DNA of 64,000 nt from contig NZ_JAEMNW010000001.1 in assembly GCF_016481275.1 (NCBI RefSeq), positions 558,001 through 622,000 of the forward strand, in the 5' to 3' direction. The notes under the pieces are model-generated. The model saw only the letters and a program-made list of their open reading frames with translations, did not search any database and had not been told where the DNA came from. The stretch's first letter is position 1; the number at the start of each line of letters is the position of its first letter. A program made the translations under genes and the position numbers. This DNA is from Antrihabitans auranticaus (GTDB taxonomy: Bacteria; Actinomycetota; Actinomycetes; Mycobacteriales; Mycobacteriaceae). Below, piece after piece: positions 1 through 64,000 of the stretch.

Positions 1-574
1 GATCGACCCGCGCCTCCGAGGTCGGGAGGATGGGCACGTCGCCGACAACCTTCCGGACCGACGCGATCAACTCCGAAAGCTTATCCGCAGCAACCGCATC
101 CACCTTGTTGACGACGACCAGGTCCGCGAGCCGAAGGTGCTGGTCCACCTCCGGGTGACGTTCCCGCGTCGACTCGAACTCTGCCGCGTCGACGACCTCG
201 ACCAGACCGCCGTAGGTGATGTGCGGATTGGTGCTACCGAGCACCAGCCGGATCATGTTCTTCGGCTCGGCGAGCCCGCTCGCTTCGACCACGATGACGT
301 CGATCGCCGAGCGCGGATGCGCCAGGCGTGCGAATAGTTCGTCCATGTCGCTGACGTCGACGGCACAGCAAATACACCCGTTGCCGAGCGAGATCGCCGA
401 GTCGACCTGACCCGCGACCAGCATGGAGTCGATATTGACGGCACCGAAATCGTTGACGACGACACCGATGCGCGTCCCGCCGTTGTTGCGCAGCAGGTAG
501 TTGAGCAGGGTCGTCTTCCCCGAGCCCAGGTATCCGGCGACGATCACAACGGGTATCGGCACGCCGACCACCAT
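1..574 (-). CDS. CobW/COG0523-type GTPase, 3' part missing
   Basis: G3E-family P-loop GTPase of the CobW/YjiA/ZNG1 group, which handle metal delivery (cobalt, zinc or iron, depending on the member). The ATG at 574 gives an N-terminus with the Walker A motif GYLGSGKTTLL at residues 14-24, then a GNGCICC motif, the CxCC metal-binding signature of COG0523 proteins, and an NKVD guanine-specificity motif about residue 165. About 191 residues are visible; the C-terminal half lies beyond the left edge of the window. It is divergent from the hydrolase at 599, with only 24 bases between them. The metal served cannot be told from the sequence; no zinc-uptake-type site is evident in the short gap. Confidence 0.9.
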   Translation of the reverse strand, partial: MVVGVPIPVVIVAGYLGSGKTTLLNYLLRNNGGTRIGVVVNDFGAVNIDSMLVAGQVDSAISLGNGCICCAVDVSDMDELFARLAHPRSAIDVIVVEASGLAEPKNMIRLVLGSTNPHITYGGLVEVVDAAEFESTRERHPEVDQHLRLADLVVVNKVDAVAADKLSELIASVRKVVGDVPILPTSEARVD

Positions 575-598
575 AGGCCGTGCCCCTAGGGTTCTCTC

Positions 599-1459
599 AT
601 GCAACCGACATTGGCCGAGTGGCTCGCAGGCGGATCCCAGGTACAGGTTCTGAATCGATCCGTGTTCGTCCGACAGGACGGACCGCAAGGCGGTCGTCCG
701 GTGACCCTGCTCCACGGCTTCCCGACGTCATCGCACGATTGGGCCCTGATCATTCCCAGCCTCACCGAATCCGGCTGCCGAGTGACCACTCTCGACTTCC
801 TCGGTTTCGGCGCGAGCGACAAACCGGTCGACCACGACTACCTGCTCACCGAGCAGGCGTCGATCGTCGAAGCGGTCTGGGAGCAGCTCGGGATAGGCGA
901 GACGGCACTTGTCGCGCACGACTACGGCGTCAGCGTCGGGCAAGAACTTCTCGCCCGCGACCCGGCTCGCGTGACTCGCATGGCGTGGATGAACGGCGGT
1001 CTGTATCCGGACCTGCACCGGCCCATCCTGGTTCAGCGCCTACTCTACGGTCGATTCGGCGGGCTCCTCGCACGCGCCGCATCCGAACGCACATATGCGG
1101 CGTCGTTGCGAAAAATCCTGGGTCGGCCGGTTTCCGACGACATCATCCACGAACTCTGGGCGTCGACCTCCTCGGGCGATGGGAAGAAGGTCCAGCACAA
1201 GCTACTTCAGTACATCGACGAACGCCGCGTGCACGCGGACCGCTGGCGTACCGCACTCGAAACGTATCCGGGCCCCACACTCTTCGTGTGGGGCCCAGTC
1301 GACCCGATCAGCGGCGGGCACGTCCTGTCACGGTTGCGCGAACGGCTCCCGTCCGCGCAGTTCGTCGAGCTCGACGAGCCGCCGGCGACCGGGCACTACC
1401 CGCAGGTGGAAAATCCGGACGCCGTTGCGGCAGCGTTGATTCCGTTCTTGAACAGCTGA
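599..1459 (+). CDS. Alpha/beta-fold hydrolase with Asp nucleophile (haloalkane dehalogenase/epoxide hydrolase type)
   Basis: 286-residue alpha/beta hydrolase. The oxyanion-hole HGFPTS motif is at residues 39-44. The nucleophile elbow reads AHDYG, so the nucleophile is Asp108 rather than Ser, as in haloalkane dehalogenases and epoxide hydrolases. A C-terminal GHYPQ supplies the catalytic His. A cytoplasmic hydrolase of a small ether, halide or epoxide fits, but the substrate is not predictable. There is no signal peptide. It ends 5 bases before the convergent amidase gene. The start is the first ATG after the divergent GTPase gene and lacks a strong ribosome binding site. Confidence 0.85.
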   Translation: MQPTLAEWLAGGSQVQVLNRSVFVRQDGPQGGRPVTLLHGFPTSSHDWALIIPSLTESGCRVTTLDFLGFGASDKPVDHDYLLTEQASIVEAVWEQLGIGETALVAHDYGVSVGQELLARDPARVTRMAWMNGGLYPDLHRPILVQRLLYGRFGGLLARAASERTYAASLRKILGRPVSDDIIHELWASTSSGDGKKVQHKLLQYIDERRVHADRWRTALETYPGPTLFVWGPVDPISGGHVLSRLRERLPSAQFVELDEPPATGHYPQVENPDAVAAALIPFLNS

Positions 1460-1464
1460 ATCAA

Positions 1465-2571
1465 CTATTTGGACAGGGCAATTCCGATCATCTGGCTCGC
1501 GAGATCGGTGACCATCCCCACCATCTCGTCGTCGACCAGCGATCCGACACTGCCGAGGCCCAACTCCTCCAGCAATGGGCTGAGCAGGCTCATCGCCATC
1601 GACGTCAGGCCCTCACCCGCACTGCCGGAGTCCAGGGCGCTCAGCGGTGAGCTGTCTTCCTCGGGCGCCACGACCGACGGGCGCGAACGCTGTGTCGTGG
1701 TGTCCGGCGAGGTCCTGCGCGGGGTTGTGGAGTCGCCGGTCGTTGGCGGCGGCGTACCGCGAACCGGCGTCACGACGGTGGTCTGGCCGAGCAAGTAACT
1801 CACGACTCCGGTCGTGATCGCGATCGCGTGCTTGAGCTGCCCTTCACCGGTCTCGAGCAGTTGCGCGTCTTCGGGATTCGCGCCGTTGCCCATCTCGACG
1901 AACACCAGCGGCACGGTCGTCAGCGCCGGTCCGGCAACATCTGCGCGCGTCTGCAGGCCGTCGACCGCACCCGCATAGTTCGCAGGCGAGAATCCCGAAC
2001 GAACGTATGCGTCGCGGACGTCCTTCGACAATTGCGCTCCGCCGCCCGACTGCGCCTGATCTGCTGCGGCATTCGGAATCGGCAACTGCGGAACGATGAG
2101 GTGGAACCCGTGATCCGCCGGCGGTGCGCCGTCGGCGTGGATGCTGACAGCGACGTCAGCGCCGGAGGCGTTGGCCGCCGCAGCGCGCTCATCGATGCAG
2201 CCGCCCCAACCTTCGTCGTCGTTGCGGCTCATCACTACCTTCGCACCCAGGCTCTCGACAGCGGCCTTGACCAGCTGCGACACCTTCCAGTTGATGGTGT
2301 GTTCGGCAACGCCGTTCGGTGTCGTCATGCCGGAGGTCTGGCATTCCTTCGTGCCGCCGCGTCCGTCGTCGACCTGACGGGCCATGTCCTCGGTGTGATT
2401 GGTGCCCTGATGGCCAGGGTCGAGGAAGATCGTCTTGCCGGACAGCTTGGTGCTGACGTCCGGGGCGGGTTCGGCGTGCGCGGTCGTCGGCAGGATCATC
2501 GACCCTGCCACCGCGGCGACGAGCCCGGCTTTGATGATGCTCTTCTTCATTCCGGATCGGCACGGAAACAT
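1465..2571 (-). CDS. Secreted N-acetylmuramoyl-L-alanine amidase (Ami1-like)
   Basis: Zinc amidase of the Amidase_3 family, which cuts the bond between MurNAc and the stem peptide of peptidoglycan outside the cell membrane. The signal peptide ends in TAHA; the mature part begins with a FLDPGHQG motif (first zinc His) and carries the conserved Glu near EHTINW and an SIHADGA motif. A Ser/Thr/Pro-rich linker follows, then a C-terminal segment of unknown role, making it (368 aa) longer than M. tuberculosis Ami1 (Rv3717). An in-frame ATG at 2592 exists, but its second codons are themselves the ribosome binding site AGGAGG (2581-2586), which lies 9 bases before the ATG at 2571. That site decides the start. 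Convergent with the hydrolase at 599. Confidence 0.9.
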   Translation of the reverse strand: MFPCRSGMKKSIIKAGLVAAVAGSMILPTTAHAEPAPDVSTKLSGKTIFLDPGHQGTNHTEDMARQVDDGRGGTKECQTSGMTTPNGVAEHTINWKVSQLVKAAVESLGAKVVMSRNDDEGWGGCIDERAAAANASGADVAVSIHADGAPPADHGFHLIVPQLPIPNAAADQAQSGGGAQLSKDVRDAYVRSGFSPANYAGAVDGLQTRADVAGPALTTVPLVFVEMGNGANPEDAQLLETGEGQLKHAIAITTGVVSYLLGQTTVVTPVRGTPPPTTGDSTTPRRTSPDTTTQRSRPSVVAPEEDSSPLSALDSGSAGEGLTSMAMSLLSPLLEELGLGSVGSLVDDEMVGMVTDLASQMIGIALSK

Positions 2572-2653
2572 CCCGCGCCGCCTCCTTCCCACTAGTCACA
2601 TGCGTCTCAGTGACTAACTGTGGCAACACGAGCGCCATCGGGACAACCCTCAG

Positions 2654-2685
2654 CGAAGGCCGTTACGGAACTGTTGTGGCCTTCG
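2654..2685 (-). terminator. Hairpin after the Rieske gene
   Basis: Perfect 8-bp arms CGAAGGCC (2654-2661) and GGCCTTCG (2678-2685) with a 16-base loop lie directly after the Rieske stop codon at 2688. There is no T-run, as is common in this group. It probably ends the 4422-2688 operon before the amidase promoter. Confidence 0.5.
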
Positions 2686-2687
2686 AG

Positions 2688-3143
2688 TCAGGCAGGAACG
2701 ATGGAATCGCCCTGAATAGCGATCGCCACGCTCGGCAAACCCGTCCGCGCCGGACCCTTGTCCACGGTGCCGTCGAGCTTGAACTTGCTGCCGTGACACG
2801 GGCAGACGATCAAGCCGTCGGTGATCGCGTCCACCTTGCAACCCTGGTGGGGACAGACGCTGGAAAAAGCGAGGAACTCCCCTGCGCTGGGCTGGGTGAC
2901 GACGACGTCGCCGACGATCTTTCCGGAGCCGACCGGGACTTCGGCAGTCGTCGCGATCGCGTCCGCAGGCGGCGCACCGTCAGTCGGCGCATCGACTCGC
3001 GTTGCGGGCTGCGCAGGTTCAGCCGGCGCGTCCGACTTCTGGTCGCCATAGGTGCTGCACGCGGCGAGCGTCGCTGCCGCCGCGACCGTGCCGGCGCCGA
3101 CGAGTACGGTCCGGCGATTGATGGATGAGCCTTCGAGCTGCAT
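2688..3143 (-). CDS. Rieske [2Fe-2S] lipoprotein exported by Tat
   Basis: 151-residue Rieske iron-sulphur protein. The N-terminus has a twin-arginine stretch (NRRTVLVG) followed by a lipobox LAAC with Cys29, so it is probably Tat-exported folded and lipid-anchored outside the membrane. Cluster ligands are Cys97/His99 in CPHQGC and Cys114/His117 in CPCHGS; Cys102 and Cys116 would form the usual disulphide. It is a single-domain, ferredoxin-like Rieske protein, not a bc1 subunit. GGAG 7 bases before the ATG at 3143 supports this start over an upstream one. It is the last gene of a run with a DUF6529-type membrane protein and a secreted protein, so a small membrane electron-transfer unit is likely; the redox partner is unknown. 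Confidence 0.9.
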   Translation of the reverse strand: MQLEGSSINRRTVLVGAGTVAAAATLAACSTYGDQKSDAPAEPAQPATRVDAPTDGAPPADAIATTAEVPVGSGKIVGDVVVTQPSAGEFLAFSSVCPHQGCKVDAITDGLIVCPCHGSKFKLDGTVDKGPARTGLPSVAIAIQGDSIVPA

Positions 3144-3224
3144 GTGATATCTCCACATTCGGGATTCTGGGCGGTGTTCGGGGGCTGTCGAACGAACGAA
3201 TCACGTTGGGCGGTGCTGCTGAGT

Positions 3225-3800
3225 TCAGAACTTAATGCCGTTGTTTTCGAAGAACCAGAGTGCAGACGTCAGCCAGATACCGATCAAGCCCGCAAAGACG
3301 AGTCCGCCGGCAACCGGGATTCCCCAACTCGGCACGCCCTTCTTCGTCAGGAGCAGCATCTTCATCGTGAAAACGCCGTAGAAGAAGCAGCCGAAGAGCG
3401 AGTGGAAAAGCACGCGGCTCGTCGTGTCTTGGAAGCCGAGCGCGTACAAGCAATGCACCGCGACCGGTACGGAGGCGAGAACCGCGAACCGACCGGACCA
3501 CACGTGGGCCTGACCGATCCACGCCGGCGCCTTCACTGCTTTCCACTTGCCGTACATCACGAAGGCCGAGCCGAGCTGGAACAGCGCAAGCGCGGCGGCC
3601 AGCGTGGCGAGCCACGACTTGACTGCTGTCGGGCTGGAGAAGCCGGCAACGTTGATCGAGAAGAATTGCGCGTCGTGCACCTTGCCGTAGGCGCCGAGCG
3701 CCACGGCAACCAGTGCGCCGATCAGGACCGGAACGACGATCGTCGCCGCCGACGGACCGGCCGGAACCGGTCGCACCTGCGTGGTGTCGTCAGAAGGCAT
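3225..3800 (-). CDS. DUF6529-type integral membrane protein
   Basis: 191-residue membrane protein with five or so hydrophobic segments and conserved His residues inside them (for example in GQAHVWSGR and AVHCLYALG), a pattern suggesting haem or quinone contact but not proving it. I recognise it as the DUF6529 family, found beside Rieske proteins in actinobacteria; no function is established. The ATG at 3800 overlaps the end of the upstream gene by 11 bases and has GGAAGTG ahead of it; an in-frame ATG at 3809 is less favoured. Translational coupling in the same operon as the Rieske gene suggests the two proteins work together. Confidence 0.75.
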   Translation of the reverse strand: MPSDDTTQVRPVPAGPSAATIVVPVLIGALVAVALGAYGKVHDAQFFSINVAGFSSPTAVKSWLATLAAALALFQLGSAFVMYGKWKAVKAPAWIGQAHVWSGRFAVLASVPVAVHCLYALGFQDTTSRVLFHSLFGCFFYGVFTMKMLLLTKKGVPSWGIPVAGGLVFAGLIGIWLTSALWFFENNGIKF

Positions 3801-4422
3801 CGGTATCACTTCCGCTCACCTTTGTCGCCGCGCTCGTCAGCGCCGGTGCGGGAGACTCGTTGCCCTGCGCATCACGCTGGACCCCGACGGTCCCGGCATC
3901 GGACACGATCCAACTCTGCCGGACCCCGTCTTGATTGCTGACGTAGATGCCGTTCGGCGGAGCGACGGGTGCGGCGGTGAAGGCGTTCGCGGCCTGGCCC
4001 GGAATCCACAAGGTGCCGTTCACGTCCTGGCCCTCGAGTCGGCCGGTCAGTGTGGCGCCGTTCGCGTTTTTCACGTCGAGCGCACCGTCGATTGCGGTGC
4101 CCGTCAGCCAGGCTTCGACAGCGGCACCGTCGCACACGTAGGCAACGGCTTCGTCGCCTTCGACCGTAATCGACACCGTGATGTTCCCGGCATCGGCCTG
4201 TCCGACGTAGTCCTGCAGCGCGGGGAATTGCTCTCCCGCCGCGACCGGCGGCGTGGCCGGCGGTTCGGCGTCGTCGGCTGCAGGCGCGGAACTCGTTGCC
4301 GCAATACTGGTCTGGGCCGCAGGAGCAGGATCCTTGTCTTCCTTCGACACATTGATGAAGAGCAACCCGATTCCCAGGACGGCTGCCGCCGCAAGGGTCA
4401 GGAGTGGGCCACGACGTTTCAT
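3790..4422 (-). CDS. Membrane-anchored or secreted protein of unknown function
   Basis: 210 residues with one N-terminal hydrophobic helix (residues about 6-24) preceded by KRR, then an Ala/Pro-rich linker and a globular extracytoplasmic part with the short motifs YVCDG and NGIYVSNQDG. There is no lipobox and no recognisable enzyme motif. It sits between the ECF sigma gene and the DUF6529/Rieske genes and overlaps the next gene by 11 bases. It lacks the HxxxCxxC pattern of zinc anti-sigma factors, so although its place next to a sigma gene invites that idea, nothing in the protein supports it. Confidence 0.7.
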   Translation of the reverse strand: MKRRGPLLTLAAAAVLGIGLLFINVSKEDKDPAPAAQTSIAATSSAPAADDAEPPATPPVAAGEQFPALQDYVGQADAGNITVSITVEGDEAVAYVCDGAAVEAWLTGTAIDGALDVKNANGATLTGRLEGQDVNGTLWIPGQAANAFTAAPVAPPNGIYVSNQDGVRQSWIVSDAGTVGVQRDAQGNESPAPALTSAATKVSGSDTDAF

Positions 4423-4525
4423 GACGTCCGTACCTTTCAGATGCCGACCGGCGGATGGGCTGATCCGTCGCGGTTCTCAGCTAATAATCGACCCCGACGC
4501 GGGGTTTTGGAATCGGACTCGGTGT

Positions 4526-5110
4526 TTACGCAGCCTGAAGATGTCCGCGCAGCGCACGCAGACCGTAATGCACTCGGCTCTTCAGGGTGCCGACCGGAAC
4601 TCCGAGTTCCTGCGCGACCTCCTGGTACGGACGATCTGCGACGACGATCGCGGCGACCGCTTCGCGCTGCGACAGCGGCAGACGCTCGAGGAGCTCGCCG
4701 ATGAACCACGACTCGGCAAGTGCCTCCGAGAAATCTGCCATCGAGATGTTCTGTCCGACAACATCATCGATCGCGTCCCAGTGGTTGTCCCCGGGACGCA
4801 CGGCGCGGCTGCGCGCCATGTCGATAACAAGGTTGCGGTGGATCGCGAGCAGCCATGCCCGCAGCGAACCGGTGTTCTCGTCGAATTTCGCGCATGCTTT
4901 CCAGCCCCGCAGGAAAGTCTCCTGCACAGAATGCTCGGCCAGACCCGAGTCGCCGAGACTGTTCATTCCACGCCACTGCAGCAAGCCGCGCTCGCTGCGC
5001 ATGGCTGCGGCCATACCGTCGTCGGTGCAGAGGCGGGCGCAATGGGGGGCGCAACGCTCGTTGTCCGCAACCAGGCGGAGGCGAGCGGAGAAGGCGGTTG
5101 CTGTGGTCAT
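4526..5110 (-). CDS. ECF-type RNA polymerase sigma factor
   Basis: 194-residue sigma-70 family factor. Region 2 is recognisable from HSVQETFLRGW and RAWLLAIHRNLVIDM; region 4 ends with EVAQELGVPVGTLKSRVHYGLRALR, a clear helix-turn-helix. The region 2.1 part is unusual: residues 20-28 read CAPHCARLC and the expected core-binding helix is poorly conserved. It probably directs transcription of the membrane/redox operon that follows at 4422-2688, but its promoter consensus cannot be read from one site. Start ATG 5110 has no good ribosome binding site, so the N-terminus is uncertain. A perfect palindrome at 5207-5220 lies between it and the divergent gene. Confidence 0.85.
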   Translation of the reverse strand: MTTATAFSARLRLVADNERCAPHCARLCTDDGMAAAMRSERGLLQWRGMNSLGDSGLAEHSVQETFLRGWKACAKFDENTGSLRAWLLAIHRNLVIDMARSRAVRPGDNHWDAIDDVVGQNISMADFSEALAESWFIGELLERLPLSQREAVAAIVVADRPYQEVAQELGVPVGTLKSRVHYGLRALRGHLQAA

Positions 5111-5206
5111 GTGAACAAGAGTGCGGTAGCGGACCGGGGTCCCACATCGGGGACAGTTACCTAGTTGTCAGGGCATAGGCACCAGGTAGCTACGGATATC
5201 GTTTCG

Positions 5207-5220
5207 CCACCCTAGGGTGG
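5207..5220. promoter_or_regulatory. Perfect 14-bp palindrome between divergent genes
   Basis: CCACCCTAGGGTGG reads the same on both strands and lies in the 220-base gap between the ECF sigma gene and the SRPBCC gene. It could be an operator for either. No regulator is assigned. Confidence 0.35.
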
Positions 5221-5330
5221 GTTTACTTCGGTGCCGCTTGGCTTTTCACTGGCGGATACGCTGCGGTGACCTATGGTGGATACGGACGGAAGAGACATTT
5301 CCGACACGGTCCCGCGAGAGGCAAAAGACG

Positions 5331-5798
5331 ATGTCCCACCCCGAAATTCGGCTCAGCAAAGCCATCGACGCGCCACCCAGTGCAGTGTGGCATGTGCTCA
5401 CCGATCTCGACAACGCCGACGCCACTTTGCGCGGCGTCCGCAAGGTCGAACGACTCGACGGCTCGGGCTACGAGGTCGGCACGCGCTGGCGTGAAACCCG
5501 GACCATCATGGGCAAGACTGCGACAGAAGAGATGTGGGTCGCCGAAATCGAGCCGGAGCGCAGAACGGTCATCAGGGCGTCGTCGGACGGTGCCGACTAC
5601 ATGACCGAGTTCCTCCTCGAACCGAAAGGCGCCGGCACCGAGTTGGCCGTCGCGTTCTCGGCCGACGCGGCGCGGGTGGGCGCAGTGGCGAAGATGCTGA
5701 TGACCGTTGTCGGTGGCATCGCACGCAAGGCGACGGAAAAGGCACTCAGGCAGGATCTCGACGACATCGCGACGGCAGCGCAGGCGCTGAGTAGTTGA
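5331..5798 (+). CDS. SRPBCC (START-like) family protein
   Basis: 155-residue member of the polyketide cyclase/dehydrase and lipid-transport superfamily. The N-terminal beta strand and helix (SKAIDAPPSAVWHVLTDL) and a long C-terminal helix are typical of this one-domain fold, which binds a hydrophobic ligand in a cavity. There is no signal peptide. The ATG at 5331 has GAGAGG 9 bases upstream, which is better than the upstream in-frame candidates. Its stop abuts the convergent lipoprotein gene without a gap. Ligand unknown. Confidence 0.75.
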   Translation: MSHPEIRLSKAIDAPPSAVWHVLTDLDNADATLRGVRKVERLDGSGYEVGTRWRETRTIMGKTATEEMWVAEIEPERRTVIRASSDGADYMTEFLLEPKGAGTELAVAFSADAARVGAVAKMLMTVVGGIARKATEKALRQDLDDIATAAQALSS

Positions 5799-6713
5799 TC
5801 AGGGGCACGTGCCGCCGGGCAACTCGGCGGCGTGTGCCGCCAGCCAATTCCCGATCTTCGTCAATATCGCGGTGCCGTCGGTGAAACTGCCGGAATCCGG
5901 CATCGCTGCGAGCGCGACCGCCGTCTGCCCCGCAGGGGTCGTAATGACGCCGAATTGGCGAACGAGATATCCGCCGCTCGCCGAATCGGGCCCCCAGCCG
6001 CCTTTGAAGCGGGCGCCCGGAATCGCGGCCAGACCCCACTGCTGATCCGCCGTCACCGAACCCATGAGCTCGAACACCCGCTCCGACATCGGCAGGCACG
6101 GTAGGTCCGCGGCGAACCCGACTTGGTCGGCGAGAGCCCAATCGGTCTGCCCGAAGGCCGAGAACTCGGGCCGGACCTTGCGGGTCTCGACGACCGTCGC
6201 CGTGTCGCCCGCCTCGGCCAGGACCCGTTGCACAGCAGCGCCGGCCGTGACGGGGGCGCCGAGGAGCTCCCAAAGCTGTTCGGCTGCATCATTATCCGAT
6301 CGCGTGATCGCTGCGACCGCGTATTGGTCAGCGGCAGAACCACTCTGACGGAACGCGGCGACCGCGAGCGGAACCTTGATCGTCGACCACGCCGAGCCGT
6401 GCGACCAGTCCCCCAGCGCCGCAGGCGGTGCGCCACCGCCGACCGGTGCGTAGGCGATCCCGACCGAACCCGCGAGCGATGACTCCAACTCCGCGAAGCT
6501 TGCGCCAAGCGCCGTCGGAGTGGCCGAGATCGGTGGTAGCGAGGTCGCCGACGGCAGCGTTATCGACGCGATCACGGTCGATGGACCGGTCGAGCCTGTA
6601 TTCGTTTCCGCCGACGGAACATCGCCGCCCGATCCCGGCGAGCAACCGGCAATCGCGAGCATCACCGAAACGACGAGGGCCCACGCGACCGGTCGCATGC
6701 GATCAGTAGACAT
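5799..6713 (-). CDS. Beta-lactamase-fold serine hydrolase lipoprotein
   Basis: 304 residues. The signal sequence ends in a lipobox LAIAGC (Cys24), then a Thr/Ser/Pro linker. The catalytic part has STIK (SxxK), SDN and KGG motifs in the right order, the three marks of class A beta-lactamases and related penicillin-binding-like enzymes. It lacks an obvious class A omega-loop Glu motif (ExxLN), so true beta-lactam hydrolysis is doubtful; many actinobacterial lipoproteins of this type have unknown roles. The ATG at 6713 overlaps the end of the kinase gene by 11 bases, implying translational coupling with it. An upstream extension to 6758 lies inside the kinase and is unlikely. Confidence 0.8.
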   Translation of the reverse strand: MSTDRMRPVAWALVVSVMLAIAGCSPGSGGDVPSAETNTGSTGPSTVIASITLPSATSLPPISATPTALGASFAELESSLAGSVGIAYAPVGGGAPPAALGDWSHGSAWSTIKVPLAVAAFRQSGSAADQYAVAAITRSDNDAAEQLWELLGAPVTAGAAVQRVLAEAGDTATVVETRKVRPEFSAFGQTDWALADQVGFAADLPCLPMSERVFELMGSVTADQQWGLAAIPGARFKGGWGPDSASGGYLVRQFGVITTPAGQTAVALAAMPDSGSFTDGTAILTKIGNWLAAHAAELPGGTCP

Positions 6714-8247
6714 ACACGACCGCATTGTTGCCACCGGTGCAGGTGACCAACCGCCCACCGGCCGCGCAACTCATCGTGTAGGTCTCCCCGGTGCGCGGAC
6801 TCGTCGCGACCGCCTGCCGCGACTGTCCCGGCGCCCCGCCGCCGGCGTACGCGGCACGGACCTCCTCCGCGAACTCGCAGGAGGTGATTTCCGTGCCCGT
6901 CGCCGACGTCGTGTAGTCCGAGGTCGGGCCGTAGCGAGGCGGGCATTCTGTTGCCCCCGGGGGCAATTGGACCGGGCCGGTCGGCCGCGCGGTCGTAGTC
7001 GAACTACGGGTGCTGCGTGTCGGCGACGACCCAGCGCTGGTCGGTTCGCCCGACGCACCACTTGTAACCGTCTTCTTTGCGGAATCCTCACCGTCGGAAT
7101 TGGACAGCTGCACCCAGCCGATCGCAGCACCCAGTCCGACGATCGCGAGGATCAGCACCGCGATGGCAACCTTGACCGCCGTCGACCGACCACCGCTCGG
7201 CGGCGCCTCGTAGACCGGATAGGGCGGCGGAATGTGTTGTTGCGGTTGATAGTTCGCAGGCGGCGGAAAAGGGTTTGTCGGCGGTTCCTGCCACTGCTGC
7301 CCACCGGGCGGCGGGTAGTGCGGATTGCGTCCCTGGTGGGGCGGCCGCGGGAAGGCGAAGGTCGGGACGTTCGAAGAATCGACGACCGCCGTCGGATCCT
7401 CTTCGGTCCCGCCCGGCGTGACGCCCTGCTGCGCGGCACGCGCGAATTCTGCTGCCGTCGCGAACCGGTCTGCGGGATTCTTGGCAAGCCCGCGTGCCAC
7501 AGCGGCGTCGAGCGCCGGAGTGACGTCACGTTGCACGGCGCTCGGCTTCTGCGGCACGTTGTTCATGTGCGCAAGCATCAGCACGCTCACGCTGCCGCTC
7601 GGGAAGGGCGTCTGGCCTGTCAGGCATTCGTACAGAACGCAAGCCAGCGAGTAGATGTCGGCCCGCGCAGTCACGCTCGTGCCCTCGAACCGCTCCGGTG
7701 CCATGTACGCGTAGGAACCGATCGCCGTTCCCGCGGACGTCAGGCTCGGCTCGGTGGCGTTGTTGGCGATACCGAAGTCGACCAGATAGGAAAAGTCGTT
7801 CTCCGTGACCAGGATGTTCTCGGGTTTGACGTCGCGATGCACGAGGTTGTCGGCATGCGCGGCATCGAGCGCGGAGGCGATCTGAGTGATGATCCCGACG
7901 GCGCGGCCCGTGCGCAGCGTGCCTTCACGGTTGAGGACCGACCGCAGGTCCGCTCCCTTGACCAGACGCATATCTATGTAGAGAACGCCGCCGATCTCGC
8001 CCCAGTCGTGGATCGGGATGACGTGCGGCTCCTGCAAACGCGCTGCGGCGCGTGATTCCCGGCGGAATCGCTCCTGATAACCGGCATTTTTCGCGAATCG
8101 TTCGTGCAGCAGCTTCAGCGCGACAGTACGGTCCTTGACAGTGTCGTAGGCCTCGTAGACCGCACCCATGCCACCTTTACCGAGCAACGGTCCGATCTGG
8201 TACGGACCGAACTGCGTGCCCGAGGCGGGCCCCCGGTCCTCGCTCAC
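6703..8247 (-). CDS. Membrane Ser/Thr protein kinase (Pkn type)
   Basis: 514 residues. The kinase domain is at about 14-275: glycine loop GKGGMG, VALK lysine, HRDVKPEN catalytic loop, DFG, and an activation loop ending in APER, all intact. A Pro/Gln-rich juxtamembrane linker leads to one transmembrane helix (about residues 357-379), then an extracellular Ser/Thr-rich tail with a short Cys-containing domain. This is the standard mycobacterial PknF/PknD-like layout, signalling from the cell surface to cytoplasmic targets. GTG start at 8247 with AAGGGGG 6-7 bases upstream. It is coupled to the beta-lactamase-fold lipoprotein, hinting that cell-wall state may be what is sensed (inference). Confidence 0.92.
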   Translation of the reverse strand: MSEDRGPASGTQFGPYQIGPLLGKGGMGAVYEAYDTVKDRTVALKLLHERFAKNAGYQERFRRESRAAARLQEPHVIPIHDWGEIGGVLYIDMRLVKGADLRSVLNREGTLRTGRAVGIITQIASALDAAHADNLVHRDVKPENILVTENDFSYLVDFGIANNATEPSLTSAGTAIGSYAYMAPERFEGTSVTARADIYSLACVLYECLTGQTPFPSGSVSVLMLAHMNNVPQKPSAVQRDVTPALDAAVARGLAKNPADRFATAAEFARAAQQGVTPGGTEEDPTAVVDSSNVPTFAFPRPPHQGRNPHYPPPGGQQWQEPPTNPFPPPANYQPQQHIPPPYPVYEAPPSGGRSTAVKVAIAVLILAIVGLGAAIGWVQLSNSDGEDSAKKTVTSGASGEPTSAGSSPTRSTRSSTTTARPTGPVQLPPGATECPPRYGPTSDYTTSATGTEITSCEFAEEVRAAYAGGGAPGQSRQAVATSPRTGETYTMSCAAGGRLVTCTGGNNAVVYVY

Positions 8248-8370
8248 CCGCTACCCCCTTCGCTCCCCCTGCGAAAAATATCGCTCCCCGGCGAATATCG
8301 TCAGCCCATCGTAGTCATCGAACGTGCGTCGGCACGGCGGGACGAGGGGTCGGGTCCGGACACGCGAAAG

Positions 8371-8398
8371 CAGGCGACCACGTCGGTGGGGCCGCCTG
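8371..8398 (-). terminator. Possible terminator after the NlpC/P60 gene
   Basis: Inverted repeat CAGGCG (8371-8376) and CGCCTG (8393-8398) with a partly pairing interior, 24 bases past the NlpC/P60 stop. Followed on the minus strand by CTTTCG. Weak but well placed. Confidence 0.4.
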
Positions 8399-8421
8399 AG
8401 TTCTGTGCTCGTCAGGTCCGC

Positions 8422-9048
8422 TCAGTAGCGGCGCGCCGCGACGAAACCCTGCGAGTCGAGCGGCGAGTACTGCACCGGTTGGCCGGCGACGCTCGCGTGC
8501 ACGATCTGTCCGTTGCCCGCGTAGATGGATGCATGGCCGCCGCCGTTCGAGATGACGACGTCACCCGGCTGCAACTCGTCGCGCGATACCGGTACACCAC
8601 CCTGCATCTGCTCATAGGACGTGCGCGGCACGGACACTCCGGCCTGATTGAAGGCCCACTGCACCAGGCCCGAGCAATCGAATGCCGACGGACCCGAAGC
8701 GCCCCACACGTAGGGTGCGCCGACCTTGGTCTTCGCTGCGTCGAGCGCAATCTGGCCGTGCGTCGTGGGTGCACTCGGCATTCCGGGCAGGCCGGGCACG
8801 CCTTGGAATTCCGGAAGCACAGGCAGTTGCGGAAGTTCGGGAAGCGGCGGCAGAGCCGGTAGGGCAAATTGCGGTGGAGCAGGCATATCCGGAACCGCGA
8901 TGTCACCGAGGCCGGGGATATTCACCGTTGCCGCCGTTGCTGGAGCAACAGCCAGCGTCGCGCCGCCGACCGTTACCGCGCCGACGACAAGCACGCCACG
9001 CATCGAACGGCTTACGTTCGATTCGCGCTGCAGTCTGTGTTTGGCCAC
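8422..9048 (-). CDS. Secreted NlpC/P60 peptidoglycan endopeptidase
   Basis: 208 residues: signal peptide to about residue 40, a Pro-rich linker built of LPxLP repeats (residues 52-95), then an NlpC/P60 domain. Catalytic Cys125 is in FDCSGLVQW and His172 in GGGHASIY, with a third polar His184 nearby. Family members cut the stem peptide of peptidoglycan (D-Glu/DAP bond). There is no N-terminal coiled coil, so it resembles the short RipB/RipD-type proteins. GTG start. A c-di-AMP riboswitch lies directly upstream, as in other actinobacterial wall hydrolase genes, so expression should follow cellular c-di-AMP. Confidence 0.9.
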   Translation of the reverse strand: MAKHRLQRESNVSRSMRGVLVVGAVTVGGATLAVAPATAATVNIPGLGDIAVPDMPAPPQFALPALPPLPELPQLPVLPEFQGVPGLPGMPSAPTTHGQIALDAAKTKVGAPYVWGASGPSAFDCSGLVQWAFNQAGVSVPRTSYEQMQGGVPVSRDELQPGDVVISNGGGHASIYAGNGQIVHASVAGQPVQYSPLDSQGFVAARRY

Positions 9049-9071
9049 AGAAAGGTATCTCCTTCTTCCGT

Positions 9072-9212
9072 TGGTCCGCCGACCGAGTTAGCTGACGGGT
9101 TCGGACCGGGAAGTGCGGTCCTACCTCCGAACCGCAAGCGGCGCAAGAGGATTCACCCCAGAGAACGTGGTTCCCCGGCTCGGTGCCCGAGGGCGCCGAT
9201 TAAGCGGTCCTC
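9072..9212 (-). ncRNA. c-di-AMP (ydaO-yuaA) riboswitch
   Basis: Read on the minus strand, the stretch begins with CGCTTAATC (9206-9198), continues through GGGGAACCAC and TGGGGTGAATCC and ends with CCCGTCAGCTAACTCGG (about 9099-9083), the conserved blocks of the ydaO-yuaA aptamer in the right order. Outer arms GGACCGC (9212-9206) and GCGGACC (9079-9073) pair except for one A-A mismatch. It ends about 24 bases before the GTG of the NlpC/P60 gene. In this family c-di-AMP normally switches expression off. Confidence 0.88.
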
Positions 9213-9472
9213 ACAAGGCTGCGTTTTGTATAACGCGGAGTTACCTTGCGAGGTCACGGAAAGATTACGGAGGTGCCACCCTCCTGTCCAGCCGTCCCAG
9301 CGGCGTGGCGTGTTGCGGAAGCGTAAAAGGATCGGACATACCTGGACAAATAGGACAATGTGACGCCCACTAATTCGGCCCCGGAATGCGATATTGGTCA
9401 CACAACCGGACTCTCGAGGCGTCGACGCTGCCGTAACATCGCGAGCAACGACGCGCTGCGCCAGGAGACCAT
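9213..9472. other. Rest of the divergent intergenic region
   Basis: About 260 bases between the riboswitch and the GGDEF-EAL gene. It must hold the promoter of the NlpC/P60 leader (a possible minus-strand -10 lies near 9228-9235) and the start signals of the GGDEF-EAL gene, including AGGAG 6 bases before its ATG. I see no further gene or strong repeat. Confidence 0.5.
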
Positions 9473-11803
9473 ATGCGATTGGCTGGGCACCGCCCAGGGG
9501 TGTCGGTCGCGTACGCGTTCGTCGCCGTATCGAGTGTTCAAGCGGCGATCGCATTGGCCGTCGGATCGCAGACATTGTGCACGATCTTCCTCGTAATCAC
9601 CTCGCTCGCGTCGATCGCGGCGCTGCTCATCGGAATCCTCCGGTACAGCCCCACCTTTGCGATGCCGTGGTGGCTGATCCTCGCTGCGTGCATAACCACA
9701 GCGGTCGGCGGCGGCCTCTCCGGTGCGTTCTCACAGCCGCACGACCCACTACCGCTGGCACCACAGTCCGTCCTGCTCACCGGCTACCTGCTGCAGGCCG
9801 CGGCAGCAGTTGCCTGGTTGCGCGCCTACGCGACCGCGACGGCGCGGACTGTCGCCATCGACTCGGCGCTCGTCGGGCTGGGCGCGCTCATCACTGCGTG
9901 GGTCGTTCTCGTCTCGCCCGTCGTCGCGGGCGATTCGGACGTAAGCGATCCGCGACTTGCCGCTGCCAGCCACATCGTGGTCGGCGCGATCGTTCTCGCC
10001 GTGATCACCCACGTCGCGTACACGTCCGCGCTCGGGAGTCTGTCCTTTCGGTTTCTCTACGGCGCCGTCGTCGCGCAACTTGTGGGCGACTGCCTGCTCG
10101 CGATCGACTCGATTCGCGGGACCACCGCACCGGGCGGCAGCTTCATGGCGGCTTACATCGTGGCGTACGGACTCTTCGCCGCGGCGGCGGTGCATCCGAG
10201 CATGGTCGAGATCGGCATGGCTCCCGACTCGGAGTCGGATCGGTTTCGGCAACGCTTCGTCGAGGTCGCGGCAATCTGCTTGCTGGCTGCGGCGATTCCC
10301 GCAACGCGAACGCCTTTCGGCGTGTGGGACCAGGTTGTGCGGGCCGTTCTCATTTCGCTGCTGATCGCTGGCGTGCTTCTGCGCAGTGAGCGAGCGGTCC
10401 GAATCATCGCCGACAAGGAGGTCGACGCGAGACACCGGGCGATGCACGACGAGTTGACGGGACTGTCGAACCGCGCCGCACTGTACGAGGGGCACGCACC
10501 TTCCGAGCGGTACGGCGTGTTTCCCCCGATGAATCTACTGTTCATGGATCTCGACAATTTCAAACTCGTCAACGACAGCTACGGCCATCGGACCGGCGAT
10601 GAACTGATCATCGCTGCCGCCGAGCGCCTCGCCGGGGTCGTCGGGGACAGCGGCTGGGTGCACCGGCACGGTGGCGACGAATTCGTTGTGACGACATATC
10701 TCGACCCGATCCGGACCGACGCTCTTGCACGCGCAATCCTCGACGAGTTCAGCAAGCCCTTCGTGCTGCGCCGAGTCCGGGTCACCTTGTCGACGAGCAT
10801 CGGCATTTCTCGGACAACCGGAGGAAACGCGCCGCCGAACCTCGACGATCTGATCCGCGAGGCCGATTCCGCGATGTATCACGCGAAGTCGCGCGGCAGC
10901 GGTAACTATGCGGTCTTCGACGAAGAGCTTCGCGCACGGGCCGTCGAGCAGCTGAAAGTGACGACCGATCTACGCGAGAGCCTGGACGACCAAGAATTCG
11001 AGCTGTTCTACCAACCCATCGTGGACATCGCCAGTGGCGAGACCGCTGCATTCGAGGCTTTGATCCGCTGGCATCACGACGGCTTGCTGCACAATCCCGA
11101 CTACTTCATCTCGATCGCCGAGTCGAGCGACATCATCATCGACATCGGCCGCTGGGTCCTCGATCGTGCCTGCGCACAGCTCGCGGCCTGGCGCCGGGCC
11201 GGCGGAACCGAGGCGGTGTCGGTCAACCTCTCGGCACGGCAGCTGCGCGATGTGGGGTTCGTCAACACGGTTGTCGGCACTCTCGCGGCCCACGACCTGC
11301 CCGCGTCCGCGCTCTGGCTGGAGCTGACCGAGACCGCGCTGATCGACGACGACGATGTTGCGTTGACGATTCTGAGCCGGCTGAGCGCGTTCGGCGTAAC
11401 GATCTGTCTCGATGATTTCGGCATCGGGTACTCCGCGCTCGGGAACTTGAACAAGTACCCGATCGACGTCGTCAAGATCGACAAGAGCTTCATCGCCGCC
11501 CTGGACGCCAGAGTCGCGCACAATCCCAAGCACCGTGTCCTCGTCACCTCGATCGAGGCGATGTCGACAGCGCTCGGACTGGTCACCGTTGCCGAGGGCG
11601 TCGAATCCGAAACCCAGCTCGAGCAGGTCCGGACCATCGGGTGCCGGTTCGCTCAGGGCTGGCTGTTCGGTTCGCCGGCGCCGATCATGCGACCGTGGAC
11701 CGGTCGGGCCGAATCAGTAGGCGCCCGCGCTGCCGGTGACAGCACTGAGTGTCTTCTTGATGATCAGCAGATCCTGGATCATCGACCAGTTCTCGATATA
11801 TGA
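9473..11803 (+). CDS. Membrane GGDEF-EAL c-di-GMP turnover protein
   Basis: 776 residues. About the first 310 are hydrophobic with eight or more membrane segments; then a GGDEF domain with an intact GGDEF at about residues 400-404 and an EAL domain with EAL at about 528 plus ELTETAL, DDFGIGYS, KIDKSFI and AEGVE, all the metal and catalytic motifs. Both synthesis and breakdown of c-di-GMP are therefore possible. No RxxD inhibitory site stands before GGDEF. ATG 9473 is preceded by AGGAG at 6 bases. The last 30 codons run past the usual EAL end and overlap the convergent sugar transferase gene by 90 bases. Confidence 0.92.
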   Translation: MRLAGHRPGVSVAYAFVAVSSVQAAIALAVGSQTLCTIFLVITSLASIAALLIGILRYSPTFAMPWWLILAACITTAVGGGLSGAFSQPHDPLPLAPQSVLLTGYLLQAAAAVAWLRAYATATARTVAIDSALVGLGALITAWVVLVSPVVAGDSDVSDPRLAAASHIVVGAIVLAVITHVAYTSALGSLSFRFLYGAVVAQLVGDCLLAIDSIRGTTAPGGSFMAAYIVAYGLFAAAAVHPSMVEIGMAPDSESDRFRQRFVEVAAICLLAAAIPATRTPFGVWDQVVRAVLISLLIAGVLLRSERAVRIIADKEVDARHRAMHDELTGLSNRAALYEGHAPSERYGVFPPMNLLFMDLDNFKLVNDSYGHRTGDELIIAAAERLAGVVGDSGWVHRHGGDEFVVTTYLDPIRTDALARAILDEFSKPFVLRRVRVTLSTSIGISRTTGGNAPPNLDDLIREADSAMYHAKSRGSGNYAVFDEELRARAVEQLKVTTDLRESLDDQEFELFYQPIVDIASGETAAFEALIRWHHDGLLHNPDYFISIAESSDIIIDIGRWVLDRACAQLAAWRRAGGTEAVSVNLSARQLRDVGFVNTVVGTLAAHDLPASALWLELTETALIDDDDVALTILSRLSAFGVTICLDDFGIGYSALGNLNKYPIDVVKIDKSFIAALDARVAHNPKHRVLVTSIEAMSTALGLVTVAEGVESETQLEQVRTIGCRFAQGWLFGSPAPIMRPWTGRAESVGARAAGDSTECLLDDQQILDHRPVLDI

Positions 11804-13210
11804 CAGATCGAGTCGCACCGATTCGTTCCACGACAGATCCGAACGACCGCTGACCTGCCACAACCCAGTGACGCCCGGCTTGACCATGAGGCGGCGGCGC
11901 ACCGTTCCGTTGTACTGCTCGACCTCGCGGCGCAACGGCGGACGCGGGCCGACAACGCTCATTTCCCCGCGCAGAACGTTCAGGAACTGCGGCAGCTCGT
12001 CGATGCTGTAGCGACGCAAGATGCGGCCCACGGCTGTGACGCGCGGGTCGTCCTTCATCTTGAAGAGCGGGCCGGCGCCGTCGTTGGCTTCGGCGAGGTC
12101 GGCAACGTGCTGGTCGGCGTCCTCGTACATGCTGCGGAACTTGATCATCTGGAACGGCTCGCCGTTCATGCCGATGCGTTCGGCCTTGTAGAACACCGCG
12201 CCACGGCTGGTCAGCTTGATGGCGATCGCGACGACAGCCATGATCGGGGCGATCACCAGCATCGCGAATGTGGCGAACCCGAAGTCGAAGACCTTCTTGC
12301 CGAGCTTGCGGGCCCGGTCGTATTGCGGCTTCTCGACGTGCAGCATCGGCATTCCTGCGACCGGACGGCTCTCCAGCCGCTGGCCGGCGACATCGACGAC
12401 GCCGGGAGTCACGATCAGATCGACGCCGAGCGGGTCGAGATCCCACACGAGTTTACGAATGTCGCCTGGACCGAAGTTGTCGGTGGCGGTCAGCGCCACC
12501 GCGTCGGCGCCGGTGGCGTCGACACTCTCGAGCACGGACCGATCGGTGCCGACGATCGGAATCGTCCAATCACCCACGTCGATCGACGCCAGCTCCGCCG
12601 TAGGACCCTCTGGCGTGCACACACCGACGACGCGATAGCCGGACATGGGTTCACGGGCGAATGCGAGTGCTGTCGCGCGAACGGCGTAGTGACCGCCCAC
12701 GACGAGTACCGAGGTCTGGTAGCGGTTGAGCCGCCGCATCCGGTCCGCGTTTTTGCGCCAGGCTTGCCGATTCACCATGAGACCCGCAAGGCCGAGCGGA
12801 AAGGCGATGGCAAGGTAACCGCGAGCAAGTTCGAGGTGGGCAAGAAACGAGGCGATCGCAATGACGCCGAAAAGCCGGAAGCTCGCGGACGCAATGCGCC
12901 GGTACTCTTCGGCGCCGCTCCCGATCACCTGTTGTGAGCGTGTGTTGAAGAACGACAGCAGGGTCAGCCACGCTGCGGCGATACCTACCGACACGATGGA
13001 ATAGCCGAATTCGCCCTGGATGGGCAAGGGCACCTGACCGCCGTCGAGGCCACCGAAACGAACGACCTGGGCAATGGCGACGGCTGCGATAACGACCACC
13101 GCGTCGCTGAGGGCAAGCCTGCGACCGTACTCCGCCTGCCAGCGAGCGCGATCGGACGAGTGCAGGTGCCCCCGTGCGGTTACGCCCTGGTCATGGATTG
13201 CGGTCGTCAT
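11714..13210 (-). CDS. Polyprenyl-phosphate sugar-1-phosphate transferase (exopolysaccharide initiation)
   Basis: 498 residues of the WcaJ/CpsE type: several N-terminal membrane helices (to about 155), a CoA-binding-like region with VVGGHYAV, another helix, and a C-terminal bacterial sugar transferase domain with KFRSMYEDAD, IDELPQFLNVLRGEMS, VGPRPPL and KPGVTGLWQVSGRS. It would start assembly of a surface polysaccharide by moving a sugar-1-phosphate from UDP-sugar to undecaprenyl phosphate. No other polysaccharide genes are adjacent, so it acts alone or with a distant cluster. ATG 13210 has GAGAGG at 7 bases. The flanking gene for a c-di-GMP enzyme makes regulated polysaccharide production a reasonable guess. 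Confidence 0.93.
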   Translation of the reverse strand: MTTAIHDQGVTARGHLHSSDRARWQAEYGRRLALSDAVVVIAAVAIAQVVRFGGLDGGQVPLPIQGEFGYSIVSVGIAAAWLTLLSFFNTRSQQVIGSGAEEYRRIASASFRLFGVIAIASFLAHLELARGYLAIAFPLGLAGLMVNRQAWRKNADRMRRLNRYQTSVLVVGGHYAVRATALAFAREPMSGYRVVGVCTPEGPTAELASIDVGDWTIPIVGTDRSVLESVDATGADAVALTATDNFGPGDIRKLVWDLDPLGVDLIVTPGVVDVAGQRLESRPVAGMPMLHVEKPQYDRARKLGKKVFDFGFATFAMLVIAPIMAVVAIAIKLTSRGAVFYKAERIGMNGEPFQMIKFRSMYEDADQHVADLAEANDGAGPLFKMKDDPRVTAVGRILRRYSIDELPQFLNVLRGEMSVVGPRPPLRREVEQYNGTVRRRLMVKPGVTGLWQVSGRSDLSWNESVRLDLSYIENWSMIQDLLIIKKTLSAVTGSAGAY

Positions 13211-13285
13211 CGAACGCCTCTCGGCTGGTGCCAGTGATCTCGATTGCAGTAACTATCCAGCAAATGCAGGGATTTGTTACCGTTT

Positions 13286-13301
13286 GCTTGCAAATGCAAG
13301 C
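13286..13301. promoter_or_regulatory. Inverted repeat upstream of the sugar transferase
   Basis: GCTTGC-AAAT-GCAAGC is a perfect 6-bp-armed inverted repeat. The block GCAAATGCA occurs here (13290-13298) and again at 13260-13268, 30 bases (about three helical turns) away, 50-90 bases before the sugar transferase ATG. A likely operator pair; regulator unknown. Confidence 0.4.
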
Positions 13302-13360
13302 GGTGACCTTGGACACACGACCAACTGCGTTTCTGCCTGCGTGTCGAGCACCACGAAGCC

Positions 13361-13660
13361 GTGTCGGGGGCAGACACGCCAAGACCCCAGAAATCTCGGC
13401 TGCGATCGATCCACCGTTGCGGCACACTGGTTTCCGTGACCGCCGAACTTGCAGCTACCGCGACCGGTTGGCGCACGTGGCGATTCGGCTGCGACCTCTG
13501 CGACCGCACGCTGTGGACTGCCCTCGATCACCAGCGCACCGCCAGCGACATGGCACGCACGAACGGCTGGATCGTCGACGACCCCACCCTGTGCCCAGCA
13601 TGCGCGATCGTTGCGCAGCACAAAGAACGCGCGGACGAGACCGACCGCCGAATAGGCTGA
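13361..13660 (+). CDS. Small conserved-looking protein with a CxxC pair
   Basis: Up to 99 residues; no recognised family. It holds CDLC and CPAC motifs about 30 residues apart, as in a small zinc ribbon, around a tryptophan-rich stretch (GWRTWRFGC). The first 25 codons look like non-coding DNA and a GTG at 13436 would give a 74-residue protein that fits the motifs better. No clear ribosome binding site supports either start. It precedes the convergent gene at 13667. Confidence 0.5.
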   Translation: MSGADTPRPQKSRLRSIHRCGTLVSVTAELAATATGWRTWRFGCDLCDRTLWTALDHQRTASDMARTNGWIVDDPTLCPACAIVAQHKERADETDRRIG

Positions 13661-13666
13661 TCCGGC

Positions 13667-14104
13667 TCAGGGTTCCGCAGTGTGCGATAGATGCCCCGAG
13701 GTCCGGCGGCGGGCCTTCATCTCGGCCTCGAAAACGTGGCGTCGACCGGCGAGCAAGCGCTCGCGGATCGTGCGCTCGATGTCCTTGAATGTCGTGTAGT
13801 AGTCGTCGTCGTACTCCTCGACTATCTGAAACGTCCAGCGCCCCGGCAAAACGTTTCGGCCGATGAGTTCCTGCTCGACGAGATCGGCCAGGTCGTCGTT
13901 ACCAGTGCGCCGCAACAACGCCACGGACCTGTCGAGAATCGAATCCGCCCGTCCGGTCAGCCGATGAAACGCATACAGATGGCCGCGCGCGTCCTCGGTC
14001 GCCTCGAACGCTTCCGAGAGGACCCCCACTGCCTCGACGGTGTCGTCGTCGACGCCGCGGGGCCGAGCGTGCTCGCTGTCCAAAGGATCGAATGTGTCCG
14101 CCAC
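13667..14104 (-). CDS. Actinobacterial protein of unknown function
   Basis: 145 residues, soluble and highly charged, with two long predicted helices (residues 23-80 and 105-135) and the run YDDDYYTTFKDIE between them. I recall similar uncharacterised proteins in mycobacteria and rhodococci but no function. No signal peptide, no metal motif. Codon use is like that of its neighbours, with strong third-position GC. It is transcribed alone. Confidence 0.65.
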   Translation of the reverse strand: MADTFDPLDSEHARPRGVDDDTVEAVGVLSEAFEATEDARGHLYAFHRLTGRADSILDRSVALLRRTGNDDLADLVEQELIGRNVLPGRWTFQIVEEYDDDYYTTFKDIERTIRERLLAGRRHVFEAEMKARRRTSGHLSHTAEP

Positions 14105-14224
14105 CCCTGCCGTATACCCAGTGTGGCGGCCGACATACCGGTGACACGCCCGCTTTCGGCGGTGCCTGCGTAAGCAAGGTTGCGGTCCCAGCGATGGCCG
14201 GTACCATCGATAAGGGAGGATAAC

Positions 14225-14548
14225 GTGAATTCAAGGCGCGCAACGGTTTTCCGTGTAGAGGACGATGGCCTGGACTCGGCGGCATTTATGGCGGGGGTCC
14301 GGCAGTTGATACTGACGCATGCGCAAACGGATTCGATCGTGACGGGTGCACTCATTCGGCACATCGATTACCTGTTGAGCACGAGCGGGGTGAGCGAGTC
14401 CGACAGCCGACTCGCAGAACGCGCTGGGCAGGTCGATGCGGCGCTGCGCGGCGTCCTCGCCCACGGCACCATGCCTGCCGGACCGAATACAGCTCAGTTC
14501 AAAGCGATCATCGCAAAGCCCGGAAAGAAGGGCGACAAAGGCAGGTAG
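14225..14548 (+). CDS. Small protein of unknown function
   Basis: 107 residues from GTG 14225, which has GGAGG (14215-14219) 5 bases upstream; an in-frame ATG at 14180 lacks a site and is rejected. The protein is a helical domain without cysteines, ending in a Lys/Gly-rich tail KPGKKGDKGR. No family recognised. The good ribosome binding site and normal codon bias support a real gene. Confidence 0.6.
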   Translation: MNSRRATVFRVEDDGLDSAAFMAGVRQLILTHAQTDSIVTGALIRHIDYLLSTSGVSESDSRLAERAGQVDAALRGVLAHGTMPAGPNTAQFKAIIAKPGKKGDKGR

Positions 14549-14586
14549 TCCGGTCAAGCGCCGAAATTCGAGCTACTTTCGATGGG

Positions 14587-16143
14587 GTGAAGGCAATATC
14601 GGGGGTCGGCGCTCTGCTCGCGGGCACGCTCGTGTGCTTCGCGGGCGCTGACGCCGCGGCGCGGTGCAATTCGTCGGCCGACCCGGACAGAAAGCTCACG
14701 CTAGCGTCGCCGATTCCGGCAGTGGGCGTCTCGACCGTGCCAGCCGCTGTGTCAGCAAGCATGGTCGCAGGCGTCGCCGACACTCCGGTTCCCGACCGCT
14801 CGGCCGACATCATCGAGTCGTCGACGGCCACTGCCACGACGAACGGCTGGGACGAGTACCCGCACCTTCGGTACACACTGCGGTTTGCGCCGGGCACGCA
14901 GTCGGCCGAGATCACGTGGCGCGGACACTCGGTCAACAACAACGATCTCGCAATGCACGTTCGGGATCCCGCGGACGGCGCCTGGGGTGAACCGCTGGCG
15001 ACCGGGACACCGAGCGAACCGGGCGGACCGCTGACGCTGTCGGCAGATGTCGCTGTTCGATCCGGCGTGGTCGAATTGCTGGTCGTCGACAGCCCGCGTG
15101 CAGATCGCCGATTCGCGGAAACGAACGCGGTGCCGGACCAGACCTTTGCCGACCCGGCAACCTATGACTTTGCCCTGCAACATATTTCCGACACGCAGTA
15201 TGTATCGCGCGACGATCCCGCGGTCTACCGCACACAGACCCAATGGACCGTCGAGAACGCGGACCCGCGCAAGATCGCATACTCGATGCATACCGGCGAC
15301 CTGATTCAGAGTTGGATCAGGCCGGGCGCCCCCGAAGACAAGGCTCGCAAAGAATTCGAGGAAGCCAGCCGGGCAATGAAAACCCTGGAGGACGCGGGGT
15401 TCCCGCACGGTGTCCTGCCCGGCAACCACGACAACATCTGGAACGTCGCGGGCCGACTCGTTCCCGGCACGCACGAAGAGAACCACGCCCTCTACAACGA
15501 GTTCTTCGGGCCACAGCGGTACCGCGACCGACCGTATTGGGGTGGTTCGGTGAGCGCCGACGACAACTCCGCGCACTACGACCTCCTCGAGATCGCCGGT
15601 GCGAGGTTTCTCTTCCTCTCCATCGGCTACAACCCACCCGAGCACGTGATGCGCTGGGCCGAAGACGTCCTGGCCGATCATCCTGACCACAATGCCGTGA
15701 TCGGCACGCACTACTACCTGGACGAAGACGGCAGCAGGCGAATGATGGGCTTCGGCGACATCGGCGAGAGTTCCGGTCAGCAGATCTGGAACCGGCTCGT
15801 CGTCCCGAACCAATCGGTCTTCATGGTGCTGGCGGGCCACGTCGACGGACAGACCGTGCGGGTGGATCGCGAGGTCGACTCGACCGGCCGGACCGTCGTG
15901 CAACTGCTCGCCGACTACCAGTATTTCGAGGTCGAGGGCAAACGCAGCACGGGCTTCCAGCGTTTGCTGCAGTTCGACCTCGATGGCGGCACGATAGCCG
16001 TCAACACGCATTCGCCCGGATTGAATACGTTCAGCGTCGAAAATTACGACCCGCGCCGGCGTTTCGACGCGGCCGACGGCGAGTTCGTCACCGATTTCAC
16101 CCTGCGTGCCGACGTGCCGCGCCAGGTCGCGGCAACCGGTTGA
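14587..16143 (+). CDS. Secreted calcineurin-type metallophosphoesterase
   Basis: 518 residues with a signal peptide (to about residue 24), an N-terminal beta-sandwich region to about 185, then a metallophosphoesterase domain: ISDTQY, HTGDLIQ, GNHDN, GTHYYLDE and GHVDG supply the two-metal site ligands. Enzymes with this layout hydrolyse phosphate esters outside the cytoplasm; the substrate is unknown. The start codon at 14587 is GTG with weak upstream signals. It overlaps the reading frame around the next gene's far-upstream start candidate, which is one reason to prefer a later start for that gene. Confidence 0.85.
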   Translation: MKAISGVGALLAGTLVCFAGADAAARCNSSADPDRKLTLASPIPAVGVSTVPAAVSASMVAGVADTPVPDRSADIIESSTATATTNGWDEYPHLRYTLRFAPGTQSAEITWRGHSVNNNDLAMHVRDPADGAWGEPLATGTPSEPGGPLTLSADVAVRSGVVELLVVDSPRADRRFAETNAVPDQTFADPATYDFALQHISDTQYVSRDDPAVYRTQTQWTVENADPRKIAYSMHTGDLIQSWIRPGAPEDKARKEFEEASRAMKTLEDAGFPHGVLPGNHDNIWNVAGRLVPGTHEENHALYNEFFGPQRYRDRPYWGGSVSADDNSAHYDLLEIAGARFLFLSIGYNPPEHVMRWAEDVLADHPDHNAVIGTHYYLDEDGSRRMMGFGDIGESSGQQIWNRLVVPNQSVFMVLAGHVDGQTVRVDREVDSTGRTVVQLLADYQYFEVEGKRSTGFQRLLQFDLDGGTIAVNTHSPGLNTFSVENYDPRRRFDAADGEFVTDFTLRADVPRQVAATG

Positions 16144-16253
16144 CCCGGCCGGTTGCGCTGTCCGCACGTTGCCTGCACAGGTTTGCCGGAGACGTGAGCT
16201 GCGTCGTACCATTCGGCCGAATACTCCGGCGAGCGCGGGGTGAAAGGTTTCGG

Positions 16254-17510
16254 GTGGCGGCAATGGATCGGAATGAGGCGCTCGACCGAGCGATCTCGTG
16301 GTGGTCGGCGGTCGCGGACGGAGGCCTACCCCATCCGCGCGACGCCTATTCCGTTCTCACCGACCTGCTCCGCAACCTGTCCGACGAACTCGACAGCGAG
16401 AGGTTCTACCGCTTCGTCAGCCCGGAGGTCCGCACCGCACTTGCGAACCTGCGAGTGACCGACCCCGGCGCCTTTGCCTCCCGTTCGGCCGACCTGCTCG
16501 CGGCGCTGCCCGCACCGAACGCACCCGGCGTCGAGTTCGCGCGCACCACATTCGTCAAGATGCTGAACTCGTTCGGGAACGGCACTCGCGCTCCTTCAGG
16601 CGACGGCGACATACGGGACTCGCGCTTCCGCGTCGTGTTCGAGCACGCTGCCGTGGCGATCGGCATCGGCGACAGCGATGGGCGCATCATCGACGCGAAC
16701 CCGGCTCTGGTCGCGATGCTCGGCAAGTCTGTCGACGCCCTGCGCGGCGCGTGGGCATCGATATTCGTCCATCCCGACGACGCGAGACAATTTCGGCATC
16801 GCATGGCCGACGAGCTGCCAGATTCCACGGGCGGCACGATTCGCGTCGAAGCCCGGTTCCGTCGAGCCGACGGCTCGTTCGGCTGGTCGCTTTTCGCCAT
16901 AACGCGCGTGGTCGGCGATTCCGCGGCCGACAGCTACGTACTCGCAGTCGGCGAAGACGTGACGGAACGCAGGCAACTGCAACTCGAACTCGAACGGCAG
17001 GCGCGCGTCGATCCGCTTACGAACCTGCCCAACCGGCTGCGGTTGCAGGAGAGTCTCGAGACGCAGATTTCCGCAGCCGCCGACGACGATCGCGTCGGGC
17101 TGTGCTTCCTCGATCTCGACGGCTTCAAGAAGGTCAACGACGCACACGGGCACGCAACCGGGGACCGCCTACTGGCCGACCTCGGCGCTCGCCTACTGGA
17201 ATGCGCAGCGGAGTCGGGATGCACGGTCACCCGACTGGGCGGTGACGAATTCGTCGTGCTCGTACCGGCACCGACCGACCTCGACAACGTCATTGCCGTC
17301 GCGAACCATCTGCTCGAGCTTGTCGCCGAGCCTTTCGACGTCAATGGCCGGCAGCTGGCTATATCGGGGAGCGTCGGCGTGTACGTGCCACTGGCCGCGA
17401 ACGCGAACCTCGACGACCTGCTCGACAAAGCCGACACGGCGCTCTATCGCGCCAAGGAGCACGGCGGCGGCGTATTCGAGATTCACACCGAAGGTTCGAT
17501 CGCGCCGTAA
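16254..17510 (+). CDS. PAS-GGDEF diguanylate cyclase
   Basis: 418 residues, no membrane helices. An N-terminal helical region (about 1-110), a PAS domain (about 115-245, with DANPALVAMLG and HPDD), then a GGDEF domain with LGGDEFV intact and the DPLTNLPNR entry motif. It should make c-di-GMP in response to whatever the PAS domain senses. GTG 16254 has AAAGG at 6 bases; ATG 16263 is a near alternative. The ORF is open back to 16140, overlapping the phosphoesterase, but that part has no support. One of three GGDEF proteins in the window. Confidence 0.88.
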   Translation: MAAMDRNEALDRAISWWSAVADGGLPHPRDAYSVLTDLLRNLSDELDSERFYRFVSPEVRTALANLRVTDPGAFASRSADLLAALPAPNAPGVEFARTTFVKMLNSFGNGTRAPSGDGDIRDSRFRVVFEHAAVAIGIGDSDGRIIDANPALVAMLGKSVDALRGAWASIFVHPDDARQFRHRMADELPDSTGGTIRVEARFRRADGSFGWSLFAITRVVGDSAADSYVLAVGEDVTERRQLQLELERQARVDPLTNLPNRLRLQESLETQISAAADDDRVGLCFLDLDGFKKVNDAHGHATGDRLLADLGARLLECAAESGCTVTRLGGDEFVVLVPAPTDLDNVIAVANHLLELVAEPFDVNGRQLAISGSVGVYVPLAANANLDDLLDKADTALYRAKEHGGGVFEIHTEGSIAP

Positions 17511-17521
17511 AGAATGCGACC

Positions 17522-17953
17522 TCAGAGTTCGTTCTCGTCGGTCATTTCGAGCACGGTCCGCGAGGACGCCACTTCCTTGACCGCACGGTAGCCGCCGCCT
17601 TGACGAGCCGAACGCTGGTGGCGGCCCTTCTGCTCGTCGAGCCAGGCGTCCGACGCCGAGGCAAGTACGACTGCATCACGGCGATCGGGCGAATCGGAGA
17701 CGTCGCGGACGGGTGCAACCGCCTCGGAACGGCGTTCGGAGCGCCGCTCGGGCCGTCGTTCGGCTCGGCGTTCGGAACGGCCAGTGTCGTTGGGCACCCA
17801 CCACACCTTGAATGTGGTCAGAATGCCGAGGCCGACCGTCACACCGATCACGATGCCTGCGGGCAGATCCTGCACGAATCCGAGCGCGACGACACCAACC
17901 GTCAACAACGACCCGATACCGGCTTCGATCGCCTTGTTGTATCGAGAGAACAT
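17522..17953 (-). CDS. Holin-like small membrane protein
   Basis: 143 residues: two closely spaced membrane helices (about 11-27 and 32-50) ending in KVWWVPND, followed by a long cytoplasmic tail rich in Arg/Glu (repeats of SERR/PERR). The helical part resembles small holins of actinobacteriophages, which often end in such a PN motif; the charged tail is not typical. No endolysin or phage gene is nearby, so a lytic role is unlikely; a domesticated membrane protein is more plausible. Convergent with the PAS-GGDEF gene. ATG 17953. Confidence 0.6.
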   Translation of the reverse strand: MFSRYNKAIEAGIGSLLTVGVVALGFVQDLPAGIVIGVTVGLGILTTFKVWWVPNDTGRSERRAERRPERRSERRSEAVAPVRDVSDSPDRRDAVVLASASDAWLDEQKGRHQRSARQGGGYRAVKEVASSRTVLEMTDENEL

Positions 17954-18080
17954 GCACGACCACCTTCAATCAGGCCCGACCGAAGGGAACATTATGCTGC
18001 CCTCGCTTGCTTGGCCAAATTGGCGAAATTTGGACATCCGACCATTACGCAGGCGTTTTGGCGCGATCACAATGCCCTAT

Positions 18081-18108
18081 TAAATAACTGACGCGTCAAC
18101 TATGTAAT
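18081..18108. promoter_or_regulatory. TetR operator candidate, copy 1
   Basis: A 28-bp motif centred on the perfect palindrome TGACGCGTCA (18089-18098), 33 bases before the TetR ATG. It matches 25 of 28 bases with the site at 19943-19970 upstream of the neighbouring two-gene operon. This is the best evidence that the TetR protein controls itself and that operon. Confidence 0.7.
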
Positions 18109-18140
18109 TCGAACAGGGCCGCCGAAGGTAGGGTGAGCAC

Positions 18141-18827
18141 ATGGGCAGCAAGAACGGGGAACCGACGACAACGACAGCTCCCGCCCGTCGTGGCCCTGGT
18201 CGACCGGTCGAAGAAGGCCTTGCCGATCGCCGGCGCCGACAACTCGTCGAGGCTGCATTCACGGTGTTCGCCGAACGGGGCTATCACAACAGCGGAATCA
18301 CCGAAATCATGCAGGAAGCGAAACTCGGGCGCGGAACGTTCTACCTCTACTTCCAGAACAAGCGCGAAATCCTCGACAGCGTTCTGGACTACATCATCGA
18401 GCAGATTCTGTCGGCTATCGGCGCACAGACGGATCCGAGCGCTCTTCGCACGAAGGCGGATTTCGAGCAGTTCTTCCGATCCGTCGCCGCCAGACTGTTC
18501 GATCTGCTCGACGAAAACCCCGACCTCACAACGGTGGTGATCCGCAACGGCACGATCGACGAAGCAATCACCGCGCGAATGCTCAGTCTCGCAGACGCTT
18601 TCGCAGCGACGATCACAGTGTTCGTTCATCAGGGCGTCGCTACCGGAGTGCTCGATCCCGACGTCGACGCAGCGGCAGTCGCGCATGGGTTGACCGGCTT
18701 TGCGATCGGCGGCCTGTTACGTGGCGTGCGAGGCGATTTCACGCCGAGCGAGCGCGAGCGTTACGTAGATACCGCGGTTGCCGTTTTCAGCGCATTCGCA
18801 CGGGATACCGCCAAAGCTACTACCTAG
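18141..18827 (+). CDS. TetR-family transcriptional regulator
   Basis: 228 residues. A disordered N-terminus with the basic GRP motif (RRGPGRPVEEG), then the TetR helix-turn-helix at about residues 45-85 (GITEIMQEAKLGRGTFYLYFQNKRE) and a helical ligand domain without recognisable ligand signature. It is convergent with the operon at 19926-18833 (5 bases between stops) and shares an almost identical 28-bp operator with it. It probably represses both. Confidence 0.9.
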   Translation: MGSKNGEPTTTTAPARRGPGRPVEEGLADRRRRQLVEAAFTVFAERGYHNSGITEIMQEAKLGRGTFYLYFQNKREILDSVLDYIIEQILSAIGAQTDPSALRTKADFEQFFRSVAARLFDLLDENPDLTTVVIRNGTIDEAITARMLSLADAFAATITVFVHQGVATGVLDPDVDAAAVAHGLTGFAIGGLLRGVRGDFTPSERERYVDTAVAVFSAFARDTAKATT

Positions 18828-18832
18828 CAGGG

Positions 18833-19723
18833 CTATTCGGCGGGAGCGAGTGCGCGGAGTTGCTCGCGTTCGGGTTCGAGCAGATCTGAATCGGCGATCC
18901 GCGCCGTCGTATCCGGCCCGAGTTGGACGGCGATGTCGACAACGTCGCCGACAACCCCTTCCGCACGGGCAACGACGAGCAATCGCGCCAAGCCTGGTTC
19001 GTCGAGCGAAGCGAAGAAAGTGTGTCCGTATTCGGCGGCGAGGTCGTCGTCGAGCCGGCGGAGCACCGAAACTGCCGATACCAGGCACTCCCCCGAACCG
19101 ACTGCTGCGGCCGCAATCACCTGCTGCACGCGACCTTCCGGGAAGCACCGCAGGATGTCGTTCAGGCGCACGCGGAACGGAATGAGGGCGGCGGTGTGCA
19201 GCAACCCTTCGTCGTCGTCGATGCCGGTGGCGAGTCCGGCGATCAATGCGGACGGCGAATGCTCGACAAACCCTGCAGCAGTGAGAAAGTCGCGGCGACG
19301 CAACAGCTCGCGCGCGGCGGGTAGCAACACCTCGAGACCCAGAACCGGTGCAAGGGTGGGGATTACGCGCGGATCGAGGAACGGCGCAGCGTCTGCGAGG
19401 TACTGCGGTGAAATCCGCATCAGGATGTTCGGAATCCGCTTCGGATGATCCTTACCGAGGGCACCGGCTGCCATGCCCGACACAACCGGCGGCACAATCT
19501 TTTCCGCGAGTGACGCGGCGAGCGCGTCCGGCACGAGCGGCGCGAGCTTGCTCAATCGCACGAACACCGGCTCGAGCGAATCGAACATTGCCGCGGAGAC
19601 CGCCGACCGCAATGCGTACACGTCGTCGACATCGAGGCGGCCGAGATAGTCGATGCGGGCGGGATCGACCTCGAGCGCGGTTGCCAGCGCGTGGAGCTGA
19701 CCTCGTGCGACCGGATCACTCAT
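18833..19723 (-). CDS. Alpha-helical protein of unknown function
   Basis: 296 residues, almost entirely helical and leucine/alanine rich, reading like stacked HEAT-like repeats; no membrane helix, signal or catalytic motif. The segment GMAAGALGKDHPKRIPNILMRISPQYLADAAPFLDP is its most distinctive part. I do not recognise a family with known function. AAGGA 8 bases before ATG 19723; 11 bases after the stop of the 63-residue gene, so the two form an operon under the operator at 19943. Confidence 0.7.
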   Translation of the reverse strand: MSDPVARGQLHALATALEVDPARIDYLGRLDVDDVYALRSAVSAAMFDSLEPVFVRLSKLAPLVPDALAASLAEKIVPPVVSGMAAGALGKDHPKRIPNILMRISPQYLADAAPFLDPRVIPTLAPVLGLEVLLPAARELLRRRDFLTAAGFVEHSPSALIAGLATGIDDDEGLLHTAALIPFRVRLNDILRCFPEGRVQQVIAAAAVGSGECLVSAVSVLRRLDDDLAAEYGHTFFASLDEPGLARLLVVARAEGVVGDVVDIAVQLGPDTTARIADSDLLEPEREQLRALAPAE

Positions 19724-19734
19724 CGTGGAGTTCC

Positions 19735-19926
19735 TTACTTGAAGAGGATCTTGCGGGCGGGAATCCGCACCAGCCGCGGAAGGTGCTCGAGCGTCTCCGT
19801 GATCGCCTCGTCGAGGCGCTCGTGCTGGCGGCGGTTGGCCGCCCGTGCCAGCGTCAGCAGGTCCTCTGCCTCGGCCGCACTGAGCCGATTCAGGAGTGCG
19901 GGGTCGAGCGTCAGTTCGTGGTGCAT
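19735..19926 (-). CDS. 63-residue protein, first gene of the TetR-controlled operon
   Basis: Short helical protein (LDPALLNRLSAAEAEDLLTLARAANRR and a basic C-terminus ending PARKILFK) of unknown role. ATG 19926 lacks a ribosome binding site; an in-frame ATG at 19965 (MVDASV) would place the first codons inside the operator. A possible minus-strand -10 TATGCT lies a few bases before 19926, so a very short leader is possible. Its tight link to the 296-residue gene suggests the two products act together. Confidence 0.6.
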   Translation of the reverse strand: MHHELTLDPALLNRLSAAEAEDLLTLARAANRRQHERLDEAITETLEHLPRLVRIPARKILFK

Positions 19927-19942
19927 GCCGAGGAGGTTAGCA

Positions 19943-19970
19943 TAAATGACTGACGCATCAACCATGTAAT
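19943..19970. promoter_or_regulatory. TetR operator candidate, copy 2
   Basis: Second copy of the 28-bp motif (25 of 28 identical to 18081-18108) with core TGACGCATCA (19951-19960), 17 bases before ATG 19926 of the 63-residue gene. Its place at the promoter fits repression. Confidence 0.7.
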
Positions 19971-20027
19971 GTTCAGGCGTGGATGACGAGTGGATGGTCT
20001 CGCTGACCGCGCACAGGGGCGGAGCCC

Positions 20028-20609
20028 CTAGAGCAGGCTGAACCACCCGGGCTCGTTGCCCGGCAGCCACTTGATGTTGCAACCGATGCTTGCCTGCTGG
20101 TGGGCCGAGACCGGATCGCCGGCAACCAGCGCCTCGATCGCGGCGGCCAGATCGGCGCCCGTGATCGGCTGGCCGTTGCGCGGCGTCGAATCGTCCATTC
20201 GACCGCGGTAGACGAGCCGCCGACCGGAATCGAACAGGTAGAAGTCGGGCGTGCACGCGGCTCTGTGCGCTCGCGCGACCGCCTGGTCCAGGTCGGCAAC
20301 GTAGGGGAATTGCCAACCCCACGCCTGCGCCTCCCCCGCCATCTTCTCGACCGAATCGTCGTCCCTGGATGCGGCGTTGCTGTTGACCGCAACGACGCCG
20401 ATACCGGCCGCGATCCAATCGGTCGCAAACGCTCCGAAACTCGGCGCGATATGGCGCACGTAGGGGCAGTGGTTGCAGACGAACGCGACGAGCGTGCCGT
20501 GCGGGCCGGCGACGTCGTCGAGAGTCCACACCTTGCCGAATCCGTCGGGCAGCGCGAAATCCGGCGCGGCCGTACCCAACTCGAGCATCGTCGACTTGAC
20601 AGAAACCAT
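20028..20609 (-). CDS. Thioredoxin-fold peroxiredoxin-like protein
   Basis: 193-residue AhpC/TSA-superfamily protein of the type annotated as thioredoxin family protein. The active site is VCNHCPYV (CxxC) after the first beta strand; the fold continues with VAVNSNAASRDDDS and CTPDFYLFD. Cytoplasmic, no signal. Such proteins often sit near redox genes but the partner is unknown. ATG 20609 is chosen because the family starts with a short segment before LGTAAPDFALPD; the ORF extends to 20666 without support. Confidence 0.82.
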   Translation of the reverse strand: MVSVKSTMLELGTAAPDFALPDGFGKVWTLDDVAGPHGTLVAFVCNHCPYVRHIAPSFGAFATDWIAAGIGVVAVNSNAASRDDDSVEKMAGEAQAWGWQFPYVADLDQAVARAHRAACTPDFYLFDSGRRLVYRGRMDDSTPRNGQPITGADLAAAIEALVAGDPVSAHQQASIGCNIKWLPGNEPGWFSLL

Positions 20610-20768
20610 GGCTGGCAGCCTAGTCGCCCGGCGCCCCGTCCCCCGATCGGCGGACAGCAGATTCAACCACCGGTAGGCCCGTTCGGTGGACAGACGGACA
20701 GAACGCCAGGCGGGATATTTGATTCATCGCCGGAACGACCCGGCACACGCACAAAGAAAGGTCACCCG

Positions 20769-21233
20769 ATGACCATCGCCCGCCGCACCCGCATCACCGT
20801 TTCGATTGCAGCTCTCGCCGCCGCCGGAGCATGCCTTGCCGCCGCGGGCACAGCGCAGGCGCTGGTCCCCAACTACCCCGCGACAATCGAAATGAGGATC
20901 ACCAACGGTTCCGCACAGACTCTCTACCTACAGGGCTCCGACAACCCGTACGGCGACTGGATCGTCAGCCCCAAGACCGCACTCGGGCCCGGCGAGACCG
21001 AAACCGTCAGCGCATCGACATGGCGTAACGGCGGCTTCGGCCTCGACGTCACCTACGGAACCGGGGCGAACACGACAGCCGTCTTCATGGCCAACAACTA
21101 CGCCGGCGCGAGCGACACCGACGGCACCCGAATCGACGGACCGAACGCGTCGCATTTCGATATCCAGTCGTCGATCGACACAGGCGCGCCCGACATGAGC
21201 GCGAACTATCTGATCCTGCCGCCGCTGCGGTGA
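20769..21233 (+). CDS. Small secreted beta-rich protein
   Basis: 154 residues. The signal peptide runs to about residue 33 (ends in AQALV or nearby). The mature part is predicted to be all beta with ITNGSAQTLYL at its start and conserved Gly/Asn turns, a pattern recalling aegerolysin-like or crystal-protein-like beta sandwiches; this resemblance is weak and by eye. No cysteines in the mature region. Ribosome binding site GAAAGG at 7 bases before ATG 20769. Followed by another small secreted protein gene. Confidence 0.65.
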   Translation: MTIARRTRITVSIAALAAAGACLAAAGTAQALVPNYPATIEMRITNGSAQTLYLQGSDNPYGDWIVSPKTALGPGETETVSASTWRNGGFGLDVTYGTGANTTAVFMANNYAGASDTDGTRIDGPNASHFDIQSSIDTGAPDMSANYLILPPLR

Positions 21234-21383
21234 TACCGGACCTTCGTAACAAGATCGTCAGAAAGGAGATGTAGATCACAGACACCCCCTGTCTCCTGCT
21301 GGCCCAGCAGGCCGAACAGCGTTTCCGAAAGAGGGCCCCAGAAAAGAATCGGGCGCAGGGGCCCCGCGAAGGAGCTAATCGCC

Positions 21384-21695
21384 ATGCATATGTTGGTCAA
21401 GCGATCGATCGCGTGTGTATTTGCAGCCGGTGCCGTTGCCGCTGCTCCCGTCGCCTTCTCCGGTACCGCATCCGCTGAACCTTGGGGATGCACGACCACG
21501 CCGGTCGTCGGCACTTCGGCTTTCTCCGAGTGCGCCGGCGACGGTTGGCACAGGGTCCACATCACGTGCTGGAACTGGTGGGGATCCTCGGGAGGGTTCT
21601 ACGAGCGCTGGGGCAACCCCGCTTTCGGTCGCCAGCAGTCATGGTCGAGCTGTGATGTGCCCTTCAGCCTCAGGTCCTGGAACGTCACCTTCTAG
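21384..21695 (+). CDS. Small secreted cysteine-containing protein
   Basis: 103 residues; the signal peptide ends in GTASA (about residue 31). The mature protein of about 72 residues is rich in Trp and has four cysteines (CTTTP, ECAGD, ITCWNWW, SSCDV), which could form two disulphides. It resembles small secreted proteins of rhodococci and streptomycetes with no known role. GGAG lies 10 bases before ATG 21384; a second ATG at 21390 gives better spacing to few signals. The 150-base leader (21234-21383) holds the inverted repeats CCTGCTGG/CCAGCAGG (21295-21311) and GGGCCCC/GGGGCCC. Confidence 0.65.
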   Translation: MHMLVKRSIACVFAAGAVAAAPVAFSGTASAEPWGCTTTPVVGTSAFSECAGDGWHRVHITCWNWWGSSGGFYERWGNPAFGRQQSWSSCDVPFSLRSWNVTF

Positions 21696-21736
21696 CGCGC
21701 TTTCACAAGAACACAAGCAAACAGGCGACACAGTCG

Positions 21737-21774
21737 CGACCGGCTCGGATCACGCCGCCCATCCGAGTCGGTCG
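21737..21774. terminator. Bidirectional terminator
   Basis: 14-bp arms starting CGACCGGCTCGGAT (21737-21750) and ending at 21774, one G-T wobble, 10-base loop, followed by TTTG on the plus strand. It lies between the convergent small secreted protein and enoyl-CoA hydratase genes. Confidence 0.75.
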
Positions 21775-21787
21775 TTTGCGGCGCTAG

Positions 21788-22555
21788 CTACGGCGTGCTC
21801 TTCCGGAACTTCGCCACGAACTCACTGAACGCCGCACTGCCGACCGATGACGCCTGCGCCCACGACTCGAAGTCGACCGACGTAGCCAGGTCGGCAGTCG
21901 CGGCGATCCGCACCGATCGCTTGATGTTGGCGTTGAGTTCTGCACTGCGCGAAGCGAACTTCTCCGCCAGCTCGCGCGCCTTCGCCTCCGGGTCGGCGGC
22001 GAAGATATTCGCCAACCCGAGTCGCAGGGCGTCTTCCGACTTGATGATCTCGCCCGACAGGAGGGCCGCCGTCGCCTGGGCCGGGCCCATCCGTTCGGTC
22101 AAGAAGTACGAGCAACCACCGCCCGGATGCAGGCCGATCTCGGCAAACGTCGGTCCGAATCCGGCCCGCGGACCTGCCACCACAATGTCGCACGCGAGGG
22201 CGATGTTCATGCCGGCGCCGACCGCGGCACCCTGCACCGCCGCGACGGTCGGGATGGTCAGGTCTCGGATACCGAGAAACGAGCCGTAGACGCCCTTGAG
22301 GTGTTCACGCAACACATGGACCGGCCGCGAGACGTCGCCGAACAGGCCGCCGAGATCCGCACCGGCACAAAACGACTTCCCCGCTCCGGCAACGACCAAT
22401 GCCCCGGCTTCACGATCGGCTCCAACGGTCGCGATCGCGGCGGCAAGCTCACGCAGGAGGTCGCCGTCGAGCGCGTTGCGACGTTCGGGCGCGTTGAGCC
22501 GGATCGTCCGGACCTTGCCGTGGGACTCGAGCAGAACTAGATCGGTGGCACTCAC
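21788..22555 (-). CDS. Enoyl-CoA hydratase/isomerase family protein
   Basis: 255-residue crotonase-fold protein. The oxyanion-hole segments FCAGADLGG and AVQGAAVGAGMNIALACD are present. The position of the first catalytic Glu (usually ExxLGL or similar near GPTFAEIGLHPGGG) is filled by FAEIGL, and the second by GGGCSYFL, where hydratases have a second Glu, so this looks more like an isomerase or another crotonase than a true hydratase. CoA thioester metabolism, cytoplasmic. ATG 22555; divergent from the URC operon across 131 bases. Confidence 0.85.
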   Translation of the reverse strand: MSATDLVLLESHGKVRTIRLNAPERRNALDGDLLRELAAAIATVGADREAGALVVAGAGKSFCAGADLGGLFGDVSRPVHVLREHLKGVYGSFLGIRDLTIPTVAAVQGAAVGAGMNIALACDIVVAGPRAGFGPTFAEIGLHPGGGCSYFLTERMGPAQATAALLSGEIIKSEDALRLGLANIFAADPEAKARELAEKFASRSAELNANIKRSVRIAATADLATSVDFESWAQASSVGSAAFSEFVAKFRKSTP

Positions 22556-22686
22556 GCTACTCAGCCTAATTAGTCCGGGGAGCCCGACCGCAGCAGGCTC
22601 ACAGCGACACCCGACATCGCAGCGGGCGAGTAGCTATGCTTTTGGATTCCGGTGAACACACCGGCCTTCGTTACGGAGGAACGATC

Positions 22687-23984
<1,298 letters not shown>

Positions 23985-23988
<4 letters not shown>

Positions 23989-25223
23989 CGGTGGCAGACG
24001 CCGACCTCGAGACCCCCGACGGCGCAGCCGCGCTGCTCCGCACAACGACCGCAGTCCGGGAGCGCGCGCGGATTCTGCTGCAACGGGCGAGGGCAGGCAG
24101 CTCGCGCTGGTTCACGGTCGACAACGACGCGCTCCACAAAGCTGCCGACGAAGTCGTCGACGTGACGCGGGCGCGCTACCCCGACCTCCGCATTCCGTTC
24201 CACAGCCGGTGGCGCCACTTCGAGGCCGGCGGGGTAGACCGCAAAGCCGTATTGGACGAACAACTTTCAGGTCTCGACGCACCAGCGCGTGCCCGCGCGA
24301 TGATCGACCTCGCCGTGGTCAGCGTGCTGCTCGACGCCGGAGCGGGCGCCGATTGGGGCTACGCGGAGGAGTCGAGCGGTCAGCGCTTCACCCGGTCCGA
24401 GGGCTTGGGCGTCGCGAGTTTCCACATGTTTGCGAGCGGGACTTTCTCTAGCGATCCCGACGAGCCGCTCCGGGCCGATGCAGCCGGATTGCGCGGCCTG
24501 GCTGCCGACCGGCTCAGTGCAGCCTTCCAGATCGGTCCGTCGAATCCGCTGGTAGGGCTCGAGGGCCGAGTGCAACTGCTCCGGCGACTGGGTGATGCGC
24601 TTGCCGCGCAGCCAGAGGTGTTCGGTCCGCACGGCCGCCCCGGCGGTCTCTTCGACGTGCTGGTCGATTCGGGCACGGTGGCGGCACACGATGTCCTGTC
24701 GCAACTTCTGGCGTCGCTGTCGGGAATCTGGCTGGCGGACAACACAATCGGCGACCGACCACTCGGCGACTGCTGGCACCACGACGCCGTGCCCGGTCCC
24801 GGGCTCACGCAGGGCTGGATGCCGTTTCACAAGCTGTCGCAGTGGCTGAGTTATTCACTGCTGGAACCGTTTCAGTGGGCCGGGGTGACCGTCGTCGGAC
24901 TCGACGCGCTGACCGGACTGCCCGAGTACCGCAACGGCGGGTTGCTGCTCGACACCGGCGCGCTGAGCCTGCGCGATCCCGCGAGTGCCGAGCAGGAGTG
25001 GCGCGCGGGTGACGAGTTGGTTGTCGAGTGGCGCGCGCTGACCGTCGCTCTGCTCGACGAGCTCGCCCCACTCGTACGCGAGCGCCTCGACGTCGACCCC
25101 GACCAACTTCCCCTCGCCTGCGTTCTCGAAGGCGGAACGTGGGCCGCTGGTCGCACGCTCGCCCAACGCCTACGTGGCGGGCTTCCACCGCTGGCGATCG
25201 TCAGCGACGGCACGGTCTTCTGA
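23985..25223 (+). CDS. URC4-type DUF1688 protein, pyrimidine catabolism
   Basis: 412 residues of the DUF1688 family, essential for the URC pathway although its chemical step is not settled in what I know. Recognisable blocks are [44 protein letters not shown] and the C-terminal [12 protein letters not shown]. No signal or membrane segment. Starts in the ATGA overlap with the URC1 gene, so translation is coupled. The long open frame that runs from 22812 into it is only a shadow of URC1. Confidence 0.9.
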
Positions 25224-25251
25224 ATGTATGCACAACCGACAGGACGGGCGC

Positions 25252-25881
25252 ATGGCTGAGGTACACCTGATCGACCACCCCCTTGTGCAGCACAAGCTGA
25301 CCCTGATGCGTCGAAAGGATGCTTCCACCAACAGCTTTCGACGCCTCGCAAACGAGATAGCGACGTTGATGACCTACGAGGTCCTCCGCGATGTTCCGAT
25401 GCAGGAGATCGAGATCGAGACCCCCATGGAGGTGACGACGGGTCGCGTCATCGACGGCAAGAAACTGGTCTTCGTCTCGATTCTGCGCGCCGGTACCGGG
25501 ATCCTCGACGGCATGCTGACCGTCGTGCCGGGCGCCCGCGTCGGACACATCGGCCTCTATCGTGATCCCAAAATGCTGGTCGCAGTGGAGTACTACTTCA
25601 AGATGCCCGGCGATCTGCACGAGCGCGACGTAGTGGTCGTCGATCCGATGCTCGCCACCGGAAACTCCGCCGTTGCGGCAGTCGACAGGCTGAAGGAATG
25701 CGGACCGAAGTCCATCAAATTCGTCTGCCTGCTCACCTGTCCCGAGGGCATCGCGGTCCTGCACAAAGCGCACCCCGACGTGCCGATCTACACGGCCGCG
25801 ATCGACCGCCAACTCGACGAGCAGGGCTACATTCTGCCCGGCCTCGGTGACGCGGGCGACCGGATCTTCGGCACGAAGTAA
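25252..25881 (+). CDS. upp: Uracil phosphoribosyltransferase
   Basis: 209 residues, full length for the family. It converts uracil and PRPP to UMP. The N-terminal [12 protein letters not shown], the central [13 protein letters not shown] and the PRPP-binding [10 protein letters not shown] and C-terminal [10 protein letters not shown] motifs are intact. ATG 25252 has AGGA at 7 bases and lies 28 bases after the URC4 stop; ATG 25228 is a less likely start. As third gene of the URC operon it would provide the UMP that the URC route consumes (the URC6 role), besides general salvage. Confidence 0.95.
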
Positions 25882-25970
25882 GGACTAGCTCGTACCGCAG
25901 CCGAATCACCTAGCGGGCTTTCTGCCCGATCTGCATGCCGAGTTCCGCGGCACACCCTGACAACGCGCGT

Positions 25971-26342
25971 TCACGCCTCCAGTCGGGCCCGGATCCTCGT
26001 GAGCCTGTCCTGGAGTTCCGTCTCGTCGATGACGCCCCGGACAACAAGCGAGTGCGCCAACGCAACGAGCTGGTTTTCGGGGTAGGGCAGATCGGAATAG
26101 AGGGTTGCCGAGAGCGCGTCTTCCTCGTCGCGACGTTCTTTGAAATCAGGAACATTCGTCGCGCATGCAGATTGGTCGAGGGCGTCGCAGAGACCGTCGA
26201 GGCTGGTCTTCCACGGCGGAACCGGGTTGGTCACGCCATATTTGGCGGCCATGACCGGCCAGACCTGATTGCGTTCGACGATGGTCTTCAGTGGGGCGAT
26301 ATCGGCATTGCCGATCGAGCCCGAATCGTCTGCCGTACTCAC
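25971..26342 (-). CDS. P15K-like activator of thiocyanate hydrolase
   Basis: 123 residues; a helical protein resembling the N-terminal half of nitrile hydratase beta subunits and their activators, with VPPWKTSLDGL and ERRDEEDALSATLYSDLPYPENQLVALAHSLV. In Thiobacillus thioparus the thiocyanate hydrolase genes are followed by P15K, which helps load cobalt; this gene is in the same place, so the same role is inferred. GTG start at 26342, 21 bases after the gamma subunit stop. Confidence 0.75.
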   Translation of the reverse strand: MSTADDSGSIGNADIAPLKTIVERNQVWPVMAAKYGVTNPVPPWKTSLDGLCDALDQSACATNVPDFKERRDEEDALSATLYSDLPYPENQLVALAHSLVVRGVIDETELQDRLTRIRARLEA

Positions 26343-26363
26343 TAGTGGCTACTCCGGTGGCGG

Positions 26364-27071
26364 CTAGGTGGCGGGATGGATGGCTGGCCGGGTGTCGGTG
26401 ATGACGTTGGTGGTCACACCAGCCTTGGGCAGCGCGACTCCGATCAAGCAGTCACGCGTGACGATTTCGGCGAGCTGCTCCTCGGTCCAGTCATCGGTGC
26501 CCTCCGGCCGCAGCGGCATCACCATGAACCGATGCTTCTGGTTGGAGTCCTGCACGCGAACGTCGACGTCGTCGGGCAGATACAGCCCGAACTCCGCGAG
26601 GACCTGGCGCGGCCAACGGACCAGGCGCCGCCGGTAATTCGGCGTGCGATACCACTCGGGCGAATTACCCAGAATCGGTCGCGGGTAGCAGGAACAGAGC
26701 GCACAGACGATCACGTTGTGCAATGTCGGAGTGTCCGCGAGAATTTCGAACGCCGTGAAATCACTGGGCGTGCCGAAGCCGGTGGGCTCCATCCAGTCGA
26801 CACCGACCTGTTTGCTCGCGGTCATCGGTTCGGTCAGCGCGAGCTCTTTGAAATCGGGATCGAGCCACGCCTTCGCCACCAGGTTGGCGGCTGGAGTCGG
26901 ACCGATCTGCTCGGCGAACTCGGTGAATCGGCGGTGCTCCTCGGCTGTGAAAATGCCCTTCTCGATACACAATTCGCGTAGGGCGATCTCGAGAACTTCG
27001 AAGTCGGTTATCTCGTCGACCATCGGTGCCACTGTGCGCTGATGGTCGTGATCGTGATCGTGGCCAGTCAT
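26364..27071 (-). CDS. scnC: Thiocyanate hydrolase gamma subunit (nitrile hydratase alpha family)
   Basis: 235 residues. A His/Asp-rich N-terminus (HDHDHDH) and the sequence around the metal site (YPRPILG, EWYRTPNYRRR, RWPRQVLAEFG) match my memory of T. thioparus ScnC far better than true nitrile hydratase alpha subunits. The metal site reads VCALCSC (Cys123, Cys126, Ser127, Cys128): Cys and Ser ligands are intact, but the residue that is Thr in cobalt and Ser in iron enzymes is Ala124. The enzyme would turn thiocyanate into carbonyl sulphide and ammonia. GGAAAGG at 7 bases before ATG 27071 decides the start against 27095. Confidence 0.88.
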   Translation of the reverse strand: MTGHDHDHDHQRTVAPMVDEITDFEVLEIALRELCIEKGIFTAEEHRRFTEFAEQIGPTPAANLVAKAWLDPDFKELALTEPMTASKQVGVDWMEPTGFGTPSDFTAFEILADTPTLHNVIVCALCSCYPRPILGNSPEWYRTPNYRRRLVRWPRQVLAEFGLYLPDDVDVRVQDSNQKHRFMVMPLRPEGTDDWTEEQLAEIVTRDCLIGVALPKAGVTTNVITDTRPAIHPAT

Positions 27072-27101
27072 GAAATACCTTTCCGGACAGGTCAATCGGT
27101 G

Positions 27102-27941
27102 CTAGGTGGTCGGCTGGAGCCAGCGTTCGGGTATCTCGGTGCGCAACGTGTCCGTGGCGGTACCGGTGTAGCCGTGCCAGAGTTCCGAGAGGTTGAACTT
27201 GACGACGTAGAACCACTCGGGCTTCGCGTCCGGCCGGTCCCACGTTTCGTCCTCGGGAGCGGGGCTCTCGTACGCGAGCGACGCGATCTCGCCGACCGCG
27301 CCACGAACGTATTCCGGTGTGCGCGTGTAGAACAGGGCCGGAAGTTCCCGCACCAACACGGAATCGCCGACTTTGAACCTCGCCTCGCCGGCCTTGCCCG
27401 CAAACACCTGCGGATCGCCCTTGCCGACCGCGTGAATGTGGTGGGTGTTGCGCTTGACGTTCGAGCCGTCCCCTTCGAACTTGGGCTTGGCCTCCAACGT
27501 CTTTCCGGCCAAACCGCCTTCGTAGCGGGCCTTGACCTCCATCATGCGTTCGCTCAGTTCGCCCAGACTCACGTGGTGCTTCTCGGCGAGAACCCGCGCG
27601 ACAGCGAGCAGCCAACGGCCGTAGTACGGGAGGCCCAGATACATCGCGCGCCCGAGATCGACGTTGCCGATCCGGCGGCGTTCCTCCGAGATCCAGATCC
27701 CGCGCCAGGCAAGGACCTCGCAGATGACGTAAGTGTAGTGCTCCCACATCTCGTACTGCTTGTTCTCGTACTTCATCGGCGCATCCGGCTCACCGCCGAC
27801 GTCGTGGTCGGTCTTCAGGTACGCCCAGAAGCGATCGTGATCGATGAGATCCGGTGTCGGTGCGTTCGGGAGCTCCGGGTATGAGGACTTCAACCGGGCT
27901 ACCAGGTCGAGCGCAGCTGCACGCTCCGCCGCAGTACTCAT
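27102..27941 (-). CDS. Fused thiocyanate hydrolase beta-alpha subunit
   Basis: 279 residues. The N-terminal half (about 1-160: DHDVGGE, LAWRGIWISEERRR, YLGLPYYGRWLL) corresponds to ScnB and the C-terminal half (about 175-279: GDPQVFAGKAG, LPALFYTRTPEYVRGA, YESPAPEDE, EIPERWL) to ScnA of T. thioparus, where they are separate proteins. Together they equal a nitrile hydratase beta subunit, with the linker intact and no internal stop. Arg residues in YYGRW and EYVRG are candidates for the conserved pair that holds the modified cysteines. GGGAG 7 bases before ATG 27941. First gene of the operon. Confidence 0.88.
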   Translation of the reverse strand: MSTAAERAAALDLVARLKSSYPELPNAPTPDLIDHDRFWAYLKTDHDVGGEPDAPMKYENKQYEMWEHYTYVICEVLAWRGIWISEERRRIGNVDLGRAMYLGLPYYGRWLLAVARVLAEKHHVSLGELSERMMEVKARYEGGLAGKTLEAKPKFEGDGSNVKRNTHHIHAVGKGDPQVFAGKAGEARFKVGDSVLVRELPALFYTRTPEYVRGAVGEIASLAYESPAPEDETWDRPDAKPEWFYVVKFNLSELWHGYTGTATDTLRTEIPERWLQPTT

Positions 27942-27963
27942 GAAGGCTCCCTTCGTCGCACGA

Positions 27964-27999
27964 ACTAGGTGACTAGGTTTGGCGGTCTAGTGACGACAG
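27964..27999. promoter_or_regulatory. Short direct repeats upstream of the scn operon
   Basis: CTAGGTGA, CTAGGTTT and CTAGTGAC occur at roughly 10- and 15-base spacing about 25-55 bases before the ATG of the fused subunit gene. They may be regulator or promoter elements; nothing more can be said. Confidence 0.3.
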
Positions 28000-28145
28000 T
28001 CCATGCAGTTCCGGGAAGCGGCGCGCTGAGAACGACGGGGGTCGCCCTATCAGCAGGCCAGCACAGCGTCACAAGGTCAAATCTAAGCCCGATCCCTGCT
28101 GACGTATAGGTTTTCTCAGCAACACGTACGGAACGAATTATTCCG

Positions 28146-29366
28146 TCAGCACGTCCGTGCCGTCGGCAGCCCCTGATACTTCCGCTCGAGCCAATCCAGC
28201 GCCTGGAACATGCCGAGCGGTGCGGCGGACAGATGGTCCGGAGTCGGGGTGATCATGCTGAACAAATCCAGCCCCGCCGCACAGTAGCGGCCGAGCGTGT
28301 GGTCGATCGCATCGACCGGAATCAAGCCATCGATCGGGCTGTGCCACTCGAAGACCGGCGTTGTCGGGAGACCGGGATACAGCTCCAAACTGTTCTCGTC
28401 GAGGACCTGCCACACCGCCGGATCGTCCATGTAATCCTGCCGGTCCGTCATCTGGCCGGCGCTCTTGTAGAAGCCGACGAACATCGCTTCGTTCGTGCAG
28501 CCGTTGATGACCCAGTCGGCAAGGAAGCGGCCATAGGAATTGAGCTGGCTGGCGACGTCGATGCGGTCGGGGTACTCGCGCTCGAGCCCGAGCAAGGCAA
28601 TCGCGGCGAGACCGAAGGCAATGTGCGGCTGAGTTCCGAGTGCGCGCGCCATCTTCGTGAGGCTCATCGGCACACCGCCGTACGCGGCACCGACGATCGG
28701 GAGCTCCGGCGCATAGGTCGGAGCCAACGCTGCCGCCCAGGCCGTAGCCATTCCGCCGCCGGAATACCCGCCCATTCCGACCTGGCTGTTGGTCACCATG
28801 AATTCGGGGACCTTCCGGACCGCTCGAATGCTGTCCAAGGTGATCTGACCACCGAGTTGCGCAGCGCCGTAGGACATTCGGGGTCCGAGATGGTCGGGCA
28901 GCGTGACGGCCCAACCGCGCGCGAGCGCCAGGTTGAGGCCGGGCATCTCGAGGATGAGGTTCATCGGATCCGACGTGTAGAGCTTGGACGCAACTTTGCA
29001 CTTGGTACCGAGCGCATTGATGATGTGCTGATACGAGAACAGCGGCGCGTCCGGTGTGTGGTTCGACGGGAGAATGTAGGTCGTGTTGGCGGCGATCGCC
29101 TTGCCCTCCGAGTCGGTGCTGCGGAACAGCACCTCGAAGACCCGGCTCGTCGGGAAGTACACGTGCCACGGTTTCTCGCGCATCTTCAGAACGTCGCCGT
29201 TTACGTGCGCATCGAGGTCCGGTGGCGCCGCATAGAACGGGTCCGGATCAGGCCCAGGCATCAGGGGGTCGGCGGCGGCGTGGCTCGGGACCACCAGGGC
29301 AGCAGCCAGCGCCATCATCAGCCAAATTGCGGTGGCGCGCACGAACCTGCGCAGAGAAACGCCCAT
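28146..29366 (-). CDS. Secreted lipase of the LIP family
   Basis: 406 residues with a signal peptide (to about residue 33). The nucleophile elbow is GYSGGGMA; catalytic Asp and His are expected in the C-terminal part near EWHSPIDGLIPVD and TPDHLS. This is the secretory lipase type (fungal LIP-like, common in Mycobacteriales), an exported triacylglycerol or ester hydrolase. Several cysteines (CKVAS, NGCTNE, RYCAAG and the terminal TC) could form disulphides. Start: ATG 29366 is chosen because RRF before the hydrophobic stretch makes a normal signal; ATG 29378 is possible and neither has a good ribosome binding site. Confidence 0.87.
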   Translation of the reverse strand: MGVSLRRFVRATAIWLMMALAAALVVPSHAAADPLMPGPDPDPFYAAPPDLDAHVNGDVLKMREKPWHVYFPTSRVFEVLFRSTDSEGKAIAANTTYILPSNHTPDAPLFSYQHIINALGTKCKVASKLYTSDPMNLILEMPGLNLALARGWAVTLPDHLGPRMSYGAAQLGGQITLDSIRAVRKVPEFMVTNSQVGMGGYSGGGMATAWAAALAPTYAPELPIVGAAYGGVPMSLTKMARALGTQPHIAFGLAAIALLGLEREYPDRIDVASQLNSYGRFLADWVINGCTNEAMFVGFYKSAGQMTDRQDYMDDPAVWQVLDENSLELYPGLPTTPVFEWHSPIDGLIPVDAIDHTLGRYCAAGLDLFSMITPTPDHLSAAPLGMFQALDWLERKYQGLPTARTC

Positions 29367-29609
29367 CGATAACACCATTCATGAACACGCGGCCGCCGGC
29401 ACCTCCCAGCTACGGACCGCACACTTCAGTAACTATGGCAGATGACCAGGTTCTGCGGCTGCTGACGTCACAATTTGATTCCAAAAAACGTCAGATTGCG
29501 TGCAGAGCGGGCCGCACGCCAGTAAAACGCGCGACAATGCGGCCCGAAGTCCGCGTGTTCGTGTGGACTCCTCCCCCGATTCGGTGCTGTCACGGTCTAC
29601 GGTTTGCCT

Positions 29610-30233
29610 ATGTCTGATGCCGGCTTCGGCGATTTCGAGTTCGAGCGGAAGTTCCTGCTGGACGACCTACCGGTCGTCGCGGCCGCCGACCCGACACCTG
29701 CGCTCATCGTCCAGGCCTATCTGTTCGCAGCTGACGGTTACGCGGTTCGGGTCCGGGTGCAGGGCCCGGCCCCGACCGAACTGGACGTCGAATGCGGCGA
29801 ACTGGTCGACGCGCTCGGTGAAGCGGCCATGGGAACGATGGCGGCGAAAGGCCCCGCGATCGGTGGCACACGGTACGAAGCCGAACGTGCGCTCGACGGG
29901 ATGGTTGCCGGTCAGATCGTGCGGCGCGCCGACCACGTGATCGCCAAGGTTCGCTACTCGATGTGGCTCGGCGAAGACGGCTGGATCATCGACCGCTTTC
30001 TCGGCGGCAACGCTCCGCTCGTAGTCGCCGAGGTGGAACGTAGTGGCCCCGTAGTCGATCTGCAGATCCCGGACTTCTGCGTCACCGAAGTGTCGGAGGA
30101 CGAGCGATTCAAGAACGAGCACCTCGCCTATCACCCGTTCGGCACCTGGGCCGAGAAGTACCGACGCGAACTCGCCCTTCTCGGACCGCAGTTCGTGCAC
30201 ACCCTCGGTCAAAACCGGATGGGCGGAGGCTGA
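29610..30233 (+). CDS. CYTH-domain protein
   Basis: 207 residues. EFERKF near the N-terminus is the ExExK signature of the CYTH fold (adenylate cyclase CyaB and thiamine triphosphatase), and acidic and basic residues recur in alternate positions as needed to bind a triphosphate and metals (RVRVQ, KVRYSMW, EVER). Bacterial members mostly hydrolyse inorganic or organic triphosphates. The start is the ATG at 29610; the frame opens two codons earlier at a TTG. Convergent with the molybdopterin enzyme. Confidence 0.82.
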   Translation: MSDAGFGDFEFERKFLLDDLPVVAAADPTPALIVQAYLFAADGYAVRVRVQGPAPTELDVECGELVDALGEAAMGTMAAKGPAIGGTRYEAERALDGMVAGQIVRRADHVIAKVRYSMWLGEDGWIIDRFLGGNAPLVVAEVERSGPVVDLQIPDFCVTEVSEDERFKNEHLAYHPFGTWAEKYRRELALLGPQFVHTLGQNRMGGG

Positions 30234-30269
30234 CGCAGAGTTAGCTGTCCCGTGCGCCAGTGGGGGCAT

Positions 30270-32480
30270 TCACTTGGTGGACGCAGGCTCACGCTCGGGC
30301 TCGGGGATGGCGAATTCTGCGTCGGCGGGCGCAGCCGTGACCGTCACCCACGTGCTGTTGACTGCGGCATTACCCGAGAACGGATCCGTCAGACCCGGGT
30401 CGTGTAGCAGGTTCACGTTCGCGCCCGGATGCGCCGCCGCGGTGAGCCAGCCGACGCCGGGTTCGCGATGGCCCCAGCCGTGCGGGACCGCTACGGTACC
30501 GCGGCGGATCTCGTCGCTGACTTCGAGAACGACCACGATCGAGCCGATCGCCGACGCCACAACTACCCTCTCGCCGTCGCCGAGGCCGCGCGCTTCCGCA
30601 TCGGCGGGATGCATGAGGGCGGTGCACCGATCGCGGCCCTTCACCATTGCGGGGATGTTGTGCAGCCAGGAGTTGTTGCTCCGCAGATGGCGTCGGCCGA
30701 TGAGCTTGAGATCGAAGCCGTCCGACGGGTTCGTGACGACCTTCCCGCTGCGTGCGTCGTCGATCAGCGTCCGGGCGGCGGCGACGAAATCCGGGGGCGC
30801 GATGGCGACCAAATGATCCTTCGTTCCGATGAGCTGACGAAGTCGCGGCTGCAACGGCCCGAGGTCGATACCTCCGGCAGCGTCGCGAACTTTCCCTAGC
30901 GTCAGTCCTTTTCGGCCGCGCCGCAGGATCCCGTACGGCCCGGAAGCGAGTCCCACCGCAGCAAGCCGAAGCGGACTCAGTTGCTCCAGCACAGTGTTGA
31001 ACACCCGGCCGGACAACCGCCGGACCGGCATGGGAATCAGTTCGGTTATCAACCGCGCCATGATTTCCCAGTCCTCCAGGCCGTCCGCCGGCGGCTCGAA
31101 CACTCGCGCGTCGTAGCGCACGTTGTTGCGCACGCTGAAGACCGGGAACAGGATGTCGAGTTCTTCGCGTTCGAGTTGCGAGACCGGCGGGAGAATGATG
31201 TCGGCATGGCGGGTCGTCTCCGTGATGTACATGTCCACCGCGACATAGAAATCCAGCGATTCCAACGCGTCGCCCAGTGCGCCCCGCTGCGGCGTCGAGA
31301 GCACCGGGTTGCCCGCGTACGTGATCATCGCCTTGATCTGTCCTGGGCCTTCGTTGCGGATTTCGTCGGCAAGCACCGCAACCGGCAACTCCGAGCGGAA
31401 CGACTTGAATTTCCCCGAACGGTCCGTCCACGACCCGTATCCCGATGGCAGGTACTTCGTGTACCGCGCGACATCGATGGGTGGTGTGGCGAACATCTGC
31501 CCGCCCGGTCGGTCCAGGTTGCCGGTCACGGCATTGATGGTGTTGACCAGCCAGTGCGTCAGCGTCCCGTTGACCTGCTGGCACACTCCGATCCGCGCAT
31601 ACAGCGCCGCCGACTTCGCCGCAGCATGCTCGCGCGCCAACCGCCGAATCGTCTCGGCGTCGACGCCGGAAACCTCCGCCGCCACCTCCGGGGTCATCTC
31701 CGCGACGAGTTCACTCAGTTCGTCCCAGCCGGAGCATTGCGCGCGAACTCGTCGTTCGTCGCACAATTTCTCGACGACGAGGACATGCAGCATCGCAAGC
31801 AGCAGGTACACGTCCCCGCCCGGTGCGATCGCGATATGTTCGTCGGCCAGCCGCGCCGTCTCGGTCCGCCGTGGGTCGATCACGACCACTTTGCCGCGGC
31901 TGCGGATCTCGCGGATCCGGTGCTTGACGTCCGGCATCGTGCTCACCGAACCGTTCGACACCGCCGGGTTGGCACCCATCACGACGAGACGATCCGTGCG
32001 ATCGATGTCGACGATCGGCATCAGCACGTTGGAACCGAACATCTGCCACGCAGCGAATTCCTGCGGGAATTGATCGATCGACGACGCCGAGAAGAAATTC
32101 CGCGTCAGTAGCACTGTCCGCAGGAGCACACCGTAGATTGCCGACGAACTGTGCGCCGCCGGGTTGCCGAGATACATTCCGATCGCGCTGTTGCCGTGCG
32201 CGCTACGGACCGCCCGCAGCCGCCGGCCGACTTCTTCGAACGCCTCGTCCCAGCCGATCGGTTCGAACGAGTCGCCGACTCGGCGCATGGGGGTGCGCAA
32301 CCGGTCGGGGTCATGGTGGATGCCGCCCATCGCGGTCGCCTTCGGGCAGATGTATCCCCGCGACAGCACGTCATCAGGATTGCCCTCGATGCGCGTGACC
32401 ATGTCGTTCTCGACGGTCACGTGAATTCCACAGTGCGCTTCGCACAACGTGCATTGCCGCGCGATTGTCACAGGACTCAT
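30270..32480 (-). CDS. Molybdopterin oxidoreductase with one [4Fe-4S] cluster
   Basis: 736 residues of the DMSO reductase superfamily. The N-terminal CTLCEAHC plus the later YICPKA supply four Cys for a [4Fe-4S] cluster (Cys10, 13, 17 and about 45); three molybdopterin domains follow, with VMGANPAVSN, VVIDPRRTETA and, near the C-terminus, the molydopterin-dinucleotide-binding domain (PHGWGHREPG). No Tat signal, so it is cytoplasmic. It resembles the single-subunit formate dehydrogenase/assimilatory reductase-like enzymes of actinobacteria; the substrate is unknown and no electron-transfer subunit is adjacent. GGAGG sits exactly 6 bases before ATG 32480, which decides the start against 32486 and 32537. 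Confidence 0.9.
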   Translation of the reverse strand: MSPVTIARQCTLCEAHCGIHVTVENDMVTRIEGNPDDVLSRGYICPKATAMGGIHHDPDRLRTPMRRVGDSFEPIGWDEAFEEVGRRLRAVRSAHGNSAIGMYLGNPAAHSSSAIYGVLLRTVLLTRNFFSASSIDQFPQEFAAWQMFGSNVLMPIVDIDRTDRLVVMGANPAVSNGSVSTMPDVKHRIREIRSRGKVVVIDPRRTETARLADEHIAIAPGGDVYLLLAMLHVLVVEKLCDERRVRAQCSGWDELSELVAEMTPEVAAEVSGVDAETIRRLAREHAAAKSAALYARIGVCQQVNGTLTHWLVNTINAVTGNLDRPGGQMFATPPIDVARYTKYLPSGYGSWTDRSGKFKSFRSELPVAVLADEIRNEGPGQIKAMITYAGNPVLSTPQRGALGDALESLDFYVAVDMYITETTRHADIILPPVSQLEREELDILFPVFSVRNNVRYDARVFEPPADGLEDWEIMARLITELIPMPVRRLSGRVFNTVLEQLSPLRLAAVGLASGPYGILRRGRKGLTLGKVRDAAGGIDLGPLQPRLRQLIGTKDHLVAIAPPDFVAAARTLIDDARSGKVVTNPSDGFDLKLIGRRHLRSNNSWLHNIPAMVKGRDRCTALMHPADAEARGLGDGERVVVASAIGSIVVVLEVSDEIRRGTVAVPHGWGHREPGVGWLTAAAHPGANVNLLHDPGLTDPFSGNAAVNSTWVTVTAAPADAEFAIPEPEREPASTK

Positions 32481-32558
32481 TTGCATCCTCCACGTCAGCG
32501 AAGCCGTTTCGCTCACTGTAGACAGGGGGCGCAGCACACGGCCAGGACCGAAACCAGA

Positions 32559-32590
32559 ACGGCACCCTCCCGTATCCGAGAAAGTGCCGT
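32559..32590 (-). terminator. Possible terminator after tRNA-Ala
   Basis: ACGGCAC (32559-32565) and GTGCCGT (32584-32590) form a 7-bp stem just downstream of the tRNA on its strand, followed by TCTGGTTT. Confidence 0.5.
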
Positions 32591-32607
32591 GTACTGCGGT
32601 TATTCGG

Positions 32608-32680
32608 TGGAGCTAAGGGGATTCGAACCCCTGACCCCCACACTGCCAGTGTGGTGCGCTACCAGCTGCGCCATAGCCCC
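32608..32680 (-). tRNA. tRNA-Ala (GGC)
   Basis: 73 bases that fold as a full cloverleaf: acceptor GGGGCTA/TAGCTCC, D-stem GCGC/GCGC, anticodon stem CCACA/TGTGG around the loop CTGGCAG, T-stem AGGGG/CCCCT with TTCGAAT. The anticodon is GGC (codon GCC), hence alanine. The discriminator is A; CCA is not encoded. Confidence 0.97.
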
Positions 32681-32757
32681 TTACGTGCGAGCGAAGTTCC
32701 TCTCGCTCGCACGAAGTTACACCATCGGCGCGAGGGCGAACAAATCCCGAGCACCCA

Positions 32758-32833
32758 CCGGACTGAGTGCACACAATCGGCGCGAACTGCCGGGTTCCGG
32801 GCATTCTTCGCGATTTGTGTGCACTCAGTCCGG
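32758..32833. repeat. 76-bp palindromic element
   Basis: Perfect 19-bp arms beginning CCGGACTGAGTG (32758-32776) and ending CACTCAGTCCGG (32815-32833) flank a 38-base interior that itself pairs (CGCGAA 32781-32786 with TTCGCG 32807-32812, and a TGCCGG/CCGGGCA stem at the tip). It lies 2 bases after the DsbA-like stop and 77 bases before the tRNA gene. It may act as terminator, but the arms are far longer than needed and suggest an interspersed palindromic repeat. Confidence 0.75.
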
Positions 32834-32835
32834 AC

Positions 32836-33576
32836 TCACTCGAGGTTGGCGACCCATTCGTTGTCGGAAGTGTCGACCGACTTGCCGTCCTGCAGGACCG
32901 TCGGGGTTCCGACTCGACCGGTGTTGACCATCAGGTACTGGGCTGCGGCGGTAGCGGATTGCCCTGCGCCCTGGACCTTTTCACCGGACGTGATGCAGGC
33001 GACCGCCGCATCGTTCGCACCGGCGTCGCGGGCCATCCGGCCGAGTTCGTCGTTGGTGTGATCCGACGATCCACGCTCGGCTGGTTGGTTGCCCGGCGAG
33101 AAGAGTTCGTCGTGGAATTTCCCGTACGCCACAGCATTACCGGACTCGGCGACGCACTGCGACGCGGCGACCGCGCGGGTCGAGTAGTCACCGCTGTGTG
33201 AGACTTCGTTGAGGAAGTTCAGCATGTGGTAATCGACCGCGAGCTTGCCCTCGTCGATTTTCTGGGCGATCTCCTGGCCGAACTTCTTCTCGAATTCGCC
33301 GCAGACAGGGCACAGGGGGTCTTCGAAGACCTCGATCGTGGTCGGGGCGTTCGCGGCGCCGACCCGAATGACGCCGTCGGGCTGCAGCGCGACCTCTACC
33401 TGCGTGTTCTGGACCGATCCGTAACCCTCGTTGCGCGGCTTGTTGCGGTTGCTCTGCCACATCACACCGCCGATGACGACGACCGCGATCACGATGACCG
33501 CGACCGCTCCCAGAATGTAGGTCGTCCGATTGTTCGTCGGTTTCGGTACGTACTTCGCGTTTGCCTTCGGGCTCAC
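32836..33576 (-). CDS. Membrane-anchored DsbA/thioredoxin-like oxidoreductase
   Basis: 246 residues. One membrane helix at about 20-40, then a thioredoxin-fold domain facing out with the CPVC active site in EDPLCPVCGEF and a cis-Pro region near GTPTV. It resembles mycobacterial DsbA-like proteins that oxidise thiols in exported proteins. GTG 33576 lies 3 bases after the stop of the MauE-like gene, with GCAGGGA upstream, so the two are co-translated and probably form a quinone-linked disulphide pathway. Confidence 0.88.
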   Translation of the reverse strand: MSPKANAKYVPKPTNNRTTYILGAVAVIVIAVVVIGGVMWQSNRNKPRNEGYGSVQNTQVEVALQPDGVIRVGAANAPTTIEVFEDPLCPVCGEFEKKFGQEIAQKIDEGKLAVDYHMLNFLNEVSHSGDYSTRAVAASQCVAESGNAVAYGKFHDELFSPGNQPAERGSSDHTNDELGRMARDAGANDAAVACITSGEKVQGAGQSATAAAQYLMVNTGRVGTPTVLQDGKSVDTSDNEWVANLE

Positions 33577-33579
33577 CGG

Positions 33580-34095
33580 TTAATCCCTGCTTTCGACGGT
33601 CGTTGAGTTGGTTTCAGCTTGCCAGGCGGTGCTGAGGGACGACTGAGGGCGAGACGCCAGCCCGAGCGCAAACGGGCTGCGCGGGAACACGGTGAGCCAG
33701 GCGGCGAGTGCGAGAAACCCCAGATCACGGGCGATCTCGCGGCCGTAATCCCAACCGTCGACGTCGGCAGCACCACCGCCGCCGAAACAGCCGCAGTCGA
33801 TCGACAGGCCCCGCGACCACGCCGACACGATCGCCGCGATGAACCCCGCGAAGATCAGCACCGAGACCACTGCCGACAGCCGGACCGCCAACCCGATCAG
33901 GAGCAGCAATCCCAGCGCAATCTCGACGAACGGCAAACTGTTCGCCAGCGGCTCCACCCACGATTCCGGCGCCAGTTGGTACGCACGCACCGCAACGACC
34001 GTTTGCGCCGGGTCTGCGGCCTTCAGCCAGCCCGACACCAGCCACACAGCTGCCAACCCGATTCTGGCGACAAGGCTCAACCTCGCAATCCACAC
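33580..34095 (-). CDS. MauE/DoxX-like membrane protein
   Basis: 171 residues with four membrane helices and the motif IDCGCFGG, typical of MauE proteins, which are thought to recycle thioredoxin-like partners as VKOR and DsbB do. The ORF is open far upstream (to 34515) but that part overlaps the opposite VIT gene and has no membrane-protein character; GTG 34095 gives the usual length. The head-to-head gap to the VIT gene is about 46 bases. Confidence 0.82.
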   Translation of the reverse strand: MWIARLSLVARIGLAAVWLVSGWLKAADPAQTVVAVRAYQLAPESWVEPLANSLPFVEIALGLLLLIGLAVRLSAVVSVLIFAGFIAAIVSAWSRGLSIDCGCFGGGGAADVDGWDYGREIARDLGFLALAAWLTVFPRSPFALGLASRPQSSLSTAWQAETNSTTVESRD

Positions 34096-34141
34096 AGAAG
34101 CCGAGAGTACCGATCTCGGACTGCGCGTAGATTCTTCAGCT

Positions 34142-34873
34142 GTGAGCACTGCATCGGCGGACCCTGGCGAACTGCCGCACGAGTTCGACCACCACCATTC
34201 GGACGTATCGGGCGGTTGGCTCAGGGCAGCGACGTTCGGCGCCATGGACGGACTGGTCAGCAACACCGCACTTGTAGCGGGCGTCGGCGGCGCAGGCGTC
34301 GCGCCACACAACGTGGTGCTCGCGGGCGTCGCGGGTCTCGTCGCCGGTGCGTTCTCGATGGCCCTCGGCGAATACACCTCTGTCGCAACGCAAAACGAGC
34401 AACTCGATGCCGAAGTCAGAGTCGAGAAGAGAGCCCTGCGCAAACACCCCGAAGCTGAATTGGCCGAGCTGACGGACATGTTTGCGCAGATGGGAATGAG
34501 TCGCGAAACAGCCACTGCCGCAGCGCAGGAGGTGCACGGCGATCCCGAAAGGGCGCTCGAGATTCACGTAACTCAGGAACTCGGTCTCGACCCGTCCGAG
34601 AAGCCGTCGCCGTACGTCGCAGCGGGGTCGTCGTTCCTGATGTTCTCCCTCGGCGCGATCTTCCCCCTGCTCCCCTACTTGCTCGGATTTTCTTCACTCA
34701 CAGCGGGTTTGATCGTCGGCGGCATCGGGCTGTTGCTTGCCGGCGGCGTCGCGTCCCGCTTCACGTCGCAACCAACGATCCCCGCAGCGATCAGGCAGCT
34801 GCTGCTAGGCGCGATCGCCATCGGAGCCACCTACCTTGTCGGAGCGCTGATCGGAATCGGCATTCCGGGCTGA
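34142..34873 (+). CDS. VIT1/CCC1-family iron or manganese transporter
   Basis: 243 residues. The N-terminal GAMDGLVSNTALVAGV segment, the second helix with GAFSMALGEYTSVATQNE and the three C-terminal helices mark the vacuolar iron transporter family, which moves Fe2+ or Mn2+ out of the cytosol. A cytoplasmic acidic helix pair (about 75-140) corresponds to the metal-binding insertion. GTG 34142. The last 69 bases overlap the convergent MFS gene. Confidence 0.9.
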   Translation: MSTASADPGELPHEFDHHHSDVSGGWLRAATFGAMDGLVSNTALVAGVGGAGVAPHNVVLAGVAGLVAGAFSMALGEYTSVATQNEQLDAEVRVEKRALRKHPEAELAELTDMFAQMGMSRETATAAAQEVHGDPERALEIHVTQELGLDPSEKPSPYVAAGSSFLMFSLGAIFPLLPYLLGFSSLTAGLIVGGIGLLLAGGVASRFTSQPTIPAAIRQLLLGAIAIGATYLVGALIGIGIPG

Positions 34874-36091
34874 CACTTCGGAGCGCACCAAGGTCTCCGG
34901 AACGAACAGCCAGAACACCGCCGCGGCAACGAGGATCCCGCCCGTCACTCCGAAGGCAGCACCGTACGAATAGTGCTGCGCCAGTGCCCCGGCGGCGATC
35001 GGACCGATGACCGCGCCTACGTCGGACATCATCTGAAAGGTTGCGAGGACCGGTCCGCCGCGGGCGCGCGATCCGACGATGTCGGCGACGGCCGCCTGCT
35101 GCGACGGATTGATGAGTCCCGACCCGAGGCCCGCGATCAACGAGGCGACGAAGAAGAACACCAGCGATCCGCTGAAACCCATCGCGATCGTGCTGACCCC
35201 GCACACCGCAGATCCGACGATGAGGAAGGGCCTGCGCCCGAACCGATCCGAGTACCGCCCGGCCGGCAGGAGCACCAATGCGTTACCCAGCGCGAACACG
35301 GTGAGCGCTATGCCGCCGAGTGCGATATCACGCTCCAACGCCTCGACGACGAACAACGGAATGATCGCCATACGAACACCGAAGACGGCCCAGCCGTTGG
35401 CGAAACTCGACCACAGTGCCGCGCGATACTCGATGCGAGCAAGCCCCTCCCGCAACGTCATCGCACGAACAGCCTCGCCGGCCTCGGGCGTCGCGAGCGT
35501 CGAGTCGCGGAGTGCGAAGTACACGATCGCGGCGGCGATGAGCAGCGCAACGGCGTAGATCACGAACGGCACACGGAGGCCGAACCCGAGCAGCGCACTG
35601 CCCAGCAACGGACCGCTGATGGAACCGAGCAGGAAGCTCGTCGCAAACAACCCCGACACACGACCACGCATCTGCGGCGGCGCAATTCGGATCAGCAAGC
35701 CGAGCGAGGAGACGGTGAACATCGTCGATCCGACGCCACCGAGCGACCGGAACACGAGCAACTGCCAGTACTCCTGCGCGAAAGCACATGCGCCAGTTGA
35801 CAACGCGACTATCAGCAGGCCGACGAGATAGATCGGGCGTTCTCCGCTGCGTTGCACCAGCCGGCCGCTCGCGGGCGCGAAGAGCAAGCGCATCAAGGCG
35901 AACGCGCTGATGACTGCCGTCGCAGCGGTTTCCCCGACACCGAACGTCAGCGCGAACTGCGGCAGCGCCGGCGCAACGATGCCGAAGCCGAGGGCGATGA
36001 CGAAGCTCGCGCTGACAAGAACCCAGATCTCCATAGGCAGCGGAGCTGCCTGTGCGCGGTTAGCGAGTCCAGGGACTCTCCTACCGCGCAC
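34805..36091 (-). CDS. MFS transporter
   Basis: 428 residues with 12 membrane helices; the A-motif-like [11 protein letters not shown] follows helix 2 and a second copy [11 protein letters not shown] lies in the second half. Drug-exporter-type (DHA1) sequence; substrate unknown. The start is uncertain: GTG 36091 overlaps the phosphoglucomutase stop, while ATG 36034 would begin just before the first helix; relatives carry about 15-20 residues before that helix, which favours the earlier start. A charged Asp/Ser tail ends the protein. Confidence 0.85.
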
Positions 36092-37727
36092 GGCCGCGTA
36101 GCGCTTCCGCTACCAACTCTTTCGCCGCATCCTGCACCTGCACCAGGTGATCCGGCCCTTTGAACGATTCCGCGTAGATCTTGTAGACGTCCTCGGTACC
36201 CGACGGGCGTGCAGCGAACCACGCACTCGTCGTGGAGACCTTCAAACCGCCGATAGCTGCCTTGTTGCCAGGCGCGGTCGTCAGGGTCGAGGTGATCTTC
36301 TCACCGGCGAGTTCGGCGGCGCTAACCTGGCTCGGCGACAGATCCGCCAGCACCGCCTTCTCCGCGCGTGTGGCAGGCGCGTCGATCCGAGCATAGGCCG
36401 GGCTACCGTAGCGGCGCTCCAGATCGGCGTAGCGCGCTGACGGACTCTGCCCGGTGACGGCCGCGATCTCGGATGCGAGTAGCGCCAGCACGATTCCGTC
36501 CTTGTCCGTCGACCACACACCGCCGTCCATGCGCAGGAACGATGCGCCCGCGCTCTCTTCGCCACCGAAGGCGAGTGACCCGTTGAACAGGCCCGGCACG
36601 AACCACTTGAAGCCGACCGGAACCTCGTACAGGTCCCGCCCGAGCACCGATACGACGCGATCGATCATCGACGACGTCACGACGGTCTTACCGATCTTGC
36701 TGAGCGCGTCCCAGCCGATCCGGTTCGCAATCAGGTAATCGATTGCGACGGCGAGGAAGTGGTTCGGGTTCATCAACCCGCCGTCGGAGGTGACGATCCC
36801 GTGCCGGTCCGCGTCGGCGTCGTTGCCCGTCGAAATGTCGTAGTCGCTGCGCGCGGCGATCAGCGACGCCATGGCGTTCGGCGACGAGCAGTCCATCCGG
36901 ATCTTGCCGTCGGTGTCGAGCGTCATGAACCGATAGGTGCCGTCGACGAGCGGGTTGACGACGGTCAGATCGAGGTCGTGCCGGTCCGCGATCGCACCCC
37001 AGTAATGCACGCTCGCGCCGCCCAAAGGGTCTGCGCCGATACTGATTCCGGCTCCGCGGATCGCGTCGAGATTGAGTACGTTGGGCAGGTCGTCGACGTA
37101 GATGTCGAGGTAGTCGTAGTGCTCGACCGCGGTGTCGAGCGCCTGCTGGACGGTCACTCGCTTCACGCCCTCGAGCCCGTTGTGCAGGAGCTGGTTCGCC
37201 CGCGCGGCAATGGCGTCGGTCGCCTTCGAATCGGCCGGGCCACCGTGCGGAGCGTTGTACTTGAACCCACCGTCGCGCGGCGGATTGTGCGACGGCGTGA
37301 CCACGATGCCGTCGGCTTGCGCCATCGCACCCGAACTGTTGAAACGCAGGATCGCGTGGCTGACCGCAGGCGTCGGCGTGTACCCACCGCGAGAATCGAT
37401 CGCGACCGTGACGCCGTTGGCGGCGAGCACCTCCAGTGCTGTCGTCCATGCCGGCTCCGAGAGCGCATGGGTATCGCGGCCGAGAAACAGGGGTCCGGTG
37501 ATGTGCTCGCTCGCGCGGTATTCGGCGATCGCCTGCGAGATAGCGAGGATATGCGCCTCGTTGAATGCGGTGTCGAGGCTCGAACCTCGATGACCCGACG
37601 TCCCGAACACGACTTGCTGCGCGGGTTCGGAAGGATCGGGGATGCGGGTATAGAAGGCGGTGACCAGGTGTGCCAGGTCCTCGAGGTCCTCCGGCCGTGC
37701 CGGTTTACCGGCTCGATCGTGGGCCAC
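36081..37727 (-). CDS. pgm: Phosphoglucomutase (alpha-D-glucose phosphate-specific)
   Basis: 548 residues, the same size as E. coli Pgm. It interconverts glucose 1-phosphate and glucose 6-phosphate. The catalytic-serine loop is TPSHNP, the metal loop DADADRHG, and the sugar-specificity loop GGEESAG; the phosphate-binding [10 protein letters not shown] is near the end, all intact. GTG 37727 has GAGGAG at 7 bases, which decides against the ORF start at 37790. Links glycogen/trehalose and cell-wall nucleotide-sugar supply to glycolysis. Confidence 0.97.
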
Positions 37728-37807
37728 TAGCGTCTCCTCTTCCGTCGGGAAATAGTCATCGGTTCGCTGGGGCGAGCCGATTTGCCGCATGTTCGCCCTT
37801 TATAAGA

Positions 37808-38170
37808 TCACGCGACCATCCATTGCGTCGCGGCGGAACCCAGGATTGCCGCGCCGAGACCGGCCGCCAAGCTCACGAACACGTTCGCGAGTGCGTACCC
37901 GTATGCGCGTAACTCGATGAGTCGCATGGTTTCGTACCCGAACGTGCTGTAGGTCGTCAGAGCCCCGCAGAACCCGACTCCGGCAAGTGCCCCCCAGGAC
38001 GTGCCGAGGCTCGCCGCCGTCAAACCGCCGAGAATTGCGGACCCGACCACGTTCACGGTCAAGGTTCCCCATGGGAAAAGCGTGTCATGTCGGGACTGCA
38101 CGACTTTGTCGATCGAATAGCGGACAGGCGCGCCGAGCATGCCGCCGAGGAATACAAGTACGGCGGTCAT
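37808..38170 (-). CDS. crcB: Fluoride exporter subunit CrcB/Fluc (second of a pair)
   Basis: 120 residues with four membrane helices. GGMLGAPVRY, TLTVNVVGS and GFCGALTTYSTFG are the family motifs, including the Asn and Phe lining the fluoride pore and the Thr/Ser near the break of helix 3. ATG 38170 overlaps the preceding crcB stop (ATGA). Paired crcB genes make hetero-dimeric channels. No fluoride riboswitch is seen upstream. Confidence 0.93.
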   Translation of the reverse strand: MTAVLVFLGGMLGAPVRYSIDKVVQSRHDTLFPWGTLTVNVVGSAILGGLTAASLGTSWGALAGVGFCGALTTYSTFGYETMRLIELRAYGYALANVFVSLAAGLGAAILGSAATQWMVA

Positions 38171-38622
38171 GCGGCGTCCGCTTCGGCCGGTGTGGCCAGT
38201 GGCTTCGGTTCCGCCCGCCACACCGGCAATCGGCACGCGGCGCGGGTGCTCAGTGTCCCGAGCAGCACGGCGACCAATGCCACCGCAACGGTCCCGAACA
38301 GGTAGCTGAACGCCACAATCGGCTCACCTTCGTCGAACAGACGATGAACTTCGCCGGTGTAGGTCGAGAACGTCGTGAACCCACCGAGTATCCCGACTCC
38401 GAGAAACGGTCGCCAGAGCCGGTGCGCCGCCCACATCTCGGCCACGAGAACGACGAGGATCCCGATCAGAAAACAGCCGAGGCCGTTGATGAACAACGTC
38501 GACCACGGAACCCCGCCAGGCTTGGGTGGGTACGCGTGACTGACCCCGTATCGGGCCAGCGCGCCGACCCCGCCGCCGATCGCGATCACCCCCAGGACTG
38601 GAACATCCTGCTTGTTCAACAC
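38167..38622 (-). CDS. crcB: Fluoride exporter subunit CrcB/Fluc (first of a pair)
   Basis: 151 residues, four membrane helices and a longer polar C-terminus than its partner. GGGVGALARYG, TLFINGLGCFLIG and GGFTTFSTYTGE motifs are intact. The start is GTG 38622, with GGGAGG only 2 bases away; the TTG two codons on (38617 region) would be better spaced, so the exact first residue is uncertain. Coupled to the second crcB and only 30 bases after the LON-domain gene. Confidence 0.93.
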   Translation of the reverse strand: MLNKQDVPVLGVIAIGGGVGALARYGVSHAYPPKPGGVPWSTLFINGLGCFLIGILVVLVAEMWAAHRLWRPFLGVGILGGFTTFSTYTGEVHRLFDEGEPIVAFSYLFGTVAVALVAVLLGTLSTRAACRLPVWRAEPKPLATPAEADAA

Positions 38623-38652
38623 GACCTCCCACCGCCGGACCCGATGGTATCG

Positions 38653-39306
38653 CTACATCGTTCGGAAGCGCAGGCCGGCAATGACATCGTCGAGCGCCTC
38701 GGCGACTGCGCGCAACCGGTCCGCGGGACCGGGCGCGGCAAGGATCTTGTAGCGATCGGCTTCGCTCAGCGGGAGCCCGGATGCGACGGCGAAAGAGCGC
38801 TGTGAAGGATCCTCCGGTAAGTCGCCGTCGCTGAACTTCGGCACGACAGCACCGGACTTCGCCGCGAGGAGTCGCCACAGTTCGTCGAGTTCGGCGGTCT
38901 TCGCGGTGACGACGTCGAAAGCGTCGACTTCCTCGCCGCGCGGAGCGGAAGTATCGGGCCACTCCTCGACCTCCGCGCGCGGATACGGATCGTCGGGCAG
39001 CCAGCCCGTCACGCGGATGCGTTCCTCCCCCACAGCGACGACCGCGTACCGGTTGCGCGAGAACGGCGCGGTCGCGACGATGCGCGCGACGGTCCCGACG
39101 TCGGTTCGCTGCTCGCCGCCGCCGACCTCACGACCGCGAGTTATCAGGACCACGCCGAATCGGCCATCCCCGCCATCGCCCGTGCACGCGTCGAGCATCT
39201 CGACATAGCGCGGCTCGAAGATTTGCAACGGCAGTCGCTCGCGCGGGAGCAACACGGTTCCGAGCGGGAACATCGGCAGGGTCTGCACCACACCAGCATG
39301 CGGCAT
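38653..39306 (-). CDS. LON peptidase substrate-binding-domain protein
   Basis: 217 residues made of the N-terminal substrate-recognition domain of Lon without ATPase or protease: MFPLGTVLLPRERLPLQIFEPRY at the start is diagnostic. Role unknown; similar free-standing proteins are widespread in actinobacteria. The ATG at 39306 lacks a ribosome binding site; ATG 39273 (MFPLG) is an alternative. It is 20 bases after the P450 stop in a same-strand run. Confidence 0.85.
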   Translation of the reverse strand: MPHAGVVQTLPMFPLGTVLLPRERLPLQIFEPRYVEMLDACTGDGGDGRFGVVLITRGREVGGGEQRTDVGTVARIVATAPFSRNRYAVVAVGEERIRVTGWLPDDPYPRAEVEEWPDTSAPRGEEVDAFDVVTAKTAELDELWRLLAAKSGAVVPKFSDGDLPEDPSQRSFAVASGLPLSEADRYKILAAPGPADRLRAVAEALDDVIAGLRFRTM

Positions 39307-39326
39307 CGCAGCGCCGTGGGGGGCGA

Positions 39327-40436
39327 TCAGCCCAGCGCGACCGGCAACTCGTCCAGAGCGTGGAACGTCATAGACGTCCGCCAAGCCGGTTCCGGCGGCA
39401 CTGCGAGGTCCGGGAACCGGGTGAACAGCCTGGACAACGCCTCGGCCGCCTCCAGCCGGGCGAGCGATGCACCGATGCAGAAGTGCGCGCCCGCGCCGAA
39501 GGCCAAGTGGCCCTTCGGTTCCCTGCTCAGGTCCAGCCGCAGTGGATCGTCGAAGTGCGCCGGGTCGACGTTGGCCTGCTGCAGGTCCAGGTAGATGTAG
39601 CTGCCGGCCGGAACGTCGATACCGCCGACGTTCTGGTCCACCACGGCCAACCTGCCCGACCGCTTGACCGGGCCTTCCAGCCGCAACAATTCCTCGACGG
39701 CGCGCGCCGGGTCGGCGAGCAGGTGCTGCTTCTGCGCCGGCTGGTTGGCAATCGCCAGCGTGCCGTTCCCGATCAGGTTGGCGGTTGTCTCGTGCCCGGC
39801 CGCGAGCAGCAGGATCAGCGTGCTGGCGACCTCGTCGATGGAGATTCCGTCGATGGACAGCAGTTGGCTGAGGAGGTCGTCGCCGAGATTGTTCTTGCGT
39901 TCGGCGATGATCGGCGTGAGCCCGAGCATGATCTCGATCGAGGCGTCCACGCTCGCGGCGAGCTCTTCCGGCGTGGCGTCGAGCTCGAGCATCTTGACCA
40001 GCGCAGGGGTCTCGTCGAGGAAAAGCTCGGCGCCCTCGGGACCGACGTCGAGTAATTCCGCGATCACCGCGATCGGCACGAGGTACGCGAAGTCGGACAT
40101 CAACTCCACCTCGTCGCCCTCGAATGCGTCCAAGGCAGCATCGACGACCGCGACAACGCGCGACCTGACGCGCTCGATGGACCGCGGCGTAAACGCAGGA
40201 CTGAGCAGCCGCCGCAGCTCCCCGTGATCGGGCGGGTCCATGAACAACAAGATGGTGGCGGGCAGTTCCTGGATCTCGGCCGGCACCTGCGGGAATTTGC
40301 GCGGATCGCTGCTCCAGCCGGTGCCGCGCAGCACCGCTGACACCGCGTCGAATCCGGTCGCGACGAAGATGCCGAACTCTTCGTTCCATTCCACTGAATT
40401 CGATTGCACCGGAGCAGTATTGATCGAAATGGTCAT
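39327..40436 (-). CDS. Cytochrome P450
   Basis: 369 residues. I-helix AGHETT, the ExxR helix as EELLR, and the haem loop FGAGAHFCIG with the Cys ligand are intact, so it should be an active soluble P450. The N-terminus is short: the usual 25-35 residues (A helix) before the beta-1 sheet are missing and the protein begins close to the FVATGFDAVSAVLRG strand. ATG 40436 overlaps the AarF stop (ATGA), so the start is fixed by coupling rather than being a mis-call. Substrate unknown; no ferredoxin gene adjacent. Confidence 0.92.
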   Translation of the reverse strand: MTISINTAPVQSNSVEWNEEFGIFVATGFDAVSAVLRGTGWSSDPRKFPQVPAEIQELPATILLFMDPPDHGELRRLLSPAFTPRSIERVRSRVVAVVDAALDAFEGDEVELMSDFAYLVPIAVIAELLDVGPEGAELFLDETPALVKMLELDATPEELAASVDASIEIMLGLTPIIAERKNNLGDDLLSQLLSIDGISIDEVASTLILLLAAGHETTANLIGNGTLAIANQPAQKQHLLADPARAVEELLRLEGPVKRSGRLAVVDQNVGGIDVPAGSYIYLDLQQANVDPAHFDDPLRLDLSREPKGHLAFGAGAHFCIGASLARLEAAEALSRLFTRFPDLAVPPEPAWRTSMTFHALDELPVALG

Positions 40437-41830
40437 GCTTCGTCACCCCAGAACTTCTTGTCGAGAACGCCCTTCTCCGTCGCCGCGGGACCGCCCCGAT
40501 CCCATTCCCACCTGATCGCTTCCCAGGGACCGGTCGAACCGAGCGCGCACAGGACCGACGTCATCCCCAGATCGATGCGCGACAGCATGGTGTACTCGGG
40601 ATCCAGCGAAAGTTGCTTGACCACATGGCCGTACGGCCCGACCGGTGAAAACTTGGTGGCAACGATGCTCTTGGCCTCGGCGGCCGAGTAGGTGTACGGC
40701 TGCGGCGACGTCAGCCCGTCCAGGCCGAGGCGGAACCACTCCATGAGGTCGTCCGGGTCGGGATGCGTTCCGGCCGGAACGAAACCCATCGCCTGCAGAA
40801 CTGGGAACAGCGCCGCCGAATCCCTGTCGATTGCCGCGTTCAGCGCAGCCTGCATATGGCTGACGCGCCATACGTCCAACTTCTTGATGCACCCGAAGTC
40901 GAGAAACGTGACGCTGCCGTCGTCGTGGAAAAGGTAGTTACCCGGATGCGGATCGGCGTGGAACAGGTGCAGGCGCCTGACGCTGCCCACCGCGAACCGC
41001 ATGATGACCTCGCCCCAACTGTCACGCAGGCTCTGCTCCGATGTCACGGCGTCAGCGAATCGCCGTCCTTCCACGAAATCCATTGTCAGGACCCGGCTTG
41101 TAGTGAGGTCCGGGTGAATCTCGGGGATCCTGATGAACGGGTGCCCGCGATAGCCGTCGGCGAATGCATTCTGGTTTCGCGCTTCGGTCAGGTAGTCGAT
41201 CTCCTCGCCGATGCGCTCGGACACTTCGGCCGCAACCGATCGCACGTCGACGGCGATCGCGTTGGGCATGAAGCCTTTGACGACTTGGAGGAAGGTGGCA
41301 AGGAGTTCGGTGTTCTGGAGGTCGGCGCGTATCGCCTCGTCCACTCCGGGGTACTGGACTTTGATCGCGACAGCCCGGCCGTCGTGCAGCCTGCCCCTGT
41401 GCACCTGACCGATCGACGCCGCGCCGATCGGATCAGGATCGAACTCGGCGAACACCTTGTCGGGCGCGCCACCCAACTCCTTCTCGACGACTTCGGCCGC
41501 CATCTCCGCGGGCATCGGCGGCGCACTGTCCTGCAGGCGCGCGAGGGCACGCTGGTACACCGACTGACTCGAATCCGGTACGGCCGAAGCAAAATTGGTG
41601 AAGGACAGAATTTGCCCCGCCTTCATCAGCACGCCCTTCGACTTGCCGAGATGATCTGCGTAACGCTCCGCGTTGTTCGCGTGAAATTGCGACTTGTCGC
41701 GACGGCTCTTGCGCCGCAGCGACGTGACCACCGCTTCGCCCGCCGTCCGGCCCGCCAAACCCACCAGCGGAGCGGCTCGGGCTACCCGACCGCGCCGCTC
41801 GATGTGCGGTTTGTTCTCTGACGTCGTCAT
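40433..41830 (-). CDS. UbiB/AarF (ABC1) family atypical kinase, copy 2
   Basis: 465 residues. ABC1-kinase features: KAGQ motif (VLMKAGQILSF), Ala-rich nucleotide loop, AIKVQYPGVDE lysine, HADPHPGNYLF catalytic loop and FLDFGCIKK metal motif. Family members act on quinone or isoprenoid lipid metabolism as ATPases or kinases. It overlaps the stop of a very similar gene upstream (ATGA) and is itself coupled to the P450 gene. Tandem duplication is evident. Confidence 0.9.
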   Translation of the reverse strand: MTTSENKPHIERRGRVARAAPLVGLAGRTAGEAVVTSLRRKSRRDKSQFHANNAERYADHLGKSKGVLMKAGQILSFTNFASAVPDSSQSVYQRALARLQDSAPPMPAEMAAEVVEKELGGAPDKVFAEFDPDPIGAASIGQVHRGRLHDGRAVAIKVQYPGVDEAIRADLQNTELLATFLQVVKGFMPNAIAVDVRSVAAEVSERIGEEIDYLTEARNQNAFADGYRGHPFIRIPEIHPDLTTSRVLTMDFVEGRRFADAVTSEQSLRDSWGEVIMRFAVGSVRRLHLFHADPHPGNYLFHDDGSVTFLDFGCIKKLDVWRVSHMQAALNAAIDRDSAALFPVLQAMGFVPAGTHPDPDDLMEWFRLGLDGLTSPQPYTYSAAEAKSIVATKFSPVGPYGHVVKQLSLDPEYTMLSRIDLGMTSVLCALGSTGPWEAIRWEWDRGGPAATEKGVLDKKFWGDEA

Positions 41831-43236
41831 ACCGTTGCCCCCCAAAAGATCGCGTCCAAATTGCCCATTTCCGTTGCCGGCGGACCACTTCGGTCCCATT
41901 CGCTTCTGATCGCTTCCCATGGCCCTGTTGCGCGGAGTGCACCGAGTACGGAGACGAGCCCGAGCTCGATGCGCGTCAGCATCGTGTATTCCGGATCGAA
42001 ACTGATCGTGCGCAGGACCTCGCTGTGCGGTCCGACGGGCGAGAACTTCTGCGCCGCCGAGATCGCGGTCATCTCTGCGGAGTAGGTGCTGGGCTGCGGA
42101 CCCGTCAAGCCGTCGAGGCCGGTGCGGAACCAGCGCAGCAATGCATCATGTTCGGGCGCAGCCGAATCCGCGAAGAAACCCATCTTCTCCATAGCGACGA
42201 CAAGGGCCTCGGCATCATTGTCGATGGCCGCGTTCAGTGCGAGCTGAATATTCCGTACGCGTCCCGCATCGAGCTTCTTGATGCAACCGAAGTCGAGAAA
42301 AGTGACCGAGCCGTCGTCATGGAAAAGGTAATTTCCGGGATGCGGATCGGCGTGGAACAGATGCAACCGCCGCACACTGCCGACACCGAACCGCATGACG
42401 ACTTCGCCCCATGTGTCGCGCATCGCCTGGTCGGCCTCGACGGCTTCGGCGAACCGCATGCCCTCGGCGAGGTCCATCGTCAGGACGCGGCTCGTAGTCA
42501 GTTCGCGAACGATTTCCGGCACCCGGATGTACGGGTGACCGCGGTATGCGTCCGCGAACGACATCTGATTGTCGGCTTCGACGAGGTAATCGATTTCTTC
42601 ACCGATGCGAAGCGATACCTCGTTGGCGACCGATCTGACATCGAGCGCCAGCAGGTCGGGCATGAAACCCTTGACCACCTGCAAGAAGGTCGCGAGCAGT
42701 TCGGTGTTCTTCAGATCCGCGCGGATTGCTTCGTCGACTCCGGGGTACTGCACCTTGATCGCGACCGCCCGGCCATCGTGCAGCCTCCCCCTGTGCACCT
42801 GACCGATCGATGCGGCACCCAGCGGCACAGGATCGAACTCGGCGAACACCACATCCGGCGGCGCACCGAGTTCCCGCTCGATCACTTCCGCGGCCAGCTC
42901 TGCGGGCATCGGCGGCGCGTTGTCCTGCAGGCGCGCCAGCGCGCGCTGATACACGGACTGACTGCCTTCGGGAACCGCCGATCCCAGTGTCGTGAAGGAC
43001 AGAATCTGCCCCGCCTTCATGAGAACGCCCTTCGACCGTCCGAGATGGGCGGCATAACGGTCGGCGTTCTTGGCGTGAAAGCTCTTTGCGGGAGCATGGA
43101 TGTCCGCTGCGTCGCCACCCCTCGTTCGGCGACGCAGCGACGCAACCACCGCTTCCCCTGCGGTTCTGCCGGCCAGCCCGACCAACGGAGCCGCCCGGCC
43201 GACGCGCCCCCGTCGTCCGATGAACGCGTTGTCCAT
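41827..43236 (-). CDS. UbiB/AarF (ABC1) family atypical kinase, copy 1
   Basis: 469 residues, with the same motifs as its neighbour (KAGQ, AIKVQYPGVDE, HADPHPGNYLF, FLDFGCIKK) and clearly homologous to it along the whole length, differing by a short insertion after the first Arg-rich stretch. First gene of the aarF-aarF-P450-LON-crcB run. Two ATG codons abut (43239 and 43236); the second has GGGGAGG at 6 bases and is preferred. The palindrome at 43268 lies in its promoter region. Confidence 0.9.
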   Translation of the reverse strand: MDNAFIGRRGRVGRAAPLVGLAGRTAGEAVVASLRRRTRGGDAADIHAPAKSFHAKNADRYAAHLGRSKGVLMKAGQILSFTTLGSAVPEGSQSVYQRALARLQDNAPPMPAELAAEVIERELGAPPDVVFAEFDPVPLGAASIGQVHRGRLHDGRAVAIKVQYPGVDEAIRADLKNTELLATFLQVVKGFMPDLLALDVRSVANEVSLRIGEEIDYLVEADNQMSFADAYRGHPYIRVPEIVRELTTSRVLTMDLAEGMRFAEAVEADQAMRDTWGEVVMRFGVGSVRRLHLFHADPHPGNYLFHDDGSVTFLDFGCIKKLDAGRVRNIQLALNAAIDNDAEALVVAMEKMGFFADSAAPEHDALLRWFRTGLDGLTGPQPSTYSAEMTAISAAQKFSPVGPHSEVLRTISFDPEYTMLTRIELGLVSVLGALRATGPWEAIRSEWDRSGPPATEMGNLDAIFWGATV

Positions 43237-43267
43237 CATGGACCTCCCCAGTTGACGATTTGCTGAC

Positions 43268-43283
43268 CTAAGTGTTCACTTAG
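43268..43283. promoter_or_regulatory. TetR operator between aarF and TetR
   Basis: CTAAGTG-TT-CACTTAG, a perfect 7-bp-armed inverted repeat, 5 bases before the TetR ATG and 32 before the aarF start. Placement in the 50-base divergent gap makes it the likely binding site of the adjacent TetR protein. Confidence 0.75.
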
Positions 43284-43287
43284 ACGC

Positions 43288-43875
43288 ATGCAGACGTCAA
43301 GCCCCACTCGAGATCGGATTCTCGACGCGGCGATGGAGCTGTTCGGCGAGAAGGGCTTTCGCGGCACGAGCATTACGCAGATCGAGACCGCTGCAGGGCT
43401 GACGCCGGGGGCGGGCGGTATCTACCACCACTTCCGCACCAAGGAAGCGCTGCTCGAGGCGGGCCTCGCGCGCAATCTTGAGCGCGTCGCGGCCCTGCGC
43501 GACATTCAGAAGCTGATGACCGGGCTCGGCGATCTGCGCGTCGAATTGACCATTCTCGCGCGGTACGCCTTGACGGTTCTCGACGAGGAACAGGCACTGC
43601 TTCGCATCATGGCGACCGAATCACGCAGCAGGCCGGAGCTTTTCGAGAAATCTGTGAACGGCGTCCTGCACCGCAGCTTCGCGGGATTCGCGGCATGGTT
43701 GTGCGAGGAATCGGACGTGACCGCCGAGCGGGCGAATTCGATCTCGGCGGTCGCGGTAGGCGCCCTGGTGTCGATCCGTGTCTTGCCGAACCTCTTCGGC
43801 GTCGGTCCGGCAATCGAGGACGACGCCTTCGTGAAGATGTGGGTCGAAATGGTCATGGCGGCAGTCGAAAGCTGA
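43288..43875 (+). CDS. TetR-family regulator, divergent from the aarF operon
   Basis: 195 residues. HTH at about 8-50 (RILDAAMELFGEKGFRGTSITQIE ... GGIYHHFRTKEAL), then an all-helical ligand domain. It is divergent from two AarF kinases and a P450 and presumably controls them through the operator at 43268. The effector is unknown; a hydrophobic lipid or quinone-like ligand would suit the targets. Confidence 0.9.
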   Translation: MQTSSPTRDRILDAAMELFGEKGFRGTSITQIETAAGLTPGAGGIYHHFRTKEALLEAGLARNLERVAALRDIQKLMTGLGDLRVELTILARYALTVLDEEQALLRIMATESRSRPELFEKSVNGVLHRSFAGFAAWLCEESDVTAERANSISAVAVGALVSIRVLPNLFGVGPAIEDDAFVKMWVEMVMAAVES

Positions 43876-43896
43876 AACGAGCAGGCTGAAACGAGA

Positions 43897-43929
43897 GCGG
43901 CACCCCGAGCATGTCACTCGGGGTGCCGC
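43897..43929. terminator. Bidirectional terminator
   Basis: Perfect 13-bp arms GCGGCACCCCGAG (43897-43909) and CTCGGGGTGCCGC (43917-43929) with a 7-base loop between the convergent TetR and EmrB-type genes. Confidence 0.8.
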
Positions 43930-43945
43930 CGCATTCGATCGAGCG

Positions 43946-45463
43946 CTAGTGCGCCATCACGAGTTCACCCTCACTGGGGGCAGGAACCTCGTCGCGGAGC
44001 AGCAGCGCGGAGATCACTGCGCCGACCGCGAAGATGCCTGTCGCCCACCAGAAGGTGGCGGTGAAGCTTGCCACCTGCGCCTGCGCCAAGGTCAACGCGC
44101 TTGCGGTGCGCCCGGTCATGAAGTCCGCCGCCGCCGAAGCCGCGATCGTGGAAAGCAGTGCGGTTCCGATCGAGCCGCCGACCTGCTGCATGGTGTTCAC
44201 CATCGCCGACGCGACACCCGCATCGTCGTGGTGGACGGCCGATGTTGCACCCTGGAACGCGGTCGCCATCGCGGCACCGAGTCCGAGGCCCATCAGGACG
44301 AGACCCGGCAGGATGTGCAGCGCGTAGTTGCTGTCGACCTCGATCTGGGTGAGGACCAGCATGCCGGCCGCACCGATCAGCATTCCCGACGTCATCAGAA
44401 TCCGGGCACCGAACCTCGGGAGCAACACGTTGGACGACGTCACCGACGACGTGATCATCGCTGCGACCATCGGCAGGAACGCGACGCCGGTGATGATCGG
44501 CGAGTATCCGAGGATCAGCTGCATGTAGTAGGTCAGGAACAGGAAGACCGCGAACATGCCCGCGCCGACCACGAAGATCGCGAGGTAGGACGCACCGCGA
44601 GTGCGGTCCAGGATAATGCGCAACGGCATCAGCGGGTTGGCGACGCGATTCTGCAGGTATGCGAAGACACCGAGCAGGATGACGCCGGCAGTGAGCCAAC
44701 TGATCGTCGACGCGTCTGCCCAGCCCTGCGACTCGGCCTGCGAGAAGCCGTACACGATGCTGAAGAGCGCCGCGGTGACCGACAGGGTGCCGGGGATGTC
44801 GAGCTTGGGACGCACATTCGAGACGTGCTTGGCGAGCAGGAGTGCCGCGCCGACCATCGCGACAGCCGCGAAGATCAGGTTCACGTACATCGCCCAGCGC
44901 CACGACGCGTACTCGGTCAAGAAACCACCGAGCAACAGACCGATTGCACCGCCCGCACCGGCGATTGCGCCGAAGATACCGAAGGCCTTTGCGCGTTCCC
45001 TAGGCTCGGTGAACGTCACCGTGAGCAGGGACAATGCGGCAGGAGCAAGCAGTGCACCGAAGACGCCCTGTCCGGCACGAGCAGCCACGAGCATCTCGAA
45101 GCTCGTTGCCGCGCCACCGACCGCGGAGGCAACCGCGAAGCCGGCCAGCCCGATGAGGAAGGTTGTGCGCCGGCCGAACAGGTCGGAGAGTCGCCCGCCG
45201 AGCAGCAGCAAGCTGCCGAACGCCAGTGCATATGCCGTCACGACCCATTGCCGGTCGGCGTCGGAGAAGCCGAGGGAAAGCTGCGCCTCGGGGAGTGCGA
45301 TGTTCACGACGGTCGCGTCGAGCACGACCATCAACTGCGAAAGTCCAAGTACCGCGAGGACCCACCAGCGCATCGCATGTGAACCGCGGCCACCGCTCGA
45401 TTCGACGGCCGGTTTCGCGGCGGAATCGATCGGATCCAGGGGCTCGATAGTGGTTGTCGTCAT
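43946..45463 (-). CDS. EmrB/QacA-type (DHA2) drug exporter
   Basis: 505 residues, 14 membrane helices. Motif C-like and A-like segments LDATVVNIALPEAQ, GRLSDLFGRRTTFL and the helix-5 GPxxGG-like AGAGGAIGLLLGG are present. Proton-driven export of toxic organic compounds. ATG 45463 has GAGGCGG upstream. Divergent from a TetR regulator across a 103-base gap that holds two copies of one motif, a classic local-repressor arrangement. Confidence 0.92.
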   Translation of the reverse strand: MTTTTIEPLDPIDSAAKPAVESSGGRGSHAMRWWVLAVLGLSQLMVVLDATVVNIALPEAQLSLGFSDADRQWVVTAYALAFGSLLLLGGRLSDLFGRRTTFLIGLAGFAVASAVGGAATSFEMLVAARAGQGVFGALLAPAALSLLTVTFTEPRERAKAFGIFGAIAGAGGAIGLLLGGFLTEYASWRWAMYVNLIFAAVAMVGAALLLAKHVSNVRPKLDIPGTLSVTAALFSIVYGFSQAESQGWADASTISWLTAGVILLGVFAYLQNRVANPLMPLRIILDRTRGASYLAIFVVGAGMFAVFLFLTYYMQLILGYSPIITGVAFLPMVAAMITSSVTSSNVLLPRFGARILMTSGMLIGAAGMLVLTQIEVDSNYALHILPGLVLMGLGLGAAMATAFQGATSAVHHDDAGVASAMVNTMQQVGGSIGTALLSTIAASAAADFMTGRTASALTLAQAQVASFTATFWWATGIFAVGAVISALLLRDEVPAPSEGELVMAH

Positions 45464-45484
45464 TTCCGCCTCGAATCGCTAGAA

Positions 45485-45505
45485 TGGAGAAGGTTCCTCC
45501 ACTTA
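45485..45505. promoter_or_regulatory. TetR operator candidate, site 1 of the exporter promoter
   Basis: GGAG-N7-CTCCACTTA, a short inverted repeat with a conserved flank, 22 bases before the exporter ATG. An equal motif lies 43 bases on (about four helical turns) at 45529. Confidence 0.65.
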
Positions 45506-45528
45506 CGCGTTCTAAGGTAACACGAAGC

Positions 45529-45548
45529 GGAGGTGATGTCTCCACTTA
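45529..45548. promoter_or_regulatory. TetR operator candidate, site 2 near the regulator gene
   Basis: Second copy of GGAG-N7-CTCCACTTA, same orientation, 19 bases before the TetR ATG. Two sites, one per divergent gene, fit co-repression. Confidence 0.65.
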
Positions 45549-45566
45549 TTTTTGGGAATTGATACC

Positions 45567-46259
45567 ATGAGCGCTGTGAACGTCGTCACGAAGAAGCCTG
45601 CCGATGCGCGGGCCACTCGCCCGCTGCGCGCGGATGCCGCACGGAATCAGCAGCGCATCCTCGCCGCGGCACGTGACCTTTTCGCAGATCGTGGCCTGGA
45701 AATCACGCTCGACGATGTTGCCGAGCGAGCCGGGGTCGGCGTCGGAACCGTGTACCGCCGCTTTTCCAACAAGCAGGAGCTGATCGGCGGCGTGTTCGAA
45801 GAAAACGTCGAGCGGATGGCCGAGCAGGCCGAACTCGCTCTCGACCAGCCCGACCCGTGGCGAGGCCTTGTCAATTTCTTCGAGTACATGTGCATGAACA
45901 TGGCAGCCAACCGCGGCCTCGGCGAAGTGCTCGTCGGCCTGGAAGACGGACAGGAACGCTTCGCCTGCGTGAAGGAGCGGATGCAGCCCGCGATTGCGCG
46001 AGTCATCGATCGCGCCCGCGACGCCGGCGAACTGCGCCCCGACGCCGCGCCGGAAGATTTCTTCGCAGTAGTAAACATGGTCGATTGGGTCGCTGATTTC
46101 TCGCGTCCGGTCAACCCGGACGTCTGGCGCCGCTACTTCGCACTGCTCCTCGACGGCCTCCGCGCCGACGCCAAGAAGAGGGAACCGCTTCCGGTCCCGC
46201 CGCTGACGGACGACGAAATCCACCAGGCAAAGATGGCGTGCTTCAACAAGAGGCGATAG
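45567..46259 (+). CDS. TetR-family regulator of the exporter
   Basis: 230 residues. HTH at about 30-70 (RILAAARDLFADRGLEITLDDVAERAGVGVGTVYRRF), then a helical domain ending in a basic tail. ATG 45567 follows GGGA; an upstream ATG at 45552 is possible. Its gene is divergent from the EmrB-type exporter and two matching operators lie between them, so it most likely represses the exporter until a drug binds. Confidence 0.9.
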   Translation: MSAVNVVTKKPADARATRPLRADAARNQQRILAAARDLFADRGLEITLDDVAERAGVGVGTVYRRFSNKQELIGGVFEENVERMAEQAELALDQPDPWRGLVNFFEYMCMNMAANRGLGEVLVGLEDGQERFACVKERMQPAIARVIDRARDAGELRPDAAPEDFFAVVNMVDWVADFSRPVNPDVWRRYFALLLDGLRADAKKREPLPVPPLTDDEIHQAKMACFNKRR

Positions 46260-46326
46260 AACGGCCTGTGCGCGATCGAAGAGTCCATAGACTCCCCAAC
46301 CGCGCGCGGGTGCTACTTTTGGTCGT

Positions 46327-47631
46327 GTGACCAATTCGTGGACAAATTGGGCTGGTGACCAGGCATGTTCACCGGCGGCCGTTGAGCACCCCGCCGACCG
46401 GTCCGCGGTTGCCCGACTCGTCCAGCAGGCCCATGCCGCCAATCGCACTGTGCGCGTCGCAGGCGCCGGCCACTCGTTCACCGACACGGTCCTGACCGAC
46501 GGAGTCCTGCTCTCGCTCGACCGGATGAATCGCGTCCTGGATATCGACCGGTCCACGGGCTCGGTCCGTGTCGAGGCGGGCATAACCCTGAACAAACTCA
46601 GCAGCGTTCTGCACGACTACGAATTGGCGCTTCCCAACCTCGGCGACATCGATGTCCAGTCGATCGCCGGCGCCACTGCCACAGCCACACATGGCACCGG
46701 CGCGAAACTCGAGAACCTCTCGGCGGCATTGCAATCGATCGAGTTGACGTTGGCGGACGGTTCGACGATCGAGGTCGACGAGCAGTCGGACCCGGACGCC
46801 TGGCGCGCCGCCCGGGTCAGCATCGGAGCCCTGGGCGTCATCACGGCCTTCACCGTCCAGGCCGTCCCCGCATTCGTTCTCGAGGCCGTGGACAGACCGC
46901 AACCACTCGACGATGTTCTGGCGCAACTCGATTCGCTTGCCGACGGAAACGATCACTTCGAGTTCTTCGCTTTTCCCCATTCGCCCGTCGCGCTGACTCG
47001 CACGAACAACCGGACCGATCTTCCCGAGAATCCGCCGTCCGCCCTCAGCAACTGGGTGCAGGAGATCGCTCTCGCGAACTACGCGTTCGGCGCCCTATGC
47101 AGGCTCGGACGCGTACGGCCGCGCCTGATTCCGCGCATCAACCGGACAGTGACCCGACTGGCCGGCAGCACCCACCGCGTCGACCGTTCCTACCGAATCT
47201 TCGCCTCACCGCGGCGCGTGCGGATGACCGAGATGGAGTACGCAATCCCGCGTGCGTATGCGGCGGAAGCGATTCGGCAGGTGAAGGCTGTCGGCGAACG
47301 GCCGGAATTCGACGTGTCGTTTCCCATCGAGGTCCGCTGGGTGGCCCCCGACGATGCGTTTCTCTCCCCCGCCAACGGTCGGCCCACCTGCTACCTCGCC
47401 GTGCACATGTACCGCGGAATGGCGTGGGAGCCGTACTTTCGGGCCGTCGAGGAGGTCATGGCGTCCTACGGCGGTCGGCCGCACTGGGGCAAACGACACT
47501 TTCAGACCGCCGAGACACTTCGGCCCCTGTATCCGGAGTGGGACCGGTTCGCGGCGGTCCGTAAACGGCTCGACCCCGACGGTCTGTTCACGAACGGATA
47601 CGTCGAGCGTGTCCTCGGACCTACGACCTGA
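46327..47631 (+). CDS. Aldonolactone oxidase (L-gulono/D-arabinono-1,4-lactone type)
   Basis: 434 residues of the VAO flavoprotein family. AGAGHSFTD near the N-terminus is the FAD site, TATATHGTG and SIGALGV line the cofactor, and the C-terminal HWGKRHFQT is the ALO signature. It matches M. tuberculosis Rv1771, an L-gulono-1,4-lactone dehydrogenase, closely over the whole length. Converts an aldonolactone to ascorbate or an analogue. The His of GHSF may link covalently to FAD. GTG start at 46327. Ends 11 bases inside the convergent MFS gene. Confidence 0.92.
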   Translation: MTNSWTNWAGDQACSPAAVEHPADRSAVARLVQQAHAANRTVRVAGAGHSFTDTVLTDGVLLSLDRMNRVLDIDRSTGSVRVEAGITLNKLSSVLHDYELALPNLGDIDVQSIAGATATATHGTGAKLENLSAALQSIELTLADGSTIEVDEQSDPDAWRAARVSIGALGVITAFTVQAVPAFVLEAVDRPQPLDDVLAQLDSLADGNDHFEFFAFPHSPVALTRTNNRTDLPENPPSALSNWVQEIALANYAFGALCRLGRVRPRLIPRINRTVTRLAGSTHRVDRSYRIFASPRRVRMTEMEYAIPRAYAAEAIRQVKAVGERPEFDVSFPIEVRWVAPDDAFLSPANGRPTCYLAVHMYRGMAWEPYFRAVEEVMASYGGRPHWGKRHFQTAETLRPLYPEWDRFAAVRKRLDPDGLFTNGYVERVLGPTT

Positions 47632-48802
47632 TCGAGGCAAGTTGCTGCAGGTAGGGCCGAAGACTCGCCAAAGCCGGCAACGCGAGCAGTGCCGCGACAC
47701 CAGCGACGGCGAACCCGGCTGTCGGGTGGTCGACGAGCGCGCCGACGACCGAGGCGATCGTGAGCCCACCGAGATTGCCGGACATCCAGATCAGCCCGGA
47801 CGCAGTGCCTTCCGCCTCCCCCGTGATCCGTTCGGTCACTTCGAGAACGAGCGGCAACGCGGGCAAGAACACGAACCCGATCACGACGAGCGCAATACCC
47901 GCAGTGCCGGCGTTCGGGAAGAACGCCATGACCATGCACCCGACGGTGGCGGTGCACGCACCGACTGCAAGGGTCCGCGCCTCCCAGCCGTGTTTCGCCG
48001 CGACGACCGGCAGTACCGCGCAGCCGACCACACCTGCGACGACATTGAGCAACAGGATGACGCTGGTCGTCTCCGCACTCACACCGGCCGGATCGAGCAG
48101 CGGCTGCGCGAACGTCGTCAACGCGATGAAACACCCGAACGGGAAGAAGACCATCAGGCACACTCTGCGAATGAAGCCGTCGTTCAGCGCACTTCGCAGT
48201 GGGCGCAGTCCCGCGGCAGGTGGCTCATGAGTATGCAGCGGGGGCGTGCGCAGTGCGCTGACCAGAACAATTGCGGCTACGACCGAGAAGACCGCACCGA
48301 CCGCGACGAGTGCGGTCAGCTGCTCCTCCTCGGCCAGTACCGCACCGAGCAGAAACGCAACGATCATCCCTGCAAAGGTGCTCGCGGAGGCGACCGCAAT
48401 ACCGGCCGCGCGATCGCGTTCCGCCAGATAGCGGCCCGTGATTCCGATGATCGCGTTCAGCACGAGCGGTTGCGCGACAGCGATGAGCGTCTGCCCGGTC
48501 AGCACCCACGCGAAATCGTCACCCACGAGCCGCAAGATTGCCCCGAGCGCGGTGATGACCGCGCCGGCCGACAGAGCTGCGGTGAACCAGCGGTCGAGCG
48601 CGATGCCCGCAGGTATCGCAAGGACGACGTACACGAGCGGAAAAACGTTGGCCAGCCAGCCGATTGCGGATTCGGACACGTCGTAGTGCTCGGCAGTCAC
48701 CGTGGTCACCGGCGCAAAAGTGAGCCAGGTCAGCTGTGTCGCCGCGCCGACGAGCGCGAACGCGGCAACCACGGACCAACGACTGGATTCCCCCACTCTC
48801 AT
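47621..48802 (-). CDS. MFS transporter, FLVCR/CynX-like
   Basis: 393 residues and 12 membrane helices. AIGWLANVFPLVYVVLAIPAG in helix 2 and GIALDRWF after it replace the usual A motif; the sequence is of the FLVCR/CynX type that carries small organic molecules or haem. Substrate not predictable. ATG 48802 is preferred over the TTG at 48811. Divergent from the ceramidase by 44 bases. Confidence 0.82.
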   Translation of the reverse strand: MRVGESSRWSVVAAFALVGAATQLTWLTFAPVTTVTAEHYDVSESAIGWLANVFPLVYVVLAIPAGIALDRWFTAALSAGAVITALGAILRLVGDDFAWVLTGQTLIAVAQPLVLNAIIGITGRYLAERDRAAGIAVASASTFAGMIVAFLLGAVLAEEEQLTALVAVGAVFSVVAAIVLVSALRTPPLHTHEPPAAGLRPLRSALNDGFIRRVCLMVFFPFGCFIALTTFAQPLLDPAGVSAETTSVILLLNVVAGVVGCAVLPVVAAKHGWEARTLAVGACTATVGCMVMAFFPNAGTAGIALVVIGFVFLPALPLVLEVTERITGEAEGTASGLIWMSGNLGGLTIASVVGALVDHPTAGFAVAGVAALLALPALASLRPYLQQLASIRS

Positions 48803-48846
48803 TGTGGGCAACTTAGTCCCGATCGGTCGGACGCGAAAGGTGAGTA

Positions 48847-50781
48847 ATGGCTGAATACTCGGTCGGCAGAGGCATTTCGGACATAACCGGCGAACCGGCC
48901 GACGCCGGAATGATGGGGTACGGCAAGGCCGAGCAACGGACGAGTGGGATCCACACCCGCCTGCGGTCGCGCGCTTTCGTCATCGACGACCGAAACCGAC
49001 GGGTGCTGCTGATCGTCAACGATCTCCCCCTCGTGTTCGAGAGCATCCACAAGGCCGTGCTCCTACGACTGGCACGGCGATTCGGCGACGTCTACACCGA
49101 TCGCAACACGATGATCACCGCGACGCATACGCACTGCGGACCGGGCGGCTATGCACATCACCTTCTGTACAACATGACGACGAGCGGCTTCAGACGAAAG
49201 ACTTTCGACGCAATCGTCGACGGGATCGTCGAAGCTGTACAGCGTGCACACGCAGATGTTGCACCGGCATCGCTGAGGCTCGCGCACGGTCAGCTGCATT
49301 CGGCCAGCGCCAACCGCTCGCGAATCGCCTTCGAACGAAACCCGCAGGCGGACAAGGACTTCTTCCCCAACGCCATCGACCCGCAGACGACGCTGCTGGC
49401 GATCGAGCGGGACGGCGAACTCGTCGGCGCCATCAACTGGTTCGCCACACACAACACGAGCATGACCAACACCAACACGCTGATCAGCTCCGACAACAAG
49501 GGCTACGCGGCCTACCGGTGGGAACGGCTGACCGCGGGCGTCGATTACCGCAACGACACTGCGCCGCCGATCATTACGGCGTTCGCGCAGACCAACGCCG
49601 GCGACATGTCCCCCAATCTCGAGCTGAAGCCGGGGCACGGACCGACCGACGACGAAGTCGAGAACACGCGAATAATCGGCACGCGCCAGCACGACGCAGC
49701 AGTCGAACTGGTTGCGGGCGAACAGGTTCCGCTGGATGGCGCAATCGACCATCGCCTGCTCTACGTCACACTGTCGGACGTCGAAGTCGGACCGGAATTC
49801 ACCGAGGACGGTCGCTCGCATCGAACCGGCTCGCCTGCCGCGGGTGCTTCCGCGATAGCCGGCGCTTGGGCGGACGGCGTCGGTTTCCCCGGATTTCGGG
49901 AAGGCCGCAATCCGATCTTCGACGGGCTCTCCCGCCACCTGCTCTACAGGGTGTCGCCGGCGATGGCGGACGCGCACGCACCGAAGGGGCTCGTCATGCC
50001 GGGCGGCCTGCTCAACCGCGTCACTCCGATCGTCGCCGAGCGGGTTCCCCTGCAGCTCATCCGAATCGGGCAGCTGTATCTGATCGGTATTCCCGGCGAG
50101 GTCACCATTGTCGCCGGCCTGCGGCTGCGCCGGACGGTGGCGGCCATCGTCGGTGCGCCGCTGCCGGACGTTCTCGTCGCCGGGTACAGCAACGGCTACA
50201 TCCACTACGTAACAACGCCGCAGGAGTACGACGCGCAACAGTACGAGGGTGGCAGCACCCTGTTCGGCCGCTGGGAACTGCCTGCGCTGCAACAGGTTGC
50301 GGCCAGACTCGCGACCGCAATGCGCGACGGCGTCACCCTCGATCCCGGCGACCCCGCGCCGGATATCGCGCTCAAGAAGCGGCGCGGTCCGGGCAGCTCG
50401 CCTGCGGACACACCGCTTGCCGGGACCCTGTTCGGCGACCAACTGAGCGCTCCACCGTCGCGCGCACGGCCGGGCAGTGCGGTCCGCGCGGAGTTCGTCG
50501 GCGCCTACCCCAACAACGACCTACATCGCGGCGGGACCTTCTTCGAAGTGCAACGCGAGTCCGCCGCAGGGTGGATGTGCGTGGCGGACGACTGCGATTT
50601 CGAGACGACCTTCCGCTGGCGGCGCAAAGGAAAGTCGGGATCGATCATCACGATCACCTGGAACGTTCCCCAAACCGCAGAGCGCGGCCGGTATCGATTC
50701 GTTTACTTCGGCGACGCGCTGACCGCAGCCGGGGAAATCCAGCCGTTTACCGGCACATCGGACGAGTTTGCTATCGAATAG
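48847..50781 (+). CDS. Neutral/alkaline ceramidase
   Basis: 644 residues, close in size to M. tuberculosis Rv0669c. The zinc-site ATHTHCGPGGY, the nucleophile loop FAQTNAGDMSPN and the WFATHNTSM segment mark the neutral ceramidase family, which splits ceramide to sphingosine and fatty acid. A C-terminal Ig-like domain (from about 525) is included. No classical signal peptide precedes GRGISDITGEPA, so export is uncertain, as in the mycobacterial enzyme. AAAGG lies 6-7 bases before ATG 48847. Followed 13 bases on by a Tat-exported phosphoesterase. Confidence 0.93.
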   Translation: MAEYSVGRGISDITGEPADAGMMGYGKAEQRTSGIHTRLRSRAFVIDDRNRRVLLIVNDLPLVFESIHKAVLLRLARRFGDVYTDRNTMITATHTHCGPGGYAHHLLYNMTTSGFRRKTFDAIVDGIVEAVQRAHADVAPASLRLAHGQLHSASANRSRIAFERNPQADKDFFPNAIDPQTTLLAIERDGELVGAINWFATHNTSMTNTNTLISSDNKGYAAYRWERLTAGVDYRNDTAPPIITAFAQTNAGDMSPNLELKPGHGPTDDEVENTRIIGTRQHDAAVELVAGEQVPLDGAIDHRLLYVTLSDVEVGPEFTEDGRSHRTGSPAAGASAIAGAWADGVGFPGFREGRNPIFDGLSRHLLYRVSPAMADAHAPKGLVMPGGLLNRVTPIVAERVPLQLIRIGQLYLIGIPGEVTIVAGLRLRRTVAAIVGAPLPDVLVAGYSNGYIHYVTTPQEYDAQQYEGGSTLFGRWELPALQQVAARLATAMRDGVTLDPGDPAPDIALKKRRGPGSSPADTPLAGTLFGDQLSAPPSRARPGSAVRAEFVGAYPNNDLHRGGTFFEVQRESAAGWMCVADDCDFETTFRWRRKGKSGSIITITWNVPQTAERGRYRFVYFGDALTAAGEIQPFTGTSDEFAIE

Positions 50782-50794
50782 GGGTGTGCGCGAT

Positions 50795-51856
50795 ATGCCA
50801 GTTGTGGTCACTCGCCGATCGGTGCTCACGGGCGCTCTGGCGGCAGCCGCCGCACTCGGCGCCACACTCGTCCCGGGCGGCACTCCGGCGCGCGCTGCCG
50901 AGAGCAAGTTCCCGTTTCCGACCGGCCGAAACCTGACCGTCCTCGTTACCGGAGATGCCGGCACCGGTGCCGCCGGTCAACTCGCTGTCGCGGCCGCAGC
51001 GAAACAAGTCTTCGCGAACGAGCCACTCTCGCTCGCAATAGGCCTGGGCGACAACATCTACGAAGACGGCGCCGAGTCGCCGACCGACGACGAATTCGAC
51101 ACCAAGTTCGAGATCCCGAACACGGGTCTCGACGTGCCGTGGTTGATGGCGCTCGGCAACCACGACAACACGCTGATCGTCCCCGGCGACGGCAGTTGGC
51201 TCGAAAAGGGCAACAACGAGGTCGGCTTCCACAGCCGGTCCCCACGGTGGTGGATGCCGACGCGGTATTACTCGGTCGCGCTACCCGCCGACAATCCGGT
51301 TGTCGAGTTCTTCGTGCTCGATATAAATCCGCTCTGTTCCTACATTCCGCCGCTGCTGGGTTACTGGGCCGAGAACGGTCCGTACATGAACGAGCAACGC
51401 GACTGGCTGCGAACAGGTTTGGACTCGTCGTCGGCAACGTGGAAGATCGTGTGCAACCACTTCCCGTACATCAACAACGGCCCGCACGGGAATGCAGGCA
51501 ACTACGACGGCATCCCGCTGCTGCCGCACGCGAACGGAACGTTTGCCAAGAGGTTCTTCGACGACATCGTTCTCGGCCGCGCCCAGCTGATGTTCTCCGG
51601 GCACGACCATTCCCAGCAGATACTGGCGCAGACGCCTGCGACACGCGGGACTCGGCAGGTGGTGTGCGGCGCCGCATCCAAGACGGTCGGCGGGCAGTCG
51701 CGAATCACCAATCCGGCTGTTTATCAAGACTTTTCGAGTCTCGGATTTATGGTGCTGAACATCTCGCCGGGCGCTGTCGCGGTGCGCGTGTACACCGTGG
51801 ACGTTGCGAGCGGGAGTCCGACCTTGGCTCACCAGCAGCTGCTGGCGGGCGCCTGA
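50795..51856 (+). CDS. Tat-exported purple-acid-phosphatase-like metallophosphoesterase
   Basis: 353 residues. Twin-arginine signal (TRRSVLTG) with an Ala-rich helix ending in ARA. The phosphoesterase domain has TGDAG, GDNIYEDG, GNHDN, NHFPY and SGHDHSQQ, all metal ligands in order, as in tartrate-resistant (mammalian-type) acid phosphatases. It would act outside the membrane. ATG 50795 lies 13 bases after the ceramidase stop, so the two are one operon; joint use of phosphorylated sphingoid or sphingomyelin breakdown products is an inference. Confidence 0.87.
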   Translation: MPVVVTRRSVLTGALAAAAALGATLVPGGTPARAAESKFPFPTGRNLTVLVTGDAGTGAAGQLAVAAAAKQVFANEPLSLAIGLGDNIYEDGAESPTDDEFDTKFEIPNTGLDVPWLMALGNHDNTLIVPGDGSWLEKGNNEVGFHSRSPRWWMPTRYYSVALPADNPVVEFFVLDINPLCSYIPPLLGYWAENGPYMNEQRDWLRTGLDSSSATWKIVCNHFPYINNGPHGNAGNYDGIPLLPHANGTFAKRFFDDIVLGRAQLMFSGHDHSQQILAQTPATRGTRQVVCGAASKTVGGQSRITNPAVYQDFSSLGFMVLNISPGAVAVRVYTVDVASGSPTLAHQQLLAGA

Positions 51857-51890
51857 AGTTTGCGAATTCACCTCTTGCGTCGCCGCACGA

Positions 51891-51919
51891 TTAATGTAAT
51901 GTACCGGTCAATACATTAA
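51891..51919. promoter_or_regulatory. Operator candidate of the SDR operon
   Basis: Perfect 8-bp arms TTAATGTA (51891-51898) and TACATTAA (51912-51919) around a 13-base spacer that contains ACCGGT. It lies 18 bases before the SDR start codon. The TetR protein encoded third in the operon is the likely ligand-controlled binder. Confidence 0.7.
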
Positions 51920-51937
51920 ATGCGATGGAGGTCGATC

Positions 51938-52678
51938 GTGCCGCTGCGAGGGAAAACCGCGCTTGTCACAGGTGGTTCCCGCGGACTCGGCAAGGCGATG
52001 GTCGAAGCGTTCGCCGCCGCGGGCGCGGACGTGGTCATCGCCAGCCGCAAGCTCGACGGCTGCGAGAAACTCGCCGCCGAGATCCGCGAGAAGTACGGTC
52101 GGCGGGCGCTGCCCGTTGCGTGCAACGTCAGCGATTGGGAGCAATGCAATGCGCTCATCGACGCCGCCTACGCCGAATTCGGCCAGGTCGACGTGCTCGT
52201 CAACAACGCCGGACTCTCCCCGCTCTATCCGAGTCTCGACCAGGTCAGCGAAGCGCTCTTCGACAAGGTGATCGGCGTCAACCTCAAAGGTCCGTACCGA
52301 CTGACTGCCGCGATCGGGACGCGCATGGCGGCGGGCGCCGGTGGGTCGATCATCAACATCAGCTCGATCGAAGCGATCACTCCCGACCGGCACGCACTCC
52401 CCTACGCAGCGGCGAAGGCAGGACTCAACGCCCTGACCGAAGGCTTCGCGCACTCGTTCGGACCGACCGTGCGCGTCAACGCAATCCAGTGCGGCCCGTT
52501 CGCCACCGACATTTCGACCGCCTGGACCGACGAGATTCGCGAGTACATGAAAGGCAGGCTCGCGCTCGGCCGGGCCGGTCGGCCCGATGAAATCATCGGT
52601 GCAGCCTTGTATTTCGCGACGGATGCATCGTCGTATGCCACCGGATCGATCCTTCGACTCGACGGCGGATGGCGGTGA
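51938..52678 (+). CDS. Short-chain dehydrogenase/reductase
   Basis: 246-residue classical SDR: cofactor loop TGGSRGLG, NNAG, catalytic Ser in NISSIE and YAAAK (Tyr/Lys). NAD(P)-dependent oxidoreduction of a hydroxy or keto group. The first ATG (51920) is passed over because GGAGG lies 6 bases before GTG 51938, which also fits the family's start. First gene of the SDR-alcohol dehydrogenase-TetR-acyl-CoA dehydrogenase operon. Confidence 0.92.
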   Translation: MPLRGKTALVTGGSRGLGKAMVEAFAAAGADVVIASRKLDGCEKLAAEIREKYGRRALPVACNVSDWEQCNALIDAAYAEFGQVDVLVNNAGLSPLYPSLDQVSEALFDKVIGVNLKGPYRLTAAIGTRMAAGAGGSIINISSIEAITPDRHALPYAAAKAGLNALTEGFAHSFGPTVRVNAIQCGPFATDISTAWTDEIREYMKGRLALGRAGRPDEIIGAALYFATDASSYATGSILRLDGGWR

Positions 52679-53724
52679 AAGCCCTGGTTTACCAAGGGCC
52701 ACAAGACATTGCGCCCGCCGAAGTCGCCGACCCGACTTTGCCGGACGAGCGTGGCGTCATCGTCCGGGTCACCGCCGCCGGGATCTGCGGTAGCGACCTG
52801 CACATCTACGGCGGCCACGGATTCAGCAGCGACATCGGGTTCTGCGTCGGGCACGAGGCGGTCGGCGAAATTGTCGAAGTGGGTCCGGCGGTCCGGCGGT
52901 TTGCGGTCGGCGAACGCGTTCTCGTCAGCGCATCGGTCGGGTGCGGACAGTGTCCTGCGTGCTTCGCGGGTCTCGTCGCGCGGTGCGAAAATGTCGCAGG
53001 TCCCCTGGATGCCTGCTATGGCCTGAGCGCGAAACTGCAAGGCGCGCAGGCGGAGTACCTTGCGGTCCCGCGTGCGGACTTCAACCTGGTCCACCTGCCC
53101 GATTCGATTTCCGACGACGCCGGAGTCGTGCTGTCGGACAACGCAGCAACAGCCTGGTATGGCGCACGGCGGGCACGGATCGCGCCCGGCGACACCGTGA
53201 CCGTGATCGGACTCGGTCCGGTCGGCCTCATGGCGGTCCAGTCCGCCTTGGCGATGGGCGCCTCGCGAGTTTTCGCGGTCGACCTGATTCTCGAACGACG
53301 TTTGCGCGCAGCAGAACTCGGCGCAGAGCCTGTGGACTCCGACGAGCCGAAGAAGTTGATCCGCGAACTCACCGGTGGCGGCTCCGACGTCGCGATCGAG
53401 GCGGTCGGCGCGGATGCGACGATCACGTTGGCGATGAGCGTGGTCCGACGCGGCGGCAGGGTCGGCGTCGTCGGCGTGAGCCAGAACCCGAACTTCACCA
53501 TGCACATGCCGTTGGCGCAGGTGAAGGAACTCGAGTTCACGATCGGTCTCTGTTCTGTGCAGTACGAGCTGCCGACCATTCTGCGGTTGACGGCGGCGGG
53601 CCGGCTGAATCCGGAGGCCGTTGTGTCGCATCGCCTTCCACTCTCGGACGGCGCCGACGCATATCGGCGATTTGCCGGACGCGAAGACGGCGTCAGCAAA
53701 ATCGTTCTGGATCCGGCACGATGA
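52669..53724 (+). CDS. Zinc-dependent alcohol dehydrogenase (MDR superfamily)
   Basis: 351 residues. Catalytic-zinc GICGSDLH and GHEAVG, the structural-zinc cluster GCGQCPACFAGLVARC, and the Rossmann motif GLGPVGLMAVQ are intact. NAD(P)-dependent oxidation of an alcohol. Its start overlaps the SDR gene by 10 bases and its stop overlaps the TetR ATG (ATGA), so the operon is tightly coupled. Confidence 0.93.
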   Translation: MAVKALVYQGPQDIAPAEVADPTLPDERGVIVRVTAAGICGSDLHIYGGHGFSSDIGFCVGHEAVGEIVEVGPAVRRFAVGERVLVSASVGCGQCPACFAGLVARCENVAGPLDACYGLSAKLQGAQAEYLAVPRADFNLVHLPDSISDDAGVVLSDNAATAWYGARRARIAPGDTVTVIGLGPVGLMAVQSALAMGASRVFAVDLILERRLRAAELGAEPVDSDEPKKLIRELTGGGSDVAIEAVGADATITLAMSVVRRGGRVGVVGVSQNPNFTMHMPLAQVKELEFTIGLCSVQYELPTILRLTAAGRLNPEAVVSHRLPLSDGADAYRRFAGREDGVSKIVLDPAR

Positions 53725-54335
53725 CTGCCCCTCGACGTGGCCGGCCGCCGCTCACCGACTCGGCCGATACACGCGATCGAATCGTCGAAGCCGCAACGGA
53801 GTTGTTCTACACCAAGGGTTTTCACGGGACGGGGATCGCCGAGATCAGTACGGTCTCGGGCGTGCAGCGGGGCGCGCTGTACTACCACATCAAGTCCAAA
53901 GAGGAATTGCTGTGGGAGATCATGCGCGACTACGTCGCATCGCTGCTTGCCGAAGCCCAGGTGATCGCGTCGACAAGCGACGATCCACAGACGAAGTTGC
54001 ACAACCTCGTTCGCAGTCACGTCACCCTGATCATTCGGTACCGCCGCGAGGTCTCTATCCAACTGCGCGACGGCGGAGCCATGACCGGTGACCGCGCCGT
54101 CGAGTTGCAGGACCTCCGCGACCGGGTCCAGGAGGTCTGGCAGCGGGTGCTCGACGACGGCGTCGCGGCCGGCCTCTTCACCACCGCCGACCACGTCATC
54201 ACCAACAGCTTGCTCGGGATGGTCAACATGGTCGCGTTCTGGTACCGACCGGACGGACCGCACAACCCCGACGAGATAGCCGACATGCTCGCGAACACAA
54301 CGTTCGACGGGCTCGTACTGAAGCAGCGGAGGTAG
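53721..54335 (+). CDS. TetR-family regulator within the SDR operon
   Basis: 204 residues. Basic RRGRPP then HTH (RIVEAATELFYTKGFHGTGIAEISTVSGVQRGALYYHIKSKEE) of the FadR/KstR2-like kind that binds acyl-CoA-type effectors. The C-terminal domain is helical. Being inside a lipid-type catabolic operon it is probably its local repressor acting at 51891-51919. ATG overlaps the alcohol dehydrogenase stop; 4 bases separate it from the acyl-CoA dehydrogenase. Confidence 0.9.
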   Translation: MTAPRRGRPPLTDSADTRDRIVEAATELFYTKGFHGTGIAEISTVSGVQRGALYYHIKSKEELLWEIMRDYVASLLAEAQVIASTSDDPQTKLHNLVRSHVTLIIRYRREVSIQLRDGGAMTGDRAVELQDLRDRVQEVWQRVLDDGVAAGLFTTADHVITNSLLGMVNMVAFWYRPDGPHNPDEIADMLANTTFDGLVLKQRR

Positions 54336-54339
54336 CACG

Positions 54340-55629
54340 ATGGCATGGGATTTCGAGACGGATCCGGAATTTCAGGAACTGCTCGACTGGGCTGACGAAT
54401 TCGTCCGCACCGAGGTCGAGCCGCTGGACTACGTGTTCGCGAACCCATACGACCGGTCCGACGCGGAGGCGATGGCCTACACCCGCCCCTTGAAACAGCG
54501 AGTGAAGGACAAGGGGCTGTGGGCGTGCCACCTCGGGCCCGAGTTGGGCGGCCAAGGTTTCGGTCAGCTCAAACTCGGTTTGCTGAACGAGATCCTGGGC
54601 CGGTCGTTCTGGGCGCCGTCGATCTTCGGCTGCCAAGCTCCGGACTCGGGAAACAGCGAGATCCTCGCGCACTACGGCACTGCCGAGCAGAAGGCTCGCT
54701 ACCTGCAGCCGTTGCTCGACGGCGATATCGGCTCCTGCTACTCGATGACCGAACCGCACGCCGGATCCGACCCGACGCTCTTCACCACCAGCGCCGTCCG
54801 CGATGGCGATTCGTGGGTCATCAACGGTGAGAAGTGGTTCAACTCCGTCGCGGCGTTCGCCGAGTTCTTCATCGTCATGGCCGTCACCAATCCGGATGTC
54901 AGCGCTTACCAGGGCATGTCCATGTTCATCGTGCCTGCTGGAACGCCAGGTCTCGAGATCGTCCGAAACGTGACGGTCCACGGGTTCAGCGAGCACGAAG
55001 GCTATGTCCGCTACACCGACGTCCGCGTACCGGCCGATCACCTGCTCGGCCCCGAAGGCGGCGCCTTCGTCGTCGCGCAGACCCGCCTCGGCGGAGGCCG
55101 GGTCCACCATGCGATGCGCACTGTCGCGGTGGTTCAGAAGGCATTCGACATGATGTGCGAGCGCGCGGTCTCGCGGCAGGTCCGCGGCGGGACGCTCGGA
55201 TCGTTAGGCATGACGCAGGAGCGAATCGCCGACAGCTGGATCGAGATGGAGCAGTTCCGGCTACTCGTCCTCCGGACTGCGTGGAAGATCGACCATTACA
55301 ACGACTACCTGAAGGTGCGCAAAGACATCGCCGCTATCAAAGTTGCGATGCCGAAGGTGATGCACGACGTCGCACAACGTGCCCTGCACCTGCACGGGGC
55401 GCTGGGAGTGTCGGAAGAGATGCCGTTCGCGCAGATGATGCTGTACGCGGAGGTCATGGGGATCGCCGACGGACCGACCGAGGTCCACAAGGCGACGTTG
55501 GCCAAGCAGATTTTGCGCGACTACCAGCCCGCCCCGGGGTTGTGGCCGACCCAGCACCGCCCGGCCCTGGAACAACAGTCGCGGGCGCACGTGGCATCCC
55601 GCCTCGAGCATCTTGTGGGGAATTTGTAA
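54340..55629 (+). CDS. Acyl-CoA dehydrogenase
   Basis: 429 residues. FAD-site segments CYSMTEPHAGSDPT and WVINGEKWFNS and the C-terminal domain with LGGGRVHHAMR and HGALGVSEEMPFAQM mark the family; the long N-terminal form resembles FadE-type enzymes acting on bulky or branched acyl-CoAs. The usual catalytic Glu position is filled by the GPTEVHKA segment (YAEVMGIADGPTEV), where the family has its base. GGAGG at 7 bases before ATG 54340. Last gene of the operon; the repeat array follows directly. Confidence 0.93.
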   Translation: MAWDFETDPEFQELLDWADEFVRTEVEPLDYVFANPYDRSDAEAMAYTRPLKQRVKDKGLWACHLGPELGGQGFGQLKLGLLNEILGRSFWAPSIFGCQAPDSGNSEILAHYGTAEQKARYLQPLLDGDIGSCYSMTEPHAGSDPTLFTTSAVRDGDSWVINGEKWFNSVAAFAEFFIVMAVTNPDVSAYQGMSMFIVPAGTPGLEIVRNVTVHGFSEHEGYVRYTDVRVPADHLLGPEGGAFVVAQTRLGGGRVHHAMRTVAVVQKAFDMMCERAVSRQVRGGTLGSLGMTQERIADSWIEMEQFRLLVLRTAWKIDHYNDYLKVRKDIAAIKVAMPKVMHDVAQRALHLHGALGVSEEMPFAQMMLYAEVMGIADGPTEVHKATLAKQILRDYQPAPGLWPTQHRPALEQQSRAHVASRLEHLVGNL

Positions 55630-55659
55630 GGCTCTCGTCCTTGGTGCGCCCTCGCTCGC

Positions 55660-56360
55660 GAACCTTTTGCTCGTGCAGCGTGCCCCGCCGGGCGGCAGCG
55701 AACCTTTTGCTCGTGATCACCCCACCGAGCCGCGTCGTGCCCAACCATTTGCTCGTGATCACCCCACCCCACGGCGGCAACGAACAAAAGGCTCGGCCAC
55801 ACGGCGTGTCACGAACCCGATGCTCGTGATCACCCCACCCCGCCGGCGGCAACGAACAAAAGGCTCGCCCACACGGCGCGTCACGAACCCGTTGCTCGTG
55901 ATCACCACGCCGAGCCGCGTCATACCCAACCATTTGCTCGTGCCCGCCGCGTCGTGCCCAACCATTTGCTCGTGATCACCCACCCCGCCGCGCCGTGCCC
56001 AACCATTTGCTCGTGCTCACCCCACCCCGCCGGCGGCAACGAACAAAAGGCTCCCGCACACGGCGCGTCACGAACCCGATGCTCGTGATCACCCCGCCGA
56101 GCCGCGCCATACCCAACCATTTGCTCGTGATCACCCCACCCCGCGGGCGGCAACGAACAAAAGGCTCCCGCACACGGCGCGTCACGAACCCGTTGCTCGT
56201 GATCACCACGCCCGCCCTGCCGTGCCCAACCATTTGCTCGTGATCACCACGCTCGCCGCGCCATGCCCAACCATTTGCTCGTGCTCACCCCACCCCACGC
56301 GGCGGCAACGAACAAAAGGCTCCCGCACACGGCGCGTCACGAACCCTTTGCTCGTGATCA
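55660..56360. repeat. Array of 14 TGCTCGTG-core repeats with two unit lengths
   Basis: About 700 non-coding bases. TGCTCGTG starts at 55668, 55708, 55750, 55821, 55893, 55935, 55967, 56008, 56080, 56122, 56194, 56235, 56276 and 56349. Spacings are about 41 bp (short unit) or about 72 bp (long unit), with one 32-bp truncated unit. In most copies the core extends to GCTCGTGATCACC, which contains the palindrome GTGATCAC. The short unit continues through a GAGCCGCG-type stretch to CCCAACCATT; the long unit adds GGCGGCAACGAACAAAAGGCTC and a CACACGGCGCGTCACGAACCC stretch. AACAAAAGGCTC is an imperfect inverse of the AACCTTTTGCTCG form at the array ends. No ORF here is credible. Confidence 0.93.
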
Positions 56361-56598
56361 CGCCGGAAGGCCGCCTTCAGAGCACGCCCACTCAGTGAGC
56401 ACGCACAGTGAACGTGTGTGCGTTGGGCCGTCGACACGCCCGGGCATGACGCAGGATCGTGTGCACGGTCCGACTTCGGTCGCCGACACGAGAACCGCGC
56501 GAACCAGAATCCCCTGTTCACAGCGTCGTAAATCCCCCCAAATGCGTGGCGCGTGTCATCTGCCACCACATGTGTAGGCCGTATCACCCTCTGTCGGA
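56361..56598. other. Intergenic region between repeat array and desaturase promoter
   Basis: About 240 bases without a credible gene. It holds a short GAAGGC-C-GCCTTC hairpin (56366-56378) and a near-perfect GCACGCAC/GTGTGTGC inverted repeat (56399-56421). The composition is less repetitive than the array. I see no further feature. Confidence 0.5.
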
Positions 56599-56627
56599 TT
56601 GCTGTCAGGCTCCATTGCGCTTAGATT
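56599..56627 (+). promoter_or_regulatory. Promoter of the reductase-desaturase operon
   Basis: TTGCTG (56599-56604), 17 bases, TAGATT (56622-56627): a good sigma-70 type -35/-10 pair with ideal spacing. Transcription would start near 56634, inside the left arm of the operator that follows. Confidence 0.65.
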
Positions 56628-56628
56628 G

Positions 56629-56652
56629 TTCGGTGTACGCCTGTACACCGAA
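56629..56652. promoter_or_regulatory. Operator of the reductase-desaturase operon
   Basis: Perfect 10-bp arms TTCGGTGTAC and GTACACCGAA with a 4-base spacer, lying over the predicted start point of transcription, 12 bases before the start codon. Typical of a TetR-type repressor site; no regulator gene is adjacent, so the binder is encoded elsewhere. Confidence 0.85.
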
Positions 56653-56664
56653 ATGGAGTCGATT

Positions 56665-57783
56665 ATGTCAGTCAACACCCAAGTCTTGAGTTCTTCACGG
56701 CTGGCTCGGCGCGTGCTCTCTTCATCGTTCGTGAAGGCGGCCACTACTCCCCACGGCATCGATCACTATCTCGAAATGATCGACCCCCTGTGGTCGCAGA
56801 CCGAGATTCGCGCCGAGGTCACCGACGTCACCCGCAAAACTTCCGACAGCGTCACTCTGACGCTCCGGCCGAACGGCAACTGGAACGGCTTCCGGGCCGG
56901 CCAGTTCGTCCGCCTCTCCGTCGAAATCGACGGCGTCCGCCGAACCCGCTGCTACTCGCCGGCGGACTCGGAGTTCCGCCGCGACGGCCGCATCGAACTG
57001 ACCATCAAGGTCGACCCGAACGGTCTCGTGTCGCGCCACCTGCGCGAGCATGCGCGTCCCGGCACGGTCGTCCAGCTTTCCCAGGCCCAGGGTGAGTTCG
57101 TGCTGCCGTTGCCGCATCCGCGTCGCATCCTGCTGATCAGCGGCGGCTCCGGAATCACGCCGGTCATGTCGATGCTGCGCACCCTGTGCGACAAGGCATA
57201 CAACGGCAAAATCACGTTCTTGCACTACGCGTTCACCGAAGAAGACGTCATCTACAACGACGAGTTGAACGCGCTCAAGGAGAAATACGAATCGCTCCGC
57301 ATTGTGCGCGCCTACACCGATCAGCCCCTCGGTGGCGACCTCAGCGGCTTCTTCAGCCGCGAACACCTCGTCAAAGCAGAACCGCACTTTGCCGAAGCCG
57401 AAGCCTACGTCTGCGGCCCGGTGCCGTTGATGGACTCGGTGCGCGCGCTCTTCGCCGAAGAAGGGCTGGAAGATCAACTGCATCTCGAGCAGTTCGCCGC
57501 GCCCGTGCGCACCGTGAGCAGCGATGACGCCGAGGGCGAGATCAGCTTCTCCGCAAGCGGTACGTCAGTCGCGAACAGTGGGCGCACTCTGCTCGAACAA
57601 GCCGAGGACGCCGGCCTCACACCCGAGTACGGCTGCCGAATGGGCATCTGCTTCTCGTGCGTCCGCCGCAAGGACACCGGCCTGACCCGCAACGTCATGA
57701 CCGGCGACCTGTGCAGCGAAGGCGACACCAACGTCAAGATCTGCGTCTCCGTTCCAGTGGGCGACGTGTCGATCGATCTCTGA
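56665..57783 (+). CDS. Ferredoxin reductase with fused [2Fe-2S] domain, partner of the desaturase
   Basis: 372 residues. FAD domain with RCYSPAD, NAD domain with GGSGITPVMSMLR and CGPVPLMDS, then a plant-type ferredoxin domain with CRMGICFSC and a distant Cys (DLCSE). It matches M. tuberculosis Rv3230c, which passes electrons from NADPH to the DesA3 stearoyl-CoA desaturase. ATG 56665 has TGGAG at 7 bases; starts at 56653 or 56599 would lie in or before the operator. The desaturase gene follows 42 bases on. Confidence 0.93.
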   Translation: MSVNTQVLSSSRLARRVLSSSFVKAATTPHGIDHYLEMIDPLWSQTEIRAEVTDVTRKTSDSVTLTLRPNGNWNGFRAGQFVRLSVEIDGVRRTRCYSPADSEFRRDGRIELTIKVDPNGLVSRHLREHARPGTVVQLSQAQGEFVLPLPHPRRILLISGGSGITPVMSMLRTLCDKAYNGKITFLHYAFTEEDVIYNDELNALKEKYESLRIVRAYTDQPLGGDLSGFFSREHLVKAEPHFAEAEAYVCGPVPLMDSVRALFAEEGLEDQLHLEQFAAPVRTVSSDDAEGEISFSASGTSVANSGRTLLEQAEDAGLTPEYGCRMGICFSCVRRKDTGLTRNVMTGDLCSEGDTNVKICVSVPVGDVSIDL

Positions 57784-57825
57784 GCGAACCCGCCCACCCA
57801 GCCTGATCCACACTTTGGAGGAACC

Positions 57826-58956
57826 ATGACCACCGCACACGCAAAGCTCACGCCAGAAGAAATCGAAGCCTTCGGAACGGAAATCGACGCAATCCGCAAG
57901 CGCGTCGCTGCCGACCTCGGCGAGCGCGATGCCGATTACATCCGCAACATCGTCACCATGCAGAAGCGCCTAGAGGTCGCCGGTCGTGGACTGCTGTTCT
58001 TCGGATTCCTGCCGCCGGCTTGGCTGGCCGGCGTCACCGCCCTCTCGTTGTCGAAGATCATCGACAACATGGAGATCGGCCACAACGTCATGCACGGCCA
58101 GTACGACTGGATGCAGGATCCGGCGCTGACGTCAGGCAGCTTCGAGTGGGACAACACGATCGCGAGCGACAGCTGGCGTTACACCCACAACTACATCCAC
58201 CACACCTTCACGAACATCGTCGGCAAGGACCACGACGCGACCGGCTACGGCGTCATGCGCCTGACCGAGGAGACACCGTGGCATCCGGTGTGGCTCGGCA
58301 ACCCGGTCTACGCGTTCCTGCTGCAGACGTTCTTCCAGTGGGGCACCGCGCTCCAGGAGCTCGAGTCGGAGAAGATCATCCGCGGCGAGAAGACGTGGGA
58401 CGAAGCCAAGGAAGCATTCGGCAGGTTCACTCGCAAATCCGGTCCGCAGGCACTCAAGGACTACGTGATCTTCCCGGCGCTGTCCGGACCGTTCGCGCCG
58501 CTGACGTTCGCGGGTAACGCGACGGCGAACCTCGTTCGCAACTGGTGGGCGTCGTCGGTCATCTTCTGCGGCCACTTCCCGGAGGGCGTCCAGACGTTCT
58601 CGATCGAAGAAACCGAGAACGAGAGCCAGGCTGCCTGGTACTACCGCCAGGTGTGTGGTTCCGCGAACTTCACCGGCGGTCAGTGGCTGCAGATCCTGTC
58701 GGGCAATCTGAGCTTCCAGATCGAGCACCACCTCTTCCCCGACCTGCCCGCGAGCCGCTACGCCGAAATGTCGGTCGAGGTCAAGGAAATCTGCGAGCGC
58801 TACGGCGTGCCGTACCACAACCAGCCGATGTACAAGCAGCTCGGCAGCGTCTGGAAGAAGATCTTCAAGCTCGCACTGCCGGACAAGCTCGTCGAGAGCA
58901 TCACTCCGGTCGACACCACTGATGAAAAGACCAAGGAACTGACCCGCGCTTCCTAG
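57826..58956 (+). CDS. Acyl-CoA delta-9 fatty acid desaturase (DesA3-like)
   Basis: 376 residues. The three His boxes are HNVMH, HNYIHH and IEHHLFPD, and hydrophobic segments lie around residues 45-65 and in the middle; a membrane di-iron desaturase. By likeness to Rv3229c it inserts a double bond at C9 of stearoyl-CoA for membrane oleate and tuberculostearate supply. GGAGG precedes ATG 57826 at 7 bases (TTTGGAGGAACC). Works with the reductase encoded just upstream. Confidence 0.93.
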   Translation: MTTAHAKLTPEEIEAFGTEIDAIRKRVAADLGERDADYIRNIVTMQKRLEVAGRGLLFFGFLPPAWLAGVTALSLSKIIDNMEIGHNVMHGQYDWMQDPALTSGSFEWDNTIASDSWRYTHNYIHHTFTNIVGKDHDATGYGVMRLTEETPWHPVWLGNPVYAFLLQTFFQWGTALQELESEKIIRGEKTWDEAKEAFGRFTRKSGPQALKDYVIFPALSGPFAPLTFAGNATANLVRNWWASSVIFCGHFPEGVQTFSIEETENESQAAWYYRQVCGSANFTGGQWLQILSGNLSFQIEHHLFPDLPASRYAEMSVEVKEICERYGVPYHNQPMYKQLGSVWKKIFKLALPDKLVESITPVDTTDEKTKELTRAS

Positions 58957-58958
58957 GG

Positions 58959-60047
58959 TCAGGGCTGGCGGACAATCCGTCCGCCACCGGCGCGCTTGGC
59001 TTCGTACATTGCGAAGTCGGCGCGCTTCATCATTTCGTGGAACAGTTCGCCGCGGACCGCTGCACCGATGCTGGTCAACTCCGACGTCCACACGCCGGTG
59101 CTCGCCGAGAGCGGCAACTTGTCGCGCACCGAGTGGACTGCGGCGTGCACCTTCTCCGCGAGGGCGTCGACGTCGTTCCGCGTTGCGATGACGACGGCGG
59201 CGAACTCGTCACCGCCCAGCCGCCCGAGCAGTCCGTCGGGCGGCACCGCGTGCGACAAGCGTTCGGCGATGCTGCGCAGGGCGATGTCACCCGCATCGTG
59301 GCCGTGTTCGTCGTTCAGGGCTTTGAAGCCGTCGAGGTCTATGACGATCGCGACGAGCAGCAGATCGGTCTGGGCCGACGCCGCGACCAGCTTGTCGACC
59401 CCTTCGGCGAGCCCGCGCCGGTTGAGCAGGTCGGTCAGCGGGTCGCGGTAGGACGTCTGGGCGTCCCGCTTCAAGAGTTGCAGCCCGGTCTGCATCGCGG
59501 CCGGCGGAAGCAGGACCACGCCTCCGACGACCAACGCCTGGCCCGCCAGGAAGAGTAGGTCATCTGTCGCGAGGGCGATGCGAATGCCCGCGACGGCGCC
59601 CACTGCCACCGCGAACCCGATGTGCCCCACAATGATTCGCGGACTGTGCAGCAGCGTGGCATAGAGGCCGGGAATCATGAACAACCCACAGGCGGCCAAG
59701 GCCGCGGACGGATCACGAACACCGAACAGCACCACTGCGGCAAGGGTGCAATCGGCCCAGCAGAGAAAGATCAGCGAGCGCCGCTCGGTCGGCCAGCGCA
59801 CCGTCCACCAACGAATTCCGGCGTAGAACGCGCTCGCTACAAGAATTACTCCGCCCCAGACAGCGGCCACAGACGCCGGCCGCTGGTCGCTCGACAGGAT
59901 GAGAACGCCGCAGACTCCCGCAACGGCGCACGTCAATGCGACCACCTGCCGAAGAGCCGAGCTCAACGACCGGCGGTCGAAGAAGTCCGGCAACCACGTG
60001 TAGTCGAAGTCGGACCTCCACCAGGCGAGAAGCGCTCTACGCGTCAT
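58959..60047 (-). CDS. Membrane GGDEF diguanylate cyclase
   Basis: 362 residues: about six membrane helices to residue 195, then a GGDEF domain with DPLTDLLNRRG, DLDGFKALNDEHGHDAGD and GRLGGDEFA, all intact. It should synthesise c-di-GMP. No RxxD site before GGDEF. Related to membrane GGDEF proteins of rhodococci. Its stop is 3 bases from the convergent desaturase stop. Confidence 0.88.
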   Translation of the reverse strand: MTRRALLAWWRSDFDYTWLPDFFDRRSLSSALRQVVALTCAVAGVCGVLILSSDQRPASVAAVWGGVILVASAFYAGIRWWTVRWPTERRSLIFLCWADCTLAAVVLFGVRDPSAALAACGLFMIPGLYATLLHSPRIIVGHIGFAVAVGAVAGIRIALATDDLLFLAGQALVVGGVVLLPPAAMQTGLQLLKRDAQTSYRDPLTDLLNRRGLAEGVDKLVAASAQTDLLLVAIVIDLDGFKALNDEHGHDAGDIALRSIAERLSHAVPPDGLLGRLGGDEFAAVVIATRNDVDALAEKVHAAVHSVRDKLPLSASTGVWTSELTSIGAAVRGELFHEMMKRADFAMYEAKRAGGGRIVRQP

Positions 60048-60148
60048 GTTCGTCCAGGCAGTTCACGAGCGAGCGCCTCGTTGCCGAGCCGTCCATTCCA
60101 TGCTGGAAAGCATAGGTCGCTGAGGGTTACCTACGTCGCCGGATACGG

Positions 60149-60562
60149 CTACTTAGGCGCAGACAGCTCGAGCGCAATGTTGTCCGGATCCCGGAACTCG
60201 AGAATGTACATCGCGCCGATGTCCTTGATGCCCGCGTGGGCAATTCCGGCGGAATCGAGCAAGGTGACGGCGGATTCGAGTTCGGACCGGTCGGCAACCG
60301 CGAACGCCAGGTGGTCGAGACCGACGCGATTCTCGTCGAAGCTGTCCGTCGCTACTGGACGCAGACCGAGCAACCCCTGCCCGACCTGATACAGCACGCC
60401 ACCGAACAGGAAGCCGAGTCGCTCACGCGTGGCGTCGTCGGCGTCGGCCGGCACCTCCAGTGCAACCGGCCATCCGAAGACGGTGTCGTAGAACGCTTTC
60501 GACCGGTCGATATCGGTGACCGTCAGGCGGACATGGGAGACGGACTTCGTCGTAATCGGCAC
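60149..60562 (-). CDS. Glyoxalase/VOC-superfamily protein
   Basis: 137 residues, two beta-alpha-beta-beta-beta repeats of the vicinal-oxygen-chelate fold (SHVRLTVTDIDRSKAFYDTVFGW; GLDHLAFAVADRSELE). Metal ligands His and Glu are plausible (HVRL, HLAF, LEFRDPDN). The ORF is open to 60670 through the tmRNA terminator and tmRNA 3' end, which is non-coding; GTG 60562 with AGGA at 8 bases is the start. Substrate unknown. Confidence 0.82.
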   Translation of the reverse strand: MPITTKSVSHVRLTVTDIDRSKAFYDTVFGWPVALEVPADADDATRERLGFLFGGVLYQVGQGLLGLRPVATDSFDENRVGLDHLAFAVADRSELESAVTLLDSAGIAHAGIKDIGAMYILEFRDPDNIALELSAPK

Positions 60563-60591
60563 GACATCGATCCTGTCACCCGGAACACGAA

Positions 60592-60625
60592 AGTGGCCCC
60601 ACTCGAATCTTCGAGTAGGGCCACT
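60592..60625 (-). terminator. Terminator of ssrA
   Basis: 15-bp arms (60592-60606 and 60611-60625) beginning AGTGGCCC, one G-T wobble, 4-base loop, followed on the minus strand by TTCGTG. It lies 7 bases past the tmRNA 3' end and ahead of the glyoxalase-like gene. Confidence 0.88.
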
Positions 60626-60631
60626 TCTCAG

Positions 60632-61002
60632 TGGAGCTGCCGGGAATCGAACCCGGGTCCTCCGCCGCATTTCCAGGGCTTCTCCGTGTGCAGTTCGCTA
60701 AGTCTCTACTTGGATCTCCCAGTCTCGCGAACAAGCCAGGATGACGATCCCAGTCGCTGTTTGATGTCCCGCACGACTCCGCGACCGAGTCGATTGGTAA
60801 ATCCCTCTAGCTGATGCCAGGACCCGGGCCGAGGGAGAGCCCGAACTGACAGACACGCCCTAGGTGCTTTTAGGCAGCGAGAGCGTAGTCGCGCTGATTG
60901 GAATCGGCGCTTAATTGGTTGCAATGACGCTTACGGTGGTCTCTTGCCTGCACCGACACGCTTCCCCTGAATCAACGTACGCAGTCGAAACCGTTCAGCC
61001 CC
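60632..61002 (-). ncRNA. ssrA: Transfer-messenger RNA (tmRNA)
   Basis: 371 bases. The 5' end GGGGCTG and 3' end CAGCTCC(A) form the acceptor stem and the T-arm GGGTTCGATTCC lies close to the 3' end. The tag reading frame at 60908-60870 encodes ADSNQRDYALAA followed by TAA, close to the mycobacterial tag ADSHQRDYALAA. It rescues ribosomes stalled on broken messages and marks the products for proteolysis. smpB is not next to it in this window. Confidence 0.97.
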
Positions 61003-61087
61003 GTACGCCCCAGCACTTTGCCGGGCTATCTAGTCTAACGCGCCCCGGCACCAGGTTCATCCCAATTACGGCGGTAAGCCGCACCTC

Positions 61088-61116
61088 TTGACAACTTAGC
61101 GACCAAAAGGTTTCTA
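61088..61116 (+). promoter_or_regulatory. Promoter of the amidohydrolase gene
   Basis: TTGACA (61088-61093), 17 bases, TTTCTA (61111-61116). If used, transcription starts near 61123, almost at ATG 61124, so the message may be leaderless; alternatively GTG 61118 with AAAAGG 7 bases ahead is the start. Confidence 0.5.
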
Positions 61117-61117
61117 T

Positions 61118-62867
61118 GTGTGCATGAGCTTCGACACGATCATCAAGAACGGCCGCTGGTTCGACGGCACCGGCGCCCCGTCGGCTGACCGCAACCTCGG
61201 CATTCGCGATGGTCGGGTCGCCACCGTCTCCGCGGAACCGCTCGACGAGACGGACTGCCCGCAGATCATCGACGCAGCGGGCAAATGGGTGTTGCCGGGA
61301 ATGGTCGACATTCACACGCATTACGACATCGAAGTGCTCGAAGGCCCGGCGCTGTCGGAATCGGTTCGCCATGGCGTCACGACCATCTTCCTCGGGTCCT
61401 GTTCGCTGTCGACCGTGCACGTCGACGCCACAGTGGCGGGCGACATCTTCGGCCGTGTGGAGGCCATTCCGCGTCGGCACGTGATCGACGCGATCGAAGC
61501 GCGAAAGACCTGGTCCACGGCGAGCGAGTACGTCACCGCGCTCGAGGACCTCCCCCTCGGCCCCAACATCGCCGCGTTCATCGGGCACTCCGACATCCGC
61601 AGCGCGCAACTCGGCCTCGACCGCGCGACGCGAAAAGATGCCCGTCCGACAAAGACCGAGCTCGACTCGATGGAAGCCGCACTCGAAGAGGCGCTCGACG
61701 CCGGCTTCGTCGGAATGTCCGCACAACAGTTGCTTTTCGACAAGCTCGACGGCGACACCTGCCGCTCGCGGACCCTGCCGTCGACCTACGCGAAAGCACG
61801 GGAGCGACGACGACTGAACGCCGTTCTGCGTCGGCGCCGCCGGGTGCTGCAAGCCGGTCCGGACATCACGTCGCCGCGAAGCATCGCCGCAATGACGCTG
61901 TCCACCCTCGGAATCGGACGCAAACGACTCAAAACCAGCCTGCTGTCGGCTGCCGATATCAAGGCCAACCCGTTCCTCGTCTACATCATGGGACCGATCG
62001 CCCGCACACTGAACAAGCTCGGCGGTGACTTTCCGCTGGCAGCATCTGCCCGTTCCGTTCGAGGTGTATGCCGACGGCATCGACCTCGTCATCTTCGAGG
62101 AATTCGGCGCGGGTGCGGCCGCTCTGCACCTCGCCGACCAGGTCGAGCGAAACGCCCTGATGCAGGACGAGAACTACCGCCGCAAGTTCCGCAAGCAGTA
62201 CGACGCGAAGTTCGGCATGCGGGTGTGGCATCGCGATTTCTTCGACGCCGAGATCGTCGACTGCCCGGACGATTCGGTCGTCGGCAAAACCTTCGGTCAG
62301 GTCGGTGTGGAAAACGGCCTGCATCCGGTGGACGCGTTCCTCGACCTGGTCGTCGCCTACGGGACGAAACTCCGCTGGCGGACAACGATTTCGAACCATC
62401 GCCCGGAATTTCTGGCCAAGTTGGGCGCCGATGCCGGCGTGCAGATCGGCTTCTCGGACGCGGGTGCACACCTGCGGAACATGGCGTTCTACAACTTCGG
62501 GCTCCGCTTCCTGCGGCGGGTCCGCGATGCGCAGCGAGCCGGACTCGAATTCATGACGCTCGAGCACGCCGTGCACAGACTGACCGGCGAACTCGCCGAG
62601 TGGTACGACATCGACGCGGGGCACCTCCGCGAAGGTGACCGCGCGGACGTCGTCATCGTCGATCCCGCACACCTCGACGGCACCCTCGACGACTACGCCG
62701 AAAGCCCCATCCCGGCGTTCGACAATCTGCCGCGCATGGTGAATCGCAACGACGCCGCCGTCACCGCCGTATTCGTCGCCGGCCAACTCGTCGTTGCGGA
62801 CGGCCAACCGACCCCTGAACTGGGAATTCGCCGCACCGGACAGTTCCTCCGGGCCGGCGCGAAGTGA
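61118..62867 (+). pseudogene. D-aminoacylase-like amidohydrolase broken by one frameshift
   Basis: Two reading frames join to one 580-residue amidohydrolase like Rv2913c (N-acyl-D-amino-acid deacylase type). The first frame (61118 to about 62030) starts SFDTIIKNGRWFDGTG and has the zinc motif DIHTHYD; it reads to ...LNKLGGDF and then loses homology. The +1 frame resumes with FRWQHLPVPFEVYADGID, GFSDAGAHLRNM and runs to 62867. Removing one T from the TTT near 62028-62031 (GACTTTCCGC) restores one frame exactly. Either a true mutation or a sequencing error; the coding bias is intact on both sides. The stop overlaps the TetR GTG. Confidence 0.85.
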
Positions 62868-63460
62868 CGCAGGCTCCCCGCCGGACGCAGGCCGAGCGGA
62901 AGAGCGCAACAATGGCCAAGCTCGTCGAAGCCACGATCGAAGCGATCGAGGAGGTCGGCTACCACCGGGCGTCGGTCGGCGAAATCAGCACCAGGGCGGG
63001 CGTGTCCAAAGGTGGGTTGTTCCGGCATTTCGAGTCCCGGCTGGAGTTGGTCGTCGCCGCCGCCGAGGAGGTCGGCCGCCGGCACATGACGAACTTCAGG
63101 ACATTGCGCGCGACCACGGGCCACTTGAGTCCACTCGACCTCGTCCGCGAGGCGAGGTCGGCAACCCGGCACGAGACGAACGTGGTCTGGTTCGAGTTGC
63201 TCGTCGCCGCACGGACCGAGCCGGAGCTGCGGGAACGGTTGAGCCCGGTCGCGCGCGCGTTGCTCGACGACGTGGAAAACGCGGCACGCGAAACCGTCGA
63301 GCCTGGCGTTTCGGATGAGCTCACGCAGCTTGTCGCGACATCGCTCATCCACATGTTCGACGGTGAATCGATTTTTCGGTACACCTATCCCCGGCCCGAA
63401 CTCGAAGAGGCCAGGCTGCATGCCGCGGCACGCCTACTCGAATCGCTCACACAGCGATAA
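62864..63460 (+). CDS. TetR-family regulator coupled to the amidohydrolase gene
   Basis: 198 residues. HTH at about 15-65 (LVEATIEAIEEVGYHRASVGEISTRAGVSKGGLFRHFESRLE) and a helical ligand domain. GTG 62864 overlaps the amidohydrolase stop (GTGA). It probably controls the upstream gene. Ends 14 bases inside the convergent transporter gene. Confidence 0.9.
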   Translation: MTQAPRRTQAERKSATMAKLVEATIEAIEEVGYHRASVGEISTRAGVSKGGLFRHFESRLELVVAAAEEVGRRHMTNFRTLRATTGHLSPLDLVREARSATRHETNVVWFELLVAARTEPELRERLSPVARALLDDVENAARETVEPGVSDELTQLVATSLIHMFDGESIFRYTYPRPELEEARLHAAARLLESLTQR

Positions 63461-64000
63461 GGGCGACGGCCCCCAGGGCAAGCACCATGCCGACCTGCTG
63501 CAACCGGCCGACCCGCTCCCCCAGCATCACCATCGCCAGCAGCACAGTCGCGGCCGGATACAGCGAACCGATCACGCTGACCAAGGACAACAATCCGCTC
63601 TGAAACGCGAACAGCATCGCGCTCGAACTGATGACGTCGAGGAAGCTGACGTAGACCGCAAGCCGCAGCGGTTCGCCGCGTGGCGGAGAAAACAACCGGG
63701 CAGCCACTGCGACCAACCAGACGACGAGGGTCGCGGCCACGCGCGAGACGACGATCGGCCACAGGCCGCCGCCTTCGGGGATCCTGTGCAGGAAAATGAA
63801 CGAGACGGCGAACGCGACGCCGGAGCCGACGGTCAACCACGCAACGGTCGCAGTGAACCGCAGTTCGCGACCGCCGGTGATCTCTTCGGTCGTCGAATCC
63901 GGCGATTCCCGGCTGACGAGCACGACCGCAACCAGCGCGAGAGCGATTCCGACGAACGCCAGGGCACCCGGTCGTTCGCCGATCCCGATCCCGACGACGA
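63447..64000 (-). CDS. EamA/DMT-family transporter, 5' part missing
   Basis: About 184 codons are visible; the frame continues past the right edge, reading GIGIGERPGALAFVGIALALVAVVLVSRESPDS before GTG 63923, so the gene begins outside the window. Four or five membrane helices are seen, with the second EamA domain repeat (GSLYPAATVLLAMVMLGERVGRLQQVGM) typical of 10-helix drug/metabolite exporters. Substrate unknown. Confidence 0.85.
   Translation of the reverse strand, partial: VVGIGIGERPGALAFVGIALALVAVVLVSRESPDSTTEEITGGRELRFTATVAWLTVGSGVAFAVSFIFLHRIPEGGGLWPIVVSRVAATLVVWLVAVAARLFSPPRGEPLRLAVYVSFLDVISSSAMLFAFQSGLLSLVSVIGSLYPAATVLLAMVMLGERVGRLQQVGMVLALGAVALIAV

What the first reader, a model, noticed from the sequence alone, without database searches (positions are those of the whole stretch)
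55660..56360. Fourteen-copy modular repeat array with 41- and 72-bp units
The core TGCTCGTG recurs 14 times with only two spacings (about 41 and 72 bp, one 32). Long units carry an extra block (GGCGGCAACGAACAAAAGGCTC ... CACGAACCC) that contains an inverted partner of the core's AACCTTTTGCTCG form. The core overlaps the palindrome GTGATCAC. The array lies between an acyl-CoA dehydrogenase and the desaturase operon and codes for nothing. It may be an array of protein-binding sites, a chromosome-organising site, or a structured RNA; I know no named element like it.
Basis: partly seen in the sequence, partly recalled or inferred. Interest (0 to 1): 0.75.

Follow-up and report, generated by a model that had tools for sequence, protein, structure and literature searches.

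The report
Multiplied gene-end palindrome array
The array is a locally multiplied set of copies of a roughly 60-base palindromic DNA element that, in related bacteria, mostly sits singly near the ends of genes; it is probably a transcript-end element, and how and why it was multiplied here is not known.

Summary
In detail: 14 TGCTCGTG cores at 55668-56356, spacings 40-42, 71-73 and one 32. The 72-bp unit is a full 60-bp element (18-bp arm, 24-bp centre, inverted 18-bp arm) plus linker; the 41-bp unit is a half element. The window genome has about 66 full elements at 18 places, each array with its own variant. Similar elements lie dispersed in Antrihabitans cavernicola, two Aldersonia and Skermania, and, with other arm sequences, in further genera of the family. 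Of 82 dispersed places, 80 lie between genes, enriched in convergent and depleted in divergent regions. Dispersed copies mostly fold as hairpins (71 of 82 with z below -2); window-genome copies less (23 of 65), the five of this array not at all. Yet conserved columns resist variation within arrays. Best reading: a TRIT/REP-like gene-end element, locally multiplied in one lineage. Main rival: a DNA-level site array, BIME-like. No RAYT-type transposase was found in six genomes. New variant of a known kind.

The parts
55660..56365 (.). whole array: 14 cores, 5 full 60-bp elements and 9 half elements
55774..55833 (-). full 60-bp element 1 (arm 18, centre 24, arm 18)
   Evidence: R2, 57.8 bits
55846..55905 (-). 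full 60-bp element 2
   Evidence: 56.8 bits
56033..56092 (-). full 60-bp element 3
   Evidence: 54.8 bits
56147..56206 (-). full 60-bp element 4
   Evidence: 55.2 bits
56302..56361 (-). full 60-bp element 5, last of the array
   Evidence: 56.7 bits
55660..55680 (+). first, degenerate half-element arm (GAACCTTTTGCTCGTG)
   Evidence: sequence; core at 55668
55703..55720 (+). half-element arm
55745..55762 (+). half-element arm
55930..55947 (+). half-element arm
55962..55979 (+). half-element arm (the one 32-bp spacing)
56003..56020 (+). half-element arm
56117..56134 (+). half-element arm
56230..56247 (+). half-element arm
56271..56288 (+). half-element arm
54340..55629 (+). upstream gene, acyl-CoA dehydrogenase; stop codon 30 bp before the array
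   Evidence: PF00441, PF02770, PF02771
56731..57783 (+). downstream gene, FAD/NAD oxidoreductase with a 2Fe-2S domain; its start is my gene finder's choice
   Evidence: PF00970, PF00175, PF00111

Best explanation
The array is a local multiplication of a dyad element of about 60 bp belonging to a family spread over genera of the window's family. In its usual form the element is a single copy placed shortly past a stop codon or between two convergent genes, and can make a hairpin (18-bp arms, often extended by a few inner pairs) in the transcript from either side. I infer that it ends transcripts from both directions or protects their 3' ends, like the mycobacterial TRIT motif or E. coli REP elements. 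In the window's lineage, copies grew into arrays of full and half units, most simply by slippage or unequal recombination between arms that share GTGATCAC. Hairpin strength was then relaxed in many arrays, this one among them, while arm and centre sequence stayed constrained. Shown: the geometry, the spread, the gene-end placement, the folding difference and the local homogenisation. Inferred: the function at transcript ends, and the amplification mechanism.
For: Geometry, in scans that do not impose it: in the window-genome loci 45 of 56 minus arms that have a plus arm 20-110 bp downstream have it at exactly 42 bp (67 minus arms in all); in the loci of the dispersed elements 43 of 64 (7 more at 43, 3 at 41; 112 in all); in unnamed genus g29 43 of the 47 close pairs listed (list cut short) are at 42, the others 41, 43, 43, 44. 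67 of 82 dispersed model hits are 60 bp long, the rest 58-63. Position: 80 of 82 dispersed places lie between two called genes, 1 past the last gene of a contig, 1 in a called gene, where 91% of the sequence is coding. 25 of 77 element-bearing intergenic regions are convergent against 5.1% expected by length or 7.1% by count (p 4e-14, 6e-11); 11 of 77 are divergent against 45% or 37% (p 1e-8, 1e-5). In 43 tandem cases the median distance is 26 bp to the upstream stop and 73 bp to the next start. In one g29 genome 15 of 22 are convergent, 6 tandem, 1 at an edge, 0 divergent. Folding: 71 of 82 dispersed elements have z below -2, median -4.9. Across genera, covariation exceeds all 500 shuffles on three of five measures. 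Ten element loci of A. kunmingensis are syntenic with element loci of Aldersonia NBC_00410, one of them also with Skermania. Within-array identity is 0.90, between arrays 0.70 (50 elements).
Against: The window array itself is no hairpin array, and a terminator scan finds none at 55500-56800. Within the window genome arm pairing does not covary: 81.1% of cells paired against 82.7% in shuffles. Two of five covariation measures across genera are not beyond the shuffles (63 and 18 of 500 reach them). A terminator needs neither a nearly fixed length nor a shared loop (CGACACGCCG with up to 1 mismatch in 10 of 22, 12 of 23 and 3 of 16 elements of three genomes, 0 of 21 in A. cavernicola, 1 of 22 in G345). 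Three of 17 places in the window genome and 11 of 77 regions in relatives are divergent. The places are not all independent (shared ancestry, tandem pairs). No transcript data were available.
Confidence: 0.55

Rival explanations
1. The elements are DNA sites for a sequence-specific protein (for example a topology or nucleoid protein). Each full element is two inverted sites four helical turns apart, and the arrays are high-occupancy clusters that act as DNA, like gyrase-bound BIME-2 arrays of E. coli, placed where convergent transcription piles up supercoils.
For: Within arrays, columns conserved among the other arrays vary less (37 of 286 against 62 of 194, p 6e-7; centre columns alone, not used for detection, 15 of 86 against 44 of 106, p 5e-4; 8 arrays), although pairing does not covary there. 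The two arms start 42 bp, four helical turns, apart; other arm distances such as 31, 52, 73, 83 and 104 recur (not tested statistically). An alternative arm (GCGAGACCGAAC) can sit opposite the usual one without pairing its outer part. Half elements exist that lack the partner arm.
Against: Across genera the arms and inner stem do covary on three measures and most dispersed copies fold, which plain binding sites need not do. Some distances (19, 36, 123, 165) do not fit helical turns. Lower variation at conserved columns could reflect mutation bias or exchange between arrays. No binding protein is known.
Confidence: 0.22
2. The family is a non-autonomous mobile repeat (REPIN- or MITE-like) that spreads by an unidentified recombinase, settles in tolerated gene-end sites and has no host function.
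For: Elements with the same loop motif, mostly in the same register, occur at many non-orthologous places and in several genera. Copy number differs sharply among same-genus genomes: about 66 full elements in G000, 0 matches in G001, 7 rows on both strands in G002, 44 rows in G003 (150 candidates scored per genome). Gene-end placement is also what selection against harmful insertions leaves.
Against: Y1/RAYT transposase PF01797 has no match in 6 of 6 genomes searched. I saw no target-site duplication by eye in the flanks printed. Ten loci are shared between two Aldersonia species, so turnover is slow. Exact pattern: 0 stretches in the viral contigs; the window array has no match in phage or plasmid records.
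Confidence: 0.15
3. The window array is a neutral minisatellite: an old gene-end element that expanded by slippage and now only drifts, comparable with mycobacterial MIRU-VNTR loci (recalled).
For: Array-specific variants and direct repeats of 32, 41, 72, 114 and 155 bp; weak folding.
Against: Arrays in one genome, 70% alike between arrays, keep the 42-bp arm distance, and conserved columns resist variation.
Confidence: 0.08

Closest known systems
TRIT motif of Mycobacterium tuberculosis (Gardner et al. 2011, NAR 39:5845; paper not held; content recalled; that it proposed a TRIT model is in passages of PMC3526491 read)
   Same: By recall, a conserved structured motif enriched near gene ends in a related genus; the 60-61-bp GCGAGCAGACGCAAAA... 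elements found here in genus g29 are probably this motif, an inference I could not check.
   Different: Arm sequence differs (GTGATCACGAGCAAATGG); in the window genome the units are multiplied into arrays with half units and often weak hairpins.
Myt-1 family of M. tuberculosis (PMC2267715, passages read: 72 bp, 75 members, common structure predicted)
   Same: A repeated stem-loop family of similar size and copy number in a related genus.
   Different: Its sequence is not in the passages read, so identity with the g29 element is untested, and so is its layout.
REP / BIME-2 elements of enterobacteria (PMC2817692, passages read)
   Same: Palindromic extragenic units, some in tandem clusters; the passage cites gyrase binding by BIME-2, polymerase I binding and help to Rho-dependent termination by REPs. 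Placement at gene 3' ends is recalled.
   Different: Other sequence, nearly fixed length of 60 bp, no RAYT (PF01797) in six genomes, full elements within an array all in one orientation.
Uptake-signal pairs used as terminators in Haemophilus (PMC5217627, passages read)
   Same: A fixed sequence repeated in inverted pairs at gene ends.
   Different: No link to DNA uptake was tested, and single arms outside elements were not counted properly here.

Membership tests
TRIT (mycobacterial terminator-like motif) | enriched near gene ends | tested here: met
   80 of 82 dispersed places between genes, convergent regions enriched; of 17 window-genome places 8 are tandem, 6 convergent, 3 divergent
TRIT (mycobacterial terminator-like motif) | conserved hairpin structure | tested here: inconclusive
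   mostly met for dispersed relatives, met in part of the other arrays (23 of 65 elements), not met for the window array
TRIT (mycobacterial terminator-like motif) | match to the published TRIT consensus or model | not testable with these tools
   paper not held
canonical intrinsic terminator | GC-rich stem followed by a T run | tested here: not met
   0 found in window 55500-56800
REP/BIME | short extragenic palindromic units, in part clustered | tested here: met
REP/BIME | associated RAYT transposase (PF01797) in the genome | tested here: not met
   0 of 6 genomes; the control rings in 5 of 14 known genomes
REP/BIME | binding of gyrase, IHF or polymerase I | not testable with these tools
   needs an experiment
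Myt-1 | sequence match | not testable with these tools
   sequence not in the passages read
known structured RNA (Rfam) | score above the gathering threshold | tested here: not met
   window 55000-57000: five matches, all far below gathering scores; 9 other loci: none at gathering score

The most novel reading that the evidence does not exclude
A family-wide class of nearly fixed-length (60-bp) bipartite elements at gene ends acts both as a transcript-end hairpin and as a DNA site. Each genus has its own arm sequence, implying a co-evolving sequence-specific partner, and in the window species selection shifted from the hairpin to the DNA site, giving multi-site arrays that work as chromosomal binding platforms.
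Probability: 0.15. Interest if true: 0.8.

Novelty: new variant of a known kind. Interest (0 to 1): 0.5.

Why it matters
It ties an unexplained array to a family of gene-end palindromes of nearly one length spread over several genera, and gives a case in which such elements were multiplied and in many arrays freed from hairpin pairing while keeping sequence. That makes a standing question testable: whether repeated gene-end palindromes act as RNA (transcript ends) or as DNA (sites for a protein or for supercoiling control).

Tried and rejected
Structured RNA in the array: rejected for the window array. RAYT-borne REPINs: no PF01797 in six genomes (G070 was not among them). Phage or plasmid origin: nothing; a g29 element had no plasmid match either. 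Empty-site test at the window locus: the oxidoreductase orthologues in G001 and G002 (83 and 82% identity) have no array, but G001 has a different upstream gene and similarity in G002 stops before the upstream gene, so this is no true empty site. One search was my own design error (pattern 3 bp too long, 0 of 31 genomes) and says nothing; one search replaced it. The conserved-column test is circular, because its columns come from a pattern that I derived from the arrays; I dropped it for the leave-one-array-out test. impose the 60-bp geometry, so the gapless alignments are no evidence for it; searches are. A first folding comparison (38 of 82 dispersed, median z -6.9; 50 of 65 window-genome elements, -1.9) had favoured high-scoring dispersed elements; one search repeats it on all 82 and 65 (medians -4.9 and -1.7). 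Searches scored only 18 and 13 candidates per genome on samples of 301 and 401 genomes, so genomes without a match there are not proven empty, and the weaker of the 24 positive genomes may be chance. One genome-contig hit, an Acidimicrobiales MAG (L078), looks like chance. Literature: ten searches (listings seen), passages read in PMC3526491, PMC5379054, PMC5217627, PMC6448022, PMC2267715 and PMC2817692; I saw no description of the GTGATCACGAGC element there, but most journals are not held.

Selections: 74 loci were searched for dispersed elements (161 rows on both strands); I kept one row per place, 82 places, dropping one overlapping partial hit (L129:3535). L169 was fetched and had no hit. 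The listing was cut short, so the fetched set is a subset. In G345, 22 elements with both arm words exact were examined in 20 fetched loci; one search lists 26 close pairs there. The count of about 66 full elements is 65 (weak or short rows L017:5018, L017:5101, L188:3636 and L190:3677 left out; L014:5439 and L015:5164 align over 101 bases there) plus C1:924469, which scored 150 of 8202 candidates. Array extents were set by me; some elements overlap a called gene end by up to 14 bp. Gene calls are my own simple finder's.

Full report
Observation. The array is as described: 14 TGCTCGTG cores, all on the + strand, spacings 40-42, 71-73 and one 32, from about 55660 to 56365, starting 30 bp after the stop codon of an acyl-CoA dehydrogenase and ending 365 bp before an oxidoreductase gene. 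My gene finder calls nothing between them.

Anatomy. The unit resolves into a 60-bp dyad element: an 18-bp arm, a 24-bp centre and the inverted 18-bp arm. The oriented consensus is GTGATCACGAGCAAA-GG, a centre with CGACRCGCCG, then CC-TTTTGCTCGTGATCAC (38 elements). In a scan that does not impose the distance, 67 minus arms were found in the window array and 15 fetched loci of the own genome; 56 have a plus arm 20-110 bp downstream, 45 of these at exactly 42 bp. The 72-bp unit is a full element plus a linker of about 12 bp; the 41- and 32-bp units are half elements. In the window array there are 5 full and 9 half elements; the full ones all lie on the minus strand in the orientation set by the centre.

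Genome. The own genome (6.51 Mb) holds 56 hits of the core 15-mer with up to one mismatch against 0 for the reversed control, and about 66 full elements at 18 places. Copies within an array are 90% identical, copies of different arrays 70% (126 and 1099 pairs of 50 elements): each array grew locally. Of the 17 places with fetched flanks, 8 are tandem, 6 convergent and 3 divergent.

Relatives. An exact pattern of the 60-bp geometry over the genome collection gave 29 stretches, 28 of them in Aldersonia kunmingensis, Aldersonia sp. NBC_00410, Skermania sp. ID1734 and Antrihabitans cavernicola, and one in an Acidimicrobiales MAG that I take for chance (near relatives of the window genome may be left out). 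There the elements are dispersed, single or in twos. A structure model (R2) finds 44, 49, 61 and 51 rows, both strands counted, in G003, G021, G028 and G070, 7 in G002 and none in G001. In a sample of 401 family genomes 24 have a match at E up to 0.001, in 10 of 31 genera, many of them weak. Arms differ by genus: GCGAGCAGACGCAAAA in g29, GTGATCACGGCCG in g6, and a 65-bp TGATCACGAGGAACTGG form in g22. In g29, 12 of 21 genomes carry the arm word, and 43 of the 47 close pairs listed are at 42 bp (list cut short).

Position. In 74 fetched loci of four genomes, 82 element places were examined: 43 tandem, 26 convergent, 11 divergent, 1 past the last gene of a contig, 1 inside a called gene. By intergenic region, 25 of 77 are convergent against 5.1% expected by length and 7.1% by count (p 4e-14, 6e-11), and 11 of 77 divergent against 45% and 37% (p 1e-8, 1e-5). 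Tandem copies lie at a median 26 bp from the upstream stop; 31 of 43 are nearer the stop than the next start. In one g29 genome (G345), 15 of 22 are convergent, 6 tandem, 1 edge, 0 divergent.

Structure. Across genera, pairing of arms and inner stem covaries: the covariation score, percentage paired and doubly changed cells exceed all 500 shuffles, but further pair types (18 of 500 shuffles reach it) and pairs with double changes (63 of 500) do so less or not; the tool warns that relatedness inflates such counts. Within the window genome arm pairing does not covary and is no better than shuffled (81.1% against 82.7%). Folded against shuffles, 71 of 82 dispersed elements have z below -2 (median -4.9), and 23 of 65 window-genome elements (median -1.7). 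The arrays differ: medians of -3.3 to -4.0 in L013, L016 and L017, -0.5 in L009 and -0.6 in the window array, whose five elements lie between -1.7 and +0.5 (-2.2 to +0.5). The array as one RNA has z -1.44.

Constraint without pairing. Within arrays, columns conserved among the other arrays vary less than the rest (37 of 286 against 62 of 194, p 6e-7), and this holds for the centre alone, which was not used to detect elements (15 of 86 against 44 of 106, p 5e-4; 8 arrays). Mutation bias or exchange between arrays could also cause this. The loop motif CGACACGCCG, with up to one mismatch, occurs mostly in one register in 10 of 22, 12 of 23 and 3 of 16 elements of A. kunmingensis, Aldersonia NBC_00410 and Skermania, in 0 of 21 of A. 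cavernicola and 1 of 22 of G345; shuffled loops give about 0.05-0.15 per set.

History. Ten element loci of A. kunmingensis are syntenic with element loci of the second Aldersonia, one also with Skermania, so single elements persist. Among the fetched loci no window-genome array shares two or more genes with an A. cavernicola element locus. The Y1/RAYT transposase family is absent from six genomes. The 60-bp pattern has no exact match in the viral contigs, and the array has no match in the phage or plasmid records.

Reading. The most likely account is a gene-end dyad element of the family, akin in placement and shape to the TRIT motif (recalled) and REP elements, acting on transcript ends from both sides, that multiplied locally in the window lineage. 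The relaxed pairing with kept sequence leaves room for a DNA-level role, which is the main rival. Function and amplification mechanism are inference; no expression or binding data were available.

Noticed in passing
L130:3568, L148:3546, L150:3627, L184:3502 and 5190, L014:5439 (window genome C19:86k): A second arm type, GCGAGACCGAACAA (or one base off), replaces one arm of the element in Aldersonia, Skermania and once in the window genome, often opposite the usual arm without pairing its outer part.
   Followed up: partly
L091-L098 (genus g22, G281 and G294): A 65-bp relative, TGATCACGAGGAACTGGTGGCGG with inverted partner, occurs several times in two 9.4-Mb genomes; in L095 two identical copies with identical near flanks lie 209 bp apart.
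   Followed up: no
L109 and L110 (G089 contig C2, 174,582 bases): Two identical 48-bp palindromes ACGAGAGAAGAGCCCCGATC... with identical near flanks on one contig, probably a different repeat.
   Followed up: no
L150:3569-3686, L144:3592-3709, L131:3595-3743: Two elements in tandem, in two cases overlapping by two bases at the junction, in Aldersonia: possible first steps of an array.
   Followed up: partly
L010:2260-3155, L009:6840-7050, L187:3563-3622: Three element places of the window genome lie between divergent genes, where a transcript-end role is hard to see; L010 is the longest array by the extents I set.
   Followed up: no
output (window, L009-L017): Distances between successive arms such as 10, 31, 42, 52, 73, 83 and 104 bp lie close to whole helical turns, others (19, 36, 123, 165) do not; not tested statistically.
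   Followed up: no
loci of the dispersed elements: 48 of 112 minus-strand arm matches have no plus arm 20-110 bp downstream; some are echoes of the palindromic arm end, the rest were not sorted out and could be lone arms.
   Followed up: no
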